From contig DATKSK010000007.1 of the NCBI GenBank assembly GCA_035531755.1, forward strand, positions 58,749 through 122,748: a stretch of 64,000 nt of DNA. The letters run 5' to 3'. Within the stretch, counting starts at the first letter, position 1, and each line of letters begins with the position of its first letter. The translations under genes were made by a program, and so were the position numbers. Under the pieces are notes generated by a model. That model saw only the letters and a program-made list of their open reading frames with translations. It was not told the origin of the DNA and made no database searches. Source of the DNA: Acidimicrobiales bacterium (lineage in GTDB: Bacteria > Actinomycetota > Acidimicrobiia > Acidimicrobiales > UBA8190). Positions 1 to 64,000 of this stretch are shown here, piece after piece.

Positions 1-77
1 AGCACGCCCGTCCGGGGCGCGTGGCGCCGCCGCCCGGTCGCGTCCCGTCGCCGCGCTCGTGGCGGCTTCGTCGCAGC

Positions 78-482
78 TCAGTCGCGGGGGGTGAGGAGGT
101 AGGTGGAGCTGGCCTTGGCGACCAACCGCCCCTCGTCGTCGGCCAGCTCGGCCTCCACGAAGGCCACGCGCCGTCCTGCCGAGATCACCCGCGACGTGCA
201 CGTCAGCGTGCCCCCGGGGCGCACGGGGGCGAGGAAGCTCACTTTGAGCTCGGCGTTGGCGGAGTAGACCTTGCGCCCCTTCGCCCAGGTGACGGTGGCG
301 GCGCCCATGGCCGAGTCACAGCACGCCGCCAGGAATCCCCCCTGGAGCACGCCGGCGGGGTTGGCGAACCGCTCGTCGGCGGGCATCGTCCACACCGTCG
401 TCCCCGGCTCGGACTTGTCGACGCACACCATGCCGAGCGTCAGGTCGCAATTGGGCGGTACCTGCACCCGGGGATCGGCCAC
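78..482 (-). CDS. PaaI-family hotdog-fold acyl-CoA thioesterase
   Basis: The 134-residue protein looks like a single hotdog domain of the PaaI/YbgC thioesterase group, which hydrolyses small or aromatic acyl-CoA thioesters in the cytoplasm. The motif around residues 40-60 (FANPAGVLQGGFLAACCDSA) is the family's N/D-P-x-G-x-x-H/Q-G-G helix entry, with Gln where many members have His. The C-terminal strands end with VAKASSTYLL. The substrate cannot be read from the sequence. The start is the GTG at 482 because a -10-like TACCGT ends 6 nt upstream, fitting a leaderless transcript. The gene is divergent from nagA, and the two promoters share one 10-bp palindrome. The frame stays open far upstream, but that extension overlaps nagA and has no family similarity. 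Confidence 0.8.
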   Translation of the reverse strand: MADPRVQVPPNCDLTLGMVCVDKSEPGTTVWTMPADERFANPAGVLQGGFLAACCDSAMGAATVTWAKGRKVYSANAELKVSFLAPVRPGGTLTCTSRVISAGRRVAFVEAELADDEGRLVAKASSTYLLTPRD

Positions 483-488
483 GGCGAG

Positions 489-498
489 ACGGTACCGT
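489..498. promoter_or_regulatory. Shared palindromic -10 region of two divergent genes
   Basis: ACGGTACCGT is a perfect 10-bp palindrome. Read on the minus strand it gives TACCGT 6 nt before the GTG at 482. Read on the plus strand it gives TACCGT 9 nt before the GTG at 508. One element could act as a -10 hexamer in both directions, so the two genes could compete for polymerase. This is inference from position and sequence. Confidence 0.4.
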
Positions 499-507
499 AC
501 GGGTCCC

Positions 508-1674
508 GTGGGCACGCCTCGCACCGACCGCTCCCCCGGCGCCCGCACCACCGTCGTCGGAGCGGCGGGCGTGGTGGCGGCCGACGGGCTGCTCGCCCGG
601 GCCGAGGTGGTGGTGGAGGGCGGCGTCATCACCGACGTCCGTCCCGCCCGGGGCGCCGTGCCCGACGTCGTGCTCGCCCCGGGCTTCGTCGACCTCCAGG
701 TGAACGGGATCGGCCCCGTCGACGTGGCCACGGCGTCGGGCCCCGACTGGGCCGCCCTCGACGCCGCCCTGCTGGCCCAGGGGGTCACCACCTGGTGCCC
801 CACCCTCACCTCGGCGCCGCGCGCCGCCCTCGAGGACTCGCTGGCCCGGGTGGCCGCGGCGCGGCGGCGCCCCGCGGCGCGACGGCCCGACATCGCCGGG
901 GCGCACCTGGAGGGACCCTTCCTGGCGCTCCCCGGCGCCCACCGCCCCGACTGCGTGCAGCGCGACGTGGACCTGCCGTGGCTCGAGCACCTCGGAGGCC
1001 TGGTGCGCGTCCTCACCCTGGCGCCCGAGCTCCCCGGCGCCGCCGCCGCCATCGCCCGGCTCAGCGCGCGGGGGGTGCTGGTGGCCCTGGGCCACTCGGC
1101 CTGCGACGCCGAGGTGGCGCTCGAGGCCGCCGCCGCCGGGGCACGCCTGGTGACGCACCTCGGCAACGCCATGGGCCCGTCCACCCCGCGCGCCCCGGGC
1201 CTCGTCGGCGCCGCGCTCGCCGACGAGCGGCTGACCGTGTCGCTCATCGCCGATCTGGTGCACTCGCACCCCGTGTTCGTGCGGGCCGCGTTCGCCGCCA
1301 AGGGGGCCGGCGGCGTCGCCCTCGTCACCGATGCGGTGGCCGCCACCGCGGGGACGGGACAGCCGCCCCGCCTCCCCGACGGGAGGCTGGCGGGATCGGT
1401 CCTCACCGTGCCGCGGGCGGTGTCGAACGTCGTGCACCACGGCGCCGCCACCCTGGCCGACGCGGTGGCCTCGGCCAGCACCACGCCGGCCCGGCTGCTC
1501 GGGCTGGGCGACCGCGGCGTCATCGCCCCCGGCCGCCGAGCCGACCTGGTGGCGCTGGCGCCGGGCCCCCCGGGGCGCGCCGGAGGTGGAGGACACGGCG
1601 GGGGTGGGGACGTCGGGCCCTGGACGGTGTCGTCGGTGTGGGTGGCCGGGGTCCGGGCCTGGCCGCCGCGGTAG
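508..1674 (+). CDS. nagA: N-acetylglucosamine-6-phosphate deacetylase
   Basis: This cytoplasmic amidohydrolase removes acetate from GlcNAc-6-phosphate, a step in amino-sugar catabolism and cell-wall recycling. In the 388-residue protein the family signatures appear in order: LAPGFVDLQVNGIG near residues 50-63, the metal-binding HLEGPF near 130, GHSACDAE near 195, THLGNAMGP near 215, DLVHSHP near 250 and the catalytic LVTDAV near 272. The C-terminus has the usual GVIAPGRRADLVAL return strand. The length is normal. The GTG at 508 is preferred because the domain begins at once after it; another GTG lies at 571. No nagB or GlcNAc transporter is present nearby, so the context does not show whether it serves uptake or recycling. 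Confidence 0.88.
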   Translation: MGTPRTDRSPGARTTVVGAAGVVAADGLLARAEVVVEGGVITDVRPARGAVPDVVLAPGFVDLQVNGIGPVDVATASGPDWAALDAALLAQGVTTWCPTLTSAPRAALEDSLARVAAARRRPAARRPDIAGAHLEGPFLALPGAHRPDCVQRDVDLPWLEHLGGLVRVLTLAPELPGAAAAIARLSARGVLVALGHSACDAEVALEAAAAGARLVTHLGNAMGPSTPRAPGLVGAALADERLTVSLIADLVHSHPVFVRAAFAAKGAGGVALVTDAVAATAGTGQPPRLPDGRLAGSVLTVPRAVSNVVHHGAATLADAVASASTTPARLLGLGDRGVIAPGRRADLVALAPGPPGRAGGGGHGGGGDVGPWTVSSVWVAGVRAWPPR

Positions 1675-1690
1675 CGGCCGGAACCGACGA

Positions 1691-1696
1691 TAGGGT
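1691..1696 (+). promoter_or_regulatory. -10 hexamer, leaderless start of FIST gene
   Basis: TAGGGT ends 8 nt before the ATG at 1705, so transcription should begin at or next to the start codon. Confidence 0.5.
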
Positions 1697-1704
1697 CGGC
1701 ACCG

Positions 1705-2889
1705 ATGCCCTTCGCGGCCGCCATGAGCGAGCACCCGCTCACGGCCCACGCCGTCGGGGAGGTCGCCGGCGAGGTGCTCGAGCGCATCGGCGAGCGCCCC
1801 GACCTCGCCGTGCTCTTCGTCACGCCACCGCACGCCGGCGCTCTCGAGGACGCCATGCGCACCGTCGAGGAGGTCCTGCATCCCCTGGTGGCGCTGGGCG
1901 GCGCGGCCCAGTCCGTGCTGGGGCCGCATCGCGAGGTGGAGCAGGGGGCCGCCGTGACCCTGTTCGCCGGGCACACCGGGCCCCTGGTGCCGGTGGTGCT
2001 CGACGCCGTGCCGGACGGCCCCGACGACGGCCTGGTGCTGCGCGGCTGGCCGGGCGAGACCCCGTTCGCGCCGCAGGCGCTCGTGCTGGTGGCCGACCCC
2101 TACAGCTTCCCGGCGGAGGCCTTCCTGCGGTGGGCCGACACCCACCATCCCGGGCTGCCCGTGGTGGGCGGCATGGCCTCGGCGGCACGCGGCCCCGGCG
2201 GCAACCGCATCGCCGTGGGCGGCCGCGTCCGCACCGCCGGCGCGGTGGGGGCGTTGATCGGCCCCGGGGCGACGGTGCAGACGGTGGTATCGCAGGGGTG
2301 CCGGCCCTTCGGCCACCCGCTCGTCGTGACGGCCGCCGAGCGCAACGTCATCGCCGAGCTCGCCGGGCGGCCCGCCATGGAGCGGCTGGTGGCCCAGGCC
2401 CACGACACGCTGTCCAAAGAGGAGGTGGCCCTCCTCGAGATGGGCGGGCTGCACCTCGGTCGGGTCATCGACGAGCACAAGGCGCAGTTCGGTCCGGGAG
2501 ACTTCCTCGTGCGCACCGTCGTCGGCGCCGACCGGTCGACGGGGGCCATCGCCGTCACCGACGTCGTGCCGGTGGGCACCACCGTGCAATTCCATCTGCG
2601 CGACGCCGCCAGCGCCGACGAGGACCTCCATGCGCTCATGGCCGACCGGCGCGCCGACGCCGCCCTGGTGTTCACCTGCAACGGCAGGGGGACCCGGTTG
2701 TTCGGCGAGCCACATCACGACGTGCGCGTGCTGGCCGAGCATCTCGGGGCCGTCCCCATGGCCGGCTTCTTCGCCGCCGGCGAGCTCGGGCCCGTCGGAG
2801 GCCGGAACTTCCTCCACGGGTTCACGGCATCGGTGGCGCTGCTGCGCGACGCAGGTGGCGCCCCCGCGCCCCCCGGGGCGCCCGTGTAG
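1705..2889 (+). CDS. FIST-domain sensory protein
   Basis: The 394-residue protein carries both halves of the FIST (F-box intracellular signal transduction) architecture. The N-terminal part (about residues 35-215) has VLFVTPPHAG and the GGAAQSVLG segment; the C-terminal part (about 225-385) has the strongly conserved FTCNGRGTRLFG and PMAGFFAAGELGP. FIST domains are predicted to bind small ligands such as amino acids and usually work with signalling partners, but no kinase or chemotaxis gene adjoins this one. It is soluble, without signal peptide or membrane segment. The ATG at 1705 has a -10 hexamer 8 nt upstream. The ligand is unknown. Confidence 0.8.
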   Translation: MPFAAAMSEHPLTAHAVGEVAGEVLERIGERPDLAVLFVTPPHAGALEDAMRTVEEVLHPLVALGGAAQSVLGPHREVEQGAAVTLFAGHTGPLVPVVLDAVPDGPDDGLVLRGWPGETPFAPQALVLVADPYSFPAEAFLRWADTHHPGLPVVGGMASAARGPGGNRIAVGGRVRTAGAVGALIGPGATVQTVVSQGCRPFGHPLVVTAAERNVIAELAGRPAMERLVAQAHDTLSKEEVALLEMGGLHLGRVIDEHKAQFGPGDFLVRTVVGADRSTGAIAVTDVVPVGTTVQFHLRDAASADEDLHALMADRRADAALVFTCNGRGTRLFGEPHHDVRVLAEHLGAVPMAGFFAAGELGPVGGRNFLHGFTASVALLRDAGGAPAPPGAPV

Positions 2890-2952
2890 GGCCCGCCCGC
2901 CACCCGCCGACCCCCTCCCCTGCCGATCCCGACGGATTCCGACCGGGGGCCC

Positions 2953-2974
2953 GCCGGCGGCACCCCCCGCCGGC
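2953..2974. terminator. GC-rich hairpin between FIST gene and tkt
   Basis: GCCGGCGG and CCGCCGGC form an 8-bp stem with a 6-nt loop, 64 nt after the FIST stop codon. No T tract follows, so it is only a possible transcript end. Confidence 0.3.
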
Positions 2975-3009
2975 GCGGCGATGACCGTCGGCATCACCGG
3001 AGGAGCGGG

Positions 3010-3015
3010 TAGGTT
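3010..3015 (+). promoter_or_regulatory. -10 hexamer, leaderless start of tkt
   Basis: TAGGTT ends exactly 6 nt before the GTG of tkt. It is the likely promoter of the pentose phosphate gene block. Confidence 0.55.
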
Positions 3016-3021
3016 CTCACC

Positions 3022-5025
3022 GTGACCGACGCGACGCTCGAGCAGCTCGGGATCAACGTCATCCGTGGTCTCGCCATGGATGCTCCCCAGAAGGCCGACT
3101 CCGGCCACCCGGGCACGGCCATGGCGCTGGCGCCACTGGCCCACGTGCTGTTCACACGCGTCATGCGCCACGACCCCGCCGAACCGCTGTGGCCCGACCG
3201 CGACCGCTTCATCCTGTCCAACGGCCACGCCTCGATCCTGCTCTACTCCATGCTGTACCTCACCGGGTACGGGCTCACCCTCGACGACATCCGACAGTTC
3301 CGCCAGTGTGGCAGCAAGACGCCGGGACACCCCGAGGTACACCTGACCTCGGGCGTCGAGGTCACCACCGGACCGCTCGGGCAGGGCGTGGGCAACGGCG
3401 TCGGCATGGGCATCGCCGAGCGGTGGCTGCGCGCCCGCTTCGGTCCCGAGGTCGTCGACCACCACACCTTCGTCATCTGCTCCGACGGCGATCTCATGGA
3501 GGGCATCAGCCACGAGGCGGCGTCACTGGCGGGGCACCTCGGCCTGGGCCGGCTCGTCTACGTCTACGACGACAATCACATCACCATCGACGGCCCCACC
3601 GAGCTCGCCTACGACGACGACGTCGTCGAGCGCTTCGAGGCCTACGGGTGGCACGCCGAGAACGTGGGCGAGATCGCCAACGACACCGAGGCGCTCGAGG
3701 CCGCGCTGCGGCGGGCCATGGCCGTCGACGACAAGCCCTCCATCATCACGCTGCGCAGCCACATCGGATGGCCCTCGCCGCACAAGACCGACACCGCCGA
3801 CGCCCATGGCAGCCCGCTCGGCGAGGAAGAGATCCGGGAGACCAAGGCGATCCTCGGCCTCCCCCCCGACGAGCAGTTCTGGGTCCCCGACGAGGTCGTC
3901 GGGCTCTACCGCCGCTGCCTGGCGCGCGGCGAGGACCTCCGCCGGGCGTGGCAGGCACGCTTCGACGCCTGGGACGGCGACAAGGCGGCCTGGGACGCCT
4001 GCCAGCGCGGCCGAGGGCTCGACGGGTGGGCCCACAAGCTCCCCGTCTTCGAGGCGGGGACGAGCATGGCCACGCGCGTCGCGGTGAACCGGTGCATCAC
4101 GGCCACCGCCGACGTGGTGCCGGGGCTCGTGGCGGGCTCCGCCGACCTCACCGGCAACACCGGCATGAAGCTGAAGGACGGGGTCGAGCAGTCGGCCGGG
4201 AACCCGGGTGGGGCGCAGGTGCACTACGGCATCCGCGAGCACGCCATGGGCGCGGCGCTGACGGGCATGGCCCGCCACGGCGGGGTCCTGCCCGTGGGCG
4301 GGACCTTCTTCGTCTTCAGTGACTACATGCGGCCCTCGGTGCGGCTGGCGGCCCTGTCGGAGGCCCACGTCATCTACTCCTGGACCCATGACTCGGTCGG
4401 TCTCGGCGAGGACGGGCCCACCCACCAGCCCGTCGAACACCTCGCCGCGCTGCGGGCCATGCCCGGCCTGCGCGTGATCCGCCCCGCCGACGCCAACGAG
4501 TGCGCCCACGCCTGGCGCGTGGCGGTGGACGGCGAGGGCCCCACGGCCCTGGTGCTGTCGCGCCAGGCCGTCCCCGTGCTCGAGGGGACCGCCGAGGCCG
4601 TCGACGGCGTGGCGCGGGGTGGCTACGTCCTCGTCGACACGCCCGGTGACGCCGACATCGTGCTGATCGGCACCGGCTCAGAGGTCGCCGTGTGCGTCGG
4701 CGCGGCGCTCCTGCTCGCCGGCAAGGGTGCCGAGGGCGATGGCGGGCCGCCCGTGCGGGTCCGGGTGGTGTCGCTTCCCTCGTGGGACCTGTTCGCCGCG
4801 CAGGACGCCGACTACCGCGACGGGGTGCTGCCGCGCGGGCTCCCCCGTCTCGCCGTCGAGGCGGCGGTGTCGTTCGGTTGGGAGCGCTACGCCGACGACG
4901 TCGTCGCCATCGACCACTTCGGCGCGTCGGCCCCCGGCGCCGAGGTCCTGGCCAACTTCGGCTACACGCCGCAGAACGTGGCCGCCCGGGCGCGTGCCCT
5001 GCTCGCCCGTAGCCACGGTGCATGA
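3022..5025 (+). CDS. tkt: Transketolase
   Basis: This thiamine-diphosphate enzyme moves two-carbon units between sugar phosphates in the non-oxidative pentose phosphate pathway. At 667 residues it is full length. Visible landmarks are the early SGHPG, FILSNGHASILLY near residue 75, the TPP/Mg motif SDGDLMEGISHEAASLAGHL near 155-175, and GLGEDGPTHQPVEHLAALRA near 460 in the pyrimidine domain, followed by the C-terminal transketolase domain. It is the first gene of a same-strand run with tal, pgi, gnd, zwf and pgl. It also needs thiamine diphosphate, part of whose synthesis is encoded at 29431-32482. The GTG start is set by the -10 hexamer 6 nt upstream. Confidence 0.97.
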   Translation: MTDATLEQLGINVIRGLAMDAPQKADSGHPGTAMALAPLAHVLFTRVMRHDPAEPLWPDRDRFILSNGHASILLYSMLYLTGYGLTLDDIRQFRQCGSKTPGHPEVHLTSGVEVTTGPLGQGVGNGVGMGIAERWLRARFGPEVVDHHTFVICSDGDLMEGISHEAASLAGHLGLGRLVYVYDDNHITIDGPTELAYDDDVVERFEAYGWHAENVGEIANDTEALEAALRRAMAVDDKPSIITLRSHIGWPSPHKTDTADAHGSPLGEEEIRETKAILGLPPDEQFWVPDEVVGLYRRCLARGEDLRRAWQARFDAWDGDKAAWDACQRGRGLDGWAHKLPVFEAGTSMATRVAVNRCITATADVVPGLVAGSADLTGNTGMKLKDGVEQSAGNPGGAQVHYGIREHAMGAALTGMARHGGVLPVGGTFFVFSDYMRPSVRLAALSEAHVIYSWTHDSVGLGEDGPTHQPVEHLAALRAMPGLRVIRPADANECAHAWRVAVDGEGPTALVLSRQAVPVLEGTAEAVDGVARGGYVLVDTPGDADIVLIGTGSEVAVCVGAALLLAGKGAEGDGGPPVRVRVVSLPSWDLFAAQDADYRDGVLPRGLPRLAVEAAVSFGWERYADDVVAIDHFGASAPGAEVLANFGYTPQNVAARARALLARSHGA

Positions 5026-5088
5026 ACCGCTGACACCGACCGACGACCGGGCGCTCCGGCGCGACGCGCCCGGTGGGAAGGGAGCACC

Positions 5089-6219
5089 ATGACCAGGCTG
5101 CACGACCTCTACGAGCAGCAGGGCCAGAGCCCATGGCTCGACAACCTGCGACGCGACTACCTGCGCGGCGGGCGGCTGGCCGAATTGGTGGGTGAGGGCA
5201 TCCGGGGCGTGACGTCGAACCCCACGATCTTCGCCAAGGCCATCGAGGCCGGCTCCGACTACGACGAGCAGTTCCGCGACCTCCTGGCGGGCCACACCGT
5301 CGAGGCCGCCTACTGGGAGCTCGTCGTCACCGACATCCGCGACGCGCTGGCGGTGCTGCGCCCGGTGCACGACGCCTCCGACGGCGTCGACGGGTTCGTA
5401 TCGCTCGAGGTGGCCCCGGCCCTGGCACACGACACCGAGGGCACCATCCGCGACGCGCGCCACTTCCACGAGCTCGTGGCCGAGCCCAACCTGTTCGTGA
5501 AGATCCCGGCCACGACCGAGGGCGTGCCCGCCGTCCGGGCCATGATCGGCGAGGGCCGCAACATCAACATCACCCTGCTGTTCAGCCTGGAACGCTACGG
5601 CGAGGTGATCGAGGCCTACCTCGGGGGGCTCGAGGACCTCGTGGCCGCCGGCTCGACCGACCTGTCCACGGTGCACAGCGTGGCCTCGTTCTTCGTGAGC
5701 CGGGTCGACACCGAGGTGGACCGCCGGCTCGAGGCCCTGGCCGCGGCGGCCGCACCGGGCCGGGCCGACGAGATCCTCGCCCTGCGGGGCACCGCCGCGG
5801 TCTCCCAGGCACAGCGGGCCTATGCGTTGTTCCGGGAGCGCTTCGCCGGTCCCCGCTGGGAGGCACTGGCGGCACGGGGCGCCATGGTGCAGCGGCCCCT
5901 GTGGGCGTCCACCTCCACCAAGAACCCCGCCTACCCCGACCTCGCCTACGTGGACACGCTCATCGGCCCCGACACCGTCAACACCATGCCTGACGACACG
6001 ATCGCGGCCTTCCTCGACCACGGCACGCCGAAGCGCACCGTCGACGCCGACCCCGACGGCGCCCGGCGCGCCCTCGAGCGCATCGGGGACGCCGGCGTGG
6101 ACATGGCCGACGTGGCCCGGACGCTCGAGGACGAGGGCGTGGCCAGCTTCAGCAAGTCGTTCGACGAGCTCGTGCAGTCGCTGTCCGACAAGGCCAACGC
6201 CCTGTCGGCGGGCAGCTGA
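5089..6219 (+). CDS. tal: Transaldolase
   Basis: Transaldolase transfers dihydroxyacetone units between sugar phosphates. The 376-residue protein has the N-terminal GVTSNPTIFAKAI motif near residues 38-50, the Schiff-base lysine in NLFVKIPAT (Lys138), and STSTKNPAYPDLAYVDTLIG near 270-288. This is the TalB-like actinobacterial form, longer than MipB-type enzymes. A strong ribosome-binding site (AAGGGAG, 4 nt from ATG) fixes the start. It lies 63 nt after tkt and 9 nt before pgi, so it is almost certainly co-transcribed. In some bacteria tal and this type of pgi are fused into one protein; here they are separate. Confidence 0.96.
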   Translation: MTRLHDLYEQQGQSPWLDNLRRDYLRGGRLAELVGEGIRGVTSNPTIFAKAIEAGSDYDEQFRDLLAGHTVEAAYWELVVTDIRDALAVLRPVHDASDGVDGFVSLEVAPALAHDTEGTIRDARHFHELVAEPNLFVKIPATTEGVPAVRAMIGEGRNINITLLFSLERYGEVIEAYLGGLEDLVAAGSTDLSTVHSVASFFVSRVDTEVDRRLEALAAAAAPGRADEILALRGTAAVSQAQRAYALFRERFAGPRWEALAARGAMVQRPLWASTSTKNPAYPDLAYVDTLIGPDTVNTMPDDTIAAFLDHGTPKRTVDADPDGARRALERIGDAGVDMADVARTLEDEGVASFSKSFDELVQSLSDKANALSAGS

Positions 6220-6228
6220 GGGCGCTCG

Positions 6229-7620
6229 GTGGTCGATGACGCCCGGGCCCTGGCGCCGCGGCTGCTGGCGCGCGACCTCTCCCTGTGGCCCGACGGCAAC
6301 GTGGCGCCCACCCGGCTGGGCTGGCTCGACGTGCCCCGACGCATGGCCGCCGAGGCCGCCGACCTCGCCGCCTGGGCGGCGGGCATCGAGCAGTCGACGG
6401 TGGTGCTGCTCGGCATGGGCGGCTCGTCGCTCGGGCCGGCGGTGCTGGAGGCTGTCCTCACCGCCACGGGGACGCCCGGCGGTCCCGGCGCCTCGCGGCG
6501 AAGGCTGGTGGTGTGCGACACCACCCACCCGGCGACGGTCGGATCGCTCGACCTGACCGACGCCTTCGTGGTGGTGTCGTCGAAGTCGGGCACCACGCTC
6601 GAGCCCAACGCCCTGCTCGCCCATGCCTGGTCGCAGATGGCGGACCCGTCGCGCTACGCGGCGGTCACCGACCCCGGCACGCCGCTCGCCGTGCTGGGCG
6701 CCGAGCGTGGCTTCGCCCGGTGCTTCGAGAACCCGCCCGACATCGGCGGCCGCTACTCCGTGCTGTCGTACTTCGGGATGGTTCCGGCCGCGCTCATCGG
6801 CTACGACGTGGCCGAGCTGTGCGAGCGCGCCCTGGCCGTCGACCTCGAGGAGGCGGTGGGGCTGGGCATGGCCATGGGCGAGGACGCCCGGGCCGGGCGC
6901 GACAAGGTGACCGTCGTGGTCCCCCCCGAGTACGCGTCCTTCGGCCTCTGGGTGGAGCAGCTCATCGCCGAGTCGACGGGCAAGCACGGCACGGGATGCG
7001 TCCCGGTCCCCACCACCGAGCCCGAGGACGGCCCCGACCGCCACGTCGTCCCGCTCCACCCCCAGGGGCCCGCCGGCCTCGGCGAGCAGTTCTTGCGCTT
7101 CGAGGTGGCCACCGCACTGTGCGGGCACGTGCTCGGCATCGACCCCTTCGACGAGCCCAACGTGGCAGAGTCGAAGAAGAACACCAACGACGTGCTCGCC
7201 CACCTCCCCCTACCCGAGGTCGAGGCGTCGCCGCCCGACGAGGTGCTGCAGTGGCTGGCGGACACGGCGGGGCCCGGGGACTACGTCTCGCTGCAGGCCT
7301 ACCTCCCCTTCGGCCACGACGCCGAGCTCGAGGCGCTGCGCCGCACGGTGCGCGACCACCTCGGGGGACTCGCCACCACCGCCGGCTACGGCCCGCGCTT
7401 CCTGCACTCCACGGGCCAGCTCCACAAAGGTGGCCCCGCCAGCGTGGTCGCGGTGCAGATCGTCGACGCCCGCCCCATGCCGGCGGTGGCGGTCCCGGGC
7501 GCGGCGTACGACTTCGGGACGCTCATCGCCGCCCAGGCGATCGGCGACCACCGCAGCCTCCTGGCCCACGAACGGCGCGTGCTGCGCGTGGCCGTGTCCC
7601 GCCTCGAGGACATCGGCTGA
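6229..7620 (+). CDS. pgi: Glucose-6-phosphate isomerase (SIS-domain type associated with transaldolase)
   Basis: The enzyme interconverts glucose-6-phosphate and fructose-6-phosphate, linking glycolysis with the pentose phosphate pathway. The 463-residue protein is shorter than classical PGI and resembles the isomerase half of transaldolase/PGI fusion proteins. It shows GMGGSSLGPAVL near residues 63-74, VVSSKSGTTLEPNALLAHAW near 112-131, and the C-terminal FLHSTGQLHKGGP motif near 391-403. GTG at 6229 is 9 nt after the tal stop and has no strong Shine-Dalgarno sequence, suggesting translational coupling with tal. Its place between tal and gnd supports the assignment. Confidence 0.93.
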   Translation: MVDDARALAPRLLARDLSLWPDGNVAPTRLGWLDVPRRMAAEAADLAAWAAGIEQSTVVLLGMGGSSLGPAVLEAVLTATGTPGGPGASRRRLVVCDTTHPATVGSLDLTDAFVVVSSKSGTTLEPNALLAHAWSQMADPSRYAAVTDPGTPLAVLGAERGFARCFENPPDIGGRYSVLSYFGMVPAALIGYDVAELCERALAVDLEEAVGLGMAMGEDARAGRDKVTVVVPPEYASFGLWVEQLIAESTGKHGTGCVPVPTTEPEDGPDRHVVPLHPQGPAGLGEQFLRFEVATALCGHVLGIDPFDEPNVAESKKNTNDVLAHLPLPEVEASPPDEVLQWLADTAGPGDYVSLQAYLPFGHDAELEALRRTVRDHLGGLATTAGYGPRFLHSTGQLHKGGPASVVAVQIVDARPMPAVAVPGAAYDFGTLIAAQAIGDHRSLLAHERRVLRVAVSRLEDIG

Positions 7621-7687
7621 GCAGACGGGGACGGGCGGACGGCCGGTCCGGCGCAGCGCGCCCCGGCACGAGCGAAAGGGATCGGCC

Positions 7688-8641
7688 ATGAAGATCGGCA
7701 TGGTGGGGCTGGGGAAGATGGGGGCCAACATGACCCAGCGCCTCGTCGAGAAGGGCCACCAGGTGGTGGCCTTCGACCTCTCGGACCAGGCCCGCGCCGC
7801 GGTCGCCGCCTCCACCGGGGCCGAGACCGCCGCCACCCTGCAGGAGATGGTGCGGGCGCTCGACCCCCCGCGCGTGGCGTGGGTGATGGTCCCCGCCGGG
7901 CCGCCCACGACGTCGACCATCGACACGCTGAAGGGCCTCATGCAGCGCGGCGACGTCGTGATCGACGGGGGGAACTCCAACTACAAGGAAGCCGCCCCCT
8001 CGGCGACCTCGCTCGCCGAGAAGGGCATCGGCTTCGTCGACGCCGGCACCTCGGGCGGCGTGTGGGGACTCGCCAACGGGTACTGCCTCATGGTGGGGGG
8101 CGACCCCGCCGTGGTGGCCACGTGCGAGCCGGTGTTCCTGGCCCTCGCCCCCGTGGGCGGCTACGCCCACGTGGGCCCCGTGGGCGCCGGGCACTTCGTG
8201 AAGATGGTGCACAACGGCATCGAGTACGGCCTCATGCAGGCCTACGGCGAGGGCTTCGAGATCATGCAGAAGGCGGACGAGTTCTCTCTCGACCTGCACC
8301 AGATCGCCTCGATCTGGCGGTACGGGTCGGTGGTGCGCTCGTGGCTCCTCGAGCTGGCCGAGCGGGCCCTGGCGCCGGGGGCCGGCTTCGAGCGCATCGA
8401 GGCGGTCATCGCCGACTCCGGCGAGGGCCGGTGGACGGTCCAGGAAGCCATCGACCGCGCCGTGCCGGCACCGGTCATCACGGCCTCGCTCTACCAGCGC
8501 TTCGCCTCACGCGACCGGGAGTCCTACGCGGATCGCCTGATCGCCGCGCTGCGCAACCAGTTCGGCGGCCACGCCGTGGTCACCGGGCCGGCCGGGGACG
8601 GGCCGGCCGGGGACGGGCCGGCCGGAGAGGCGGGCACGTGA
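7688..8641 (+). CDS. gnd: 6-phosphogluconate dehydrogenase, decarboxylating (short form)
   Basis: The enzyme oxidises 6-phosphogluconate to ribulose-5-phosphate and CO2. The 317-residue protein belongs to the short YqeC/GntZ-like class rather than the roughly 470-residue classical form. It has the Rossmann start MKIGMVGLGKMGANM, then DGGNSNYKE near residue 97, GTSGGVWGLANGYCLMVGG near 120-138, and the catalytic KMVHNGIEYGLMQAY near 173-187. Short forms are often NAD-specific, but the cofactor cannot be settled by eye. AAAGGGA 6 nt before the ATG is a good ribosome-binding site. The C-terminus carries a Gly-Pro-Ala-Gly-Asp repeat encoded by a 15-bp tandem repeat. Its TGA overlaps the zwf GTG. 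Confidence 0.93.
   Translation: MKIGMVGLGKMGANMTQRLVEKGHQVVAFDLSDQARAAVAASTGAETAATLQEMVRALDPPRVAWVMVPAGPPTTSTIDTLKGLMQRGDVVIDGGNSNYKEAAPSATSLAEKGIGFVDAGTSGGVWGLANGYCLMVGGDPAVVATCEPVFLALAPVGGYAHVGPVGAGHFVKMVHNGIEYGLMQAYGEGFEIMQKADEFSLDLHQIASIWRYGSVVRSWLLELAERALAPGAGFERIEAVIADSGEGRWTVQEAIDRAVPAPVITASLYQRFASRDRESYADRLIAALRNQFGGHAVVTGPAGDGPAGDGPAGEAGT
8585..8629. repeat. 15-bp tandem repeat, three copies, in the 3' end of gnd
   Basis: Three 15-bp units start at 8585, 8600 and 8615. The first two are identical (GGGCCGGCCGGGGAC); the third ends in GAG. They encode GPAGD, GPAGD and GPAGE in the tail of gnd, outside the conserved fold. Confidence 0.85.
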
Positions 8642-10197
8642 CCCCCGACGGCACCGCCGTCATCGAGGGCGTCGACATCGACGCCGAGGAGCCCGCCACC
8701 GAGTCCGTCCACGAGCTCGACGCCGTGGGGACACCACCGCCGCTGGCGCTCGTGGTGTTCGGCGCCTCGGGCGACCTGGCGTCGCGCAAGCTCCTGCCCG
8801 CCATCGCCGCCCTGGCCGAGCACGGCGCGCTGCCCGACGGGTTCACCGTCATCGGCGTGGCCCGCACCGCGTGGAGCGACACGCAGTTCCGCCAGGCGGC
8901 CCTCGACGCCGCCCCGTTCGCCGGGCCGACGTGGCACCAGGCCGTCACGCGTTTTCGTTACGTGGCGGGCGAGTACGCCGAGAAGCCGACCTTCGACCGC
9001 CTGAAGGAGGTGCTGGCGGAAGCCGACGCCACCATGGGCACCGCCGGCAACCGCGTCTACTACCTCGCCACCATCCCGTCGATGTTCGGGGCCGTGGCCC
9101 GCGCCCTGGCCGAGCACGAGTGCAACGTTCCCGGCCCGGGCGGGTCCTTCGCCCGGATCGTGGTCGAGAAGCCCTTCGGGCGCGACCTCGCCAGCGCGGG
9201 CACCCTCGACCACGACCTGCACGCCGCGTTCGACGAGAACCAGATCTTTCGCATCGACCACTACCTCGGCAAGGAGACGGTGCAGAACGTCCTGGCGCTG
9301 CGCTTCGGCAATGCCATCTTCGAGCCCATCTGGAACCGGCGCTACGTCGACCACATCCAGATCACGGTGGCCGAGGAGCTGGGCGTGGAGCACCGCGGCG
9401 GCTTCTACGAGACCGCCGGGGCCCTGCGGGACATCGTCCAGAACCACGTGATGCAGGTGCTCGCCCTCACCCTCATGGAGCCGCCCGCCACCGTCGACGC
9501 GCTGGGCATCCGCGACGAGAAGGTGAAGCTCCTGCGGGCCGTGATGGTCCCCGACGTCAACGAGGCGGTCATCAACTCGGTGCGCGGGCAGTACACCGCC
9601 GGCACCGTGGACGGCGAGCCCGTGCCCGGGTACCGCGAGGAGGAGGGCGTCGACGCCCGGAGCCGGACCGAGACCTTCGTGGCCATGCGTCTCGCCGTGG
9701 ACAACTGGCGCTGGGCGGGCGTCCCCGTCTTCATCCGCACGGGCAAGCGGCTCCGCACGCGCGCCACCGAGGTCGTCCTCCAATTCCACCGGGTCCCCCA
9801 CCTCGCCTTCGGTGGCCGGCTCACCCGAGACCTGCGGCCCAACCTGCTCCAGCTGCGCATCCAGCCCGACGAAGGGATCTGCCTGCTGTTCGGGGCCAAG
9901 GTCCCGGGCGAGGAGTTCCGCCTGCGGTCCGTCGCAATGGACTTCAGCTACGCGGAGGCCTTCCCCGGCACGACCGGCGGCGGCTACGAGCGCCTCCTGC
10001 ACGACGTCATGATCGGCGACGCCACCCTGTTCATCCGCACCGACGAGGTGGAGCGCGCCTGGCAGATCTGCGACCCCTTCCTGGAGGCCTGGAGCCAGGA
10101 CGGGGTGCCGCTGTCGCAGTACCCGGCCGGCACGTGGGGCCCGAAGGAGGCCGACCTGCTCCTGGCGCGCGAGCTGCGCCAGTGGCACCAGCCGTGA
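8638..10197 (+). CDS. zwf: Glucose-6-phosphate 1-dehydrogenase
   Basis: This is the first oxidative step of the pentose phosphate pathway, making 6-phosphogluconolactone and a reduced nicotinamide cofactor. The 519-residue protein has the nucleotide-binding VVFGASGDLASRKLLPA near residues 38-54, EKPFGRDLASA near 178, the family signature RIDHYLGKE at 205-213, and QNHVMQVLALTLMEPP near 267-282. A substrate-binding Lys lies in FIRTGKRL near 365. The GTG start overlaps the gnd TGA by GTGA, implying coupled translation; about 35 non-conserved residues precede the fold. This is the nicotinamide-dependent enzyme, not the F420-dependent Fgd. Confidence 0.96.
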   Translation: MTPDGTAVIEGVDIDAEEPATESVHELDAVGTPPPLALVVFGASGDLASRKLLPAIAALAEHGALPDGFTVIGVARTAWSDTQFRQAALDAAPFAGPTWHQAVTRFRYVAGEYAEKPTFDRLKEVLAEADATMGTAGNRVYYLATIPSMFGAVARALAEHECNVPGPGGSFARIVVEKPFGRDLASAGTLDHDLHAAFDENQIFRIDHYLGKETVQNVLALRFGNAIFEPIWNRRYVDHIQITVAEELGVEHRGGFYETAGALRDIVQNHVMQVLALTLMEPPATVDALGIRDEKVKLLRAVMVPDVNEAVINSVRGQYTAGTVDGEPVPGYREEEGVDARSRTETFVAMRLAVDNWRWAGVPVFIRTGKRLRTRATEVVLQFHRVPHLAFGGRLTRDLRPNLLQLRIQPDEGICLLFGAKVPGEEFRLRSVAMDFSYAEAFPGTTGGGYERLLHDVMIGDATLFIRTDEVERAWQICDPFLEAWSQDGVPLSQYPAGTWGPKEADLLLARELRQWHQP

Positions 10198-10970
10198 GCC
10201 CGGCGGCGGGCGGGATGCCAGGCGGGGTGCCGGGGGCCGTCGAGATCGTGGACGACCTCGACGCCGTGGCCGGCGCCTTCGCCGCCACCGTGGTGCGCGC
10301 CTACGGGGACCGTCCCGGACCGCGCTTTCGCCTGGTGCTGTCGGGCGGCCCCACGGCCCGACGCTGCTACGAGCGCCTGGCGGCGGTCGGGCCGGCCGGC
10401 GGGGTCGCGATCGACTGGTCGGCGGTGGACGTCCTCATGGGAGACGAGCGCTGCGTCCCGCCCGACGACCCCGACGCCAACCAGCGCCTGGTGCGCGAAG
10501 CCCTCGTCGACGCCGTCGGTGGCGTCGGATCGTTCCGGCCGATGTCGTGCGCCGAGGGGCCCGAGGTCTACGAGCACGTCATCGCCGCGGCGGGCGATCT
10601 CGACCTGGTGCACCTGGGCCTGGGCCCCGACGGCCACACGGCGTCGCTGTTCCCGGGATCGGCCGCGCTCGATGCGCCCACGGAGCGGCTCGTCGTTCGA
10701 TCCACCGATCCCCAGGAGCGCAACCCGCACGACCGCATGACCCTCACGCTGGCCGCCGTCGCCCGGGCCCGCCTGGTCGTGTTCACCGTGTCGGGCGAGT
10801 CCAAACGCGAGGCCTTCACCGCGCTCTGCGCCGGCGCGGACCTCCCCGCGGCCCGGGTGCGCGCCCCGGCGGTGCACTGGATCGTCGACCGCGCCGCCAC
10901 CGGGCCGGCCGGCGCACCAGCCGGCTCGCCATCTGGTGCGCCGGGCAGTGCGCCGGGCAGTGGCCGCTAA
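10194..10970 (+). CDS. pgl: 6-phosphogluconolactonase
   Basis: This enzyme of the DevB/SOL family hydrolyses the lactone made by Zwf. The 258-residue protein has LVLSGGPTARRCYERLA near residues 47-63, VDVLMGDERCVPPDDPDAN near 80-98 and LVHLGLGPDGHTASLFPG near 136-153, all family hallmarks. The GTG overlaps the zwf stop (GTGA), completing a gnd-zwf-pgl run with 4-nt overlaps, as expected for consecutive pathway steps. The last 20 residues are a low-complexity Gly-Ala-Pro-Ser tail like that of gnd. The stop lies 1 nt before the fbiC start. Confidence 0.94.
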   Translation: MSPAAGGMPGGVPGAVEIVDDLDAVAGAFAATVVRAYGDRPGPRFRLVLSGGPTARRCYERLAAVGPAGGVAIDWSAVDVLMGDERCVPPDDPDANQRLVREALVDAVGGVGSFRPMSCAEGPEVYEHVIAAAGDLDLVHLGLGPDGHTASLFPGSAALDAPTERLVVRSTDPQERNPHDRMTLTLAAVARARLVVFTVSGESKREAFTALCAGADLPAARVRAPAVHWIVDRAATGPAGAPAGSPSGAPGSAPGSGR

Positions 10971-10971
10971 G

Positions 10972-13287
10972 GTGACCGCCGTGGCCGTGGACGACCTTCT
11001 CGAGGCCGCGACGGCCGACGTGCGGGCCGAGGCCCGCGCGCTGCGGGCGCGGGCCCACGGCACCAGGGTGACGTACTCGCCCAAGGTCTTCATCCCGCTC
11101 ACGATGTTGTGCCGCGACCGGTGCGGCTACTGCACCTTCGCCAAGCCCCCGGCCCGGCTGGCCTCCCCCTTCATGACCCCGGACGAGGTCCTGGCCGTGG
11201 CGCGCGCCGGAGTGGCGGCGGGGTGCCACGAGGCGCTCTTCACCCTGGGCGAGGCGCCCGAGGGGCGCTACCCCGTGGCGCGCCGGTGGCTCGAGGACAG
11301 CGGGCACGCGTCGACGGTGGACTACCTGGCCGCCATGTGCGCGCTGGTACGCGACGACACGGGGCTGCTCCCCCACGCCAACGCCGGGGCCCTGTCGCAC
11401 GAGGACCTCGCCCGCCTGCGGGCGGTGTCGGCCAGCCAGGGGATGATGCTCGAGTCGCTCGACCCCGACCTGGCCTGCCACCGGGGCGCCCCCGACAAGA
11501 CGCCCGAACGGCGGCTGGCCACGCTCGAGGCCGCGGGGGAGCTGGGCATCCCCTTCACCACCGGCGTGCTCGTGGGCATCGGCGAGTCACGCGCCGAACG
11601 GGTCCGCGCCCTGGAGGCCATCGCCGACGCGCACCGCCGCCACGGGCACGTGCAGGAGGTGATCGTCCAGAACTTCCTCCCCAAGCCGGGCACGGCCATG
11701 CACGACCACGCGCCGTGCCCGCCCGAGGAGCTGTGGTGGTCCGTCGCCGTGGCGCGTCTGGTCCTCCCGCCCGAGGTCCACGTCCAGGCGCCTCCCAACC
11801 TCTCCGACGACCTGCGACCGCTGCTCGACTCGGGGCTCGACGACTGGGGCGGGGTGTCGCCGGTGACCGTCGACCACGTGAACCCCGAGCGGGCCTGGCC
11901 GGCGCTCGACGTCCTGCGGTCCGCCACCGAGGCGGCCGGGCTCACCCTGGCGCCGCGCCTCACCGTCTATCCCGAGTTCGCCCTCCACCCCGAGCGCTGG
12001 CTCGACCCGACCATGCGCTTCCCCGTGCTCGACCGCGCTGACGCCGAGGGGCTCGGCCGCGAGGACGCGTGGTGCTCAGGGGGGACCGAGCCCCCGCCCG
12101 TCCTGGTGGGTGCATTCCCATTGCCGGCGCCGCCCTCCGGCGCCGCCGAAGCGCCCGGCCCGGCCCGCAGTGCCGGGGGTGCGGTGGCCGAGGTGCTCGC
12201 CGGCGTCGAGCTCGGCCAGGAGGTCGGCGAGGACGAGATCGTCACCCTCTTCTCGGCGCGGGGCCCCGAGGTGCGCGCCGTCGCCGAGGTCGCCGACCGG
12301 GTGCGGATCGACGAGGTCGGCGACGTGGTGACGTGGGTGGCCAACCGCAACATCAACTACACCAACGTCTGCACCTTCAAGTGCCGCTTCTGCGCGTTCT
12401 CGAAGGGCCCGCTCTCGCTCAACCTACGCGGCGCGCCCTACCTCCTGGAGCTGAGCGACATCACCGAGCGCGTCGTCGAGGCCGAGGCGGCCGGGGCCAC
12501 CGAGGTGTGCCTGCAGGGTGGCATCCACCCGAAGTTCGACGGGGACTACTACCTCGAGGTCATCCGGGCCGTGCGGGCCGCCTCCGAGCGGATCCACATC
12601 CACGGCTTCACCGCCCTCGAGGTGACCGAGGGCGCCCGGCGTCTGGGCGAGCCCCTGGTGGACTACCTGGCGCGGCTGCAAGAGGCCGGCTTGGCGACCC
12701 TTCCGGGCACGGCGGCCGAGATCCTCGACGACGATGTGCGCGCCATCCTGTGCCCCGACAAGATCGACACCGAGCAGTGGCTCGACGCCCACCGCGCCGC
12801 CCACAGCATCGGCCTGCGGTCCAACGTCACCATCATGTTCGGCTCGGTGGAGCAGCCGCGCTCGTGGGCACGCCACCTGATGCGCACCCGGGCGCTGCAA
12901 CGCGAGACGGGCGGCTTCACCGAGTTCGTGCCCCTGCCCTTCGTGCACATGGCCGCGCCGATCTACCTGCAGCGCAAGGCGCGCCGCGGCCCGACATTCC
13001 GCGAGACGCTGCTCATGCACGCCGTGGGCCGGATCGCCTACCGGGGTTGGATCCCCAACATCCAGGTGAGCTGGGTCAAGATGGGCGCCGCCGGGGTGAT
13101 CCAGGCACTGCGGTCGGGGGCCAACGACCTCGGCGGGACACTCATGGACGAGAACATCTCGCGCGCCGCGGGCGCCAGCCACGGCCAGCAGATGGACGAG
13201 GAGGGCTTCCGCGCCCTGGTCGAGCCCCTCGGCCGGACGCTCAGGCAGCGCACGACCCTCTACGGCCGCGCGCCCACCCCCTGCTGA
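10972..13287 (+). CDS. fbiC: 7,8-didemethyl-8-hydroxy-5-deazariboflavin (FO) synthase, CofG-CofH fusion
   Basis: FbiC makes FO, the deazaflavin core of coenzyme F420, from a tyrosine and a flavin-pathway intermediate using two radical SAM reactions. The 771-residue protein has two radical SAM domains in tandem, each with a CX3CX2C cluster: CRDRCGYC (Cys47/51/54) in the CofG half and CTFKCRFC (about Cys467/471/474) in the CofH half. The halves are joined by a Pro/Ala-rich linker near residues 375-410. The C-terminal part has GGTLMDENISRAAGA, typical of CofH. GTG at 10972 comes 1 nt after the pgl stop; GTGs at 10981 and 10987 are alternatives. No other F420 gene (fbiA, fbiB, fbiD) is in the window, but a PPOX-class enzyme lies at 16441. 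Confidence 0.96.
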   Translation: MTAVAVDDLLEAATADVRAEARALRARAHGTRVTYSPKVFIPLTMLCRDRCGYCTFAKPPARLASPFMTPDEVLAVARAGVAAGCHEALFTLGEAPEGRYPVARRWLEDSGHASTVDYLAAMCALVRDDTGLLPHANAGALSHEDLARLRAVSASQGMMLESLDPDLACHRGAPDKTPERRLATLEAAGELGIPFTTGVLVGIGESRAERVRALEAIADAHRRHGHVQEVIVQNFLPKPGTAMHDHAPCPPEELWWSVAVARLVLPPEVHVQAPPNLSDDLRPLLDSGLDDWGGVSPVTVDHVNPERAWPALDVLRSATEAAGLTLAPRLTVYPEFALHPERWLDPTMRFPVLDRADAEGLGREDAWCSGGTEPPPVLVGAFPLPAPPSGAAEAPGPARSAGGAVAEVLAGVELGQEVGEDEIVTLFSARGPEVRAVAEVADRVRIDEVGDVVTWVANRNINYTNVCTFKCRFCAFSKGPLSLNLRGAPYLLELSDITERVVEAEAAGATEVCLQGGIHPKFDGDYYLEVIRAVRAASERIHIHGFTALEVTEGARRLGEPLVDYLARLQEAGLATLPGTAAEILDDDVRAILCPDKIDTEQWLDAHRAAHSIGLRSNVTIMFGSVEQPRSWARHLMRTRALQRETGGFTEFVPLPFVHMAAPIYLQRKARRGPTFRETLLMHAVGRIAYRGWIPNIQVSWVKMGAAGVIQALRSGANDLGGTLMDENISRAAGASHGQQMDEEGFRALVEPLGRTLRQRTTLYGRAPTPC

Positions 13288-13297
13288 GGAGGGCGGC

Positions 13298-14416
13298 GTG
13301 ACCGTCGGGGACGCCGAGGCCGTGACGACCAGGGACGCCGGCCACGTGCCCCCCCTGGCGGCCGACACCGCCGGGCTCGACGAGCCCACCCCCGACGAGC
13401 AGCTCGACCCGGGGGAGCAGAACCTGGTCGACGAGTTGCTCGACTCGGTGGGCGTCACCGATCGCCGCGACCTGTACCGCTCGATCATCGGCACCGTCCT
13501 GCACCTCGCCGAGGAGCGGACCGACCCGCTCGACCTGAAGCTCGCGCGCGCCGCCATCGCGGAGATGGCCGAGGCCTTCCGCGTCTTCCGGCCCTTCCGG
13601 GTCGAGCAGAAGGTGACGTTCTTCGGATCGGCGCGCACGCTGCCCGACGACCCGCTGTACCTCCAGGCGCGCAGCCTCGCCGAGCGCATGGCACACCACG
13701 GGTGGATGGTCGTGACCGGTGCGGGCCCGGGGATCATGGCGGCGGCCATGGAGGGCGCCGGACGTGAACGCTCGCTCGGCGTCAACATCCGGCTCCCCCA
13801 CGAGCAGGGCGCCAACGAGTTCATCGCCCAGGACCCCAAGCTGGTCGAGATGCGCTATTTCTTCACCCGCAAGCTCATGCTCATCAAGGAGTCCGACGGC
13901 TACACCGTGCTCCCCGGCGGGTTCGGCACGCTCGACGAGTCCTTCGAGCTGCTCACGCTGCTGCAGACGGGTAAGGCCCAGCCCGCCCCCCTCGTGCTGC
14001 TCGACGTCCCCGGCGGCACCTACTGGCGGGGCTGGCTGGACTTCCTCGACGACCAGGTGGCCTCGCGCCGGCTCGTCTCGGCGGAGGACCATTCGCTGTT
14101 CATGATCACCTCCGACGTCGACGAAGCCGCCGCCGAGCTCCTCGGCTTCTACCGCAACTACCACTCGTGCCGCTGGGTGGGCGACCTGCTCGTCGTCCGC
14201 CTGCGCACCGCGCCCACGCGGCCCCAGCTGGCGGCGCTCAGCCGCGACTTCTCCGACATCCTGACCGGCGGCACCATCCGGTCGACCAAGCCGCTCGGGC
14301 CCGAGCGCTCCAGCCGCGACCATCTGGACCTGCCGCGCGTGGCGCTGCGCTTCGACCGGGTGCACTACGGGCGCCTGCGGCAGCTGATCGACGCCCTCAA
14401 CGCGCTCGCCGGCTGA
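13298..14416 (+). CDS. LOG-family (TIGR00730-like) Rossmann-fold nucleotide hydrolase
   Basis: The 372-residue protein has the LOG/lysine-decarboxylase-like fold. It shows VTFFGSAR near residue 107, TGAGPGIMAAAMEGA near 140-154, and the diagnostic PGGFGTLDESFE near 206-217. LOG proteins release cytokinin-type bases from nucleoside monophosphates; many bacterial members act more generally on nucleotides. A long N-terminal extension (residues 1-95) and a C-terminal extension of about 90 residues set it apart from the minimal 190-residue LOG enzymes. GAGGAGG 5 nt before the GTG is a strong ribosome-binding site. It starts 10 nt after fbiC and is probably its operon partner. The natural substrate is unknown. 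Confidence 0.8.
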   Translation: MTVGDAEAVTTRDAGHVPPLAADTAGLDEPTPDEQLDPGEQNLVDELLDSVGVTDRRDLYRSIIGTVLHLAEERTDPLDLKLARAAIAEMAEAFRVFRPFRVEQKVTFFGSARTLPDDPLYLQARSLAERMAHHGWMVVTGAGPGIMAAAMEGAGRERSLGVNIRLPHEQGANEFIAQDPKLVEMRYFFTRKLMLIKESDGYTVLPGGFGTLDESFELLTLLQTGKAQPAPLVLLDVPGGTYWRGWLDFLDDQVASRRLVSAEDHSLFMITSDVDEAAAELLGFYRNYHSCRWVGDLLVVRLRTAPTRPQLAALSRDFSDILTGGTIRSTKPLGPERSSRDHLDLPRVALRFDRVHYGRLRQLIDALNALAG

Positions 14417-14417
14417 G

Positions 14418-14464
14418 CCCGCCGGCGCCCCCACCCGCCGGCGCCCCCACCCGCCGGCGTCGCC
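14418..14464. repeat. 16-bp tandem repeat after the LOG gene
   Basis: Two exact 16-bp copies (CCCGCCGGCGCCCCCA, at 14418 and 14434) and a partial third from 14450 follow the stop codon. They fill the gap between the convergent genes. Confidence 0.8.
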
Positions 14465-14480
14465 ACACCGGCGAGCCCCG

Positions 14481-14753
14481 TCAGTCGGTATCGTCGGCGC
14501 CGGGAGCGGCCCCGGTCGGCGTGCGCAGCAGCACCATCGCCTTCTCCACGGCGCGCCGCGCCCGGGTGAGGCGGCGCTCCTCGGCCACCACGGCCGGATC
14601 GGGCGTGCTGCCGCGCCCCGCCGCCGCCGTGGCGGTGCGCAACCGGTCGAACGCCAGGTCGCCCAGCTCCTCGGCGATGGCCTCCAACCGGTCGGCCAGG
14701 TCGGCGGTGTCCTCGACCCCCACTCCCCCGCCTCCCCGACCGACCGCCGTCAC
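14481..14753 (-). CDS. Small helical protein of unknown function
   Basis: This 90-residue reading frame starts with a GTG that overlaps the TGA of the upstream acyl-CoA synthetase (GTGA), which argues that it is genuine and translationally coupled. The N-terminus is Gly-rich. Residues 14-45 and 52-78 look like two charged amphipathic helices (ADRLEAIAEELGDLAFDRL and AEERRLTRARRAVEKAM), possibly a helical hairpin or coiled coil. There is no signal peptide or membrane segment. I do not recognise the family. Its coupling suggests a role beside the ligase. Confidence 0.6.
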   Translation of the reverse strand: MTAVGRGGGGVGVEDTADLADRLEAIAEELGDLAFDRLRTATAAAGRGSTPDPAVVAEERRLTRARRAVEKAMVLLRTPTGAAPGADDTD

Positions 14754-16381
14754 CCGTCGCGCGCCGGGAGGTCCACCTCGCGGATCTCCAGGGCGCCGCC
14801 GGCCGCCTTGGCGCGCAGCACCTTCTTGTCGAACTTGCCGACCGAGGTCTTGGGGATCTCGTCGGCGACGGCCCACCGCTCGGGCAGCCACCACCGGGCC
14901 ACGCGACCCGACAGGAAGGCCAAGATGTCGGCCGGGTCCGGGTCGGCGCCCTCGGCCGGAACGATCACCACGAGGGGCCGCTCGTCCCAGCGGTCGTCGG
15001 GCACCCCGATGACGGCGGCCTCGTACACGCCGGGGTAGGCCATCACCTCGTTCTCGAGCTCGACCGACGAGATCCACTCCCCGCCGGACTTGATGACGTC
15101 CTTGGTGCGGTCGGAGATCTGCATGTAGCCGTGGTCGTCGAGGCTGCCGACGTCCCCCGTCCGCAGCCACCCGTCGTGGAAGCGGTCGGCGGAGGGATCG
15201 CCGTAGTAGGAGGCGGTCACCCACGGACCGCGAACCTCGAACTCCCCCACCGACCGGCCGTCGGTGGGCATGACCGCGCCCTCCTCGTCGACGACGCGCA
15301 CCTCCACCCCGGCGATGATGCGCCCGGTCTTCGCCCGCCAGTCCATCTCCTGCTCGGGGGCCGCACCCTTGGGAGGTCGGCCGAAGGCGCACACGGGGCT
15401 GGTCTCGGTCATCCCCCAGCCCTGGATCATGGCGATGCCCCAGCGCTGCTGGTAGGCCTCCATGAGCGACCGCGGCACCGCCGCCCCTCCGGCGGTGATG
15501 AGCCGCAGCGAGGACAGGTCGACCTCGTTGGCCTGGGCATAATGCAGTAGGTCGTTCCAGATGGTGGGGACGCCGAGCGACAGTGTGGCGCCCTGCTCGC
15601 GCATCATCCTGGCCAGTGGCTCGGCCTGCAGGAAGCGTTCGGGGAAGAGGAGGTCGGTCCCCGCGAAGAACGCCGTGTACGGCATGCCCCAGGCATTGGC
15701 GTGGAACATGGGAACGATCACGAGGACGCGGTCGCGCTCACTGGCGCCCACGCAGTTGACGGTCATGCCGGCGAAGGCGTGCAGCCAGGTGGAGCGATGG
15801 CTGTAGACGACACCCTTGGGATTGCCTGTCGTCCCGCTCGTGTAACACATCGAAGCCGCCACGCGCTCGTCGAGCTCGGGCCAGTCGTAACCGGTCTCCT
15901 CGGCGCCGACGAGCTCGTCGTAGCGCAACGTCTCACCGAGCCCGGTGGTGTCGCCCTCCCCCACCACGATGACGTGCTCCACGGTGGTGCACTCGTCGCG
16001 TACCCGGGCGAACAGCGGCGCGATGGAACCGTCCACGATGACGACGCGGTCCTCGGCGTGGTTGACGACGTATGCCAGCTGTTCGGGGAAGAGGCGGATG
16101 TTGAGGGTGTGGAGGACTGCGCCCATCGAGGGCACCGCCAAATACGCCTCCAGGTGCTCCTGGTCGTTCCAGGCGAAGGTCCCGACCCGGTCCCCGGGCC
16201 CGACACCGAGCCGGCGCAGGGCCCGGGCCAGCTGCTCGGCGCGCGCCCCCACCTGGGAGAAGGTGGAATCCCGGTAGCCGTCGGGCTGCATCGTGACGAC
16301 CCGGCTGTCGCCGTACACGGCCTGGCCGCGACGGAGGATGCCGCTCACCAGGAGGGGCCCGTCTTGCATCGTGCTCAGCAT
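14750..16381 (-). CDS. Long-chain-type fatty acyl-CoA synthetase (AMP-forming)
   Basis: This ANL-superfamily ligase activates a carboxylic acid as acyl-AMP and then acyl-CoA. The 543-residue protein has the P-loop-like motif CYTSGTTGNPKGVVYSHRST near residues 178-197, GWGMTETSPV near 322, the ribose-binding WLRTGDVG near 415, and the catalytic C-terminal Lys in KTSVGKFDKK near 520. It most resembles medium/long-chain FadD-type enzymes; the chain length is not readable. The ATG at 16381 is preferred because a -10-like TATGCT ends 6 nt upstream. It shares a divergent promoter region with the PPOX gene and is followed by the overlapping 90-residue frame. Confidence 0.88.
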   Translation of the reverse strand: MLSTMQDGPLLVSGILRRGQAVYGDSRVVTMQPDGYRDSTFSQVGARAEQLARALRRLGVGPGDRVGTFAWNDQEHLEAYLAVPSMGAVLHTLNIRLFPEQLAYVVNHAEDRVVIVDGSIAPLFARVRDECTTVEHVIVVGEGDTTGLGETLRYDELVGAEETGYDWPELDERVAASMCYTSGTTGNPKGVVYSHRSTWLHAFAGMTVNCVGASERDRVLVIVPMFHANAWGMPYTAFFAGTDLLFPERFLQAEPLARMMREQGATLSLGVPTIWNDLLHYAQANEVDLSSLRLITAGGAAVPRSLMEAYQQRWGIAMIQGWGMTETSPVCAFGRPPKGAAPEQEMDWRAKTGRIIAGVEVRVVDEEGAVMPTDGRSVGEFEVRGPWVTASYYGDPSADRFHDGWLRTGDVGSLDDHGYMQISDRTKDVIKSGGEWISSVELENEVMAYPGVYEAAVIGVPDDRWDERPLVVIVPAEGADPDPADILAFLSGRVARWWLPERWAVADEIPKTSVGKFDKKVLRAKAAGGALEIREVDLPARDG

Positions 16382-16387
16382 CCCCGG

Positions 16388-16393
16388 AGCATA
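16388..16393 (-). promoter_or_regulatory. -10 hexamer, leaderless start of acyl-CoA synthetase
   Basis: TATGCT (minus strand) ends 6 nt before the ATG at 16381. Confidence 0.5.
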
Positions 16394-16426
16394 CCGGCGG
16401 GCCCGACGGGGAGGCGGGCCGTGCAA

Positions 16427-16432
16427 TACCCT
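16427..16432 (+). promoter_or_regulatory. -10 hexamer, leaderless start of PPOX gene
   Basis: TACCCT ends 8 nt before the ATG at 16441. It lies 34 bp from the opposing -10 of the ligase. Confidence 0.5.
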
Positions 16433-16440
16433 GACGTGCC

Positions 16441-16848
16441 ATGGAACCTGCACGCGCCCTGGAATTCATCGGCCGCAACCACCGGGCCGTCCTGGCCACC
16501 ACCCGCGACGACGGGGGCACACAGCTGTCGCTCGTGGCCGCAGGGGTCGACGGCGACGTGGTGGTGGTGAGCACCCGGGAGACCGCGGTGAAGACCAGGA
16601 ACCTCCGGCGACGACCGCGTGCCACCGTGCTCGTCTTCACCGACGGCTTCTACGGCGACTGGGTGCAGGTGGAGGGCCCCGTGGAGATCGTGTCGCTCCC
16701 CGGGGCCATGGACGGCCTGGTGGCCTACTACCGCGGCGTGTCGGGTGAGCACCCCGACTGGGACGACTACCGCGCCGCCATGGAACGCGAGCGGCGCGTG
16801 CTGCTGCGGATCTCGGTGGAGCGCGCCGGGCCCGACCACACCGGCTGA
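16441..16848 (+). CDS. PPOX-class probable F420-dependent oxidoreductase
   Basis: This 135-residue protein has the split beta-barrel of the pyridoxamine-5'-phosphate oxidase superfamily. The N-terminal FIGRNHRAVLATTRDDGGTQ, the central VKTRNLRRRPRATVLVF and GDWVQVEGPVEIV are typical of the actinobacterial F420-binding branch (TIGR03618-like). Members reduce varied substrates with F420H2 or bind flavins or haem; the substrate here is unknown. A cytoplasmic homodimer is expected. The start follows a -10 hexamer by 8 nt. The presence of fbiC 3 kb away makes the F420 assignment more likely. Confidence 0.78.
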   Translation: MEPARALEFIGRNHRAVLATTRDDGGTQLSLVAAGVDGDVVVVSTRETAVKTRNLRRRPRATVLVFTDGFYGDWVQVEGPVEIVSLPGAMDGLVAYYRGVSGEHPDWDDYRAAMERERRVLLRISVERAGPDHTG

Positions 16849-16947
16849 ACCCGCCTGACCCCGGCCGATCCTGCCTGACCCCGGGCGTCACCGATAGGGT
16901 ACGCGGGTTGCCGCGGCAAGGGGCCCGCGACCGGCCGAGGAGGGCAC

Positions 16948-17922
16948 ATGGGGCGGGTCAACACGGTGCGCGGCCCGGTCGACGCCGACGAGCTGGGCAC
17001 CACGCTCATGCACGAACACGTCTTCGTGCGCTCGCCCGAGGTGGCGTCGAACTGGCCCACCGGATGGGACCGCGCCGGGCGCATCGCCCAGGCGATCGAA
17101 CGGCTCACCGAGCTCAAGGCGGCCGGGGTCGACACCATCGTCGACCTCACCGTCGTCGGCCTGGGCCGCGACATCGAGCTGGTCCAGGAGGTGGCCGCCC
17201 GGGTGGACCTGCACATCGTGGTCGCCACCGGCCTCTACACCTACAACGACCTGCCGCATTTCTTCGACTACCGCGCCGCCCCCTTCCGCCCCAACGGCGT
17301 CGACATCCTCGACGAGTACTTCCTCCACGACATCGAGGAGGGCATCGCCGGCTCGGGCGTCCGCCCCGGGATCCTGAAGTGCGCCACCGACAAGCAGGGC
17401 CTCACGCCCGACGTCGAGCGCGTGCTGCGCGCCGTCGCTCGCGTGCACCGCCGGACCGGACTGCCCATCTCCACCCACACCGATGCCGGCACACAGCGGG
17501 GGCTCGACCAGCAGCGGGTGTTCACCGAGGAGGGCGTGGACCTGCGTCGGGTGGTGATCGGCCACAGCGGCGACAGCACCGACCTCGACTACCTCGGCAC
17601 CCTGCTCGAAGCGGGCTCGACGCTCGGCATGGACCGCTTCGGCGTCGACGCCTACTGCCCCACCGCCCAACGAATCGAGACCATCGCCCGCCTGTGCGAG
17701 GACGGATGGGCCCAGGGGATGGTCCTCTCCCACGACGCCGGGTGCCACATGGACTGGTTCGACGACGACTTCCTGCACCAGGTCCAGCCCAACTGGAACT
17801 TCCTGCACATCAGCCGCGAGGTCCTCCCGGCCATGCGCGAACGGGGAGTGAGCGAGGAGCACATCGACGCCATGCTCGTGGACAACCCGCGGCGCATCCT
17901 GGACCACGCCCCCGGCTACTGA
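16948..17922 (+). CDS. Phosphotriesterase-like lactonase family metalloenzyme
   Basis: The 324-residue TIM-barrel amidohydrolase has all the binuclear metal ligands of the PTE/PLL family: His22 and His24 (MHEHVF), the carboxylated Lys144 (GILKCATDK), His177 (STHTDAG), His206 (IGHSGDS) and Asp263 (LSHDAG). Relatives hydrolyse acyl-homoserine or other lactones, with weak phosphotriesterase activity, so a lactone is the likelier substrate than an organophosphate. No signal peptide is present. GAGGAGG 4 nt before the ATG is a strong ribosome-binding site, and a TAGGGT about 50 nt upstream may be the -10. The gene is convergent with the GNAT/AAA+ gene. Confidence 0.88.
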   Translation: MGRVNTVRGPVDADELGTTLMHEHVFVRSPEVASNWPTGWDRAGRIAQAIERLTELKAAGVDTIVDLTVVGLGRDIELVQEVAARVDLHIVVATGLYTYNDLPHFFDYRAAPFRPNGVDILDEYFLHDIEEGIAGSGVRPGILKCATDKQGLTPDVERVLRAVARVHRRTGLPISTHTDAGTQRGLDQQRVFTEEGVDLRRVVIGHSGDSTDLDYLGTLLEAGSTLGMDRFGVDAYCPTAQRIETIARLCEDGWAQGMVLSHDAGCHMDWFDDDFLHQVQPNWNFLHISREVLPAMRERGVSEEHIDAMLVDNPRRILDHAPGY

Positions 17923-18048
17923 TGTGGACGACGCGGGTCGTCGGCTTCGGCGACGACCGGGTCCGAGGATCGCCCCGGGCGGCGGCGTGCATGTCTCCGA
18001 CGTCGCCGGAGTCGGTGCCATGCGCCCGGGCGGCGTCGGGCCCCGGCA

Positions 18049-19311
18049 CTACAGGCGGGCGTAGGTGCGCTCCTCGAGCTCGAAGTCCCGGGTGGCGTCG
18101 GCGTTGACCGACGCCTTGGTGGCGGCGATGGCGGCCAGGCAGTCCGCTGCGGTCACGTCGGCCTCGGTGCCCGACAATGCCCGCTCGAAGGCCAGCTGGG
18201 CGCTGCGTTGGGCGGCGAGGGCGAAGTCCGCCGGGGTGAAGCCCTCGGTGCGCGCCGCCACGTCCGCGGCATCGCACGCCGGCAGGAACTCGGCGGCCAG
18301 CTCGGCCCGCCCGTGCCGGTCGGGGGCCCCGATGGGGATGATGAGATCGAAGCGACCGGGGCGCAGCATGGCCGGGTCGATGGCGGCGATGGAGTTCGTC
18401 GCCATGATCATCAGTCGTCCGGGCCGGTCCTTGAACGCCGGGATGGCCTTCAACAGCTCGTTGACGATCGGTTGGCTGTCGGGCCGGGTGGCGCGCGCCG
18501 AGGCGATCTCGTCGGCCTCGTCGATGAAGCACACCAGACGGTCGACGCGCCGTAGGTCGTCGAGCGCGTCGCGTAGCGAGACAGCGGCCTGAGAGCCCTG
18601 ACCGAGCAGCGAGGGGTGGAGCTCGACGAACGACCACGACAACCGCGACGCCACGGCGCGGGCGAACGACGTCTTGCCCGTCCCCGGTGGGCCGAACAAC
18701 ATCACCGCCGCCGGCGGGACGAGGCCGATCCGGTCGGCCAGGTCGGCGTGCGACAGGGGAGCCACGATGCGGCGCTCGAGGAGGTCTTTGGTCGAGGAGA
18801 ACCCCTTCATCGATCCGAGCAGCCCGGGCGGGGGGAAGTGCCCGCCGTAGCGCTCCACGACGGCGAGCTCCTCGGGGACCATCGACGCCGCCCGGATGTA
18901 GAGGTGCAGCCCGTCGAGGCGGGTGAAGCCCTGGTTGGCGAAGGCCACCTCGCCGACCTGCCCCGGCTCGACGAGGGCGAGGAGCCGATGCGCGCCATGG
19001 TGGATGACCCCCTGGTCGAGCTCGCGCAGCAGCGCCGAGCCGATGCCGCGGTTGCGCCACTGCGGGTGCAACGCCAGGGCGAGGAGATGGGCGTCGGCCC
19101 CACACACACGCGCCACCGCCGCCCCCACGAGCCGACCCCCGGAGACGGCCACCGCGGCGGGCTGGTGCTCGTGGAGCGCTTCGACCACGTCGCTGCGGCT
19201 GTAGGCCGCCGCCGTCGCCGTGCCCGCGGCGTCGATCAGGCGCACGACGTCCTCGAACGGCGCGACGGGCTCGCGATGGTCGATGGACAGGACTCGCCAC
19301 CCGGTGGTCAT
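18049..19311 (-). CDS. GNAT acetyltransferase fused to an AAA+ ATPase
   Basis: The 420-residue protein joins two unrelated domains. Residues 25-145 look like a GNAT acetyltransferase, with a LALHPQWRNRGIGSALL acetyl-CoA motif at 79-95. Residues 165-400 are an AAA+ module with Walker A GPPGTGKT (207-214), Walker B CFIDEAD (261-267), sensor 1 in IMATNS near 300, and the arginine-finger region MLRPGRFDLIIPIG near 315. AAA+ domains of this FtsH/p97-like type remodel proteins. One reading is that the N-terminal domain modifies or recruits the substrate. The ATG at 19311 is chosen over an upstream TTG at 19332 because a -10-like GACAAT ends 6 nt before it. No partner gene is adjacent, so the function is unknown. 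Confidence 0.8.
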   Translation of the reverse strand: MTTGWRVLSIDHREPVAPFEDVVRLIDAAGTATAAAYSRSDVVEALHEHQPAAVAVSGGRLVGAAVARVCGADAHLLALALHPQWRNRGIGSALLRELDQGVIHHGAHRLLALVEPGQVGEVAFANQGFTRLDGLHLYIRAASMVPEELAVVERYGGHFPPPGLLGSMKGFSSTKDLLERRIVAPLSHADLADRIGLVPPAAVMLFGPPGTGKTSFARAVASRLSWSFVELHPSLLGQGSQAAVSLRDALDDLRRVDRLVCFIDEADEIASARATRPDSQPIVNELLKAIPAFKDRPGRLMIMATNSIAAIDPAMLRPGRFDLIIPIGAPDRHGRAELAAEFLPACDAADVAARTEGFTPADFALAAQRSAQLAFERALSGTEADVTAADCLAAIAATKASVNADATRDFELEERTYARL

Positions 19312-19893
19312 GGCGTCATTGTCCCGCGGCAACGGGCGTATTCACAACGGTTCGGGCCGGCCCGTCGACACAGGGCTCCTCCCGACTGCTCCCAGGGGAC
19401 GACAAGAGCGATCGACCTCATCCCGGACCCGGGCTCCGGTGTCGCGCCGGACCTGCAGCTGCTCCACCAGGCGGCGCTCCCTGCGGCCGGCGCGCACCTC
19501 GAGGAGCCCGAGAGCCTGGTGGCGGCCCGGCCGGGCGGACCGGACGCAGATCGCGACGCGAGCCGCACCGTGGCTCCCGGGGCGCTGGGCACCGGCTGTC
19601 GACGGATCCTCCCGTCGGCGCGCGCCCGCGACCCGAGTCGGCTCGGCACCGGCATGGGACTGGCGGTGCCGAGCCCTGACATCGGGTCGTGTCGCCGCTG
19701 AACCGCTCGTTCCGACGACGAGAGGGAGTGTGGAGCACCGGGATCAACCTCGCGTCATCGGATGCTCAACATCTCCGCAACGACACGCCTGATCGACGCG
19801 ATCGACGCGGCGGACCGATGGCGGCGCGACCAGCGGGGGCGGGGGCCGCTCGGTACGCTCAGAGGCTCCAAGCCCCGCACAGAGGAGCCGGTC
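19312..19893. other. Intergenic stretch without a recognisable gene
   Basis: I see no protein with family similarity on either strand here. Several frames stay open only because of the GC content. A short reading frame from ATG 19762 runs into the VOC remnant but adds no conserved sequence before 19894. The stretch may contain further gene debris, since it borders a decayed gene. Confidence 0.5.
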
Positions 19894-20336
19894 GTGGCCG
19901 AATTCTCGTCCCATCCCCCCGGGACGCCTTCATGGTTCGACCTGTCGACCGCCGACCTGACCGGCGCCAAAGCCCACTCCTGCGCCCTCTTCGGCCGGGA
20001 CGTGACCGATGGCGGTCCCGGGACCGGTGGGTGCTGCATTCTCCTGAAGGGCGGCATGTTCCTGAAGGGCGGCACGACCGTGGCCGGCGTGGGCCCGCGG
20101 CAGATGGAGGGCATGGCGCCGGCGTGGCCGACTTCGTGAGCGTGGACGACGCCGACGCCATGCCCGGCACGGCCTACACGGAGTGCAAGCGCGGCGGCGA
20201 CACCGTCGGCGGCATGATGGACATGCCGGCTGCGATCCCGCCCCGGGTGCCGGCCACCCGGCGGGTCTCCTTCGCCGTCGTGAGCGACCGGTCCGGCGAC
20301 GTGTTCGCGGTGACCACCGTGAACGCCGCCGCGTAG
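19894..20336 (+). pseudogene. Decayed VOC/glyoxalase-family gene
   Basis: The remnant begins at a GTG with a good ribosome-binding site (AGAGGAG, 6 nt away) and shows PGTPSWFDLSTADLTGAKAH, the start of a VOC domain of the CFP32/27-kDa antigen type. After VAGVGPRQMEGMAPA the frame hits a stop at 20137. The next conserved words, DFVSVDDADA, lie in another frame (from about 20125). That frame then jumps to AYTECKRGGDTVGGMM and again to SFAVVSDRSGDVFAVTTV, with the normal intervening parts of the second VOC domain missing. The pattern implies one frameshift and at least two deletions. About 145 codons remain of a family that is usually about 260. Confidence 0.7.
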
Positions 20337-20356
20337 CAGGGCGCGCCGGCCACGGG

Positions 20357-21505
20357 ATGCCGATGATCGGCGAGGACCTGCGCCGGGGGCGAGCGCCGGC
20401 GCGGGCCCGCCACCGGACGCCGGTGGCGGCGGGCCTGCTGGTGCTGGCGGTAGGGGTGCTGGCCCTCGGCCCGTACGCGGGCGGCGACGTGGTGCACGCC
20501 GACGACGAGGGGGACGCCCTCCCGAGCGTGCACGCCGGCGGGGTGCCCCTGGGTGTGTACGTGGGCCCCGGTGACCCCCGGTCGGTCGCCGACTTCGCCA
20601 CCGCCACCGGCACCAGGCCCAGCCTGGCGTCGGACTACCTGCCGGGTGGTGACGGGTGGGCCGGCATGGTGATGCGGGCGCCGCTGGCACGCTTCCTGGC
20701 GCCGTGGGACGGCAGCCGGTACCGGCTCGTTCTCGGCGTGCCCCTCGTCCCGACCGCCCGGGGCAGGGCGGTCGGGACGCTGGCCGCCGGCGCCGCCGGT
20801 CGCTACGACGCCGAGTTCACCACGCTGGCCGAGTCCCTCGCCTTCTACGGCCAGGGGGATGCCATCGTGCGCCTGGGGTGGGAGTTCAACGCCCCGTGGT
20901 ACCCGTGGGGGGTGGCGAACACCGCCGGCGCCGCCGACTACGCCGCGTACTTCCGGCACGTGGTCACCGCCATGCGCAGCGTCCCGGGCACCTCGTTCCG
21001 GTTCGTCTGGAACGCCACGCCCGGCCCCTCGCCGTTCGACCTCGCCGCCGCCTACCCCGGGGACGGCTACGTCGACTTCGTGGGCCTCGACCTCTACGAC
21101 CAGATCTGGGGCATGCCCCAGGACCCCAACCTCGTGTGGTCGCACTTCCTGACCGAGGCGAACGGTCTGCGGTGGCTGTCGTCGTTCGCCGACGCCCACC
21201 ACAAGGCCGCGGTGATCCCCGAGTGGGGCGTCACCATCCGCTCGGACGGGCACGGCCTCGGCGACGACCCGCTGTTCGTGGCCCGTATGGCGGGCTGGGT
21301 CACCACGCACGACGTCGCCTTCACGAGCTACTTCGGGTTCGACGCGCCCGACGGCCGGCACGACATCCTGGACGGCGCCTTCCCGAATTCCCTGACCGCC
21401 TTCGAGCACTCGTTCGCCACCGCCCACGCCGTCGCCGTCGCCGGCCCCGGCCCCGGCCCCGGCCCCGGCGAAGCGGACGTCAACCCGACACGAGCGTCGC
21501 GGTGA
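20357..21505 (+). CDS. Secreted glycoside hydrolase family 26-like enzyme
   Basis: The 382-residue protein has an Arg-rich N-terminus and a hydrophobic stretch (residues 22-40, PVAAGLLVLAVGVLALG) consistent with a signal peptide or membrane anchor. A (beta/alpha)8 domain follows. The GH26 acid/base Glu lies in RLGWEFNAPWYPWG (Glu176) and the nucleophile Glu in VIPEWGV (Glu289). GH26 enzymes are mostly endo-beta-mannanases, with some xylanases and glucanases. Bacterial mannan-type glycan is plausible but the specificity is not provable by eye. The C-terminal GPGPGPGPG tail is coded by a 6-bp repeat and overlaps the convergent downstream gene by 26 nt. ATG 20363 is an alternative start. Confidence 0.78.
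   Translation: MPMIGEDLRRGRAPARARHRTPVAAGLLVLAVGVLALGPYAGGDVVHADDEGDALPSVHAGGVPLGVYVGPGDPRSVADFATATGTRPSLASDYLPGGDGWAGMVMRAPLARFLAPWDGSRYRLVLGVPLVPTARGRAVGTLAAGAAGRYDAEFTTLAESLAFYGQGDAIVRLGWEFNAPWYPWGVANTAGAADYAAYFRHVVTAMRSVPGTSFRFVWNATPGPSPFDLAAAYPGDGYVDFVGLDLYDQIWGMPQDPNLVWSHFLTEANGLRWLSSFADAHHKAAVIPEWGVTIRSDGHGLGDDPLFVARMAGWVTTHDVAFTSYFGFDAPDGRHDILDGAFPNSLTAFEHSFATAHAVAVAGPGPGPGPGEADVNPTRASR
21443..21471. repeat. 6-bp repeat (GGCCCC) in the 3' end of the GH26 gene
   Basis: Four to five GGCCCC units encode the Gly-Pro tail of the enzyme, a slippage-prone low-complexity end. Confidence 0.7.
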
Positions 21506-22193
21506 TCGTCCCCTTCACGCCGGCAGGGCTCACGAAGTCCCCGATCATGTGGTGCGTGCCGTCGCGGGTGACGACGGTCGCCGTCCCCGTCTCCCGGCCG
21601 CTGCCGAGCGTCACGGTGAACGACAGCGTCGTGCCCGACACCTTGCCCGTGACGGACTCGACGCCCACCGGCGTGGCCACCGTCCCCGAGAACACCCCCG
21701 TCGTGCGGTTCTCGGTCGTGACGACCAGGCTCTGCGCCGAGAACGTCGCCTCGTAGGCGAGGAGCAGGTTCCAGGTGCCCCGGACGTCGACGGGCGCCGC
21801 TGCCGGAGGGGTCGTCGACGGGGTGGTCGTCGGGGCGGCCCTCGACGAGGTGAAGGGCCCGGCGTGCGTCACGGCCAGGGCTCCCGTCATCACCGCCAGG
21901 GCGGTCACGATGATCCCGGCGCGCGCCACGACGCTGGTCCGGCTCCCCTCGGGGTGACCCGACCCCGGCCCGGGCACCCGGGCGGGCGGCAGGGGGTGGC
22001 CGGGCGTCACGTCATGGTCGACGTCGTCATCGGGATGGAAGGTCCAAGCCGCACCGGGAGGCTCCTCGGCGGGGGGCGACACCGCGACACCCACGGGACG
22101 CCCGATCGACGGGCGCGACCGGGGCGCCCGTTGCACGCCCCCGGCATGGGTGGGCACTGGGCCGCCACCGGGCTCGTGGGCGCGCTCCGTCAC
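21480..22193 (-). CDS. Predicted membrane-anchored protein with extracytoplasmic beta domain
   Basis: The 237-residue protein has a long Pro-rich N-terminus (about residues 1-85), one hydrophobic segment (TSVVARAGIIVTALAVMTGA, about 86-105), a Thr/Pro linker, and a C-terminal domain (about 133-237) that looks all-beta (RGTWNLLLAYEATF, TTGVFSGTV, GTTLSFTVTLG, MIGDFVSPAGVKGTITATL). The alternation suggests an extracellular lipocalin-like or avidin-like barrel, but no family is recognised. It ends inside the last codons of the convergent GH26 gene. The GTG start is uncertain, since the N-terminal 80 residues are disordered. Confidence 0.6.
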   Translation of the reverse strand: MTERAHEPGGGPVPTHAGGVQRAPRSRPSIGRPVGVAVSPPAEEPPGAAWTFHPDDDVDHDVTPGHPLPPARVPGPGSGHPEGSRTSVVARAGIIVTALAVMTGALAVTHAGPFTSSRAAPTTTPSTTPPAAAPVDVRGTWNLLLAYEATFSAQSLVVTTENRTTGVFSGTVATPVGVESVTGKVSGTTLSFTVTLGSGRETGTATVVTRDGTHHMIGDFVSPAGVKGTITATLVSG

Positions 22194-22286
22194 CCCTCTG
22201 ACATCGGCGGGCCCGGAGGCCGCCTTGAGCCTGGGGCCCGCGGGTCCCGTGCCTGGCCCGACAGGCGAGGGCCCGGCAGCCGGGCG

Positions 22287-22952
22287 TCAGGTGAGGGCGG
22301 AGGGAGCCGGCTGCCGGCCGGGCTTGGCGAAGCGCATGTGCAGGGCGATGGCCGCGCTCGTGACCGCCGCCCACCCGCACCACACCGAGGCGAACCCGTC
22401 GACGGTCAGCTTGGCGATGACGGCGATGGCGACGACGTTGACGAGGCCGAACAACAGGACGTGGCGGTACCCCGAGGCGAGCAGGGCGCCGCAGGTGGCC
22501 ACCACGTACAGGCTGACGATGGCGAGCCCCCCGCCGAGCTGCAGCTCGTAGGCGAGATGGTAGGGATGCTCGCTCACCCCCACGGGCCCCCGCACCATGG
22601 CCGCGAAGAGCACCGCGGCGACGACGACACCGACGGCGACGAAGGGTGCCATGACCCAGCGGCGGCTGCGCGTCGGCTCGAGCTGCACGACCGCCAGCGG
22701 GACGAAGATCGGCAGCACGACGAAGGCGATCAGGAGGTAGACCCACAGCGCCACCCGGCCGACGTCGGACGGGACGTGGCCCTGCTGCCACCACCACACG
22801 AAGGCCTCGTCGAGCTGATGCGCCCCCAGGATCAGCGGCAGGGCCGCCATGGCCAGATGGCCACGGCGCCGGCGCACGTGGCGAACGGCGTCGACACCGA
22901 TGGCACTGATGGCGATCCCACCGACGAGGTCGGCCTGCGGGGAGAAGCACAC
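22287..22952 (-). CDS. Polytopic membrane protein, DUF6629-like
   Basis: The 221-residue protein begins MCFSPQADLVGGIAISAIGVDA, the start I associate with DUF6629 proteins, and has about seven hydrophobic segments. Conserved-looking polar spots are HQLDEAFVWW near residue 45 and EHPYHLAYELQ near 128. The function of the family is unknown. It shares no operon signal with its neighbours; 190 nt without visible features separate it from gltD. The GTG start is the only one compatible with the conserved N-terminus. Confidence 0.65.
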   Translation of the reverse strand: MCFSPQADLVGGIAISAIGVDAVRHVRRRRGHLAMAALPLILGAHQLDEAFVWWWQQGHVPSDVGRVALWVYLLIAFVVLPIFVPLAVVQLEPTRSRRWVMAPFVAVGVVVAAVLFAAMVRGPVGVSEHPYHLAYELQLGGGLAIVSLYVVATCGALLASGYRHVLLFGLVNVVAIAVIAKLTVDGFASVWCGWAAVTSAAIALHMRFAKPGRQPAPSALT

Positions 22953-23142
22953 GCCGCTACGACCGGCTCCCTGTGGTTCGGTGGGTCATCGCTACCCGTC
23001 ACGCTAGCCGGGGATCGCCCCGGCCCGGCGCAGGACACCTGCCGGTGTGCATCGGGCCCGGCGGGGCCGGCTGTCTCGGCTCCATGCCCCCGACGACAAG
23101 GGTGTCACCCGCGGCCTGACCCCGGGCGGTGGCCACGCCCGC

Positions 23143-24711
23143 TCAGCGCAGGGCGAGCTGGCCCGGCACGAGCGGTGCCGGCAGGGCCGTGTCCTCCATC
23201 AGCCAGCGGTCCACGCCGGCTGCGCACGACCGCCCCTCGGCGATGGCCCACACGATGAGGCTCTGGCCCCTCGTCATGTCGCCGCACACGAAGACGCCCT
23301 CGCGGCTGGTCTGCCAGCCGGCGTCACAGGCCACGTTCCCGCGGGCGTCGAGCTCGAGGCCGAGCTCCCCCACGATGCCCCGCCGCTCGGCACCGAGGAA
23401 GCCCATGGCGAGGAGCACGAGCTCGCAGGGGAGCTCGAACTCGCTGTCCGCCACGGGCTCGAAGACGGGGCGGTCGGCATCACTGCGCATCTCGACGCCG
23501 TGCCCGCGCAGCGCCCGCACCGACCCGGTGCCGTCGTCCACGAACGCCGCCGTGGTGACCCCGTAGACCCGCTCCCCACCCTCCTCGTGGGCGGAGGTCG
23601 TCCGGAACACGAGCGGCCACGTGGGCCAGGGGTTCTCGTCGGCGCGGCCGTCCGGTGGCTTGGGCATGATCTCGAGCTGGTGGACCGAGCGCGCCCCCTG
23701 CCGGTGGGCGGTGCCCAGGCAGTCGGCGCCCGTGTCGCCCCCGCCGATGATGACGACGTGCTTGCCCGCCGCGGTGACGGGCGCGGTGGCGAGCGCACCT
23801 TCGCGCACCAGGTTGGAGGGCTTCAGGTAGTCCATCGCCAGGTGGATGCCGGCCAGGTGCCGGCCGTCGACCGGCAGGTCGCGCGGCAGTGTGGCTCCGC
23901 CCGCCACCACCACGGCGTCGTACTGCGCCACCAGCTCCTCGGCCGGGACGACGCGTACGTCGGGGGCGCACGCCGCCCCGGGCCCGCGTCGCTCGCCCGG
24001 CTCGACGGGCTCGGCGTCCCCTCCGTCGGCGACCGCCGCGCCCACCGGGCCCGCCGGGTCTCCGACCGCTGTCGAGCACCGGAACTCCACGCCCTCGGCG
24101 CGCAGCTGCGCCAACCGGCGATCGAGCACCGCCTTCTCCATCTTGAATTCCGGGATGCCGTAGCGCAGCAGGCCGCCGGGCCGCTCCGCCCGCTCGTACA
24201 CCACGACCCGGTGACCAGCCCGGGCGAGTTGCTGGGCACAGGCGAGACCCGCAGGCCCTGAGCCGACGACCGCCACCGAGCGGCCCGTCCGCACCGTGGG
24301 CGGCTGGGGAGCGACCCATCCCTCGGCCCATCCGCGCTCGGCGATCTCGAGCTCGATGCGCTCGATGGTCACCGGGTCCGAGTTGATCCCGAGCACACAT
24401 GCCCCCTCGCAGGGTGCCGGGCACAGCCGCCCGGTGAACTCTGGGAAGTTGTTGGTGGCGTGCAGGCGCTCCAGCGCGTCGGGCCAGTCGCGGCGGTAGA
24501 CGAGGTCGTTCCACTCCGGGATGAGGTTGCCGAGCGGGCACCCCTCGTGGCAGAAGGGGATGCCGCAGTCCATGCAGCGCGCCCCCTGGTCCACGGCGTC
24601 GGGCTCGGGGAACGACTCGTAGACCTCGCGCCAGTCCCGCAGGCGCACCGGCACGGGCCGGCGCGGCGGCAGCCGCCTGGCGAACTCCAGGAACCCGGTG
24701 GGCTTGCCCAT
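23143..24711 (-). CDS. gltD: Glutamate synthase (NADPH) small subunit
   Basis: GltD passes electrons from NADPH through FAD and two [4Fe-4S] clusters to GltB. The 522-residue protein has the N-terminal cluster motifs CMDCGIPFCHEGCPLGN (about 45-61) and LCPAPCEGACVLG (about 94-106), the FAD motif AVVGSGPAGLACA (about 147-159) and the NADPH motif VIIGGGDTGADCLG near 325. Between ERAERPGGLLRYGIPEFKM and the next conserved strand, a Gly/Ala/Asp-rich insertion of about 40 residues (near 225-265) is not found in typical GltD. GGGGGAGAG precedes the ATG by 5 nt. It lies 23 nt after gltB. Confidence 0.95.
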   Translation of the reverse strand: MGKPTGFLEFARRLPPRRPVPVRLRDWREVYESFPEPDAVDQGARCMDCGIPFCHEGCPLGNLIPEWNDLVYRRDWPDALERLHATNNFPEFTGRLCPAPCEGACVLGINSDPVTIERIELEIAERGWAEGWVAPQPPTVRTGRSVAVVGSGPAGLACAQQLARAGHRVVVYERAERPGGLLRYGIPEFKMEKAVLDRRLAQLRAEGVEFRCSTAVGDPAGPVGAAVADGGDAEPVEPGERRGPGAACAPDVRVVPAEELVAQYDAVVVAGGATLPRDLPVDGRHLAGIHLAMDYLKPSNLVREGALATAPVTAAGKHVVIIGGGDTGADCLGTAHRQGARSVHQLEIMPKPPDGRADENPWPTWPLVFRTTSAHEEGGERVYGVTTAAFVDDGTGSVRALRGHGVEMRSDADRPVFEPVADSEFELPCELVLLAMGFLGAERRGIVGELGLELDARGNVACDAGWQTSREGVFVCGDMTRGQSLIVWAIAEGRSCAAGVDRWLMEDTALPAPLVPGQLALR

Positions 24712-24734
24712 GGCCGCTCTCCCCCGCCCGGCGC

Positions 24735-29312
<4,578 letters not shown>

Positions 29313-29388
29313 GAGATCACTCCGTGGTCGCTCACGCGGAGGCGGGTCGCTGGCGCCCGGGACGACACTGGCCCTGCTGCAGCCCCCG

Positions 29389-29394
29389 TAGGAT
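29389..29394 (+). promoter_or_regulatory. -10 hexamer upstream of the thi operon
   Basis: TAGGAT ends 7 nt before the GTG at 29402, not before the thiO start. The first codon of the transcript would therefore belong to the short leader frame. I saw no thiamine-pyrophosphate riboswitch sequence between gltB and thiO. Confidence 0.5.
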
Positions 29395-29401
29395 ACCCCG
29401 C

Positions 29402-29434
29402 GTGTACGGGCCGCCTGCGCACCCACGCCGGTGA
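29402..29434 (+). CDS. Possible leaderless 10-codon leader peptide ahead of thiO
   Basis: GTG at 29402 lies 7 nt after a -10 hexamer and opens a 10-codon frame ([10 protein letters not shown], read as Met at position 1). Its TGA overlaps the thiO GTG start as GTGA. The peptide has two consecutive prolines and two terminal arginines. Such an arrangement could make thiO translation depend on reading of the leader. There is no comparative evidence yet, so this is inference. Confidence 0.35.
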
Positions 29435-30645
29435 CGGCCACGAGTCGCCCGCCGGCCGCGGCCGGCGACGACCGCCGCTACGACGTGGTGGTGGTCGGCG
29501 GCGGCGCCATCGGGCTGGCGACGGCCTGGACGCTGGCGGCGCGGGGCCTGGCGGTGGCGGTCGTCGACCCCGAGCCCGGCCGGGGGGCGTCGTGGGCGGC
29601 GGCCGGGATGCTCGCCCCCGTGAGCGAGGTCCATCACGGCGAGGAGCCCCTCTTGGCCCTGGCCCTGGCGGCGGCGCGGCAGTGGCCGGCGTTCGCCGCC
29701 GAGCTCGAGGCGGCCGTCGGGCGATCCGTCGGCTACCGGGCCACCGGGACGCTGGTGGTGGCGGTCGACGACGGTGACCGGGCCTGGACCGAGGAGCTCC
29801 TCGCCTTCCAGCGCGACCTCGGCCTCGACGTGCAGTGGCTCTCCGGGCGCGCCGCGCGCCACTTGGAGCCGGGCGTGGCCCCCGGCGTGCGCGGGGCCAT
29901 CTGGGTGGCCGACGACCACCAGGTGCACACCCGCCTGCTCGTGGGGGCGCTGCTCGACGCCGCTGCCGGGGCGGGGGCCGAGCTGTGGAGGGACCGGGCG
30001 GTCTCGCTCGAGTGCGGCGGCGGCGCCGTGTCGGGCGTGCACCTCGCCGCCGGCCCCCGGCTGCGCGCCGGGTGCGTGGTGCTCGCCGCCGGGTGCTGGT
30101 CGGGCGGGCTCGACGGGCTCCCCGACGGGGCGGTGCCCCCGGTGCGGCCCGTGAAGGGCCAGATCCTTCGTCTCACCCCCACCGGCCAGGCGGGCACCGG
30201 ACCGGCACCCGTGCTCGGCCGGACGGTACGCGGCATCGTGCGCGGCGCCTCGGTGTACCTGGTGCCGCGCCAGGACGGCAGTGTGGTGGTGGGCGCCACG
30301 ATGGAGGAGCGCGGCTTCGACACCGCGGTCACCGCCGGTGCCGTCTACGAGCTGTTGCGCGACGCACACCGCGTCGTGCCGGGTGTCACCGAGCTCGTCC
30401 TCGGCGAGGCGCGTGCCGGACTGCGACCGGGCTCCCCCGACAACGCGCCCATCGTCGGGCGGCCCGCGGTGGCGGGCGTCGACGGCCTGGTGGTGGCCAC
30501 CGGCCACTTCCGCCAGGGCATCCTCCTCACCCCGATCACCGCCCGGGCGGTGGCGGCCATCGTCGACGGTGCCGAGCCACCGGCGGAGATGGCGCCCTTC
30601 GGGCCGGGGCGATTCGCCGGCGTGGCGACGCGCGCCGGGCCCTGA
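29431..30645 (+). CDS. thiO: Glycine oxidase ThiO
   Basis: ThiO is an FAD enzyme that oxidises glycine to the imine (dehydroglycine) needed for the thiazole ring of thiamine in aerobes. The 404-residue protein has the FAD dinucleotide motif [14 protein letters not shown] near residues 19-32, [17 protein letters not shown] near 52-68, and the C-terminal [12 protein letters not shown] near 360, typical of the DAO/GlyOx family. It is first in the thiO-thiS-thiG-thiD run, which confirms the role over other amino-acid oxidases. The GTG overlaps the stop of the putative leader peptide. Confidence 0.92.
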
Positions 30646-30667
30646 GGCGAAGTGCCATGCTGGCCCG

Positions 30668-31658
<991 letters not shown>

Positions 31659-31660
31659 CC

Positions 31661-31666
31661 TACGCT
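31661..31666 (+). promoter_or_regulatory. -10 hexamer, possible internal promoter of thiD
   Basis: TACGCT ends 6 nt before the thiD GTG, just after the thiG stop. It would allow thiD to be made as a leaderless transcript apart from the operon. Confidence 0.4.
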
Positions 31667-31672
31667 GCGGTC

Positions 31673-32482
31673 GTGGACCCCCGGGTGGCCATGACCATCG
31701 CCGGCTCCGACTCCGGTGGCGGGGCGGGGCTCCAGGCCGACCTGAAGACCTTCGCCGCCCACCGCGTCTTCGGCACCAGCGTGGTCACGGCCGTGACCGC
31801 CCAGAACACCGCCGCGGTGCTGGGCGTCCACGTGCTCGACCCCGCCTTCGTGGACCTGCAGATCGCCGCGGTCGTGTCGGACCTGCCCGTGGTGGCGGTG
31901 AAGACCGGCATGCTGGCGTCATCGGCGACGGTCGCAGCCGTGGCGCGGCGGGCGGCCGCCGGCGATCTTCCCGACCTGGTCGTCGACCCCGTCCTGGTGG
32001 CGTCGACCGGCCGACCGCTCCTCGACGACGACGGGATCGCCGCCTACCTCGAGCTGCTGCTGCCCCACGCCGCCGTCGTCACGCCCAACACGACGGAGGC
32101 CGCCCTCCTGGCGGGCCACGCCGTCGACGACGTGGACGCCATGGTGCGCGCCGCGCACCGCCTGGCGGCCACCGGGGCGCGGGTGGTGGTGGTCACGGGC
32201 GGCCACCTCGGCGGAGAGCACGCCCCGGACGTGGTGCTGCTCGACGGCACCGTGCACGTCCTGGAGGGACCGCGGGTGGTGTCGGGCAACGACCACGGCA
32301 CGGGGTGCACGCTGTCGGCCGCCATCACCGCCCACCTTGCCCGCGGCGCGGCCGTGCTCGACGCCGTCACCCGGGCGAAGGACTTCGTGACGGCCGCGCT
32401 CGACGGCGCGGCCGGGTGGCACCTGGGCGCGGGCCACGGGCCGCTCGACCACTTCGGTTGGAGGGACCACGCCGGACCGTGA
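31673..32482 (+). CDS. thiD: Hydroxymethylpyrimidine kinase / phosphomethylpyrimidine kinase
   Basis: ThiD phosphorylates HMP and then HMP-phosphate for coupling with the thiazole. The 269-residue ribokinase-fold protein has the N-terminal [18 protein letters not shown] near residues 8-25, [13 protein letters not shown] near 105, [10 protein letters not shown] near 137, and the catalytic anion-hole motif [14 protein letters not shown] near 204-217. It is last in the thiO-thiS-thiG-thiD run. ThiE and thiC are absent here, so the pathway is completed elsewhere. The GTG start is set by the -10 hexamer 6 nt upstream. Confidence 0.95.
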
Positions 32483-32528
32483 CATGGCGCCGGGCGTGAC
32501 ATGGCGCCGGGCGTGACATGGCGCCGGG
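32478..32528. repeat. Three 17-bp tandem repeats overlapping the thiD stop
   Basis: Three exact copies of CGTGACATGGCGCCGGG begin at 32478, 32495 and 32512. The first copy includes the thiD TGA stop. Each copy holds a GGCGCC palindrome. Confidence 0.9.
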
Positions 32529-32589
32529 CCGGGCCGCCCCCCGGGGAGACGCGACGTGGCGGCGGGAGATGCGCACGGGTGCGGGACAC

Positions 32590-32620
32590 GGGGGCGACGA
32601 GTGTGTCCCTCGTCGCCCCC
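32590..32620. terminator. Perfect 12-bp stem-loop, likely end of thi operon
   Basis: GGGGGCGACGAG pairs with CTCGTCGCCCCC across a 7-nt loop, 108 nt after the thiD stop. No T tract follows. Its strength and place suggest a transcript end, but an RNA-protein site is possible. Confidence 0.45.
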
Positions 32621-32867
32621 GCTTCCCCCGCAGCTGCCCACGAACGTGGGCGATTCACCCCCCGAGACGCCGCGCCTCCGGTTTCACACCGAGGGCGCTC
32701 CCCCCCGACGGGACCCCCAGGGTCCCGGCGTCCGGGATACTGTACGGCGCGTCCTGCGGGGCCGTCAACGCGTTACGTCAATGTAGTTTCACTCTACGAG
32801 GTCGCAGGGGTTGTCGGCGCCACGGCCGCCGCCCGGTGCCGACCGACGGGCCCCGGGAGCGTCCTTG

Positions 32868-32873
32868 TACACT
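32868..32873 (+). promoter_or_regulatory. Candidate -10 hexamer for the membrane protein at 32974
   Basis: TACACT is the best -10-like sequence before the gene and would give a leader of about 90 nt. No clear -35 is seen. Confidence 0.3.
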
Positions 32874-32973
32874 CGCCTGGCCACGACGGGCCCGTCCCCG
32901 TGGACCCCGAACGATGCCCCGCCCCGCCGACCGACCCGGTGTCCCCGACCCGACCCCCGGGGGAGCGGTGACC

Positions 32974-33639
32974 GTGGACGCCCGCGGCAACGGCCATGGC
33001 GAGGCCGACCGGCGGCCCCTGCCCGCCGCGCCCCGCCGGCGGCCCCCCGGACCGAGCACGAAGCCCGCTCTGGTCGTGCTGGGGTTGACGGTGTTCCTGT
33101 TCCTCCTGGGGGCCACGCTCGAAGCCGTGAGCGGACACCAGAGCCGACCGACCCCGGTACCGACCTCGATCGCCACCGCACGCGGTGCCGTGTTGCGGGC
33201 CGTGCCGGCACGCCCCTTGCTGACGGCCATCGTCTCGGTGGGCCAGCCGCCCGACGACCTGCTCGACGCCTTGGCCGTCCCCAGGGGCTCGGCGCCCGTG
33301 GCCGGCTCCACCACCGATCGCGGGGTCGAGCTCTACGACCGGTCACTGCGCATGGAGGTGGCCGCCACCCAACAGGACGTCATCGCGTTCTTCCGTGCCC
33401 AGCTGCCCGCACAGCACTGGCGGCGGCTCAGCCAGGGCCCCGACAGCAACGGGCCCGGCTACCTCATCCTGGAGCAGCACCCCGCCAGCGACGGCCACGA
33501 GTGGGAGATCGGGGTCACGGTGGCTCCCACCGTGTTCGGCGGCACGCCCTCGGCCACGTCGACGGCGGGTGCGGGCGCCTCGAGCACCGGCACCACCGCC
33601 TTCACGCTACGGCTCTTCGCCGTGTCGGACCAGAACTGA
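32974..33639 (+). CDS. Single-pass membrane protein of unknown function
   Basis: The 221-residue protein has a basic, Pro-rich cytoplasmic N-terminus, one transmembrane segment (about residues 35-52, ALVVLGLTVFLFLLGATL), and an extracytoplasmic domain with a mixed pattern (ELYDRSLRMEVAATQQDVIAFF, GPGYLILEQHP, WEIGVTVAPTVF). A Ser/Thr/Gly linker precedes the last strand. I do not recognise a family. GTG at 32974 is 8 nt after GGGGGAG, a better fit than GTG 32968 or ATG 32914. It overlaps the convergent glycosyltransferase gene by 33 nt. Confidence 0.6.
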   Translation: MDARGNGHGEADRRPLPAAPRRRPPGPSTKPALVVLGLTVFLFLLGATLEAVSGHQSRPTPVPTSIATARGAVLRAVPARPLLTAIVSVGQPPDDLLDALAVPRGSAPVAGSTTDRGVELYDRSLRMEVAATQQDVIAFFRAQLPAQHWRRLSQGPDSNGPGYLILEQHPASDGHEWEIGVTVAPTVFGGTPSATSTAGAGASSTGTTAFTLRLFAVSDQN

Positions 33640-35088
33640 CGGCCGCCGGGCGCCCACCAGCAGCGGCTCTTCGGTCTCGGCGGGATCCTCGGGTTCGCCG
33701 GCGGCGGCCGTGACCGGCTCGAAGGGGTCCACCGACTCCTCGCCGCGCAGCAGCCACGCCCATACGAAGAAGTCGACCGGGTAGAGCAGGTACCCGACGC
33801 GGGTGGCGGGGGCCAGGAGGATGGCGACGGTCATCACCCATCCCACCAGGCGCGCCAGGGCGGCCGGCGTGGTCGGCCGGTGGCGGACCAGGACGTAGCC
33901 CAGCACGAGGGCGCCCGCGGCCGCGGCCGTCACCGTGAAGGCCCGGTGGATCCAGGGGAACAGCGACACCACGATGTGACCGATCAGGGGGCTGCCGGCC
34001 GGGGACCGCACACCGGCCAGCCCCAGCGGGAAGCGCACGACGTTGTCGATGAACGCCGAGACGTTCTCCGCCGCGGTGGGCAGCACCGCCGGGATCATCA
34101 CGCCGAGGATGCCGGCGAGCACCGCCAGCACCGGTCGCCGACCGCGCCGGCCGTGGCGATCGCGCGCCACCAGGAGCGCCAGGGCGGCGAGCGGCCACGC
34201 CGTGATCTTCATCGACGCCGCCACCCCCAGGGCCACCCCGGCCCACAGAGGCCGTCTTCGTTGCAGCAGGACAAGGCCGAGGAGCATCAGGGCGGCCACG
34301 GGGAGGTCGTCACCGCCGGTGGCGAGGGGCAGCGCCGCAGTGGGCAGCACGGTCATGCTCTGCAGCGCGAGAACGCGCGGACCGGTGGGGCCGCGGCACA
34401 GCGCCAGCGCGATCACGACCACCAGGATCGTGAACACGGAGAAGGCCACGCGGGCGTCGGTGAGGCGCGGCGACGCACTCGTGCTGCGGGGGCCGCCGAA
34501 CAGCGACATGAGCGGGAGGTACGGGTTGTAGACGTCGTAGGCGGGCTGGCCCGGCGGCGCCTTGATGTGGGCGCGGGGGTCGATGCGCGAGTACGGGTCC
34601 TTACCGTGCACGAAGGCGTCGCCGGCGCGCTCCACCACCGCCACCTCGGGTTGGACGTGCGCGGTCCCCCCTGTGTCGGTGCGCCACAGCACCTCGAGCG
34701 AGAGCGGCATGAGCGTGGCGCCGAGCAGGACCACCAGGAACGTGACGGCGCGCGGTGTCGTCCAGTGCCAGGTGGCGATGGCCCGACCGCCCGCCGCGTC
34801 GACCGATGCCCGCCCGGCGGCCCCACCGGCGCCGGTACCGGCAGCAGTACCGTCGGCGGCGCGTGCGGCGCGCCGGCGCTCCCGGCGGGCCAACAGGGCC
34901 GAGGCCACCGCCCCGGCGACGTAGGGCCCCACCGCCAGCCTCCCCCACTGTTGGTAAAGGCTGATCGAGGCGAGCTGGGCCGTGCCGATGGCGAAGAGGG
35001 CGGACGCCGAGTAGAGCACGGCGTCCCGTTCCTCGGGGCTCCACGACGCCATCACCCGGGCACCCCGCCCAAGGAGGCCGGTGGACAT
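33607..35088 (-). CDS. Polytopic GT-C/DUF2029-like glycosyltransferase-type membrane protein
   Basis: The 493-residue protein has roughly ten hydrophobic segments. It carries the extracytoplasmic GT-C landmark: HGKDPYSRIDPRAH and YDVYNPYLPLMSLFG (about residues 160-195), as in the GT87/DUF2029 family of polyprenyl-phosphate mannosyltransferases. Such enzymes add sugars from lipid carriers to cell-envelope glycolipids or glycans; the donor and acceptor are not readable here. A possible -10 (TACCAT) ends 6 nt before the ATG at 35088. The gene is divergent from the acuI-like gene. Confidence 0.7.
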   Translation of the reverse strand: MSTGLLGRGARVMASWSPEERDAVLYSASALFAIGTAQLASISLYQQWGRLAVGPYVAGAVASALLARRERRRAARAADGTAAGTGAGGAAGRASVDAAGGRAIATWHWTTPRAVTFLVVLLGATLMPLSLEVLWRTDTGGTAHVQPEVAVVERAGDAFVHGKDPYSRIDPRAHIKAPPGQPAYDVYNPYLPLMSLFGGPRSTSASPRLTDARVAFSVFTILVVVIALALCRGPTGPRVLALQSMTVLPTAALPLATGGDDLPVAALMLLGLVLLQRRRPLWAGVALGVAASMKITAWPLAALALLVARDRHGRRGRRPVLAVLAGILGVMIPAVLPTAAENVSAFIDNVVRFPLGLAGVRSPAGSPLIGHIVVSLFPWIHRAFTVTAAAAGALVLGYVLVRHRPTTPAALARLVGWVMTVAILLAPATRVGYLLYPVDFFVWAWLLRGEESVDPFEPVTAAAGEPEDPAETEEPLLVGARRPSVLVRHGEEP

Positions 35089-35094
35089 GACCCC

Positions 35095-35100
35095 ATGGTA
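35095..35100 (-). promoter_or_regulatory. -10 hexamer, leaderless start of GT-C gene
   Basis: TACCAT (minus strand) ends 6 nt before the ATG at 35088. Confidence 0.4.
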
Positions 35101-35154
35101 GGCCCCTGCCGCCCACGCCAGGCCGACGGTCGGGACGGCCGACGGTGCGCGCCG

Positions 35155-35160
35155 TAGGCT
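35155..35160 (+). promoter_or_regulatory. -10 hexamer, leaderless start of acuI-like gene
   Basis: TAGGCT ends 6 nt before the GTG at 35167. Confidence 0.5.
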
Positions 35161-35166
35161 GCAGCC

Positions 35167-36252
35167 GTGCCCGACGACCCCACGGCCCGGCTCGTCGGCG
35201 ACGGCCCCACGGCCCGGCTCCCTGGCGACGGCCCCGGTCACGACGCCGTCGACAGCGGCTTCCCGGCCTTCGTCGTGCGCAACGACGGCGAATCCGTCGC
35301 CACCGGCGTGGAGGAGCTCCACCTCGGCGACCTGCCCGAGGGCGAGGTGCTCGTCGAGGTGGCGTGGTCGTCGGTCAACTACAAAGACGCCATGGTCACC
35401 GTGCCCGGCAACCGCGTGGCCCGGACGTCCCCGCTCGTCCCCGGCGTCGACCTCGCCGGGGTCGTCGTGGCGAGCGACGACCCCGACCTCGCGCCCGGGA
35501 CGGCCGTCCTCGCCCACGGCGGGGACATCGGCGTGGCGCGCCACGGCGGTTACGCCCGCTACGCCCGGGTGCCCGCAGGCGTGGCCCTGGCGCTTCCCGA
35601 GGGGCTGTCGGCACGCGACGCCATGGCCATCGGCACCGCCGGCTTCACCGCCGCCTTGTCCGTCGACCAGCTCGAGCAGCACGGGATGCGCCCCGGGGAG
35701 GGCCCGGTCCTCGTGACCGGCGCCTCAGGTGGGGTCGGGTCGTTCGCCGTGGTGCTACTGGCGGCGCGCGGCTACGAGGTCGCGGCGAGCACCGGCAAGT
35801 CCGACGAGCACGATTGGCTGCGGGCGCTCGGCGCCGCCGAGGTCATCGGGCGCGACGACATCGACAAGGCCGGCGGGCGCGTGCTCGGGCCCGAGCACTG
35901 GGCGGGCGCCGTCGACTGCGTCGGCGGGGAGACACTGGCGCGGGCCCTGCAGGGTCTGCGGTACGGGGCGGCGGTGGCCGCCAGCGGACTGACCGGAGGG
36001 ACCGCGCTCGAAACCACCGTGTACCCCTTCATCACCCGCAGCGTCGCCCTGCTCGGGGTGGACTCGGTGCGCACGCCCGTCGAGCGCCGGCGCCAGGTGT
36101 GGGGGCGACTCGGCACCGACCTCCGGCCCGCCCACCTCGACGACCTGATCGCCGCCGAGGTCCCCCTGCAGGGCGTGGCGCACGCGTTGTCCGACATCCT
36201 GGCGGCGCGCGTCCGCGGGCGGCTGCTCGTCCGGCTGGACGGGCCTCCATAA
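35167..36252 (+). CDS. YhdH/AcuI-family quinone oxidoreductase-like (acryloyl-CoA reductase type)
   Basis: This medium-chain dehydrogenase/reductase belongs to the AcuI/YhdH branch, whose characterised members reduce acryloyl-CoA to propanoyl-CoA with NADPH. The 361-residue protein has the branch marker WSSVNYKDAMV near residues 75-85, PGVDLAGVV near 102, the Rossmann motif VLVTGASGGVGSFAVVLLA near 180-198, and the late LLGVDSVRTPVERR near 297-310. It is zinc-free, as in this branch. About 35 N-terminal residues with a duplicated DDPTARL/GDGPTARL motif precede the fold and look non-essential. The GTG start follows a -10 by 6 nt. Confidence 0.85.
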   Translation: MPDDPTARLVGDGPTARLPGDGPGHDAVDSGFPAFVVRNDGESVATGVEELHLGDLPEGEVLVEVAWSSVNYKDAMVTVPGNRVARTSPLVPGVDLAGVVVASDDPDLAPGTAVLAHGGDIGVARHGGYARYARVPAGVALALPEGLSARDAMAIGTAGFTAALSVDQLEQHGMRPGEGPVLVTGASGGVGSFAVVLLAARGYEVAASTGKSDEHDWLRALGAAEVIGRDDIDKAGGRVLGPEHWAGAVDCVGGETLARALQGLRYGAAVAASGLTGGTALETTVYPFITRSVALLGVDSVRTPVERRRQVWGRLGTDLRPAHLDDLIAAEVPLQGVAHALSDILAARVRGRLLVRLDGPP

Positions 36253-36283
36253 AGCAGGGCCGTGCCTGGGCCGGTCTGCCCAC

Positions 36284-36351
36284 GGCCTGCGGCGGGGTCA
36301 GGCCTGCGGCGGGGCCAGGCCTGCGGCGGAGTCAGGCCTGCGGCGGGGCGG
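36284..36351. repeat. Four 17-bp tandem repeats at the 3' end of the lipoprotein gene
   Basis: Units of GGCCTGCGGCGGGGTCA and close variants start at 36284, 36301, 36318 and 36335. The stop codon of the DUF4232 lipoprotein (36332-36334) lies inside the third copy. The repeat thus spans the coding end and the gap to the convergent gene. Confidence 0.9.
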
Positions 36352-36976
36352 TGGTCTGCGAGGCCGCCGAGCCCGCCGCGAACACCGGGGACACCGTGAC
36401 CGTGCCGCCGTTGCACACCATCATCTGCACCCGGACCACGTCGTGGTCGACGGCGTTGGGCGGGGTCACGTCGATCTGGGCGGCGGTGGGGCACGAGGTC
36501 TCGGTCCCCGTGGTCACGTCCGAGTACGCCAGGTTGAAGTACGCCGTCGCTCCCGGGTCGAGCACGACGGGCGTCGGGGAGATGTTCGTGAACTGATAGT
36601 TCCCGGCCCGCACCACCCGCGTCACCAGCTGCGTGCCCGAGGAGTCGAGCAGCTGCGCCCCCGGGAACCCGTTCATGGGACAGCTGGACGTCGTCGAATT
36701 GCGCATCCCGAACGTGAGCTCGAACGTCCCGGCCGCACCCTGGGAGCCGACCACCGTCGTCACCAGGGAGCTGGCCGCACAGGCCACGCCGCCGAGCACG
36801 CCGGTCGTCGTGGTTGTGGACGAGCCGGCGGAGGTCGCGCTCGTCGACGTCGTCGGGCCCGCCGTGGTGGTCGCGCCCCCGTTGCCCGGGGCGGCGGTGT
36901 GGCCCGACGAGCACGCGGAGAGACCCGCGGCCAGAGACAGCGCCGCCAGGGCGGGCAGCGCCGTGCGGAGGCGCAT
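36332..36976 (-). CDS. DUF4232-type secreted lipoprotein
   Basis: The 214-residue protein has a lipoprotein signal peptide with lipobox LSAC (Cys22), a Thr/Ser/Gly linker to about residue 60, and an extracellular beta-sandwich-like domain with paired cysteines (GVACAASS, TSSCPMNGFPGAQLL, TSCPTAAQIDV, QMMVCNGG). This matches DUF4232, common in actinobacteria and of unknown function. Its ATG overlaps the stop of the bifunctional-nuclease gene (ATGA), so the two are probably co-translated. The last codons lie in a 17-bp tandem repeat. Confidence 0.75.
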   Translation of the reverse strand: MRLRTALPALAALSLAAGLSACSSGHTAAPGNGGATTTAGPTTSTSATSAGSSTTTTTGVLGGVACAASSLVTTVVGSQGAAGTFELTFGMRNSTTSSCPMNGFPGAQLLDSSGTQLVTRVVRAGNYQFTNISPTPVVLDPGATAYFNLAYSDVTTGTETSCPTAAQIDVTPPNAVDHDVVRVQMMVCNGGTVTVSPVFAAGSAASQTTAPPQA

Positions 36977-37482
36977 CAGGAGCTGAAGTCCTCGGGGCGG
37001 ACCGTGTCGAGGAACTGGCGGAACTCGCCCACCAGCTCGTCGGGGGTGGACGGGTCGCCGTCCTCGTCCTCGTCGTCGGTGGGCAACAGGATCCCCTCGG
37101 AGTCCATGAGGTCGTCGGCCACGTACAGGGGGCTCCCGGTGCGCACGGCCAGCGCGACGGCGTCCGACGGTCGGCTCGACACGTTCAGCGTGGCGTCGCC
37201 GCGCTTGAGCTGGAGCTCGGCGAAGTACGTGGCGGAGCGCAGCTCCGTGATGACCACGCGCTCGAGGCTCGCGCCCAGTGCCTCGACCACGTCGCGCAGC
37301 AGGTCGTGGGTCATCGGCCGGGGTGTGGCGACACCCTGGATGGCGAACGCGATGGCGGTCGCCTCGGGCGCGCCGATGAAGATCGGCAGCGTCCTGCCGA
37401 GCCCGTCCGCCTCGGTGAGCAGGAGGACAGGCGTGTTGGACTGGAGGTCCACCCGCACAGCGCTCAGCCGCACCTCGACCAT
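36976..37482 (-). CDS. Bifunctional nuclease family protein (BFN, DUF151)
   Basis: The 168-residue protein is a BFN/DUF151 domain, a family with reported nuclease activity in plants and wide occurrence in actinobacteria. It has NTPVLLLTEADGLGRTLPIFIG (residues 14-35), PMTHDLLRDVVEALGA near 57 and NVSSRPSDAVALAVR near 99. The C-terminus is acidic. It is in the conserved neighbourhood of FHA and FtsR-like genes. A -10 (TAAGTT) overlaps the hpt stop codon and ends 7 nt before the ATG, so BFN can be made separately from hpt. Confidence 0.88.
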   Translation of the reverse strand: MVEVRLSAVRVDLQSNTPVLLLTEADGLGRTLPIFIGAPEATAIAFAIQGVATPRPMTHDLLRDVVEALGASLERVVITELRSATYFAELQLKRGDATLNVSSRPSDAVALAVRTGSPLYVADDLMDSEGILLPTDDEDEDGDPSTPDELVGEFRQFLDTVRPEDFSS

Positions 37483-37489
37483 GACCTGC

Positions 37490-37495
37490 AACTTA
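37490..37495 (-). promoter_or_regulatory. -10 hexamer, leaderless start of BFN gene
   Basis: TAAGTT (minus strand) ends 7 nt before the ATG at 37482 and contains the hpt stop codon. Confidence 0.5.
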
Positions 37496-38059
37496 CCGCC
37501 CGTAGAGGGTGACAACATGCGCGTCGGGGTCGGTTTCGAGGGCCCGGGGGTCCCCGGCGGCGACGAACGGAAGGTTGCGGTAACGGCCTGCGAGGTCGAG
37601 CCCGTACCCGAGGAGCAGGTCGTCGGCGACCTCGAACCCGGTGAAGCGCAGCGGGACGGGCACGATCCGCCGCGTCCGGCGGTCGAACAACGTGCACACC
37701 TCGAGCGACGCCGGGCCCCGGCGCCCCAGCTCCCCCAGCACGTAGGTGCAGGTGAGGCCGGTGTCCACGATGTCCTCCACCAGGACCACGTGGCGGCCGT
37801 GGACGTCGTGGTCGAGGTCCTTGACGATCCGCACGCGGCCGGTGCCCTCGGTGTAGGTGGAGATGGCGAGGAAGTCCACCTCACAGGGGACCGTGACCTG
37901 GCGGGCCAGGTCCGCCAGGAAGAGGATGCTCCCCTTCAGCACCGCCACCAGGAGGACCCCGTCGGGATAGGCGTCGGACAGCTCCCGGCCCAAGCGGGCG
38001 ACTCCTCCGGCCAGCTCCCGGCTGTCGTACAGGATCCGAGCGCCGCCGGGCCCACTCAC
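37493..38059 (-). CDS. hpt: Hypoxanthine phosphoribosyltransferase
   Basis: The enzyme salvages hypoxanthine or guanine to IMP or GMP. The 188-residue type I phosphoribosyltransferase has VAVLKGSILFLADL near residues 38-51 and the PRPP-binding loop VVLVEDIVDTGLT at 91-103, with the purine-binding VADDLLLGYGLD near 146-157. It lies between ftsR and BFN, 13 nt after the ftsR stop. HPRT is usually linked with tilS/ftsH in actinobacteria, so this location is less common. The GTG start is compatible with the conserved domain start. Confidence 0.93.
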   Translation of the reverse strand: MSGPGGARILYDSRELAGGVARLGRELSDAYPDGVLLVAVLKGSILFLADLARQVTVPCEVDFLAISTYTEGTGRVRIVKDLDHDVHGRHVVLVEDIVDTGLTCTYVLGELGRRGPASLEVCTLFDRRTRRIVPVPLRFTGFEVADDLLLGYGLDLAGRYRNLPFVAAGDPRALETDPDAHVVTLYGR

Positions 38060-38072
38060 CCCCCGGGCCCGG

Positions 38073-39263
38073 TCACCCGCCGAGCTGGTCGCGCAGCGTC
38101 GTGCGCAGCAGGACCTCGCGCAAACCCTGCCCGAGCCGGGACAACTCCGCCACCGCGTCGTGGGCCCGGTGACGCGCCTCGGGGTTCCGCTGCTTCAACA
38201 GCGGCAGGACGATCTGCTCGATGAAGCCCGCCTCGCGCTCGGCGGCGTGCTTGTGCAACCGCAGGTGCCGCGCCTCGACCCCGTAGCGCGCGAAGCCCGC
38301 GGCCAGGCGGGCCACCGCCAGCGCGTCCTCTTCGTAATAGACGACCCCGCCGACGACGCGCCCGCTCACCAGCCCGAAGGACTCCAGCTGCTGCACCGCC
38401 GGCACGTCCATACCGCTCGCCTGGGCGAGCTCGTCCACGGTCATGCTCGAGCCCGACAGCGTCGGCACGGCCGCCTCCCCCACCCCCGCAGGCGCGGCGC
38501 CGGTGGCCCCCCGTGCGGGCGGGGTCGGTGACGGCCCCGGCGCGGCTCCCGCCGGACCGCCGCCGCCGGCACCCGCGCCGGCGAGACCTTTGGCGCCGGC
38601 CACCCGGCCGGGGGCGGCGGGGCGCGGCGACCCGGCCCGGGCGCCCCCCGACGCGTCGTGCGACACCGAGGCCCGCGCCCCGGTGGTCGGAGGAGCCGCC
38701 ACGGAGGCGCCGGCGGTGCCCGTGGCGCCGGCGCCGGCCGGGACGCCACGAGCAGCGCCCCCCGACGCCGGCGGCGCCGTCGTGGTCGTCGCGGAGGCGG
38801 CCGTGCCGGCCGGAGTCGGGGCCGAAGCCGGGGTCGCGGCCGAAGCCGGAGTCGAAGCCGGAGTCGGGGCCGAAGTCGACGCCGGGGCCGAAGCGAGGGA
38901 TCGCGCGCCGGCCGCCCGGCCGACGAGGACCGGCGCGGTGCGCTCGGCCGGGCCCCGCTCGGTGCCGACCGGGTCGGCGCCACACCCGTTGCCGTCGCCG
39001 GTCACCTCCTGCTCGAGCCGGCCCTTGATCACCTTCAGCGGCAGGAAGTGCTCTCGCTGCTGGCGCAGCACCCACCGCAAGCGCTCGACGTCGTGGTCGT
39101 AGAACTTCCGGTACCCCGACGGCGTGCGCTCGGGGTCGACGAGCCCCTGGCTCTCGAGGAAGCGGATCTTGGAGATGGTGACGTCGGGGAACTCCTGACG
39201 GAGCAGCGCCAGCACGTCGCCGATCGACAGGTACGTCCGGCCGCTCACCGCCTGGTCCTCCAT
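38073..39263 (-). CDS. ftsR: MerR-family transcriptional regulator, FtsR-like, with a long Ala/Pro/Gly linker
   Basis: The 396-residue protein matches the FtsR (Rv1828-like) group that regulates cell-division genes in actinobacteria. A MerR-type winged helix is at about residues 9-85 (YLSIGDVLALLRQEFPDVTI, then LDPERTPSGYRKFYDHDVERL-like sequence), followed by a linker, then a C-terminal domain (about 275-396) with MTVDELAQASGMDVPAVQQLESFGLV, a second wHTH-like region. Known FtsR proteins are about 250 residues. The extra length here is an Ala/Pro/Gly/Thr linker of about 170 residues, with short repeats such as STPASA. It follows the FHA gene by 7 nt. Confidence 0.82.
   Translation of the reverse strand: MEDQAVSGRTYLSIGDVLALLRQEFPDVTISKIRFLESQGLVDPERTPSGYRKFYDHDVERLRWVLRQQREHFLPLKVIKGRLEQEVTGDGNGCGADPVGTERGPAERTAPVLVGRAAGARSLASAPASTSAPTPASTPASAATPASAPTPAGTAASATTTTAPPASGGAARGVPAGAGATGTAGASVAAPPTTGARASVSHDASGGARAGSPRPAAPGRVAGAKGLAGAGAGGGGPAGAAPGPSPTPPARGATGAAPAGVGEAAVPTLSGSSMTVDELAQASGMDVPAVQQLESFGLVSGRVVGGVVYYEEDALAVARLAAGFARYGVEARHLRLHKHAAEREAGFIEQIVLPLLKQRNPEARHRAHDAVAELSRLGQGLREVLLRTTLRDQLGG
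38815..38890. repeat. Imperfect short tandem repeats in the FtsR linker
   Basis: Units like GCCGAAGCCGGAGTCG and GGGGCCGAAGTCGACG recur here and encode the Ala-Pro-Thr/Ser linker. The array is imperfect. Confidence 0.6.
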
Positions 39264-39270
39264 CGGGCGC

Positions 39271-39744
39271 TCACTCGTCGGCCGCCGCCAGGTAGACAAG
39301 CTTGAATTTCCCGATCTGCACCTCGTCGCCCGAGGACAGCACGGCCTCCTCGATGCGCTCGCGGTTCACGTACGTGCCGTTGAGCGAGCCCACGTCGCGC
39401 ACGGTGTAGCCGCCGTGGCTCTTCTGGAACTCGGCGTGCCGGCGCGACACGGTGATGTCGTCGAGGAAGATGTCGCTCTCCGGGTGCCGCCCGGCGCGCG
39501 TGACGTCAGAGACGAGGTCGAACCGGGTGCCGGCGTTGGGGCCCCGCTTGACGACGAGCAGCCCCGCGCCGCTCGGCCGGTCGGGCATCGGCACGCTGAG
39601 CTCCTCGTCGCCCGACTCGCCCTGGGCGTCGACGGGGTGCAGCGTCACGGTGGCGTCCGAGGACCTGGCAGTGAGCACCGCGCCGCACGACGAGCAGAAG
39701 TTGGCGCCGGCCGGGTTGCGATGCCCGCAGTTGTTGCAGAACAC
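39271..39744 (-). CDS. FHA-domain protein with N-terminal zinc ribbon
   Basis: The 157-residue protein has a zinc ribbon at residues 3-20 (CNNC and CSSC) and an FHA phosphothreonine-binding domain at about 62-150, with GRHPESDI (85-92), SRRH (100-103) and NG (122-123), all key FHA residues. It is syntenic with GarA/OdhI genes next to ftsR and gcvH. The N-terminal ETTS phosphorylation motif of GarA is not seen, so control of 2-oxoglutarate metabolism by kinase input should not be assumed. The GTG at 39744 is preferred because TAGCGT ends 7 nt upstream and because the protein then begins with the ribbon; GTG 39753 is the alternative. Confidence 0.85.
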   Translation of the reverse strand: MFCNNCGHRNPAGANFCSSCGAVLTARSSDATVTLHPVDAQGESGDEELSVPMPDRPSGAGLLVVKRGPNAGTRFDLVSDVTRAGRHPESDIFLDDITVSRRHAEFQKSHGGYTVRDVGSLNGTYVNRERIEEAVLSSGDEVQIGKFKLVYLAAADE

Positions 39745-39751
39745 GCCGTCC

Positions 39752-39757
39752 ACGCTA
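39752..39757 (-). promoter_or_regulatory. -10 hexamer, leaderless start of FHA gene
   Basis: TAGCGT (minus strand) ends 7 nt before the GTG at 39744. Confidence 0.5.
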
Positions 39758-39787
39758 GTCCGTCCCCCGAGCCGGTCCCGCCTCGGC

Positions 39788-40168
39788 CTAGGCCGAGATG
39801 AGCGCCGTGTAGGCCGCCGCATCGAGCAGGCCGTGGAGCGCGCCGGGGTCAGCCGGGGTGATCTCGCCGATCCACCCCTCCCCGTAGGGGTCCGTGTTGA
39901 GCAGCTCGGGCGCGTCCGCCAGCGCACCGTTCACGGCGGCGACGTCCCCACCCACCGGCGCGTAGATCTCCGACACCGACTTCGTCGACTCGACCTCGCC
40001 CAGCGCGCCACCCGCCTCCACGTGCGCTCCCACGGCGGGCAGGTCGACGAAGACCACGTCGCCCAGCGCGTCCTGGGCGTAGTCGGTGATGCCCACGCGC
40101 ACCTTGCCGTCGACGAGCAGTGCCCACTCGTGGTCGGTCGTGTACCTCCGGTCGTCGGGCACGTGCAT
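39788..40168 (-). CDS. gcvH: Glycine cleavage system H protein
   Basis: GcvH carries the aminomethyl group on a lipoyl arm between the P, T and L proteins. The 126-residue protein has TTDHEWALLVDGKVRVGITDYAQ-type N-terminal sequence and the lipoyl Lys63 in GEVESTKSVSEIYAP. Its length is normal. No gcvT or gcvP is adjacent; a stand-alone gcvH beside FHA and ftsR is conserved in actinobacteria. TAGGGT ends 7 nt before the ATG. Confidence 0.95.
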   Translation of the reverse strand: MHVPDDRRYTTDHEWALLVDGKVRVGITDYAQDALGDVVFVDLPAVGAHVEAGGALGEVESTKSVSEIYAPVGGDVAAVNGALADAPELLNTDPYGEGWIGEITPADPGALHGLLDAAAYTALISA

Positions 40169-40175
40169 GGCCGGG

Positions 40176-40181
40176 ACCCTA
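40176..40181 (-). promoter_or_regulatory. -10 hexamer, leaderless start of gcvH
   Basis: TAGGGT (minus strand) ends 7 nt before the ATG at 40168. Confidence 0.5.
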
Positions 40182-40234
40182 CCGCAGACCCCTCCGCGCC
40201 GCTGGGGCCGCGCCCGGCTCGGCGCGCCGCGGCC

Positions 40235-42721
40235 TCAGCGCATCAGCTGGCGGATGCGGATGGCGTGCTCCTGGGCCCGCGCCCGGGCCTCGGCCTCGCT
40301 GGGGGCCTCCGCCCAGACGTGGGTGATGGGCTCCTCGGGGTCGGGCACCACCAGCGTCCACCCGTCGGCCTCGGGGAGCTTGACGCCGTCGACGAGCACC
40401 ACGTCGCGACCCTGGGCCCGCTCCACCGTCGTGCGCATGACCATCCCCTTCTGCTCCCAGGGGGTGACGATCTCCTCGTGCACGATGTGGACGGCCGGCA
40501 GTCGGCCCGCCAGCTTCGACAGGCGCTCGTCGCTGCGGGCCAGCATGGCGAGGAGGTGGACGAGCGTCGCCACGGCGTCGAAGGCCGGCAGGAAGCGCGG
40601 GAAGATGAACCCGCCCAGCTGGCTGGCGGCGAACGTGACGCCGCCGGTGTTGGCGACCTCCATGAGATGGGTCGCCGAGAGCTTGGTCCACAGGATCTCG
40701 GCCCCGGCGTCGGCGCAGATCTTCTCGGCGGCCATGGGGGCGGCCACGGGCAGCGCCACCTTGGCGTGGCGCGTGGACGAGACCACCAGGTCGAGCAGCA
40801 GGAGCAGCATCTGGTCGTCGGTGAAGACCCGGCCCTCGTCGTCGACCACCGTGAGGTGCTCACCGCCGGGGTCGATCACCGCGCCGATGTGGGCGCCCGA
40901 GGCCCGCACCAGGTCGGCCACGCGACCGGCGGCCGCCTGCCGGTCGCTCGCCATGACCGCGGCGGTGGCGGCGTAGGGGTTCACCACGAGGACGTCGGCG
41001 CCCAGCTTGGCGAGCACATTGGGCATGACGAAGCTCGTCGTCCCGAAGGAGTAGTCGAGCACCATCTTGAACCCCGCCCGGGCGATGCCCTCCACGTCGA
41101 CGACGTCGGTCAGCGCCGCGGTGTAGAGCTCGAGTGCCCGCGGGGCGAAGCCGATGTCGCCGATCTCCGACGCCAGCGCCCGGCGGAACTCCTCACGGTG
41201 GTAGAGGCGCTCGATCTTGCGCTGGGCGGCCTCGGCGATGTCGATACCGTCCTGGTCGAAGAACCGGATGATCACCGACTGGGTGTCATGCTCGAACAGC
41301 CGGACCGTGATGCCGCCCAGGCTGCGCCCCGAGCGAGCCTGGAACCGGGTCACCGGCACGGTGGCCACCTCGAGGTCATCCACGTTCACCCCGGCGGCGT
41401 TGAGGCCCACGATCATGGCCCGCTTGAGGACGCGCGCGGCCCGCGACGTGTCGCGCGAGGCCGTGATGGTGCTGCCCTTCTCGAGCGTGCTCGCCCACGC
41501 CATGGACAGCCGCATGACGAGCTCGGGGCTGATGTCCACGTTGGCGAGGCCGGTGATGCCCAGGCGCCCGAACAGCGTCCGCGCCCCGCGTGACTCCCAC
41601 ACGATCGAGGTGTTGACCGTGGCGCCGGTCTCCACGGTCTTGAACGGGTAGACCTTCACGCCCGACTTGATCACCGCGTGGGCCCCCACGAAGGTCTCGT
41701 CGCCGAGGACGACCCCCTCCTCGCAACGAACCCCCTGGCGCAGGTCGCACGACCGGCCGAGGACGCAGCCGTCGAGGCGCACGCCGGCGCCCAGGAAGGC
41801 GTTGTCGTGGACCACGGTGCGCTCGAGCGAGGCGTTGTCGCCGATGCGGACGTTGGCGCCGATCACGCAGTACTCGCCCAGGACGACGTCGGCGCCCACG
41901 TAGCAGTTGTCGCCGATGATGGCCGGGCCCCGCACCTGCGCCGAGGGGTCCACCTCGGCCCCCTTGCCCAGCCACACCCCGGGGCGCAGCGGGAAGCCGC
42001 CGACCTGGACGGCGACGTTCTCGTCGAGGATGTCCTGGTGCGCCTTGAGGTAGGCGTCGAGCGTCCCGACGTCCTCCCAGTAGCCACCGGCCACGTAGCC
42101 GAAGAGGGGCTTCTCGGCGTCGAGCACGCCGGGGAAGACCTCCTCGGAGAAGTCCACCGAGCGGCCCTCGGGGATGAAGTCGAAGATCTCGGGCTCGAGC
42201 ACGTAGATCCCGGTGTTGATGGTGTCGCTGAACACCTGACCCCAGGTGGGCTTCTCGAGGAAGCGCTCGATCGACCCGTCGTCGCGCGTGATGACGATGC
42301 CAAATTCGAGCGGGTTCTCCACCGCCTTGAGGGCGATGGTGGCGAGGGCCCCCTTGGACTCGTGCTGGCGGACCAGCGCCGTCAGGTCGAGGTCGGTGAG
42401 GACGTCACCCGAGATGACCACGAAGCGCTCGTCGAGCTCGTCGCGGGCGTTGCGGACGGACCCGGCGGTACCGAGCGGCGTCTCCTCGGTGGCGTACACC
42501 ATGCGCACGCCGAACTCCGACCCGTCGCCGAAGTAGCTCCGGATGGCGTTGGCCATGAAGGCCACCGTGACCACGATGTCCTCGAACCCGTGCTGGCGCA
42601 GCAGGGTCACGACGTGCTCCATCATCGGCCGGTTGGCCATCGGGAGCATCGGCTTGGGCTGGTTGGAGGTGAGCGGACGCAGGCGCGTGCCCTCGCCGCC
42701 CGCCATGATGACGGCCTTCAT
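40235..42721 (-). CDS. Mannose-1-phosphate guanylyltransferase-like protein fused to a degenerate phosphohexomutase domain
   Basis: The 828-residue protein has three parts. Residues 1-235 form a nucleotidyltransferase with AGGEGTRLRPLTSNQPKPM (7-25) and the metal-binding ISGDVL near 104. Residues about 245-370 form a left-handed beta-helix of hexapeptide repeats. Residues about 385-815 resemble a phosphomannomutase/phosphoglucomutase, but the phosphoserine loop (TASHNP in active enzymes) reads GGITVRLFEHD near residue 470, and the metal loop (DGDGDR) reads DPGGEH near 617. The first domain should make an NDP-sugar, probably GDP-mannose; the mutase part is probably regulatory. The GTP and mannose specificity is not provable here. 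ATG 42721. Confidence 0.82.
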   Translation of the reverse strand: MKAVIMAGGEGTRLRPLTSNQPKPMLPMANRPMMEHVVTLLRQHGFEDIVVTVAFMANAIRSYFGDGSEFGVRMVYATEETPLGTAGSVRNARDELDERFVVISGDVLTDLDLTALVRQHESKGALATIALKAVENPLEFGIVITRDDGSIERFLEKPTWGQVFSDTINTGIYVLEPEIFDFIPEGRSVDFSEEVFPGVLDAEKPLFGYVAGGYWEDVGTLDAYLKAHQDILDENVAVQVGGFPLRPGVWLGKGAEVDPSAQVRGPAIIGDNCYVGADVVLGEYCVIGANVRIGDNASLERTVVHDNAFLGAGVRLDGCVLGRSCDLRQGVRCEEGVVLGDETFVGAHAVIKSGVKVYPFKTVETGATVNTSIVWESRGARTLFGRLGITGLANVDISPELVMRLSMAWASTLEKGSTITASRDTSRAARVLKRAMIVGLNAAGVNVDDLEVATVPVTRFQARSGRSLGGITVRLFEHDTQSVIIRFFDQDGIDIAEAAQRKIERLYHREEFRRALASEIGDIGFAPRALELYTAALTDVVDVEGIARAGFKMVLDYSFGTTSFVMPNVLAKLGADVLVVNPYAATAAVMASDRQAAAGRVADLVRASGAHIGAVIDPGGEHLTVVDDEGRVFTDDQMLLLLLDLVVSSTRHAKVALPVAAPMAAEKICADAGAEILWTKLSATHLMEVANTGGVTFAASQLGGFIFPRFLPAFDAVATLVHLLAMLARSDERLSKLAGRLPAVHIVHEEIVTPWEQKGMVMRTTVERAQGRDVVLVDGVKLPEADGWTLVVPDPEEPITHVWAEAPSEAEARARAQEHAIRIRQLMR

Positions 42722-42739
42722 GGGAGCACCACGGCGACC

Positions 42740-43351
42740 CTACCCCGCCGCCATCCGCCCGGCGCGTCCCCGGGCGAGCGCGCGCCGGGCCACGGGCACA
42801 TAGGCGGCCGCGGCGATCCAGGCCAGGGCCAGGCCGGGCACGGCGCACAGCCACGCCACCACCCCGATCGGCTGCTGCCACCCGGCGTGGCCGTGGGCCA
42901 GCAGGAAGGTGGGATAGGCGACCATGAGCCCGAAGGTTCCCGCCTTGCCCACCCACAGGACGTCGATCCGCTCGGCGCCGAGGCTGGCGAGCACGATCAC
43001 CGCCCCCGACACGAGCGCCTCGCGCGTCAGGGTCACCACGCCGAACCACAGCGGCACGGCGCCCGCCACGATCACCGAGATCACCGCCGTCCCGACGAGG
43101 ACCCGGTCGGCGGTGGGGTCCAGGACCTTCCCGAGGGTGGACTCCTGGTGCCAGTGCCGGGCCACGAACCCGTCCACCCAGTCGGTGGCGCCCAGCACGG
43201 CCAGCAGGACGGCGGCGGCCGTCTGGTGGTGGGCCCCGAACAGCAGCCACACGAAGACCGGCACGCAGGCCAGGCGCACCATCGTGATGGCGTTGGGGAC
43301 CGTGAGGACCCGGTCGGCCCCGGCCTCCGCCCCCTCGTCCGGTCCGGTCAC
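42740..43351 (-). CDS. CDP-alcohol phosphatidyltransferase
   Basis: The 203-residue membrane enzyme has the complete catalytic motif D-x2-D-G-x2-A-R-x8-G-x3-D-x3-D (DWVDGFVARHW then GKVLDPTAD, about residues 57-82) and about five to six hydrophobic segments. It transfers a phosphatidyl group from CDP-diacylglycerol to an alcohol such as glycerol-3-phosphate or an inositol phosphate; the motif does not tell which. It lies 18 nt upstream of the nucleotidyltransferase gene, a frequent pairing in Acidimicrobiia-like genomes. The GTG at 43351 follows TAGACT by 7 nt. Confidence 0.87.
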   Translation of the reverse strand: MTGPDEGAEAGADRVLTVPNAITMVRLACVPVFVWLLFGAHHQTAAAVLLAVLGATDWVDGFVARHWHQESTLGKVLDPTADRVLVGTAVISVIVAGAVPLWFGVVTLTREALVSGAVIVLASLGAERIDVLWVGKAGTFGLMVAYPTFLLAHGHAGWQQPIGVVAWLCAVPGLALAWIAAAAYVPVARRALARGRAGRMAAG

Positions 43352-43358
43352 GACCCGC

Positions 43359-43364
43359 AGTCTA
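43359..43364 (-). promoter_or_regulatory. -10 hexamer, leaderless start of CDP-alcohol phosphatidyltransferase gene
   Basis: TAGACT (minus strand) ends 7 nt before the GTG at 43351. Confidence 0.5.
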
Positions 43365-43435
43365 CGGGGCGCCCTCCCCGGGCCCGGGGTGGCGCGCGTC
43401 GCCGTCGGGGGGCGTCGTCGGGGCGTCGGCGGCGG

Positions 43436-44005
43436 TCACCGGGCGTGCCCGGCGCCCTCGACGCGGTCGCGCCGCGGGCGCTGCGGTGCGTCGGCGTCCT
43501 CGGCGATCTCCCGGGCGCGCGCCCGGTACCGGCGGGCCTTGGCCTCGAGGTCCCGCATCATGGCGCCCAGCCGCTCCTGCTTGGCCCGCACCACCGATCG
43601 GAGCCGGGCGTTGATGGCGGTCGCCTCGGCGAGGATGTCCTGCCGGCGCCCGGCGTCCGTGCCCCCGTGGAACTGCCGGCGCAGGTCCGCGAGCTGGTCA
43701 TCGGCCCGGAGGATCTCGCCGATCTCGCCGAGGTCGAAGCCGAGCAGCGACTGCAGCTCCCGGATCCGCAGCAGCCGGGCCACGTCCTGCTCGCGGTAAC
43801 GCCGCGCCCCGCCCGCCGAGTGCCCGGCGGGCACGAGCAGCCCGAGCTCCTCGTAGTAGCGCAGGGTGCGGGACGAGACCCCGGCACGGGCCGCCACCTC
43901 GCCGATGCGCAGGAGGCCGGCGGGAGACGCCTCGGCCTTCGGCTCGGGCCGGGTCTCGGGCCGGGTCGTGGGCCCCGGCCGCGGTTCGGGCCCGGGCGCC
44001 GTCAC
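43436..44005 (-). CDS. MerR-family regulator, probably of the MFS exporter operon
   Basis: The 189-residue protein has a MerR winged helix at about residues 31-100 (RIGEVAARAGVSSRTLRYYE, then GGARRYREQDVARL) and a long coiled-coil dimerisation helix after it. A basic C-terminus follows. No cysteine cluster for metals is seen, so a small organic effector is more likely. The GTG overlaps the stop of the MFS gene (GTGA), so regulator and exporter are co-translated. A palindrome in front of the MFS gene, 1.8 kb upstream, is a natural operator for it. The first 30 residues are Pro-rich and variable. Confidence 0.85.
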   Translation of the reverse strand: MTAPGPEPRPGPTTRPETRPEPKAEASPAGLLRIGEVAARAGVSSRTLRYYEELGLLVPAGHSAGGARRYREQDVARLLRIRELQSLLGFDLGEIGEILRADDQLADLRRQFHGGTDAGRRQDILAEATAINARLRSVVRAKQERLGAMMRDLEAKARRYRARAREIAEDADAPQRPRRDRVEGAGHAR

Positions 44006-45834
44006 CGAACCCCCTCGGCCCCCACGAGCGCCGCCACGTCGGGCGCCGCCGGCGGCTCCCCGAGGCCGCCCGCGCCGGGCTCGGCGCCGGTGCGGGCCGC
44101 GCCCTGCCGGGGGTCGCCCGCCCACAGGCTGGCCACTCCGGCCAGCGCGCACAGGAGCGCCGACGCGCTGAAGGCCACGATGAGGCCACGGTGGAAGGGC
44201 GCCGCGATCAGCGACGGGAAGAAGCGCCTGCCCGTCACCACGGCGGCGTGGACGGTGCCGATGTGCGCCAGCACCTGCGGCCCGAGCAGCGTGCGGATCG
44301 GGTTGTCCCCGAGGAAGGCGGCGAACAGGGTCCCCACCGGCGGCAGCGACGACACCCGGTGGGCGGTGGCCGTCGGCACGCCCTGGGCCTGCAGGCCGTG
44401 GAGCATGGCGCCGGGAAGCGTGGCGGCCAGGCCGACGATCATGAGCGAGAAGAAGATCCCGATCGACAGCACGAAGCCGGAGTTCATGAACGTCGCCCGC
44501 ATGCCCGAGGCCGCGCCGCGCTGGTCGGCGGGGACGGCGTTCATCATGGTGGTCGTGTTGGGAGCCGAGAACAGGCCCACGAAGACCCCGTTGGCGAGCA
44601 CGAGCGCGGCGAAGCCCGGGTAGCTGAAGTCGATCGGCAGGAAGAGCAGGGCCACGAAGCTGGCAGCCGCCCCGAACATCCCGACGGTCGAGAACCAGCG
44701 TTGCCCGTAGCGGTCCGACAGGCGCCCGGCGAGCGGGCCCGAGGCCAGATACCCGATGGAGAGGGGCACCATGTAGACGCCCGACCACAACGGGGTCGAT
44801 GCGAACGAGTAGCCGTGGAGCGGGAGCCAGATCCCCTGCAGCCACAGGACGAGCATGAACTGCAGGCCGCCGCGTCCCATGTTGGACAGCAGGTTGGCCA
44901 CACCCGCGCCCGTGAAGGCCCGGATCCTGAAGAGCGACAGGTCGAGCATCGGCGCGGCGACGTGCCGTTCGACCACGACGAACAGTGCCAGCACGGCCAG
45001 GCCCCCGCCGAGCTCGGCGAGCACCCACGGGCCCGCCCACCCCATGGAATCGCCCCCGTGCGGCATGAGCCCGTAGGTGAGCCCGATCATCACGAGCACC
45101 AGGCCCACGGCGAAGGTGGCGTTGCCCCACCAGTCGATGCGGGCGGGCGAGCGCTCGCCGGTGTCGCGCAGCTTCAGGTACGCCCACATCGTCCCGGCCA
45201 CGCCGAAGGGGACGCTCACGAGAAAGACCCACCGCCAGTCGACGGCCGACAACAGGCCACCCACGAGCAGGCCCAGGAACGACCCGGAGATCCCCGCCAC
45301 GATGTTGATGCCGAGCGCCATGCCCCGCTCCCCCAGGGGAAAGGCGTCGGTGATGATGGCCATGGAGTTCGCCATCAGCAGCGCGCCCCCGATCCCCTGC
45401 ACCACGCGCAGGGCGATGAGGACGAGGGCGCCCTTCGACCCCGATACCGGCGAGGCCGCCAACGCCATGGACGCCAGGGTGAACACCGCGAACCCGGCGT
45501 TGTACATGCGCACGCGGCCGAAGAGGTCGCCGATGCGTCCCAGCGTCACCACCAGGACGGCGCTCACGATCATGTAGCCCTGCAGCAGCCACAGCAGCAG
45601 GCCGATGTTCGACGCCTGGAGCGGGTCGACATGGATGCCCCGGAAGATGGCCGGCAGCGAGATGATCACGATCGAGGTGTTCAGCATCGCCATGAAGACG
45701 CCGAGCGTGGTGTTGGAGAGCGCCGTCCACTTGTACCGGTCGCCGTGTGCCCCCACCCCGGCGGCCCCGGCGGCCCCATCGACCCCGGCCGGCTTGGCGG
45801 CAACGCCGCGCTCGTGTGTCCGGGCGTCCTCCAC
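44002..45834 (-). CDS. MFS drug exporter, DHA2 (EmrB/QacA-type) family
   Basis: The 610-residue protein has about 14 hydrophobic segments and the MFS motif A-like GRIGDLFGRVRMYNAGFAVF (about 95-115). Motif C-like GISGSFLGLLVGG (near 172-185) is typical of drug:proton antiporters. The substrate is unknown. About 35 cytoplasmic residues with a Gly/Ala-rich run precede the first segment. GTG 45834 is chosen because a -10 (TAAACT) ends 7 nt before it. The downstream MerR gene overlaps by 4 nt. Confidence 0.88.
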   Translation of the reverse strand: MEDARTHERGVAAKPAGVDGAAGAAGVGAHGDRYKWTALSNTTLGVFMAMLNTSIVIISLPAIFRGIHVDPLQASNIGLLLWLLQGYMIVSAVLVVTLGRIGDLFGRVRMYNAGFAVFTLASMALAASPVSGSKGALVLIALRVVQGIGGALLMANSMAIITDAFPLGERGMALGINIVAGISGSFLGLLVGGLLSAVDWRWVFLVSVPFGVAGTMWAYLKLRDTGERSPARIDWWGNATFAVGLVLVMIGLTYGLMPHGGDSMGWAGPWVLAELGGGLAVLALFVVVERHVAAPMLDLSLFRIRAFTGAGVANLLSNMGRGGLQFMLVLWLQGIWLPLHGYSFASTPLWSGVYMVPLSIGYLASGPLAGRLSDRYGQRWFSTVGMFGAAASFVALLFLPIDFSYPGFAALVLANGVFVGLFSAPNTTTMMNAVPADQRGAASGMRATFMNSGFVLSIGIFFSLMIVGLAATLPGAMLHGLQAQGVPTATAHRVSSLPPVGTLFAAFLGDNPIRTLLGPQVLAHIGTVHAAVVTGRRFFPSLIAAPFHRGLIVAFSASALLCALAGVASLWAGDPRQGAARTGAEPGAGGLGEPPAAPDVAALVGAEGVR

Positions 45835-45840
45835 GACCGG

Positions 45841-45862
45841 AAGTTTACGTGGACGTGAACTT
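45841..45862. promoter_or_regulatory. 22-bp palindrome, candidate MerR operator overlapping the exporter promoter
   Basis: AAGTTTACGT-GG-ACGTGAACTT has 10-bp arms with 9 of 10 matches. The -10-like TAAACT (minus strand 45847-45842) lies in its promoter-proximal arm. MerR proteins bind between -35 and -10, so the position fits. The core TTTACGT-n-ACGTGAA resembles operators reported for LiuR-type MerR proteins (TTTACGTTTACGTAAA). Confidence 0.55.
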
Positions 45863-45930
45863 CGGCCACACCTCGTCGGGGGTGGGCACATCGGTGTCCG
45901 GGGGTCCCGACCCGTGTGCTACGCAAGGTC

Positions 45931-47121
45931 GTGCCCGATTTCCGACCCTTCGCCGGCCTCCGCTACGACCGGGCCGTGCCGCTCGACAAGGTCATCGCCC
46001 CGCCCTACGACGTGGTCGGCCCCGACGAGCGCGCCGAGCTGGCCGGCCGGCACCGGGCGAACGCCATCCATGTCGAGCTGCCCGTGGAGGACTTCCGGTC
46101 GGGCCTCGACAAGTACCAGGCCGCCGCGCACATCCTCGACGCCTGGCGCCAGGAGGGCGTCGTCGTCCCCGACCCCTGGGCGGCCTTCTATGCGTACCGG
46201 ATGACCGTGCCCGGCGTGGGGACGACGACCGGGGTCATCGGCGCTCTGGCGTGCGAGCCCGAGGGAGGCGACATCCTCCCCCACGAGCAGACCATCCCCA
46301 AGGACAAGAGCGACCGGCTCGACCTGCTGCGCGCCTGCCACGCCAACCTGTCCCCCATCTGGGGCCTGTCCCTGTCAGCGGGGCTGGCGGCGGCCTACCA
46401 GCCCGAGGGGCCACCCCATGCCGAGGCCGTGGACGACGCCGGGGTGATCCACGGGCTGTGGGTGCTCGACTCGCCGGCGGTGATGGAGCGGATCATGCGC
46501 GCCGTCGCCGCCGCGCCGGTGGTCATCGCCGACGGGCACCACCGCTACGAGACGGCGCGGGCGTACCAGGCCGAGCGGCGGGCCGCCCGCGACGGCGCCC
46601 CGGGGGACTACGACTTCGTGATGGCGTTCGTGGTCGAACTGGCCGAGGGCCAGCTGTCGGTCGGCCCCATCCACCGGACGCTGACAGGGGTGCCCCCCGA
46701 GGTCGACCTGGCCGAGGTGTTCGGCCGTTGGTTCGACATGGTCCACGCCGGGCCCCTCGACGAGCAGGTGGTGGAGGCCGTGGCGGAGTCGGGCGCCCTC
46801 GCCCTCGTGACCGACCGTGACGTATGGCTGCTCACCCCGCGCGAGCAGACCTACGCCGAGGCGGGCTCGGACCTCGACTCCAGCGTGGTCGCCCTGGCCA
46901 CGGCGGCCATCCCCGAGGCGGCGGTCACCTACGTCCACGACTGGCACGCGGCGGTCTCCGCCGTGGCCGCCGGTGGCGCCCAGGCGGCGCTGCTGCTGCG
47001 CGCCGTCACCGTCGACCAGATCTCCGACTGGGCGCACGCCCGTCAGCGGATGCCACCGAAGAGCACCTACTTCCACCCCAAGCCGCGGACCGGCATGGTG
47101 TTCCGGCCGGTGGAGGGCTGA
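45931..47121 (+). CDS. DUF1015-family protein
   Basis: The 396-residue protein has the family's N-terminal DFRPFAGLRYDRA, VIAPPYDVV near residue 28, DILPHEQTIPKDKSDRLDLL near 118-137 and the hallmark IADGHHRYETARAY near 205-218. DUF1015 proteins are conserved across many bacteria and have been linked with a HipA-like or phosphatase role in serine metabolism, but the function is not settled. The C-terminal YFHPKPRTGMVFR is also typical. GTG 45931 begins at the conserved region; GTG 45916 is possible. The gene is divergent from the MFS operon. Confidence 0.85.
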   Translation: MPDFRPFAGLRYDRAVPLDKVIAPPYDVVGPDERAELAGRHRANAIHVELPVEDFRSGLDKYQAAAHILDAWRQEGVVVPDPWAAFYAYRMTVPGVGTTTGVIGALACEPEGGDILPHEQTIPKDKSDRLDLLRACHANLSPIWGLSLSAGLAAAYQPEGPPHAEAVDDAGVIHGLWVLDSPAVMERIMRAVAAAPVVIADGHHRYETARAYQAERRAARDGAPGDYDFVMAFVVELAEGQLSVGPIHRTLTGVPPEVDLAEVFGRWFDMVHAGPLDEQVVEAVAESGALALVTDRDVWLLTPREQTYAEAGSDLDSSVVALATAAIPEAAVTYVHDWHAAVSAVAAGGAQAALLLRAVTVDQISDWAHARQRMPPKSTYFHPKPRTGMVFRPVEG

Positions 47122-47346
47122 GCGCTCCCACCCGGGGCGCGGCCCGTGACCCGGAGGCCCGACGGCCCGAGGAACGAGGGCGTCGCGACGTGCCCCCTTG
47201 CCGCAGCGGGCCGGCTGCGACTCACGCCGCGAGCGCCCTGTTCCTGCCCCCCCTGAAAGGCACAGGATCACGCCCGCCTGGACAGTGACTCCGAGTGCCC
47301 ATGGGGGTATCGGCCGGACACGGAGCGCGGTTGAGGATGTCGGGGT

Positions 47347-47365
47347 GGGACCTCGGTCCCGTTTT
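47347..47365 (+). terminator. Weak hairpin with T run between convergent genes
   Basis: GGGAC-CTCG-GTCCC is followed by GTTTT, in the gap between the DUF1015 gene and korB. The stem is short, and it lies 225 nt after the DUF1015 stop. Confidence 0.3.
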
Positions 47366-47383
47366 CGGTCCCGGCGGGGCCCT

Positions 47384-48420
<1,037 letters not shown>

Positions 48421-48421
<1 letters not shown>

Positions 48422-50373
48422 CAGCTCGCCACGTCTTCTTCCGCCGCCGCCGCCGCCGTGGTGGTGGTGGTGGTGGTGGTGGTGGTCGTCGTCGTGTCGA
48501 CGCCGAGCATCTCGAGGACGGCCTCCTCGATCTCGGCGGCCCGGAACGGCACACCCTGCACCTTCGACAGCGTCTTGGCGTCGACCAGGAATTCGGCGCG
48601 CACCAGCTTCGCCAGCTGGCCGAGATTGGCCTCGGGCACGAGCACGTGGTCGTAGGCCCGCACCACCTCACCGAGGTTGGCCGGGAAGGGGTTCAGGTGC
48701 ACGAGGTGGGCGTGGGCCACCGACAGCCCCCGGGCCCGCACCCGGCGCACGCCGGCGGCGATGGCCCCGAAGGTGGACCCCCATCCGAGGACGAGCACGG
48801 GCGCCCCGCCCTGGCCGTCCACGTCGTCCACCGCGACCGGCGGGATGTCGGCGGCGATGCCCGCCACCTTCCGGGCCCGCAGGTGGACCATGTGCTCGTG
48901 GTTGACGGGGTCGTACGAGATGTTGCCCGAGCCGTCCGCCTTCTCGAGGCCGCCGATGCGGTGCTCGAGACCCGGCGTGCCCGGCACGGCCCAGGGCCGG
49001 GCCAGGGTGGTCTCGTCGCGGAGATAGGGCCAGAACACCGGCGTGCCGTCCTCGGCGGTGTGGTTGGGCTCGACGGCGAACTCCACGTGCAGGTCGGGCA
49101 GGGCGTCGACCTCGGGCAGGCGCCACGGCTCGGAGCCGTTGGCCAGGTAGCCGTCGGACAGCACGATCACCGGGGTCCGGTACTTCACGGCGATGCGCAC
49201 GGCCTCGACGGCCACCTCGAAGCAGTGCGACGGCGTCATGGGGGCCACGATGGGCACGGGAGCCTCGCCGTGGCGGCCGAACATGGCGTGCAGCAGGTCG
49301 GACTGCTCGGTCTTGGTGGGCAGGCCCGTCGACGGCCCGCCCCGCTGGATGTCGATGACGAGGAGCGGGAGCTCGAGGCTCACGGCCATGCCGATCGACT
49401 CCGACTTGAGGTCCACGCCGGGGCCGCTGGTCGTGGTGACGCCGAGGGAGCCACCGAAGGCGGCCCCGATGGCCGCCCCGACGCCGGCGATCTCGTCCTC
49501 GGCCTGCAGGGTGCGCACACCGAAGTGCTTGTGCTTGGAGAGCTCGTGGAGGATGTCGGACGCCGGGGTGATGGGGTACGAGCCGAGGAACAGGGGCAGG
49601 TGCGCCTGGTGGGCGGCGGCGATCAGGCCCCACGCCAGGGCGGTGTTGCCGGTGATGTTGGTGTAGACGCCCGGCTCGAGCAGCGCCGGGCGGACCTGGT
49701 AGTTCGACTCGAACAGCTCGGCGGTCTCGCCGAAGTTGTACCCCGCCCTGAAGGCCCGCGTGTTGGCGTCGAGCACCAGGGCGTCGGCGGCGAAGCGCGT
49801 GGCGATCCACTCCTGAGTGGGCTCCACCGGGCGGCTGTAGAGCCAGCTCACGAGCCCGAGGGCGAAGAAGTTCTTGGAACGCTCGGCGTCGCGGGGCTTC
49901 ACCCCGGCCGCCTTGGCCACCTCCATGGTCAGCGACGTCATGGGGACCTCGTAGACCTTGTAGGCGGCGAGGGTGCCGTCGGTGAGCGGGTTGGTGGCGT
50001 AGTCCGCCTTGTCGAGGGCGCGTTCGTCGAAGGCGTCGACGTTGACGATCAGGGTGCCGCCCTTGGGGACCGCCGCCACGTTCGCCTTGAGGGCGGCCGG
50101 GTTCATGGCCACCAGGACGTTGGGGGCGTCGCCCGGGGTGAGGATGTCGTGGTCCGAGATGTGGACCTGGAAGGCCGACACGCCGGCCAGGGTGCCTGCG
50201 GGCGCCCGGATCTCCGCCGGGAAGTCCGGAAGGGTCGCCGTGTCGTTCCCGAACAGGGAGCTCACCGAGGTGAACTGCGTGCCCGTCAGCTGCATGCCGT
50301 CGCCGGAGTCGCCGGCGAAGCGAATGACCACCCGGTCGAGCTCGGTGGTCTGATGGTGTGTCGCGGTGGACAC
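48421..50373 (-). CDS. korA: 2-oxoacid:ferredoxin oxidoreductase alpha (gamma-alpha fused) subunit (KorA-like)
   Basis: The 650-residue protein joins the gamma domain (residues 10-200, with GDSGDGMQLTGTQF at 21-34) and the alpha/pyrimidine domain (about 235-620, with GSYPITPASDILHELS near 270 and AEDEIAGVGAAIGAAFGG near 295). With KorB it oxidises 2-oxoglutarate or a related acid to an acyl-CoA. GGAGGA 5 nt before the GTG at 50373 fixes the start. The C-terminus is odd: thirteen consecutive threonines then five alanines (about residues 627-644), coded by a trinucleotide repeat, before an acidic end. Confidence 0.93.
48442..48495. repeat. Trinucleotide repeat in the 3' end of korA (Thr13-Ala5)
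   Basis: On the plus strand five CGC, one CGT, nine GGT and three CGT triplets run without interruption. On the coding strand they give 13 Thr codons (nine ACC in a row) followed by five GCG Ala codons. The run is prone to replication slippage in steps of one codon. Confidence 0.95.
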
Positions 50374-50508
50374 GTCGTCCTCCGTCTCTGCGGACCGGCC
50401 GGCGCCCCCGACCGTCCATCCGGTGCGGGGAGCGCGTCGCCGTCGAAGCTTCGAAAGCGAGCATACCGCCACCGGGGCCCCGCTCCGGGACCCCCGGTGG
50501 CGGCGCTT

Positions 50509-51564
50509 CTATGCGATCGTGACCGCCGGGTCGAGGAAGACGTCCTGCACGGCGTGGAGCAGGGCCACGCCGTCGGCCATGGGTCGCTGGAAGGCCTTGC
50601 GGCCGACGATCAGCCCCGTCCCGCCGGCGCGTTTGTTGATCACGGCCGTGCGCACCGCCTGGGCGAGGTCGTGGGCACCCTTGGACTCGCCGCCGGAATT
50701 GATGAGCCCGATGCGGCCGGCGTAGCAGTTGACGACCTGCCAGCGCGTCAGGTCGATGGGGTTGTCCGTCGTGAGCCGGTCGTAGACGAGCGGGTCGGTC
50801 TTGCCGAAATTGAGCGCCGTGTACCCGCCGTTGTTCTCCGGCTGCTTCTGCTTGATGAGGTCGGCCTCGATGGTGACCCCGATGTGGTTGGCCTGGCCGG
50901 TGAGGTCGGCCGCCACGTGGTAGTCGGCGTCGGCCGTCTTGAAGGCCGGGTTGCGCAGGTAGCACCACAGCACCGTGAACAGGCCGAGCTCGTGGGCCTC
51001 GGCGAACGCGACACGCACCTCCTGGAGCTGGCGGTCGCTCTCCTCGGACCCGAAGTAGATGGTGGCCCCCACGCCGATGGCGCCGAGGTCGGCGGCCTGG
51101 CGCACCGACCCGAACATGACCTGGTCGTACTGGCTCGGGTAGTGCAGGAACTCGTTGTGGTTGATCTTCACGATGAACGGGATGCGGTGCGCGTAGCGCC
51201 GGGCGACGACGCCCAGGCCGCCGAGGGTGGTGGCGATGGCCGAGGAACCCCCCGCGAGGGCCAGCTCCACGAGGTTGGCGGGGTCGAAGTACGCCGGGTT
51301 CTTGGCGAAGCTGGCGGCCGCCGAGTGCTCGATGCCCTGGTCGACGGGGAGGATGGACAGGTAACCGGTCCCGCCGAGGCGCCCGTGGCCGTACAGCGTG
51401 GCCAGGTTGCGCACCACGGGGATGGGGCGGTCGGTGCCGAGGACGACCCGGTCGATGAAGTCGGGGCCCGGCAGGGACAGCTCCTCGGCGGTGATCCCCG
51501 TGCACGAGTGGGAGAGCAGGCCCTTGGCCTCCTCGCCGAGCAGTGCCTCGATGTCGGTGGCCAC
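50509..51564 (-). CDS. fbaB: Class I fructose-bisphosphate aldolase (FbaB/DhnA type)
   Basis: The enzyme cleaves fructose-1,6-bisphosphate through a Schiff base. The 351-residue protein closely follows E. coli FbaB along its length: [18 protein letters not shown] near residues 65-82, [16 protein letters not shown] near 122-137, [11 protein letters not shown] near 166, ADLTGQANH near 220, the lysine in [14 protein letters not shown] near 236-249, and [17 protein letters not shown] near 310. AGGAGG 9 nt before the GTG is a strong ribosome-binding site. No class II aldolase is seen in the window. Confidence 0.95.
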
Positions 51565-51721
51565 GGGCGTTCGCCTCCTGGGGAGTCGGGTCTGGGTGCG
51601 TCGCGATGCCGCCGCGGCAAGAGCGGCGATGCCTGGAGCCTACCGTTCATCATTCCCGGGTCCCAGGTCCGAAAGGCCCCTTGGCACCGGTCCGACCCCT
51701 CCGTTCGGGCCCGCCGCGGCT

Positions 51722-52765
51722 CTAGGGGGCGTCGGCCAGCGCCTTCAGCGCCCGCTCGAGGCCGGCGTCGTCGACGTCGTGGTGGGTGACGAGCCGCACC
51801 ACGCCGGGGCCGATGGTCCCGGCAAGGACGCCCTCGCGCCGGAGGTGCTCCACCACTCGCTCGGGGGCGCGGTGGGCGAAGGCCACGATGTTCGTTTGAA
51901 CGTGCGCCGGGTCGCACCCGCAGTCGGGCCAGCGCTCCGCCACGGCGTGGGCCAGGCGCTGCGCCCGGGCGTGGTCGTCGGCCAGCCGCGCCACCATGGT
52001 GCGCAGGGCCACGAGCCCGGCGGCAGCGATGACGCCCGCCTGCCGCATGCCGCCCCCCAGGCGCTGACGCTCGGTGCGCGCCGCCTCGATCACGTCGGCG
52101 GGGCCGGCGAGCAATGAGCCCACCGGAGCGCACAGGCCCTTGGAGAGGCACGACATCACCGTCGTCACCGGCGCCGCCAAGCGCGCCGCGTCGACACCGG
52201 TGGCGACCTCGGCGTTGAACAGCCGAGCGCCGTCCATGTGCACCGGGAGCCCGGCGCAGGCGGAGACCACGGCCTCGAGCGCGGCCAGGGTCCACGGCAC
52301 CCCGCCCGCGGGCATGTGGGTGTTCTCGACGCAGACGAGCCCGGGCCGCGGGTGGTGGTGGGAGGCGGCCTCGATCGCCCAGGCCACGTCGGTGACGGCC
52401 AGGGTCCCGTCGGCGTCGTCGACGGGGTGCAGCTGCACGCCGGCGTTGGCCGCCGCCCCGCCGGCCTCGTAGATGACCACGTGCTGGCGGCGCCCGGCGA
52501 CGACGAGGTCGCCCGGCCGGCACAGGGTCCGCAGTGCCACCTGGTTGGCCATGGTGCCCGAGGGGACGTAGAGCGCGGCGTCCTTGCCGACGCGCGCTGC
52601 GTAGGCCTCCTCGAGGGCGTTGACGGTGGGGTCGTCCCCGTAGCCGTCGTCGCCCACCTCGGCGTCGGCCATGGCGCGGCGCATCTCCGGGGTGGGGCGG
52701 GTGACGGTGTCGCTGCGCAGGTCGACGAGGCCGTCGGCTCCAGCGGGCGCGGCCGACGGGGACAT
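51722..52765 (-). CDS. ltaE: Low-specificity L-threonine aldolase
   Basis: This PLP enzyme splits threonine or allo-threonine into glycine and acetaldehyde. The 347-residue protein has [19 protein letters not shown] near residues 15-33, [15 protein letters not shown] near 38-52, [15 protein letters not shown] near 175, and the PLP lysine in [17 protein letters not shown] near 200. Length and order are normal. TAGCAT ends 6 nt before the ATG. Glycine from this enzyme could feed ThiO and the glycine cleavage system. Confidence 0.93.
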
Positions 52766-52771
52766 GGGTCG

Positions 52772-52777
52772 ATGCTA
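52772..52777 (-). promoter_or_regulatory. -10 hexamer, leaderless start of ltaE
   Basis: TAGCAT (minus strand) ends 6 nt before the ATG at 52765. It overlaps the end of the TPR gene. Confidence 0.45.
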
Positions 52778-54235
52778 CCCAGGGGTCGCGGCCGGCCCCC
52801 GGCGCCGGGGGCGGGGGCGGCGCGGCGACCCCAGGGCCAGGAGGCGCTCGGCGGCGTCGGCCGTCTCGGCGTCGACCGCCACCACGCGGGCGAAGAGGTC
52901 GCGAGCGCGCGGCACGTCGCCGGCGCGCTCGTAGAGGTCGGCCAGCAGGTACCACTGCCGGACGTGGCGGTCCCCGGGGTGGCGCAGGTTCCGGGCCGCG
53001 CCGGCGGCAGCGAGGAGGACGATGGCGTCGTCGAGCCTGCCCTGTCCGGCCATGTCCGCCGCCATGACCAGCCGGCCCTCCACGAGCACGTCGGCCGGCG
53101 GGGACGAGGTACGCAATTCCTTCCACAGGGCCTCGACGCGCCGGTGGTGGCCCATGGCGCGTTGGCAGTCCATCAGGACGGGCAGCTGGGCGGGGTCGTC
53201 GCCCGAGAGGCTTCGTGCCGCGGTGAGGTGCTTCACCGCCTCGCGCCAGCGCCCCAGCCGGTAGCACACCAGGCCGTGCAGCTCGCGGGCGGCGGCCGAC
53301 TCGGGCACCTCGTCGGCCAGGGGGCGGGTGATCCGCGCCGCTTCGGTGTAGCGGTCGCGCTCGTAGGCGCGTGCCGCGGCCGCCATGCGCCCCGCCAGCC
53401 GCTGGGCCTTGGCGCGCCCGACGGCACCGGCGAGCTCCTCCACGACGTCGCTCGGAATAGCCTCGTCAGACGACACGGACGCCGGTGACGGGCGCCCCGC
53501 CGACGCCGCGACACGGTCCGGACGTCGTCGGCCGGGTCGCGCGCCTCGCTCGGGCTCGTCCGACGCCACACCGTCGAAGACCCAGACCTCCTCGATCCAT
53601 GGTGAGCGCGGGTGCTGGCCCCTGTCGGCTCGGGCGGCGTCCCGGCGGTCCGCCGGCGTACCCCCGGCATCCTCCCCGAGCACTCGGACACCCTTGCGGG
53701 CGACGCTCCCCCACCGCCGGGCGGGTCCTTCCGGGGACGTCGGGGGCCGGCGGCCCGGCGGGCGGGGGGCCCGGGACGGCGGCGTGGCGGACGTCGGGGG
53801 CCGGCGGCCGGGCGGGCGGGGGGCCCGGGACGGCGGCGTGGCGGACGTCGGGGGCCGGCGGCCCGGCGGGCGGGGGGCCCGGGACGGCGGCGTGCGAGGC
53901 GCGCCCGAGCTCATCGACGGGGCGCCGGACCGCCGGGTCGGTTGGCGCGGCGGCGTCCCGTCGTCCCTCGGGTACCGCCTTCCTGCGCCTTGTGCCCGGG
54001 CACGCCCGTCGCTGCGTGGCGCACTGCCGCGCTCGGGGCGCTCACCCCCGCGACCAGCATGTTCACCCCCGGAAGCACCGGGGTTGCGGGGTCTTCCGGG
54101 GGTCGAACGGCCTGGAATTCGGGCGGGCGCCGCCCCGCTCGACGCGTCGCCGCTTCGTCCGCGGCTCGCCTGTGGGCGCCCGCTGCGGGAACCCGCCGGT
54201 CGCCGGGGACGGCCCGATGCTGCGTCCCGGGGCAC
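52775..54235 (-). CDS. TPR-repeat protein with long repetitive disordered N-terminus
   Basis: The C-terminal half (about residues 265-475 of the longest form) is helical, with TPR-like units such as AAARAYERDRYTEAARITRPL, LHGLVCYRLGRWREAVKHL and WYLLADLYERAGDVPRARDLF. A conserved N-terminal block, PARRWGSVARKGVRVLGED and later EEVWVFDGVASDE, matches a tetratricopeptide family I associate with Acidimicrobiia. Before it comes an Arg/Pro-rich region with three 18-residue repeats coded by 54-bp DNA repeats. The start is uncertain: GTG 54235 gives 486 residues, ATG 53914 gives 379. The function is unknown; the fold suggests a scaffold. Confidence 0.65.
   Translation of the reverse strand: MPRDAASGRPRRPAGSRSGRPQASRGRSGDASSGAAPARIPGRSTPGRPRNPGASGGEHAGRGGERPERGSAPRSDGRARAQGAGRRYPRDDGTPPRQPTRRSGAPSMSSGAPRTPPSRAPRPPGRRPPTSATPPSRAPRPPGRRPPTSATPPSRAPRPPGRRPPTSPEGPARRWGSVARKGVRVLGEDAGGTPADRRDAARADRGQHPRSPWIEEVWVFDGVASDEPERGARPGRRRPDRVAASAGRPSPASVSSDEAIPSDVVEELAGAVGRAKAQRLAGRMAAAARAYERDRYTEAARITRPLADEVPESAAARELHGLVCYRLGRWREAVKHLTAARSLSGDDPAQLPVLMDCQRAMGHHRRVEALWKELRTSSPPADVLVEGRLVMAADMAGQGRLDDAIVLLAAAGAARNLRHPGDRHVRQWYLLADLYERAGDVPRARDLFARVVAVDAETADAAERLLALGSPRRPRPRRRGPAATPG
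53736..53897. repeat. Three near-identical 54-bp direct repeats in the TPR gene
   Basis: Units start at 53736, 53790 and 53844 with few mismatches. On the minus strand each encodes the 18-residue unit TPPSRAPRPPGRRPPTSA (the final copy diverges at its end). The length, a multiple of three, keeps the frame. Confidence 0.9.
54065..54103. repeat. Perfect 11-bp inverted repeat near the 5' end of the TPR gene
   Basis: ACCCCCGGAAG and CTTCCGGGGGT flank a 17-nt loop. If the TPR gene starts at 53914 this is a leader hairpin 150 nt upstream; if it starts at 54235 it is within the coding region. Confidence 0.7.
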
Positions 54236-54360
54236 ATGGGGAGCATACCGATCGCCGGCGGGTCGTCCGCCCCGCCCTGAGCGCCTGGCCCGATCGCCGG
54301 TGAGATGTCGAAACGTCCCGGCGCGGGACCCGCGCGCGGGGATCAGTGCGAACCCCGACG

Positions 54361-54440
54361 CACGGCGTTAACGTTCCCGTCACGGCGGTAACGCTCCCGT
54401 CACAGCGGTAACGTTCCCGTCACGGCGTTAACGTTCCCGT
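54361..54440. repeat. Four 20-bp tandem iterons upstream of the peptide ABC transporter
   Basis: Units of CACGGCGTTAACGTTCCCGT begin at 54361, 54381, 54401 and 54421. Units 1 and 4 are identical. Units 2 and 3 have GGTAAC in place of GTTAAC and one or two further changes. A partial fifth copy (CACAGC) follows. Units 1 and 4 hold the 8-bp palindrome CGTTAACG. The array ends 51 nt before the ATG of the substrate-binding protein, so it is a likely operator for a cooperatively binding regulator. Confidence 0.85.
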
Positions 54441-54491
54441 CACAGCAGGGGCGGACACGCAACAGACCGAGAGCGAGGGAGAAAGCAGAAC

Positions 54492-56297
54492 ATGCGACGA
54501 CTCACGAAGGTGGCACACGCTTCCGTCGCGGCGCTCGCCGCCGCCCTGCTCCTGGCGGCATGCAGCTCCTCCAGCAGTTCCTCCACCGGCACCACCGCGC
54601 CCTCGTCGTCCTCCGGCGCGGTCAGGGGCGGAACGCTCAGCCTCGTCGGGCAGGGCGACGTCGACTTCATGGACACCGCCGACGGGTACTACGACGTGAC
54701 CTACATGCTCGAGCGCACGTTCACGCGTCAGCTCTACACCTTCCCGACCGCCCCGACCCTCGCCCAGCAGATCACTCCGGTGCCCGACCTCGCCACCGGG
54801 ATGCCGACGGTGACCAACGGCGGGAAGACCTACACCATCACGATCCGGCAGGGCGCAATGTGGGACACGAGTCCGCCCCGCCAGGTGACCGCTGCCGACG
54901 AGGTCCTCGCCATGAAGCGCCTCTGCAACCCGGCCAGCCCGACAGGGGCCCCGGGGTATTTCGAGAGCACCATCGTGGGGATGGCCGCCTACTGCACCGC
55001 CTTCGCCAACGTCGGGACCGACGTCACGAGCATCAAGAACTACATCGACTCGCATGACATCGCCGGCGTGAAGGCCACGGGCCAGCGGACCGTCCAGTTC
55101 ACCTTGACACAGCCTGCTTCGGACTTCATCGACATCCTCAGCCTCTATTTCTCCTCCCCGACGCCGGTCGAGTACCTGAACTACGTGCCGGGCGGTCCTG
55201 AGCAGGCACAGCACACCATCTCCGACGGCCCCTACAAGATCTCGAGCTACGTCCCGACCTCGTCGATCGCCCTGGTGCGGAACCCGGCGTGGAAGGCCTC
55301 GACGGACCCGATCCGCCACGCCTACGTCAACGAGATCAAGGTCACCGAGGGCGTGGCCACCGCCACGGCAGCCATCCAGCAGGTCCAGGCGGGCACCGCC
55401 GACATGCTGTGGGACCAGATCGTGCCCACCGCGCAGCTCGCCGGCATGGTCGCGAGCCACGACCCCAATCTCGTGATCGGGCCGGACGGCAACAACTTCA
55501 TCACGATCAACCCCTATGTCGCCATCAACCTGCAGAGCCCGAACAACGGAGGGGCGCTCAGCAAGCTGCCCGTGCGCCAGGCTCTCGAGTACGCATTCAA
55601 CAAGGTCGCCGTGAGCCAGATCTACGGCGGTGCGGCGATCTCCAAGCCGCTCGATCAGGTCATCCCGGGCGGGAGCGTCGGCAACATCGCGGGGTACAAC
55701 CCCTACCCCACCAACGGCGACCAGGGTGACCCCGCCAAGGCGAAGCAGCTGCTGCAGCAGGCGGGCTACTCCCCGGGCCAGATCACGCTCAAGCTCGTGT
55801 ACCGGACGAACACCGTCCACCCGCAGGTCGCCCAGACCGACCAGGCGGCCCTGCAGGCAGCCGGCTTCAACGTGCAGCTCATCCCGGTGACCCCGGCCAA
55901 CACCTTCTACACCAAGTACCTGGAGAACCCGACGGCATCCAAGGCCGGTCAGTGGGACATCGCCGAGGCGGGCTGGATCCCGGACTGGATGGGCAACAAC
56001 GGCCGCGCCGTGATCTCTCCCCTGTTCGACGGACGGACCTACGGGCCGAACACCCAGGACTACGGCGACTACAACAGCTCGGTCGTCAACGCCGACATCG
56101 ACAAGGCGCTGGCCGCCACGTCGACCGCGACGGCCAAGACGTACTGGGAGGACGCTGCCAAGCAGGTCATGAAGGACGCGGCCGTCGTCCCGCTCGGTGC
56201 CCAGAAGACAGCCACGTACCACTCCACGCGGGTGCATGGCTGTGACTTCTACTTCGTCAACCAGAACTGTGACATCGCCAACGTGTGGCTGCACTGA
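54492..56297 (+). CDS. Peptide/nickel-type ABC transporter substrate-binding lipoprotein (SBP family 5)
   Basis: The 601-residue lipoprotein has a signal peptide ending in the lipobox LAAC (Cys24), then a Ser/Thr linker. The mature part is a family 5 solute-binding fold: GGTLSLVGQGDVDFMDTADGYYD near residue 40, PDLATGMPTVTNGGKTYTITIRQGAMWD-type sequence near 98, and the C-terminal AEAGWIPDWMGNNGRAVI near 490. It binds oligopeptides or similar ligands outside the membrane and delivers them to the transporter encoded next. The start follows GAGGGAG by about 11 nt. Four iterons lie upstream. Confidence 0.9.
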   Translation: MRRLTKVAHASVAALAAALLLAACSSSSSSSTGTTAPSSSSGAVRGGTLSLVGQGDVDFMDTADGYYDVTYMLERTFTRQLYTFPTAPTLAQQITPVPDLATGMPTVTNGGKTYTITIRQGAMWDTSPPRQVTAADEVLAMKRLCNPASPTGAPGYFESTIVGMAAYCTAFANVGTDVTSIKNYIDSHDIAGVKATGQRTVQFTLTQPASDFIDILSLYFSSPTPVEYLNYVPGGPEQAQHTISDGPYKISSYVPTSSIALVRNPAWKASTDPIRHAYVNEIKVTEGVATATAAIQQVQAGTADMLWDQIVPTAQLAGMVASHDPNLVIGPDGNNFITINPYVAINLQSPNNGGALSKLPVRQALEYAFNKVAVSQIYGGAAISKPLDQVIPGGSVGNIAGYNPYPTNGDQGDPAKAKQLLQQAGYSPGQITLKLVYRTNTVHPQVAQTDQAALQAAGFNVQLIPVTPANTFYTKYLENPTASKAGQWDIAEAGWIPDWMGNNGRAVISPLFDGRTYGPNTQDYGDYNSSVVNADIDKALAATSTATAKTYWEDAAKQVMKDAAVVPLGAQKTATYHSTRVHGCDFYFVNQNCDIANVWLH

Positions 56298-56378
56298 TCG
56301 CCACGGCGAGGTCTGACATCGCCACCGCGACGATCGATTTGGCCTAACGTCGGTCCGACCAAGGACGGACGCGGACCT

Positions 56379-57512
56379 GTGTCGATGCCGTTGCTGGAGG
56401 TTGAGGATCTCAGGGTTTCGTTCCCCACCCCCGACGGCGTCGTGCACGCCGTGCGGGGAGTCGGCTTCGTGCTCGACCGGGGTCGCACCCTCGGTGTCGT
56501 CGGCGAGTCCGGGTCGGGAAAGAGCGTCGCGACGCAGACGATCGTGGGCCTGACCCAGGGGGCCCGCGTGTCGGGTCATGCCAGGTTCGAGGGAGTCGAT
56601 CTCCTGACCATGACCCCTGAGCAGCTGCGCGCCATTCGCGGCGTGAAGATCGGCATGGTCTTCCAGGACCCCTTGTCCAGCCTGCACCCCTACTACCGGG
56701 TCGGGTGGCAGATCGTGGAGATGCTGCGTGCCCACACCGACATGAAGAAGGACGCGGCCCACCGGCGCGCCGTGGAGCTGCTCGGCATGGTGGGCATCCC
56801 CCAACCCAAGCGGCGCGCCGAGGAGTACCCCCATCAGTTCTCGGGAGGGATGCGCCAGCGCGTCATGATCGCCATGGCGCTGGCGCTCAACCCGGCGCTG
56901 TTGATCGCCGACGAGCCCACCACCGCCCTCGATGTCACGGTCCAGGCGCAGATCATCGAGCTCATGAAGAAGGTGCAGACCGAATTCGGGACTGCCATCA
57001 TCATGATCACCCACGATCTCGGGGTGATCGCCGACATGGCCGACGACGTCATGATCATGTACGCGGGACGGGTCATGGAGCAGGTGGACCGGCGCAACGC
57101 CTACTACCGGCCGCACCATCCCTACACCGTGGGGCTCCTCGAGTCGCTCCCGGAGGCGAGCCGAGAAGACGAACGCCTCCTGTCCATCCCCGGCCAGCCA
57201 CCCAGCCTCATCGACCCCCCGTCCGGGTGCGCGTTCCATCCGCGCTGCCGCTTCGTCATGCCCCGATGCCGGGTCGACGAACCCCCGCTTCAGCGCGTGG
57301 GCGGCGACTCCGTGCACCACTCGGCGTGCTGGCTCCCCGGGGATCTGCTCGGGGTATCGGCGGAGACCGACGCCGACCGCGCCCGGGCGGCCCTCGAAGC
57401 CGGGGGCGGGACCCCGGAGTCCGCCGAGATGTCCAGGCCCGCCGAGCCCACCGGCACCGTCCGGACGGGCCAGACTCTGGACATGGGCGCGGCCGAGGAA
57501 GACAACCCATGA
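56379..57512 (+). CDS. Peptide ABC transporter ATP-binding protein (OppD/DppD type)
   Basis: The 377-residue ATPase has Walker A GESGSGKS (42-49), a Q-loop in [16 protein letters not shown] near 95, the signature [15 protein letters not shown] near 158-172, Walker [13 protein letters not shown] near 180, and the H-loop in MITHDLG near 212. The OppD/DppD C-terminal domain with [15 protein letters not shown], a cysteine motif typical of these subunits, is near 287-301. GTG 56379 and ATG 56385 are both possible. The stop overlaps the next gene's ATG (ATGA). Confidence 0.94.
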
Positions 57513-58630
57513 CCGTGGCGGCGGGCACCGGGCGGACGACCGAGACGGGCGAGCCCCTCCTCAGAGCCGAGAACGTCGTCAAGCACTTCCCCCTCGGCTC
57601 GTCCTCCCTCTTCCGACGTTCGAGGGCAGTCGTCCACGCCGTCGACGACGTCACCTTCGACATCCGACGGGGCGAGACCCTCGGGCTGGTGGGCGAGACC
57701 GGCTGCGGGAAGTCGACGCTCGCACGCTGTGTCGCCCGCCTGTTCGACCTGACCTCGGGCAGGCTCGTCTTCGACGGCCACGACATCTCGACGCTCAGCC
57801 GGCACCAGCTCCGTCCGTACCGGCGCCGGATCCAGATGATCTTCCAGGACCCCTACGGGTCACTCAATCCCCGCCGACGAGTGGGGTCGATCATCGGGGA
57901 CCCGTTCGCCATCCACGGGATCGAGGAGGGCGGGGAGCGCAAGAGCAAGGTCCAGAACCTGATGGAGCTGGTCGGCCTGAACCCCGAGCACTACAACAGG
58001 TTCCCGTCCGAGTTCTCCGGCGGCCAGCGCCAGCGGATCGGCGTCGCCCGGGCGCTCGCCCTCCAACCCGATCTGATCGTGGCCGACGAGCCGGTCTCCG
58101 CGCTCGACGTCTCGATCCAGGCCCAGGTGATCAACCTCCTCGCCGCGGTCCAGAGCGAATTCGGGCTTGCCTACCTGTTCATCGCCCACGACCTGTCGGT
58201 CGTCCGCCACGTGAGCGACCGCGTGGCGGTGATGTACCTCGGCAAGATCGTGGAGATCGCCGGCCGCCACGATCTCTACACGCGGCCCCGGCACCCCTAC
58301 ACCAAAGCCCTGCAGTCAGCGGTGCCGGTCCCGGACCCTGATCTCGCCGACAAGCGCCGCCGGATCGTGCTCACCGGTGACGTGCCCTCCCCCATCGTCC
58401 CGCCGCGGGGGTGTCGCTTCCACCCCCGGTGCCCCAAGGCGCAGCAGCGCTGCAGCGTCGAGGAACCGCGGCTCGAGCCTCTGGCGGGTGACCCCCCCGA
58501 CCACGGGGTGGCCTGCCACTTTCCTCTGGCCGACGGCGAAGAGCTCCCCGCCGGCGCCGTGCCGCCCGCCGGCGCGTTCGCACCATCGGCACCATCGGCA
58601 CCGTCCGACACCCTGCCGGCCGCCCCATGA
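57509..58630 (+). CDS. Peptide ABC transporter ATP-binding protein (OppF/DppF type)
   Basis: The 373-residue ATPase has Walker A GETGCGKS (62-69), Q-loop [16 protein letters not shown] near 111-126, signature [15 protein letters not shown] near 170-184, Walker [13 protein letters not shown] near 189, and H-loop FIAHDLS near 226. The C-terminal [14 protein letters not shown] motif again marks the Opp/Dpp class. Its ATG overlaps the OppD stop and its TGA overlaps the next ATG, so four genes are tightly coupled. The C-terminal tail is Ala/Pro/Ser-rich. Confidence 0.94.
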
Positions 58631-59592
58631 CCCAGCGCCTCGCCATCGACGTAGCCGTCGGGGACGGGCTCGGGCCCGTCGGGCCGGCGAAGCGCCCCAT
58701 TGAGGGTCGCAGCCCGTGGAGGCTCGCGTTCGAGCGCCTCCGCCATGACCGCGTAGCCATCGCATCGTCGGTCGTGATCGTGATCATCGCCCTCATGGCC
58801 ATCTTCGCACCCGTCGTGGCGCACCTCGTGGGGCACGGGCCCAACGACCAGTACCGCACGACCGGCCTCTCACCCGAGGGCATCCCCGTCGGGCCCAACC
58901 TCCGGTTCCTGCTCGGGACCGACGAGCTGGGCCGCGACGTCATGGTCCGTGTCTTCTACGGGGCGCGCATCTCTCTCCTGGTCGGGGTGGTGGCCAGCTC
59001 CCTGGCGGTGAGTGTCGGGGTCGTGATCGGCCTGATGGCCGGGTACTTCGGCCGGGTCGTCGACACCGTGCTCACGCGCTTGATGGACGTGAACCTGTCC
59101 TTGCCCTACCTCGTGTTCGCCATCGCCCTGATCTCCGTCGTCGGGCCGAGCCTGCTGATCTCGATCGTCGTCATCGCCTTCTTCTCGTTCGCGTCGGTGG
59201 GCCGCATCGTGCGGGGCCAGGTCCTGTCGATCAAGGAGAAGGAGTACGTCGAGGCCGCCCGGTCCCTCGGGGCCAGTGACGTGCGGATCATGTTCGTCGA
59301 CATCCTGCCGAACGTCCTCGCACCGGTCATCGTCTACCTGACGCTGCTCATCCCGCTTTCGATCGTGTTCGAGGCGACGCTCTCGTTCCTCGGGCTCGGG
59401 GTGGTCCCCCCCACGCCGAGTTGGGGCGGCATGCTGGCGTCGTCGATCGACTATTACCAGGTCGCCTGGTGGTACGTCGTGTTCCCCGGGCTGGGCCTCC
59501 TCGTCACGACACTTTCGTTCAACCTCCTCGGCGACAGCGTGCGCGATGCGTTCGACCCCCGGTACAACCGGTTCTTCGGGACGACGGAGTAG
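58627..59592 (+). CDS. Peptide ABC transporter permease (OppC/DppC type)
   Basis: The 321-residue permease has an N-terminal cytoplasmic stretch, then six hydrophobic segments. LGTDELGRDVMVRVFYGARISLL-type sequence (about residues 96-118) is the OppC/DppC hallmark, and the EAA loop ATPase-contact region is EYVEAARSLGASDVRIMFVDILPN near 208-231. The order is the usual transporter arrangement except that C precedes B. Confidence 0.94.
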   Translation: MTQRLAIDVAVGDGLGPVGPAKRPIEGRSPWRLAFERLRHDRVAIASSVVIVIIALMAIFAPVVAHLVGHGPNDQYRTTGLSPEGIPVGPNLRFLLGTDELGRDVMVRVFYGARISLLVGVVASSLAVSVGVVIGLMAGYFGRVVDTVLTRLMDVNLSLPYLVFAIALISVVGPSLLISIVVIAFFSFASVGRIVRGQVLSIKEKEYVEAARSLGASDVRIMFVDILPNVLAPVIVYLTLLIPLSIVFEATLSFLGLGVVPPTPSWGGMLASSIDYYQVAWWYVVFPGLGLLVTTLSFNLLGDSVRDAFDPRYNRFFGTTE

Positions 59593-59598
59593 CCGGAG

Positions 59599-60558
<960 letters not shown>

Positions 60559-60644
60559 GCATCGCGCCGCGCTCGGTCCCGGCAAGCGACCACGTGCCAC
60601 ACGCCCCGGGCGCGTGGCACGGTCCGGTCCCGACGGCTCGACCA

Positions 60645-62528
60645 GTGTCGGCCCTGGCCCTCAGGGTCGTCCTGGCCCTCGCCCTCGCCCTCGCCCTGGC
60701 GGCGTGCGCGTCGCCTTCGTCGCGCTCGGTTGCTCCCCGCCCGACGGGAGGCACGGTGCGCTGGGGCGAGCAGCCCGGGTCTCCCCCGAATTTCATCTTC
60801 CCGCTCTTGCCGCCCGCCTACTTCAACCTCGCGAACCTCGGACAGTTCCAGTACCTCATGTACCGGCCCCTCTACTGGTTCGGCCAGGGCGGCTCGGGAG
60901 GGCCCGACAGCTCGCGATCGCTCGCCGTTCATCCGACGTTCTCCCGTGACCACACCAAGGCGACGGTGGTCATGCGGCCCTACAGGTGGTCCAACGGCGA
61001 GACGGTGGACGCCACCGACGTGCTGTTCTGGATGAACCTGTTGCACGCCGCCAAGGCGACGTGGGCGGCCTATGTCACCGGCGGCTTCCCCGACATCGTG
61101 ACCAGCGTCGTCGTCGACAGCCCGACCACCCTGACCTTCACGTTCGACAAGGCCTACGGCCCCACGTGGCTCACGGACAACGCGCTCTCCCAGATCACCC
61201 CGCTTCCCCGTGCCTGGGACGTCACCGCCGCACGGGCAGCCGCCGGGTCGGGGGGCTGCTCCGCCGCCGCCTACGGGTCGGGGGACGGTCCGTGCACAGC
61301 CGTGTACCGGTTCCTGTCCGGGCAGGCGGGGTTCGACCCGGCCAACCCGACCGCACCCAACACGGCGTTGTCCACGTACGCCACCAATCCTCTCTGGCAG
61401 GTGGTCGACGGGCCCTGGCACCTGAAGTCCTTCGACCGGGCGGGGAACGTGGTGATGGTCCCCAACCCGAAGTACAGCGGCCCCGTCAAGCCGGCAGTGT
61501 CGAGATTCCTGGAGGTCCCCTTCGCGACGTATGCAGCCGAGCTCCGGGCCCTCGTGAAGAACCGCATCGACATCGGCTACCTCTCGACCCAGTCCGTGAC
61601 GCAGACCACCTCGGACCCGACCGTGGCGGCCGGGAACGACCCGCGGCTGACGGGCTTCGACCTGGTGCCCCTGTACCTGGGGTCGATCAACTACATCGTC
61701 TACAACTTCGCCTCCACCGGAGCCGGAGGCGCGGCAGGGCCCATCTTCTCCCAGCTGTACGTCCGCCAAGCCATGCAGTCCCTGGTCGACCAGCCCCGGG
61801 CGATCCGGAGCATCTTCCATGGCTACGCCTTCCCGACCTACGGTCCCGTCCCGATGTACCCGCGACAGCACAACGACGCGACGAGCGCCGTGCGCCGCAA
61901 CCCCTACCCGTACGACCCCGCCAGGGCCGTTCGCCTCCTCGCCGGCCACGGATGGCGGGTGATCCGCAACGGCACGTCCGTCTGCATGAACGCGGGAGCG
62001 GCCGCCGACGAGTGCGGTACGGGGATTCCCGTCGGCACCAAGCTCGACCTCACCCTGGCATTCGCCAACGACGCGGAGGGCCTCGGCCCGTTGCTGCAGG
62101 CTGAAAGGGCGTCCTGGGAGCGAGCCGGCATCCATGTCACACTGGCGGGCTCGCCGTCCAACAAGGTGATCGACGAGGTGACGGCCTGCGGCGGGACCGC
62201 CCGCTGCACGTGGCAACTCGCCGACTGGGGTGTCGGGTGGTACTTCGTCCTCGACTACTACCCGACCGGTGAGCAGATCTTCGCTACCGGAGCCCTGAGC
62301 AACCTCGGGGGGTACACCGACGCCACCAACGACGCCAACATCATGCAGACCATCGTCAGCGACACCGGTCTCGCCCGGTACCAGGACTACCTCGCGACCC
62401 GGTTGCCTGTGGTGTTCCAACCCGACCCGGCGACGTCGTTGGCCGAGGTGCGCAAGACCCTGCAGGGCACGGCACCGCAGAACCTGCTCCTGGCGATCAC
62501 GCCGGAGGACTGGTACTTCCAGCGGTAG
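60645..62528 (+). CDS. Second SBP family 5 substrate-binding lipoprotein of the operon
   Basis: The 627-residue protein has a lipoprotein signal peptide VSALALRVVLALALALALAA ending at Cys21, coded by a CTGGCC/CTCGCC repeat. The mature part has GGTVRWGEQPGSPPNFIFPL near 34-53 and the family C-terminus, with conserved DPARAVRLLAGHGW near 424. It is only distantly similar to the first SBP by eye, so it probably binds a different ligand for the same permease. GTG 60645 gives a compact signal peptide; GTG 60594 is possible. The stop is close to the bidirectional hairpin before the rRNA genes. Confidence 0.85.
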   Translation: MSALALRVVLALALALALAACASPSSRSVAPRPTGGTVRWGEQPGSPPNFIFPLLPPAYFNLANLGQFQYLMYRPLYWFGQGGSGGPDSSRSLAVHPTFSRDHTKATVVMRPYRWSNGETVDATDVLFWMNLLHAAKATWAAYVTGGFPDIVTSVVVDSPTTLTFTFDKAYGPTWLTDNALSQITPLPRAWDVTAARAAAGSGGCSAAAYGSGDGPCTAVYRFLSGQAGFDPANPTAPNTALSTYATNPLWQVVDGPWHLKSFDRAGNVVMVPNPKYSGPVKPAVSRFLEVPFATYAAELRALVKNRIDIGYLSTQSVTQTTSDPTVAAGNDPRLTGFDLVPLYLGSINYIVYNFASTGAGGAAGPIFSQLYVRQAMQSLVDQPRAIRSIFHGYAFPTYGPVPMYPRQHNDATSAVRRNPYPYDPARAVRLLAGHGWRVIRNGTSVCMNAGAAADECGTGIPVGTKLDLTLAFANDAEGLGPLLQAERASWERAGIHVTLAGSPSNKVIDEVTACGGTARCTWQLADWGVGWYFVLDYYPTGEQIFATGALSNLGGYTDATNDANIMQTIVSDTGLARYQDYLATRLPVVFQPDPATSLAEVRKTLQGTAPQNLLLAITPEDWYFQR

Positions 62529-62570
62529 TCGTGTCTGAAGGTGCCGGGCACGTCACCTGGCTCTGGAATC

Positions 62571-62606
62571 GGAGAAGGCCCCCGGCGCGTGCCGGGGGAC
62601 TTCTCC
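62571..62606. terminator. Bidirectional hairpin between transporter operon and 5S rRNA
   Basis: GGAGAAG and CTTCTCC enclose CCCCCGGC and GCCGGGGG with one mismatch and a 4-nt loop. The two convergent units (plus-strand transporter, minus-strand rRNA) both end here. No T tract is seen. Confidence 0.6.
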
Positions 62607-62614
62607 CTGAGAAA

Positions 62615-62732
62615 TCCCGGCGACGTCCTACTCTCCCAGGGGGTCGCCCCCCAAGTACCATCGGCGCTGGCGGGCTTAACTGCCGTGTTCGGAATGGGAA
62701 CGGGTGTTGCCCCGCCGCCATGGTCACCGGAA
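62615..62732 (-). rRNA. rrf: 5S ribosomal RNA
   Basis: The minus strand reads as a bacterial 5S RNA of about 118 nt. It contains the conserved loop-A/B words CCCATTCCGAACACGG and GTTAAGC, then GCGCCGATGGTACTTGG and GGGAGAGTAGG. The ends are set by pairing of the terminal stem and are uncertain by 1-3 nt. It is the last gene of the rRNA operon, about 90 nt after the 23S end. Confidence 0.96.
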
Positions 62733-62820
62733 ATCATGCTCCGTCGGGGCCCGAGAGGTCCCGGATCGGAGCGGCCGACCGGCCACCCCGTGAGCGTTCC
62801 ATAGCGAGCACGAGCAAGAT

Positions 62821-63129
<309 letters not shown>

Positions 63130-63863
63130 CGTGTTTCTCCCGTATTACTACGGGCACAGACTATACCTTCACCCTATTTCTAGGGGCCGGCGTGTCATGG
63201 CGTCCGTGAGTGGTCGGATGTTGCTGTGTTTCCTTGACGCCATCCCCTCGCTTCGCTTTGCGAGGAAGTCGTTACAGGGGCACAACACGCCCGTGCTACG
63301 CAGATGTTGCTCGACATCTACGGCGGAGATCCGCTTCGTTTTCGAATAGTTTAGGGTTGCGAAAGCGTCGACTTCGTGCGCTAGTCGCAGGAACTCCTCT
63401 GGGTCCCTCAGCCGTTCGAGCCGAGGAAGCAACAGAAGAGCACGCCGAACGTGTTCTCGTTTGAAGATCACGTACGGCTCCACGGCGGAGAGCAGTTTGA
63501 GGAGTAGTGGCCGGCTCGTGATCGCGAGATCACTCATGCCGGTTCCCCGGTCCCGCAGGTATCCCCCACCGCCGACCAGACACTGGATCATCTCCAGGCC
63601 GGAGCGGGCTGAGGTGCTCTGCGAGAACGAGACACTGGCTCGGATGTCGTACCCGAACCGATACTCCTCCTGCCGGACGAGCTGGAAGTGAATACTTCCG
63701 TCGCCGTCGAGGAATCCTGCAACGTAGGACGCATCCAACGCTCTCAATGTGTTGGCCTTCCCTCGGTATTGCCCTGAACGTACTGTTCGGTTGTGACGCT
63801 CAGGGTTTCACCGATATGAGCCGGTGGGCACCCAGGGATTACTCCCTGGGGACGCAGCTATCT
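63130..63863 (-). mobile_element. Group I intron in 23S rRNA at E. coli position 2593
   Basis: A 734-nt segment interrupts the 23S gene between GAACGT and CGCGAGACAG. It shows group I landmarks. The 5' exon ends in U and forms P1 (ACGU with intron GCGU, 8-nt loop) with a U-G wobble at the splice site. A GUAA-capped 8-bp hairpin is at 63831-63850. CACCG/CGGTG (63809-63826) and CCCTGA/TCAGGG (63772-63805) stems follow. A P7-like pair GACU (63264-63278) with AGUC (AAGGTATAGTC, 63157-63171), a P8-like hairpin at 63247-63264, and a GAAA-capped hairpin at 63172-63185 are present. The last base is G. The intron is visibly less GC-rich than flanking genes. The subclass is not determined. Confidence 0.93.
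63169..63747 (-). CDS. LAGLIDADG homing endonuclease, I-CreI family
   Basis: The 192-residue frame inside the 23S intron has one LAGLIDADG motif, YVAGFLDGDGSI (residues 8-19), so it should act as a homodimer. It parallels I-CreI along its length: Asp16, Gln43 and Lys96 align with catalytic Asp20, Gln47 and Lys98; YLRDRGTGMSDL (63-74) matches YVRDRGSVSDY; LNYSKTKR (132-139) matches LNDSKTRK. I-CreI is 163 residues; the extra 39 C-terminal residues are coded across the 3' ribozyme core and end at the P7 strand. The start is TTG at 63747, 8 nt after AGGGAAGG. The expected role is to cut intronless 23S genes so that the intron is copied in. Confidence 0.93.
   Translation of the reverse strand: MRALDASYVAGFLDGDGSIHFQLVRQEEYRFGYDIRASVSFSQSTSARSGLEMIQCLVGGGGYLRDRGTGMSDLAITSRPLLLKLLSAVEPYVIFKREHVRRALLLLPRLERLRDPEEFLRLAHEVDAFATLNYSKTKRISAVDVEQHLRSTGVLCPCNDFLAKRSEGMASRKHSNIRPLTDAMTRRPLEIG

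Positions 63864-64000
<137 letters not shown>

Follow-up and report, generated by a model that had tools for sequence, protein, structure and literature searches.

On its minus strand, the right end of the window, the whole 64,000-nt stretch of DNA analysed here, covers the final ~440 positions of a 23S rRNA gene of bacterial type. The Rfam model LSU_rRNA_bacteria spans window positions 64000 to 62823 on that strand (model positions 2483–2925, 373 bits), and a gap inside this match measures 740 nt in the window versus 6 in the model. A 5S rRNA gene lies downstream of the 23S gene (62615–62731, Rfam). Peptide-type ABC transporter-like genes, recognized by eye from their translations, adjoin the rRNA genes at 58627–62528; the set comprises permeases at 58627–59592 and 59599–60558 and a substrate-binding-like protein whose frame ends at 62528. 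The interrupted gene is composed as follows:

63864–64000, minus strand: 23S rRNA 5′ exon, partial, with the contig ending here (Rfam LSU match and E. coli mapping)
63130–63863, minus strand: IA-like group I intron of 734 nt that interrupts the 23S rRNA gene after U2593 (E. coli numbering) (exact junctions, E. coli mapping, covarying P1–P9 core, Rfam match of an ORF-deleted sister intron)
63169–63747, minus strand: ORF of 192 aa in L6 of the intron, encoding an I-CreI-group homing endonuclease with a single LAGLIDADG motif (ORF call, Pfam, structure-chain matches, AlphaFold/Foldseek)
62823–63129, minus strand: 23S rRNA 3′ exon, complete to where the gene ends (Rfam LSU match)

Trimming at the conserved exon letters GTTTAGAACGT / CGCGAGACAG yields an insert of 734 nt (63863 to 63130), and BLAST places its junction between bases 2592 and 2593 of the 2903-nt E. 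coli 23S copy. With A2602 as anchor, the junction falls after U2593 in standard numbering, which is the I-CreI site. Trimming and mapping hence returned the same interval and the same insertion point as the original prediction. The joined exons match the pattern GTTYAGAACGTCGYGAGACAGTTYGGT, which is that of the empty site in relatives, and are identical in 18 of 22 bases to the I-CreI site. A 1.8-kb 23S DNA query detected one 23S piece only in the genome to which the window belongs, namely the interrupted one running into the contig end, and the DNA pattern found one occupied L2593 site and no empty one in this genome; because the gene is cut by the contig end, further 23S copies or introns may be missing from these counts. 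Since the sole 23S piece found is interrupted and the L2593 site lies by the peptidyl transferase centre (A2602), splicing would be needed for a working ribosome, barring an unassembled intact copy. In several genomes (the window at 64000; the start of L010, L004, and L005), contigs end at almost the same point of the 23S gene, E. coli ~2452–2467; sequence words common to 23S genes probably caused this during assembly.

The intron RNA can be drawn with the following helices, all read on the minus strand:

63852–63867: P1, exon ACGU (63867–63864) with intron GCGU (63855–63852), U·G at the 5′ splice site (covariation alignment)
63831–63850: P2 hairpin, CCCAGGG/CCCUGGG (five of seven pairs change on both sides, nine rows)
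63820–63824: P3 5′ strand CCGGC, partner GCCGG at 63191–63187 (two of five pairs change on both sides; 45/45 cells paired)
63763–63814: P4 (63814–63810 with 63767–63763) around P5 (63805–63798 with 63779–63772) (covariation alignment)
63749–63757: P6/P6a 5′ strand, partner 63288–63279; the ORF begins right after it, in its loop and beyond (covariation alignment)
63159–63270: P7, GACU (63270–63267) with AGUC (63162–63159) (covariation; same P7/P8 alignment by Rfam in a sister intron)
inside P7: P7.1 (63265–63246), P7.2 (63243–63197), P3′ (63191–63187), and P8 (63185–63172) (covariation alignment)
63139–63154: P9 hairpin CCCGUAGUAAUACGGG (junction trimming and covariation alignment)

Helices P1 to P9 were placed by eye on the window row and then tested on the introns of relatives. 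Across nine rows (the window and L003–L010), 564 of 591 cells are paired and 29 of 67 pairs have changed on both sides; controls in which one strand was slid by 1 to 3 columns gave 34–45% paired cells and 5 to 8 such pairs. The introns of L015 and L019 were added once the structure was fixed, and the resulting eleven rows (the window and ten relatives) have 671 of 714 cells paired (94.0%) and 35 of 67 pairs changed on both sides. Sliding reduced these values to 34–46% and to 5 to 9 pairs, part of this drop being expected from the use of the window row to draw the structure, and 300 shuffles of the eleven-row set reached a mean of 81.8% and a maximum of 83.8% paired, versus the observed 94.0%. 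The U·G pair at the 5′ splice site is present in 9/9 rows, and all 11 introns cut at the exon pattern end in G, which in the window is the base at 63130.

Pairing in the nine rows amounts to 38/54 cells for P6a, 48/50 for P7.1, and 66/72 for P7.2. In the eleven-row alignment, weakly pairing helices are found in L015 (P7.1 0/6, P6a 1/6, P5 5/8, P7.2 7/8), in L009 (P7.1 1/6, P6a 1/6, P5 3/8, P7.2 6/8), and in L019 (P5 6/8, P6a 2/6); these helices are outer or indel-rich and may be misaligned in distant rows, and P1–P4, P6, P7, P8, and P9 are fully paired in all three. The presence of P7.1 and P7.2 between P7 and P3′ is a mark of subgroup IA. From this rule, the intron can be described as IA-like, a class assignment that extends to no finer subgroup.

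The original prediction had looked to a group I covariance match over 63100–63900. No such match was obtained for the window copy, which is absent from the matches to the Rfam group I model Intron_gpI both at the gathering score and up to E 5. An ORF-deleted sister intron, L039 (same place as L010), reached 26.2 bits (E 1e-4) in a laxer scan, short of the gathering score, which is 50; its alignment runs from P1 to P9 with the same P3, P7, P8, and P9. Because the ORF-deleted sister is matched, we infer that the ORF in L6 accounts for the miss of the window copy. In a scan of five loci, none of the L2593 introns of L039, L019, L015, L009, and L006 exceeded the Intron_gpI gathering score, the single match at that score being the L2604 intron of L019. 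The interpretation of the 734-nt insert as a group I intron with a P1–P9 core and an ORF in L6 is thus supported by covariation and by the sister intron, and the case serves as a warning that the Rfam group I model can miss ORF-bearing copies.

The intron ORF starts at a TTG codon eight bases 3′ of the sequence GGGAAGG; start codons at the same place, as judged by eye, are ATG in L003, L007, and L010, GTG in L004, and TTG in L006 and L008. Its product matches LAGLIDADG_1 (Pfam, E 6e-7), and the best natural (unfused) chains of solved structure are I-CvuI (E 4e-17, residues 6–154), I-CreI (E 6e-17, residues 8–146), and I-MsoI (E 4e-15); engineered fused chains of these enzymes score above the natural ones. 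BLASTP identities are 31.7% to I-CreI, 31.3% to I-CvuI, and 34.3% to I-MsoI. Residues D16, Q43, and K96 align with D20, Q47, and K98, the catalytic positions of I-CreI. In an alignment of 43 homologues, K96 never varies, and 90% or more of the sequences retain D16 and Q43. An AlphaFold model of the protein (mean pLDDT 83.3) has I-CvuI as its best Foldseek match (TM 0.90 by target length, rmsd 1.5), with I-CreI entries such as 1bp7 at TM 0.87 by target length. By sequence and predicted fold, the ORF product is a relative of I-CreI, I-CvuI, and I-MsoI. The I-CreI layout with Asp16, Gln43, and Lys96 as active-site residues, which had been proposed from the letters alone, is borne out by these alignments, and the similarity of 63169–63747 to I-CreI reaches far beyond the LAGLIDADG motif. 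Together with the E. coli mapping, the three enzyme matches also uphold the earlier suggestion that the same site and the same enzyme family occur in an actinobacterium and in plastids.

The C-terminal part of the ORF overlaps P6′, P7, P7.1, P7.2, P3′, and P8 of the ribozyme core. Residues 162–192 are predicted to be disordered (pLDDT under 50), lie within the overlapping part, and belong to a tail whose length varies between sister copies; the last ~31 residues, encoded by the ribozyme core, are therefore probably incidental. Comparison of the ORF with that of L003 over 164 codons gave dN 0.10 and dS 0.82, i.e., a dN/dS of ~0.12, and comparisons with L004, L006, L007, L008, and L009 (159–164 codons) gave dN/dS values of 0.22–0.38 at a dS of 0.88–1.31, which is partly saturated; the comparison with L005 covers only 33 codons because the frame of L005 is broken. 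This excess of silent changes fits a working endonuclease, although dN/dS cannot separate an endonuclease from a maturase.

Introns at L2593 in Actinobacteria are patchily spread, and some carry decayed endonuclease genes. The nearest of seven named intron relatives is L003 (Acidimicrobiaceae, 84% protein identity); L006 and L008 are MAGs designated Actinobacteria bacterium, and genomes G122 and G110 carry the same ORF proteins as L006 and L008. The empty L2593 pattern is intact in 19 of 60 nearer genomes and in 213 of 396 genomes of the phylum, both sets including the window's own. The occupied-site pattern occurs in two of the 60 nearer genomes and neither state in 39, presumably genomes without an assembled 23S gene, so that these counts do not represent occupancy rates. 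A protein match was obtained in four of the 60 (own genome included): the window's genome; G005, in which the same intron has shrunk to 371 nt and lost most of the ORF; and G019 and G029, where the weak matches are located at L1931 and the L2593 site is empty. In the phylum set, 23 of 396 genomes (own included) have a protein match. Six of these have it at L2593 (G000, G103, G110, G122, G245, and G318, the last by its 3′ junction only), and a seventh, G104, contains the core of the intron, its junctions being lost to a contig end and a stretch of N; in the remaining 16 the match lies elsewhere in the 23S gene, G128 being placed from a single flank. Decay of the ORF at L2593 is seen in L010/L039 (~125–509, 371 nt), in L019 from G245 (359 nt, most of the ORF gone), and in L005 (broken frame).

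A wider protein search returned 900 relatives at E 1e-3, with 71–100% identity among the 120 matches listed. A search of 50,697 phage records gave no relative at E 1e-5. One locus, L016, which has no 23S match in the E. coli 23S mapping, was considered as a free-standing endonuclease gene and rejected: inspection by eye shows a run of N after the P7/P8 region, followed by 23S-end-like and 5S-like sequence. Likewise, L011 and L012 were rejected as L2593 relatives, being L1931 introns with an empty L2593 site.

It is very likely (probability about 0.93) that the locus holds a probably mobile I-CreI-type group I intron after U2593, predicted to be self-splicing, whose LAGLIDADG product likely cuts uninterrupted 23S sites so that repair copies the intron in. 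This interpretation draws on features of the sequence: the site, the P1–P9 core, the intact ORF with its catalytic residues, the excess of silent changes, and the agreement of the joined exons with the empty site in relatives. Self-splicing would free the intron from the precursor rRNA. Translation of the protein would use either the intron RNA or the unspliced precursor as its message, beginning at the TTG just 3′ of the P6 5′ strand. A LAGLIDADG homodimer would then cut the uninterrupted L2593 site in other 23S genes, and repair of the cut would copy the intron into the empty site. After fixation, the endonuclease gene would decay, as in the sister introns, and the intron would either persist or be lost.

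An intron that still splices and is no longer mobile, its protein being a maturase or functionless, would also agree with the occupied state of the sole 23S piece found and with the ORF decay in the sister copies L010, L019, and L005, and maturase-like activity has been described for the LAGLIDADG protein of a Thermotoga 23S intron (PMC3984707). We consider this unlikely in view of the catalytic residues kept among the homologues, and the dN/dS of ~0.12 to L003 fits a working endonuclease, even if it cannot separate it from a maturase. Far more improbable is an intervening sequence removed by RNase III without rejoining, which would leave a fragmented 23S rRNA. The window copy has no Rfam group I match, as such a sequence would have it, but a covarying group I core from P1 to P9, joined exons that fit the empty site, and the alignment of a sister intron by Intron_gpI all speak for the self-splicing intron, and a break in the peptidyl transferase region would be hard to bear. 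Intervening sequences are known in bacterial 23S genes (PMC11270868); against such an origin here, the site is one common to published L2593 introns (PMC1995217).

With regard to the origin of the enzyme, a quick tree of 62 rows was built, comprising 19 from the window and the loci (eight at L2593 and 11 at other sites), three plastid enzyme fragments, and 40 proteins hand-picked from 240 listed; L005 (broken), L013 and L014 (duplicates), and L016–L018 and L034 (short or not tried) are not among the rows. Enzymes of the same phylum from other sites, 11 in number, split from the 51 remaining rows with an SH-aLRT support of 100. A window-like clade of 19 rows, also with a support of 100, unites the window, L003, L004, L006–L009, L015, and eleven metagenome proteins without a host name. 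I-CreI, I-CvuI, and I-MsoI fall outside this clade, yet on its side of the deep branch, a deep placing that is weak because two long branches meet there, 19 of 58 inner branches are open, and the tree has no bootstrap. Since the other-site enzymes of the phylum are split from the L2593 rows and the plastid enzymes group with the L2593 side, the enzyme appears to follow the insertion site more than the host, a pattern that has been reported for four sites (PMC1995217).

The site and enzyme group shared with I-CreI, I-CvuI, and I-MsoI could also be explained by a recent transfer from an algal plastid into the bacterium. Such a transfer is highly improbable: the window enzyme is ~50–90% identical to the rows of its own clade versus 31–34% to the three plastid enzymes, and none of the plastid rows included in the tree falls within the 19-row clade, a comparison in which few plastid rows are named and eleven clade rows lack a host name. 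Among the 120 I-CreI relatives listed, none is closer in score to the window enzyme than to I-CreI. A broader proposal can be put forward tentatively, with slightly less than an even chance of being correct: Actinobacteria would harbor an old, self-contained L2593 homing-intron lineage, sister to the plastid I-CreI introns and not descended from them, alongside introns near L1923, L1931, L1951, L2500, L2604, and others. The phylum would then be a large reservoir among bacteria, and the organellar introns would have spread from it or in parallel with it.

Among the closest known systems are the plastid 23S intron of Chlamydomonas reinhardtii encoding I-CreI and the I-CvuI and I-MsoI introns, which share the enzyme group, catalytic residues, predicted fold, L2593 site, and an ORF in L6 with the window copy. 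They differ from it in protein sequence (31–34% identity) and in host, and in the window the ORF frame continues through the ribozyme core. The original prediction had placed the known bacterial 23S group I introns at other sites; this part is contradicted by published work, as L2593 introns are known in cyanobacteria (PMC1995217) and in CPR bacteria (PMC11270868). The cyanobacterial introns, reported in 2007 from Synechococcus lividus C1, Synechococcus sp. C9, and Thermosynechococcus elongatus, are 744–748 nt long with LAGLIDADG genes of 159–189 aa, and PMC1995217 argues for transfer between organelles and bacteria. They resemble the window copy (734 nt, 192 aa) in site, bacterial host, and possession of one single-motif LAGLIDADG gene and differ in host phylum, as likened by description rather than by sequence. 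In CPR bacteria, LAGLIDADG_1 inserts occur at 23S position 2593 (23IS12), and 82% of CPR 23S genes hold inserts (PMC11270868, 2024); the likeness, again by description and not by sequence, extends to site, LAGLIDADG_1 gene, and bacterial host, and the difference lies in the CPR hosts.

A search of the open-licence literature turned up no description of group I introns in actinobacterial rRNA, which is a weak negative, and the main text of the review PMC3984707 mentions neither Actinobacteria nor L2593. The site, the enzyme group, and the existence of bacterial hosts were known already, and what appears to be new is the actinobacterial hosts for L2593 introns, by which the I-CreI-type intron gains a further group of bacterial hosts. 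With full, decayed, and empty sites side by side, the phylum offers a natural set for testing the homing cycle, and the proteins add to the relatives of an enzyme that serves as a scaffold in nuclease engineering.

Environmental Actinobacteria have more introns in their 23S genes than are described in the papers found. In two actinobacterial 23S genes, L2593 and L2604 are both occupied, the introns standing in tandem (L009, ~3869–5350; L019, minus strand, ~1234–1830), an arrangement that leaves a 10-nt exon, CGYGAGACAG, which would hold A2602. By its coordinates, the L2604 intron of L019 is an Rfam group I match of 60.4 bits, and among the 2604 and 2657 inserts, group I nature is shown only for this one. 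LAGLIDADG-like frames are present in 2604 inserts of L020, L023, L024, L033, and L034 (junction 2603/2604), and L018 has an insert with a LAGLIDADG-like frame at 2657 plus a break at 2604. Positions at these other sites were counted on the 2903-nt E. coli copy and are therefore about one base off. Further inserts lie at 1931 (L011, L012, L030, and L032), at 1951 (L021, L022, L025, L027, L031, and L035), between ~1894 and 1923 (L028 and L029), at 1922–1931 (L026/L036), at 2500 (L019 and L030), and at 2262 (L019), and several of them hold LAGLIDADG frames. More than one insert per 23S gene is found in L006, L008, L009, L019, L020, L021, L026, and L030, among others.
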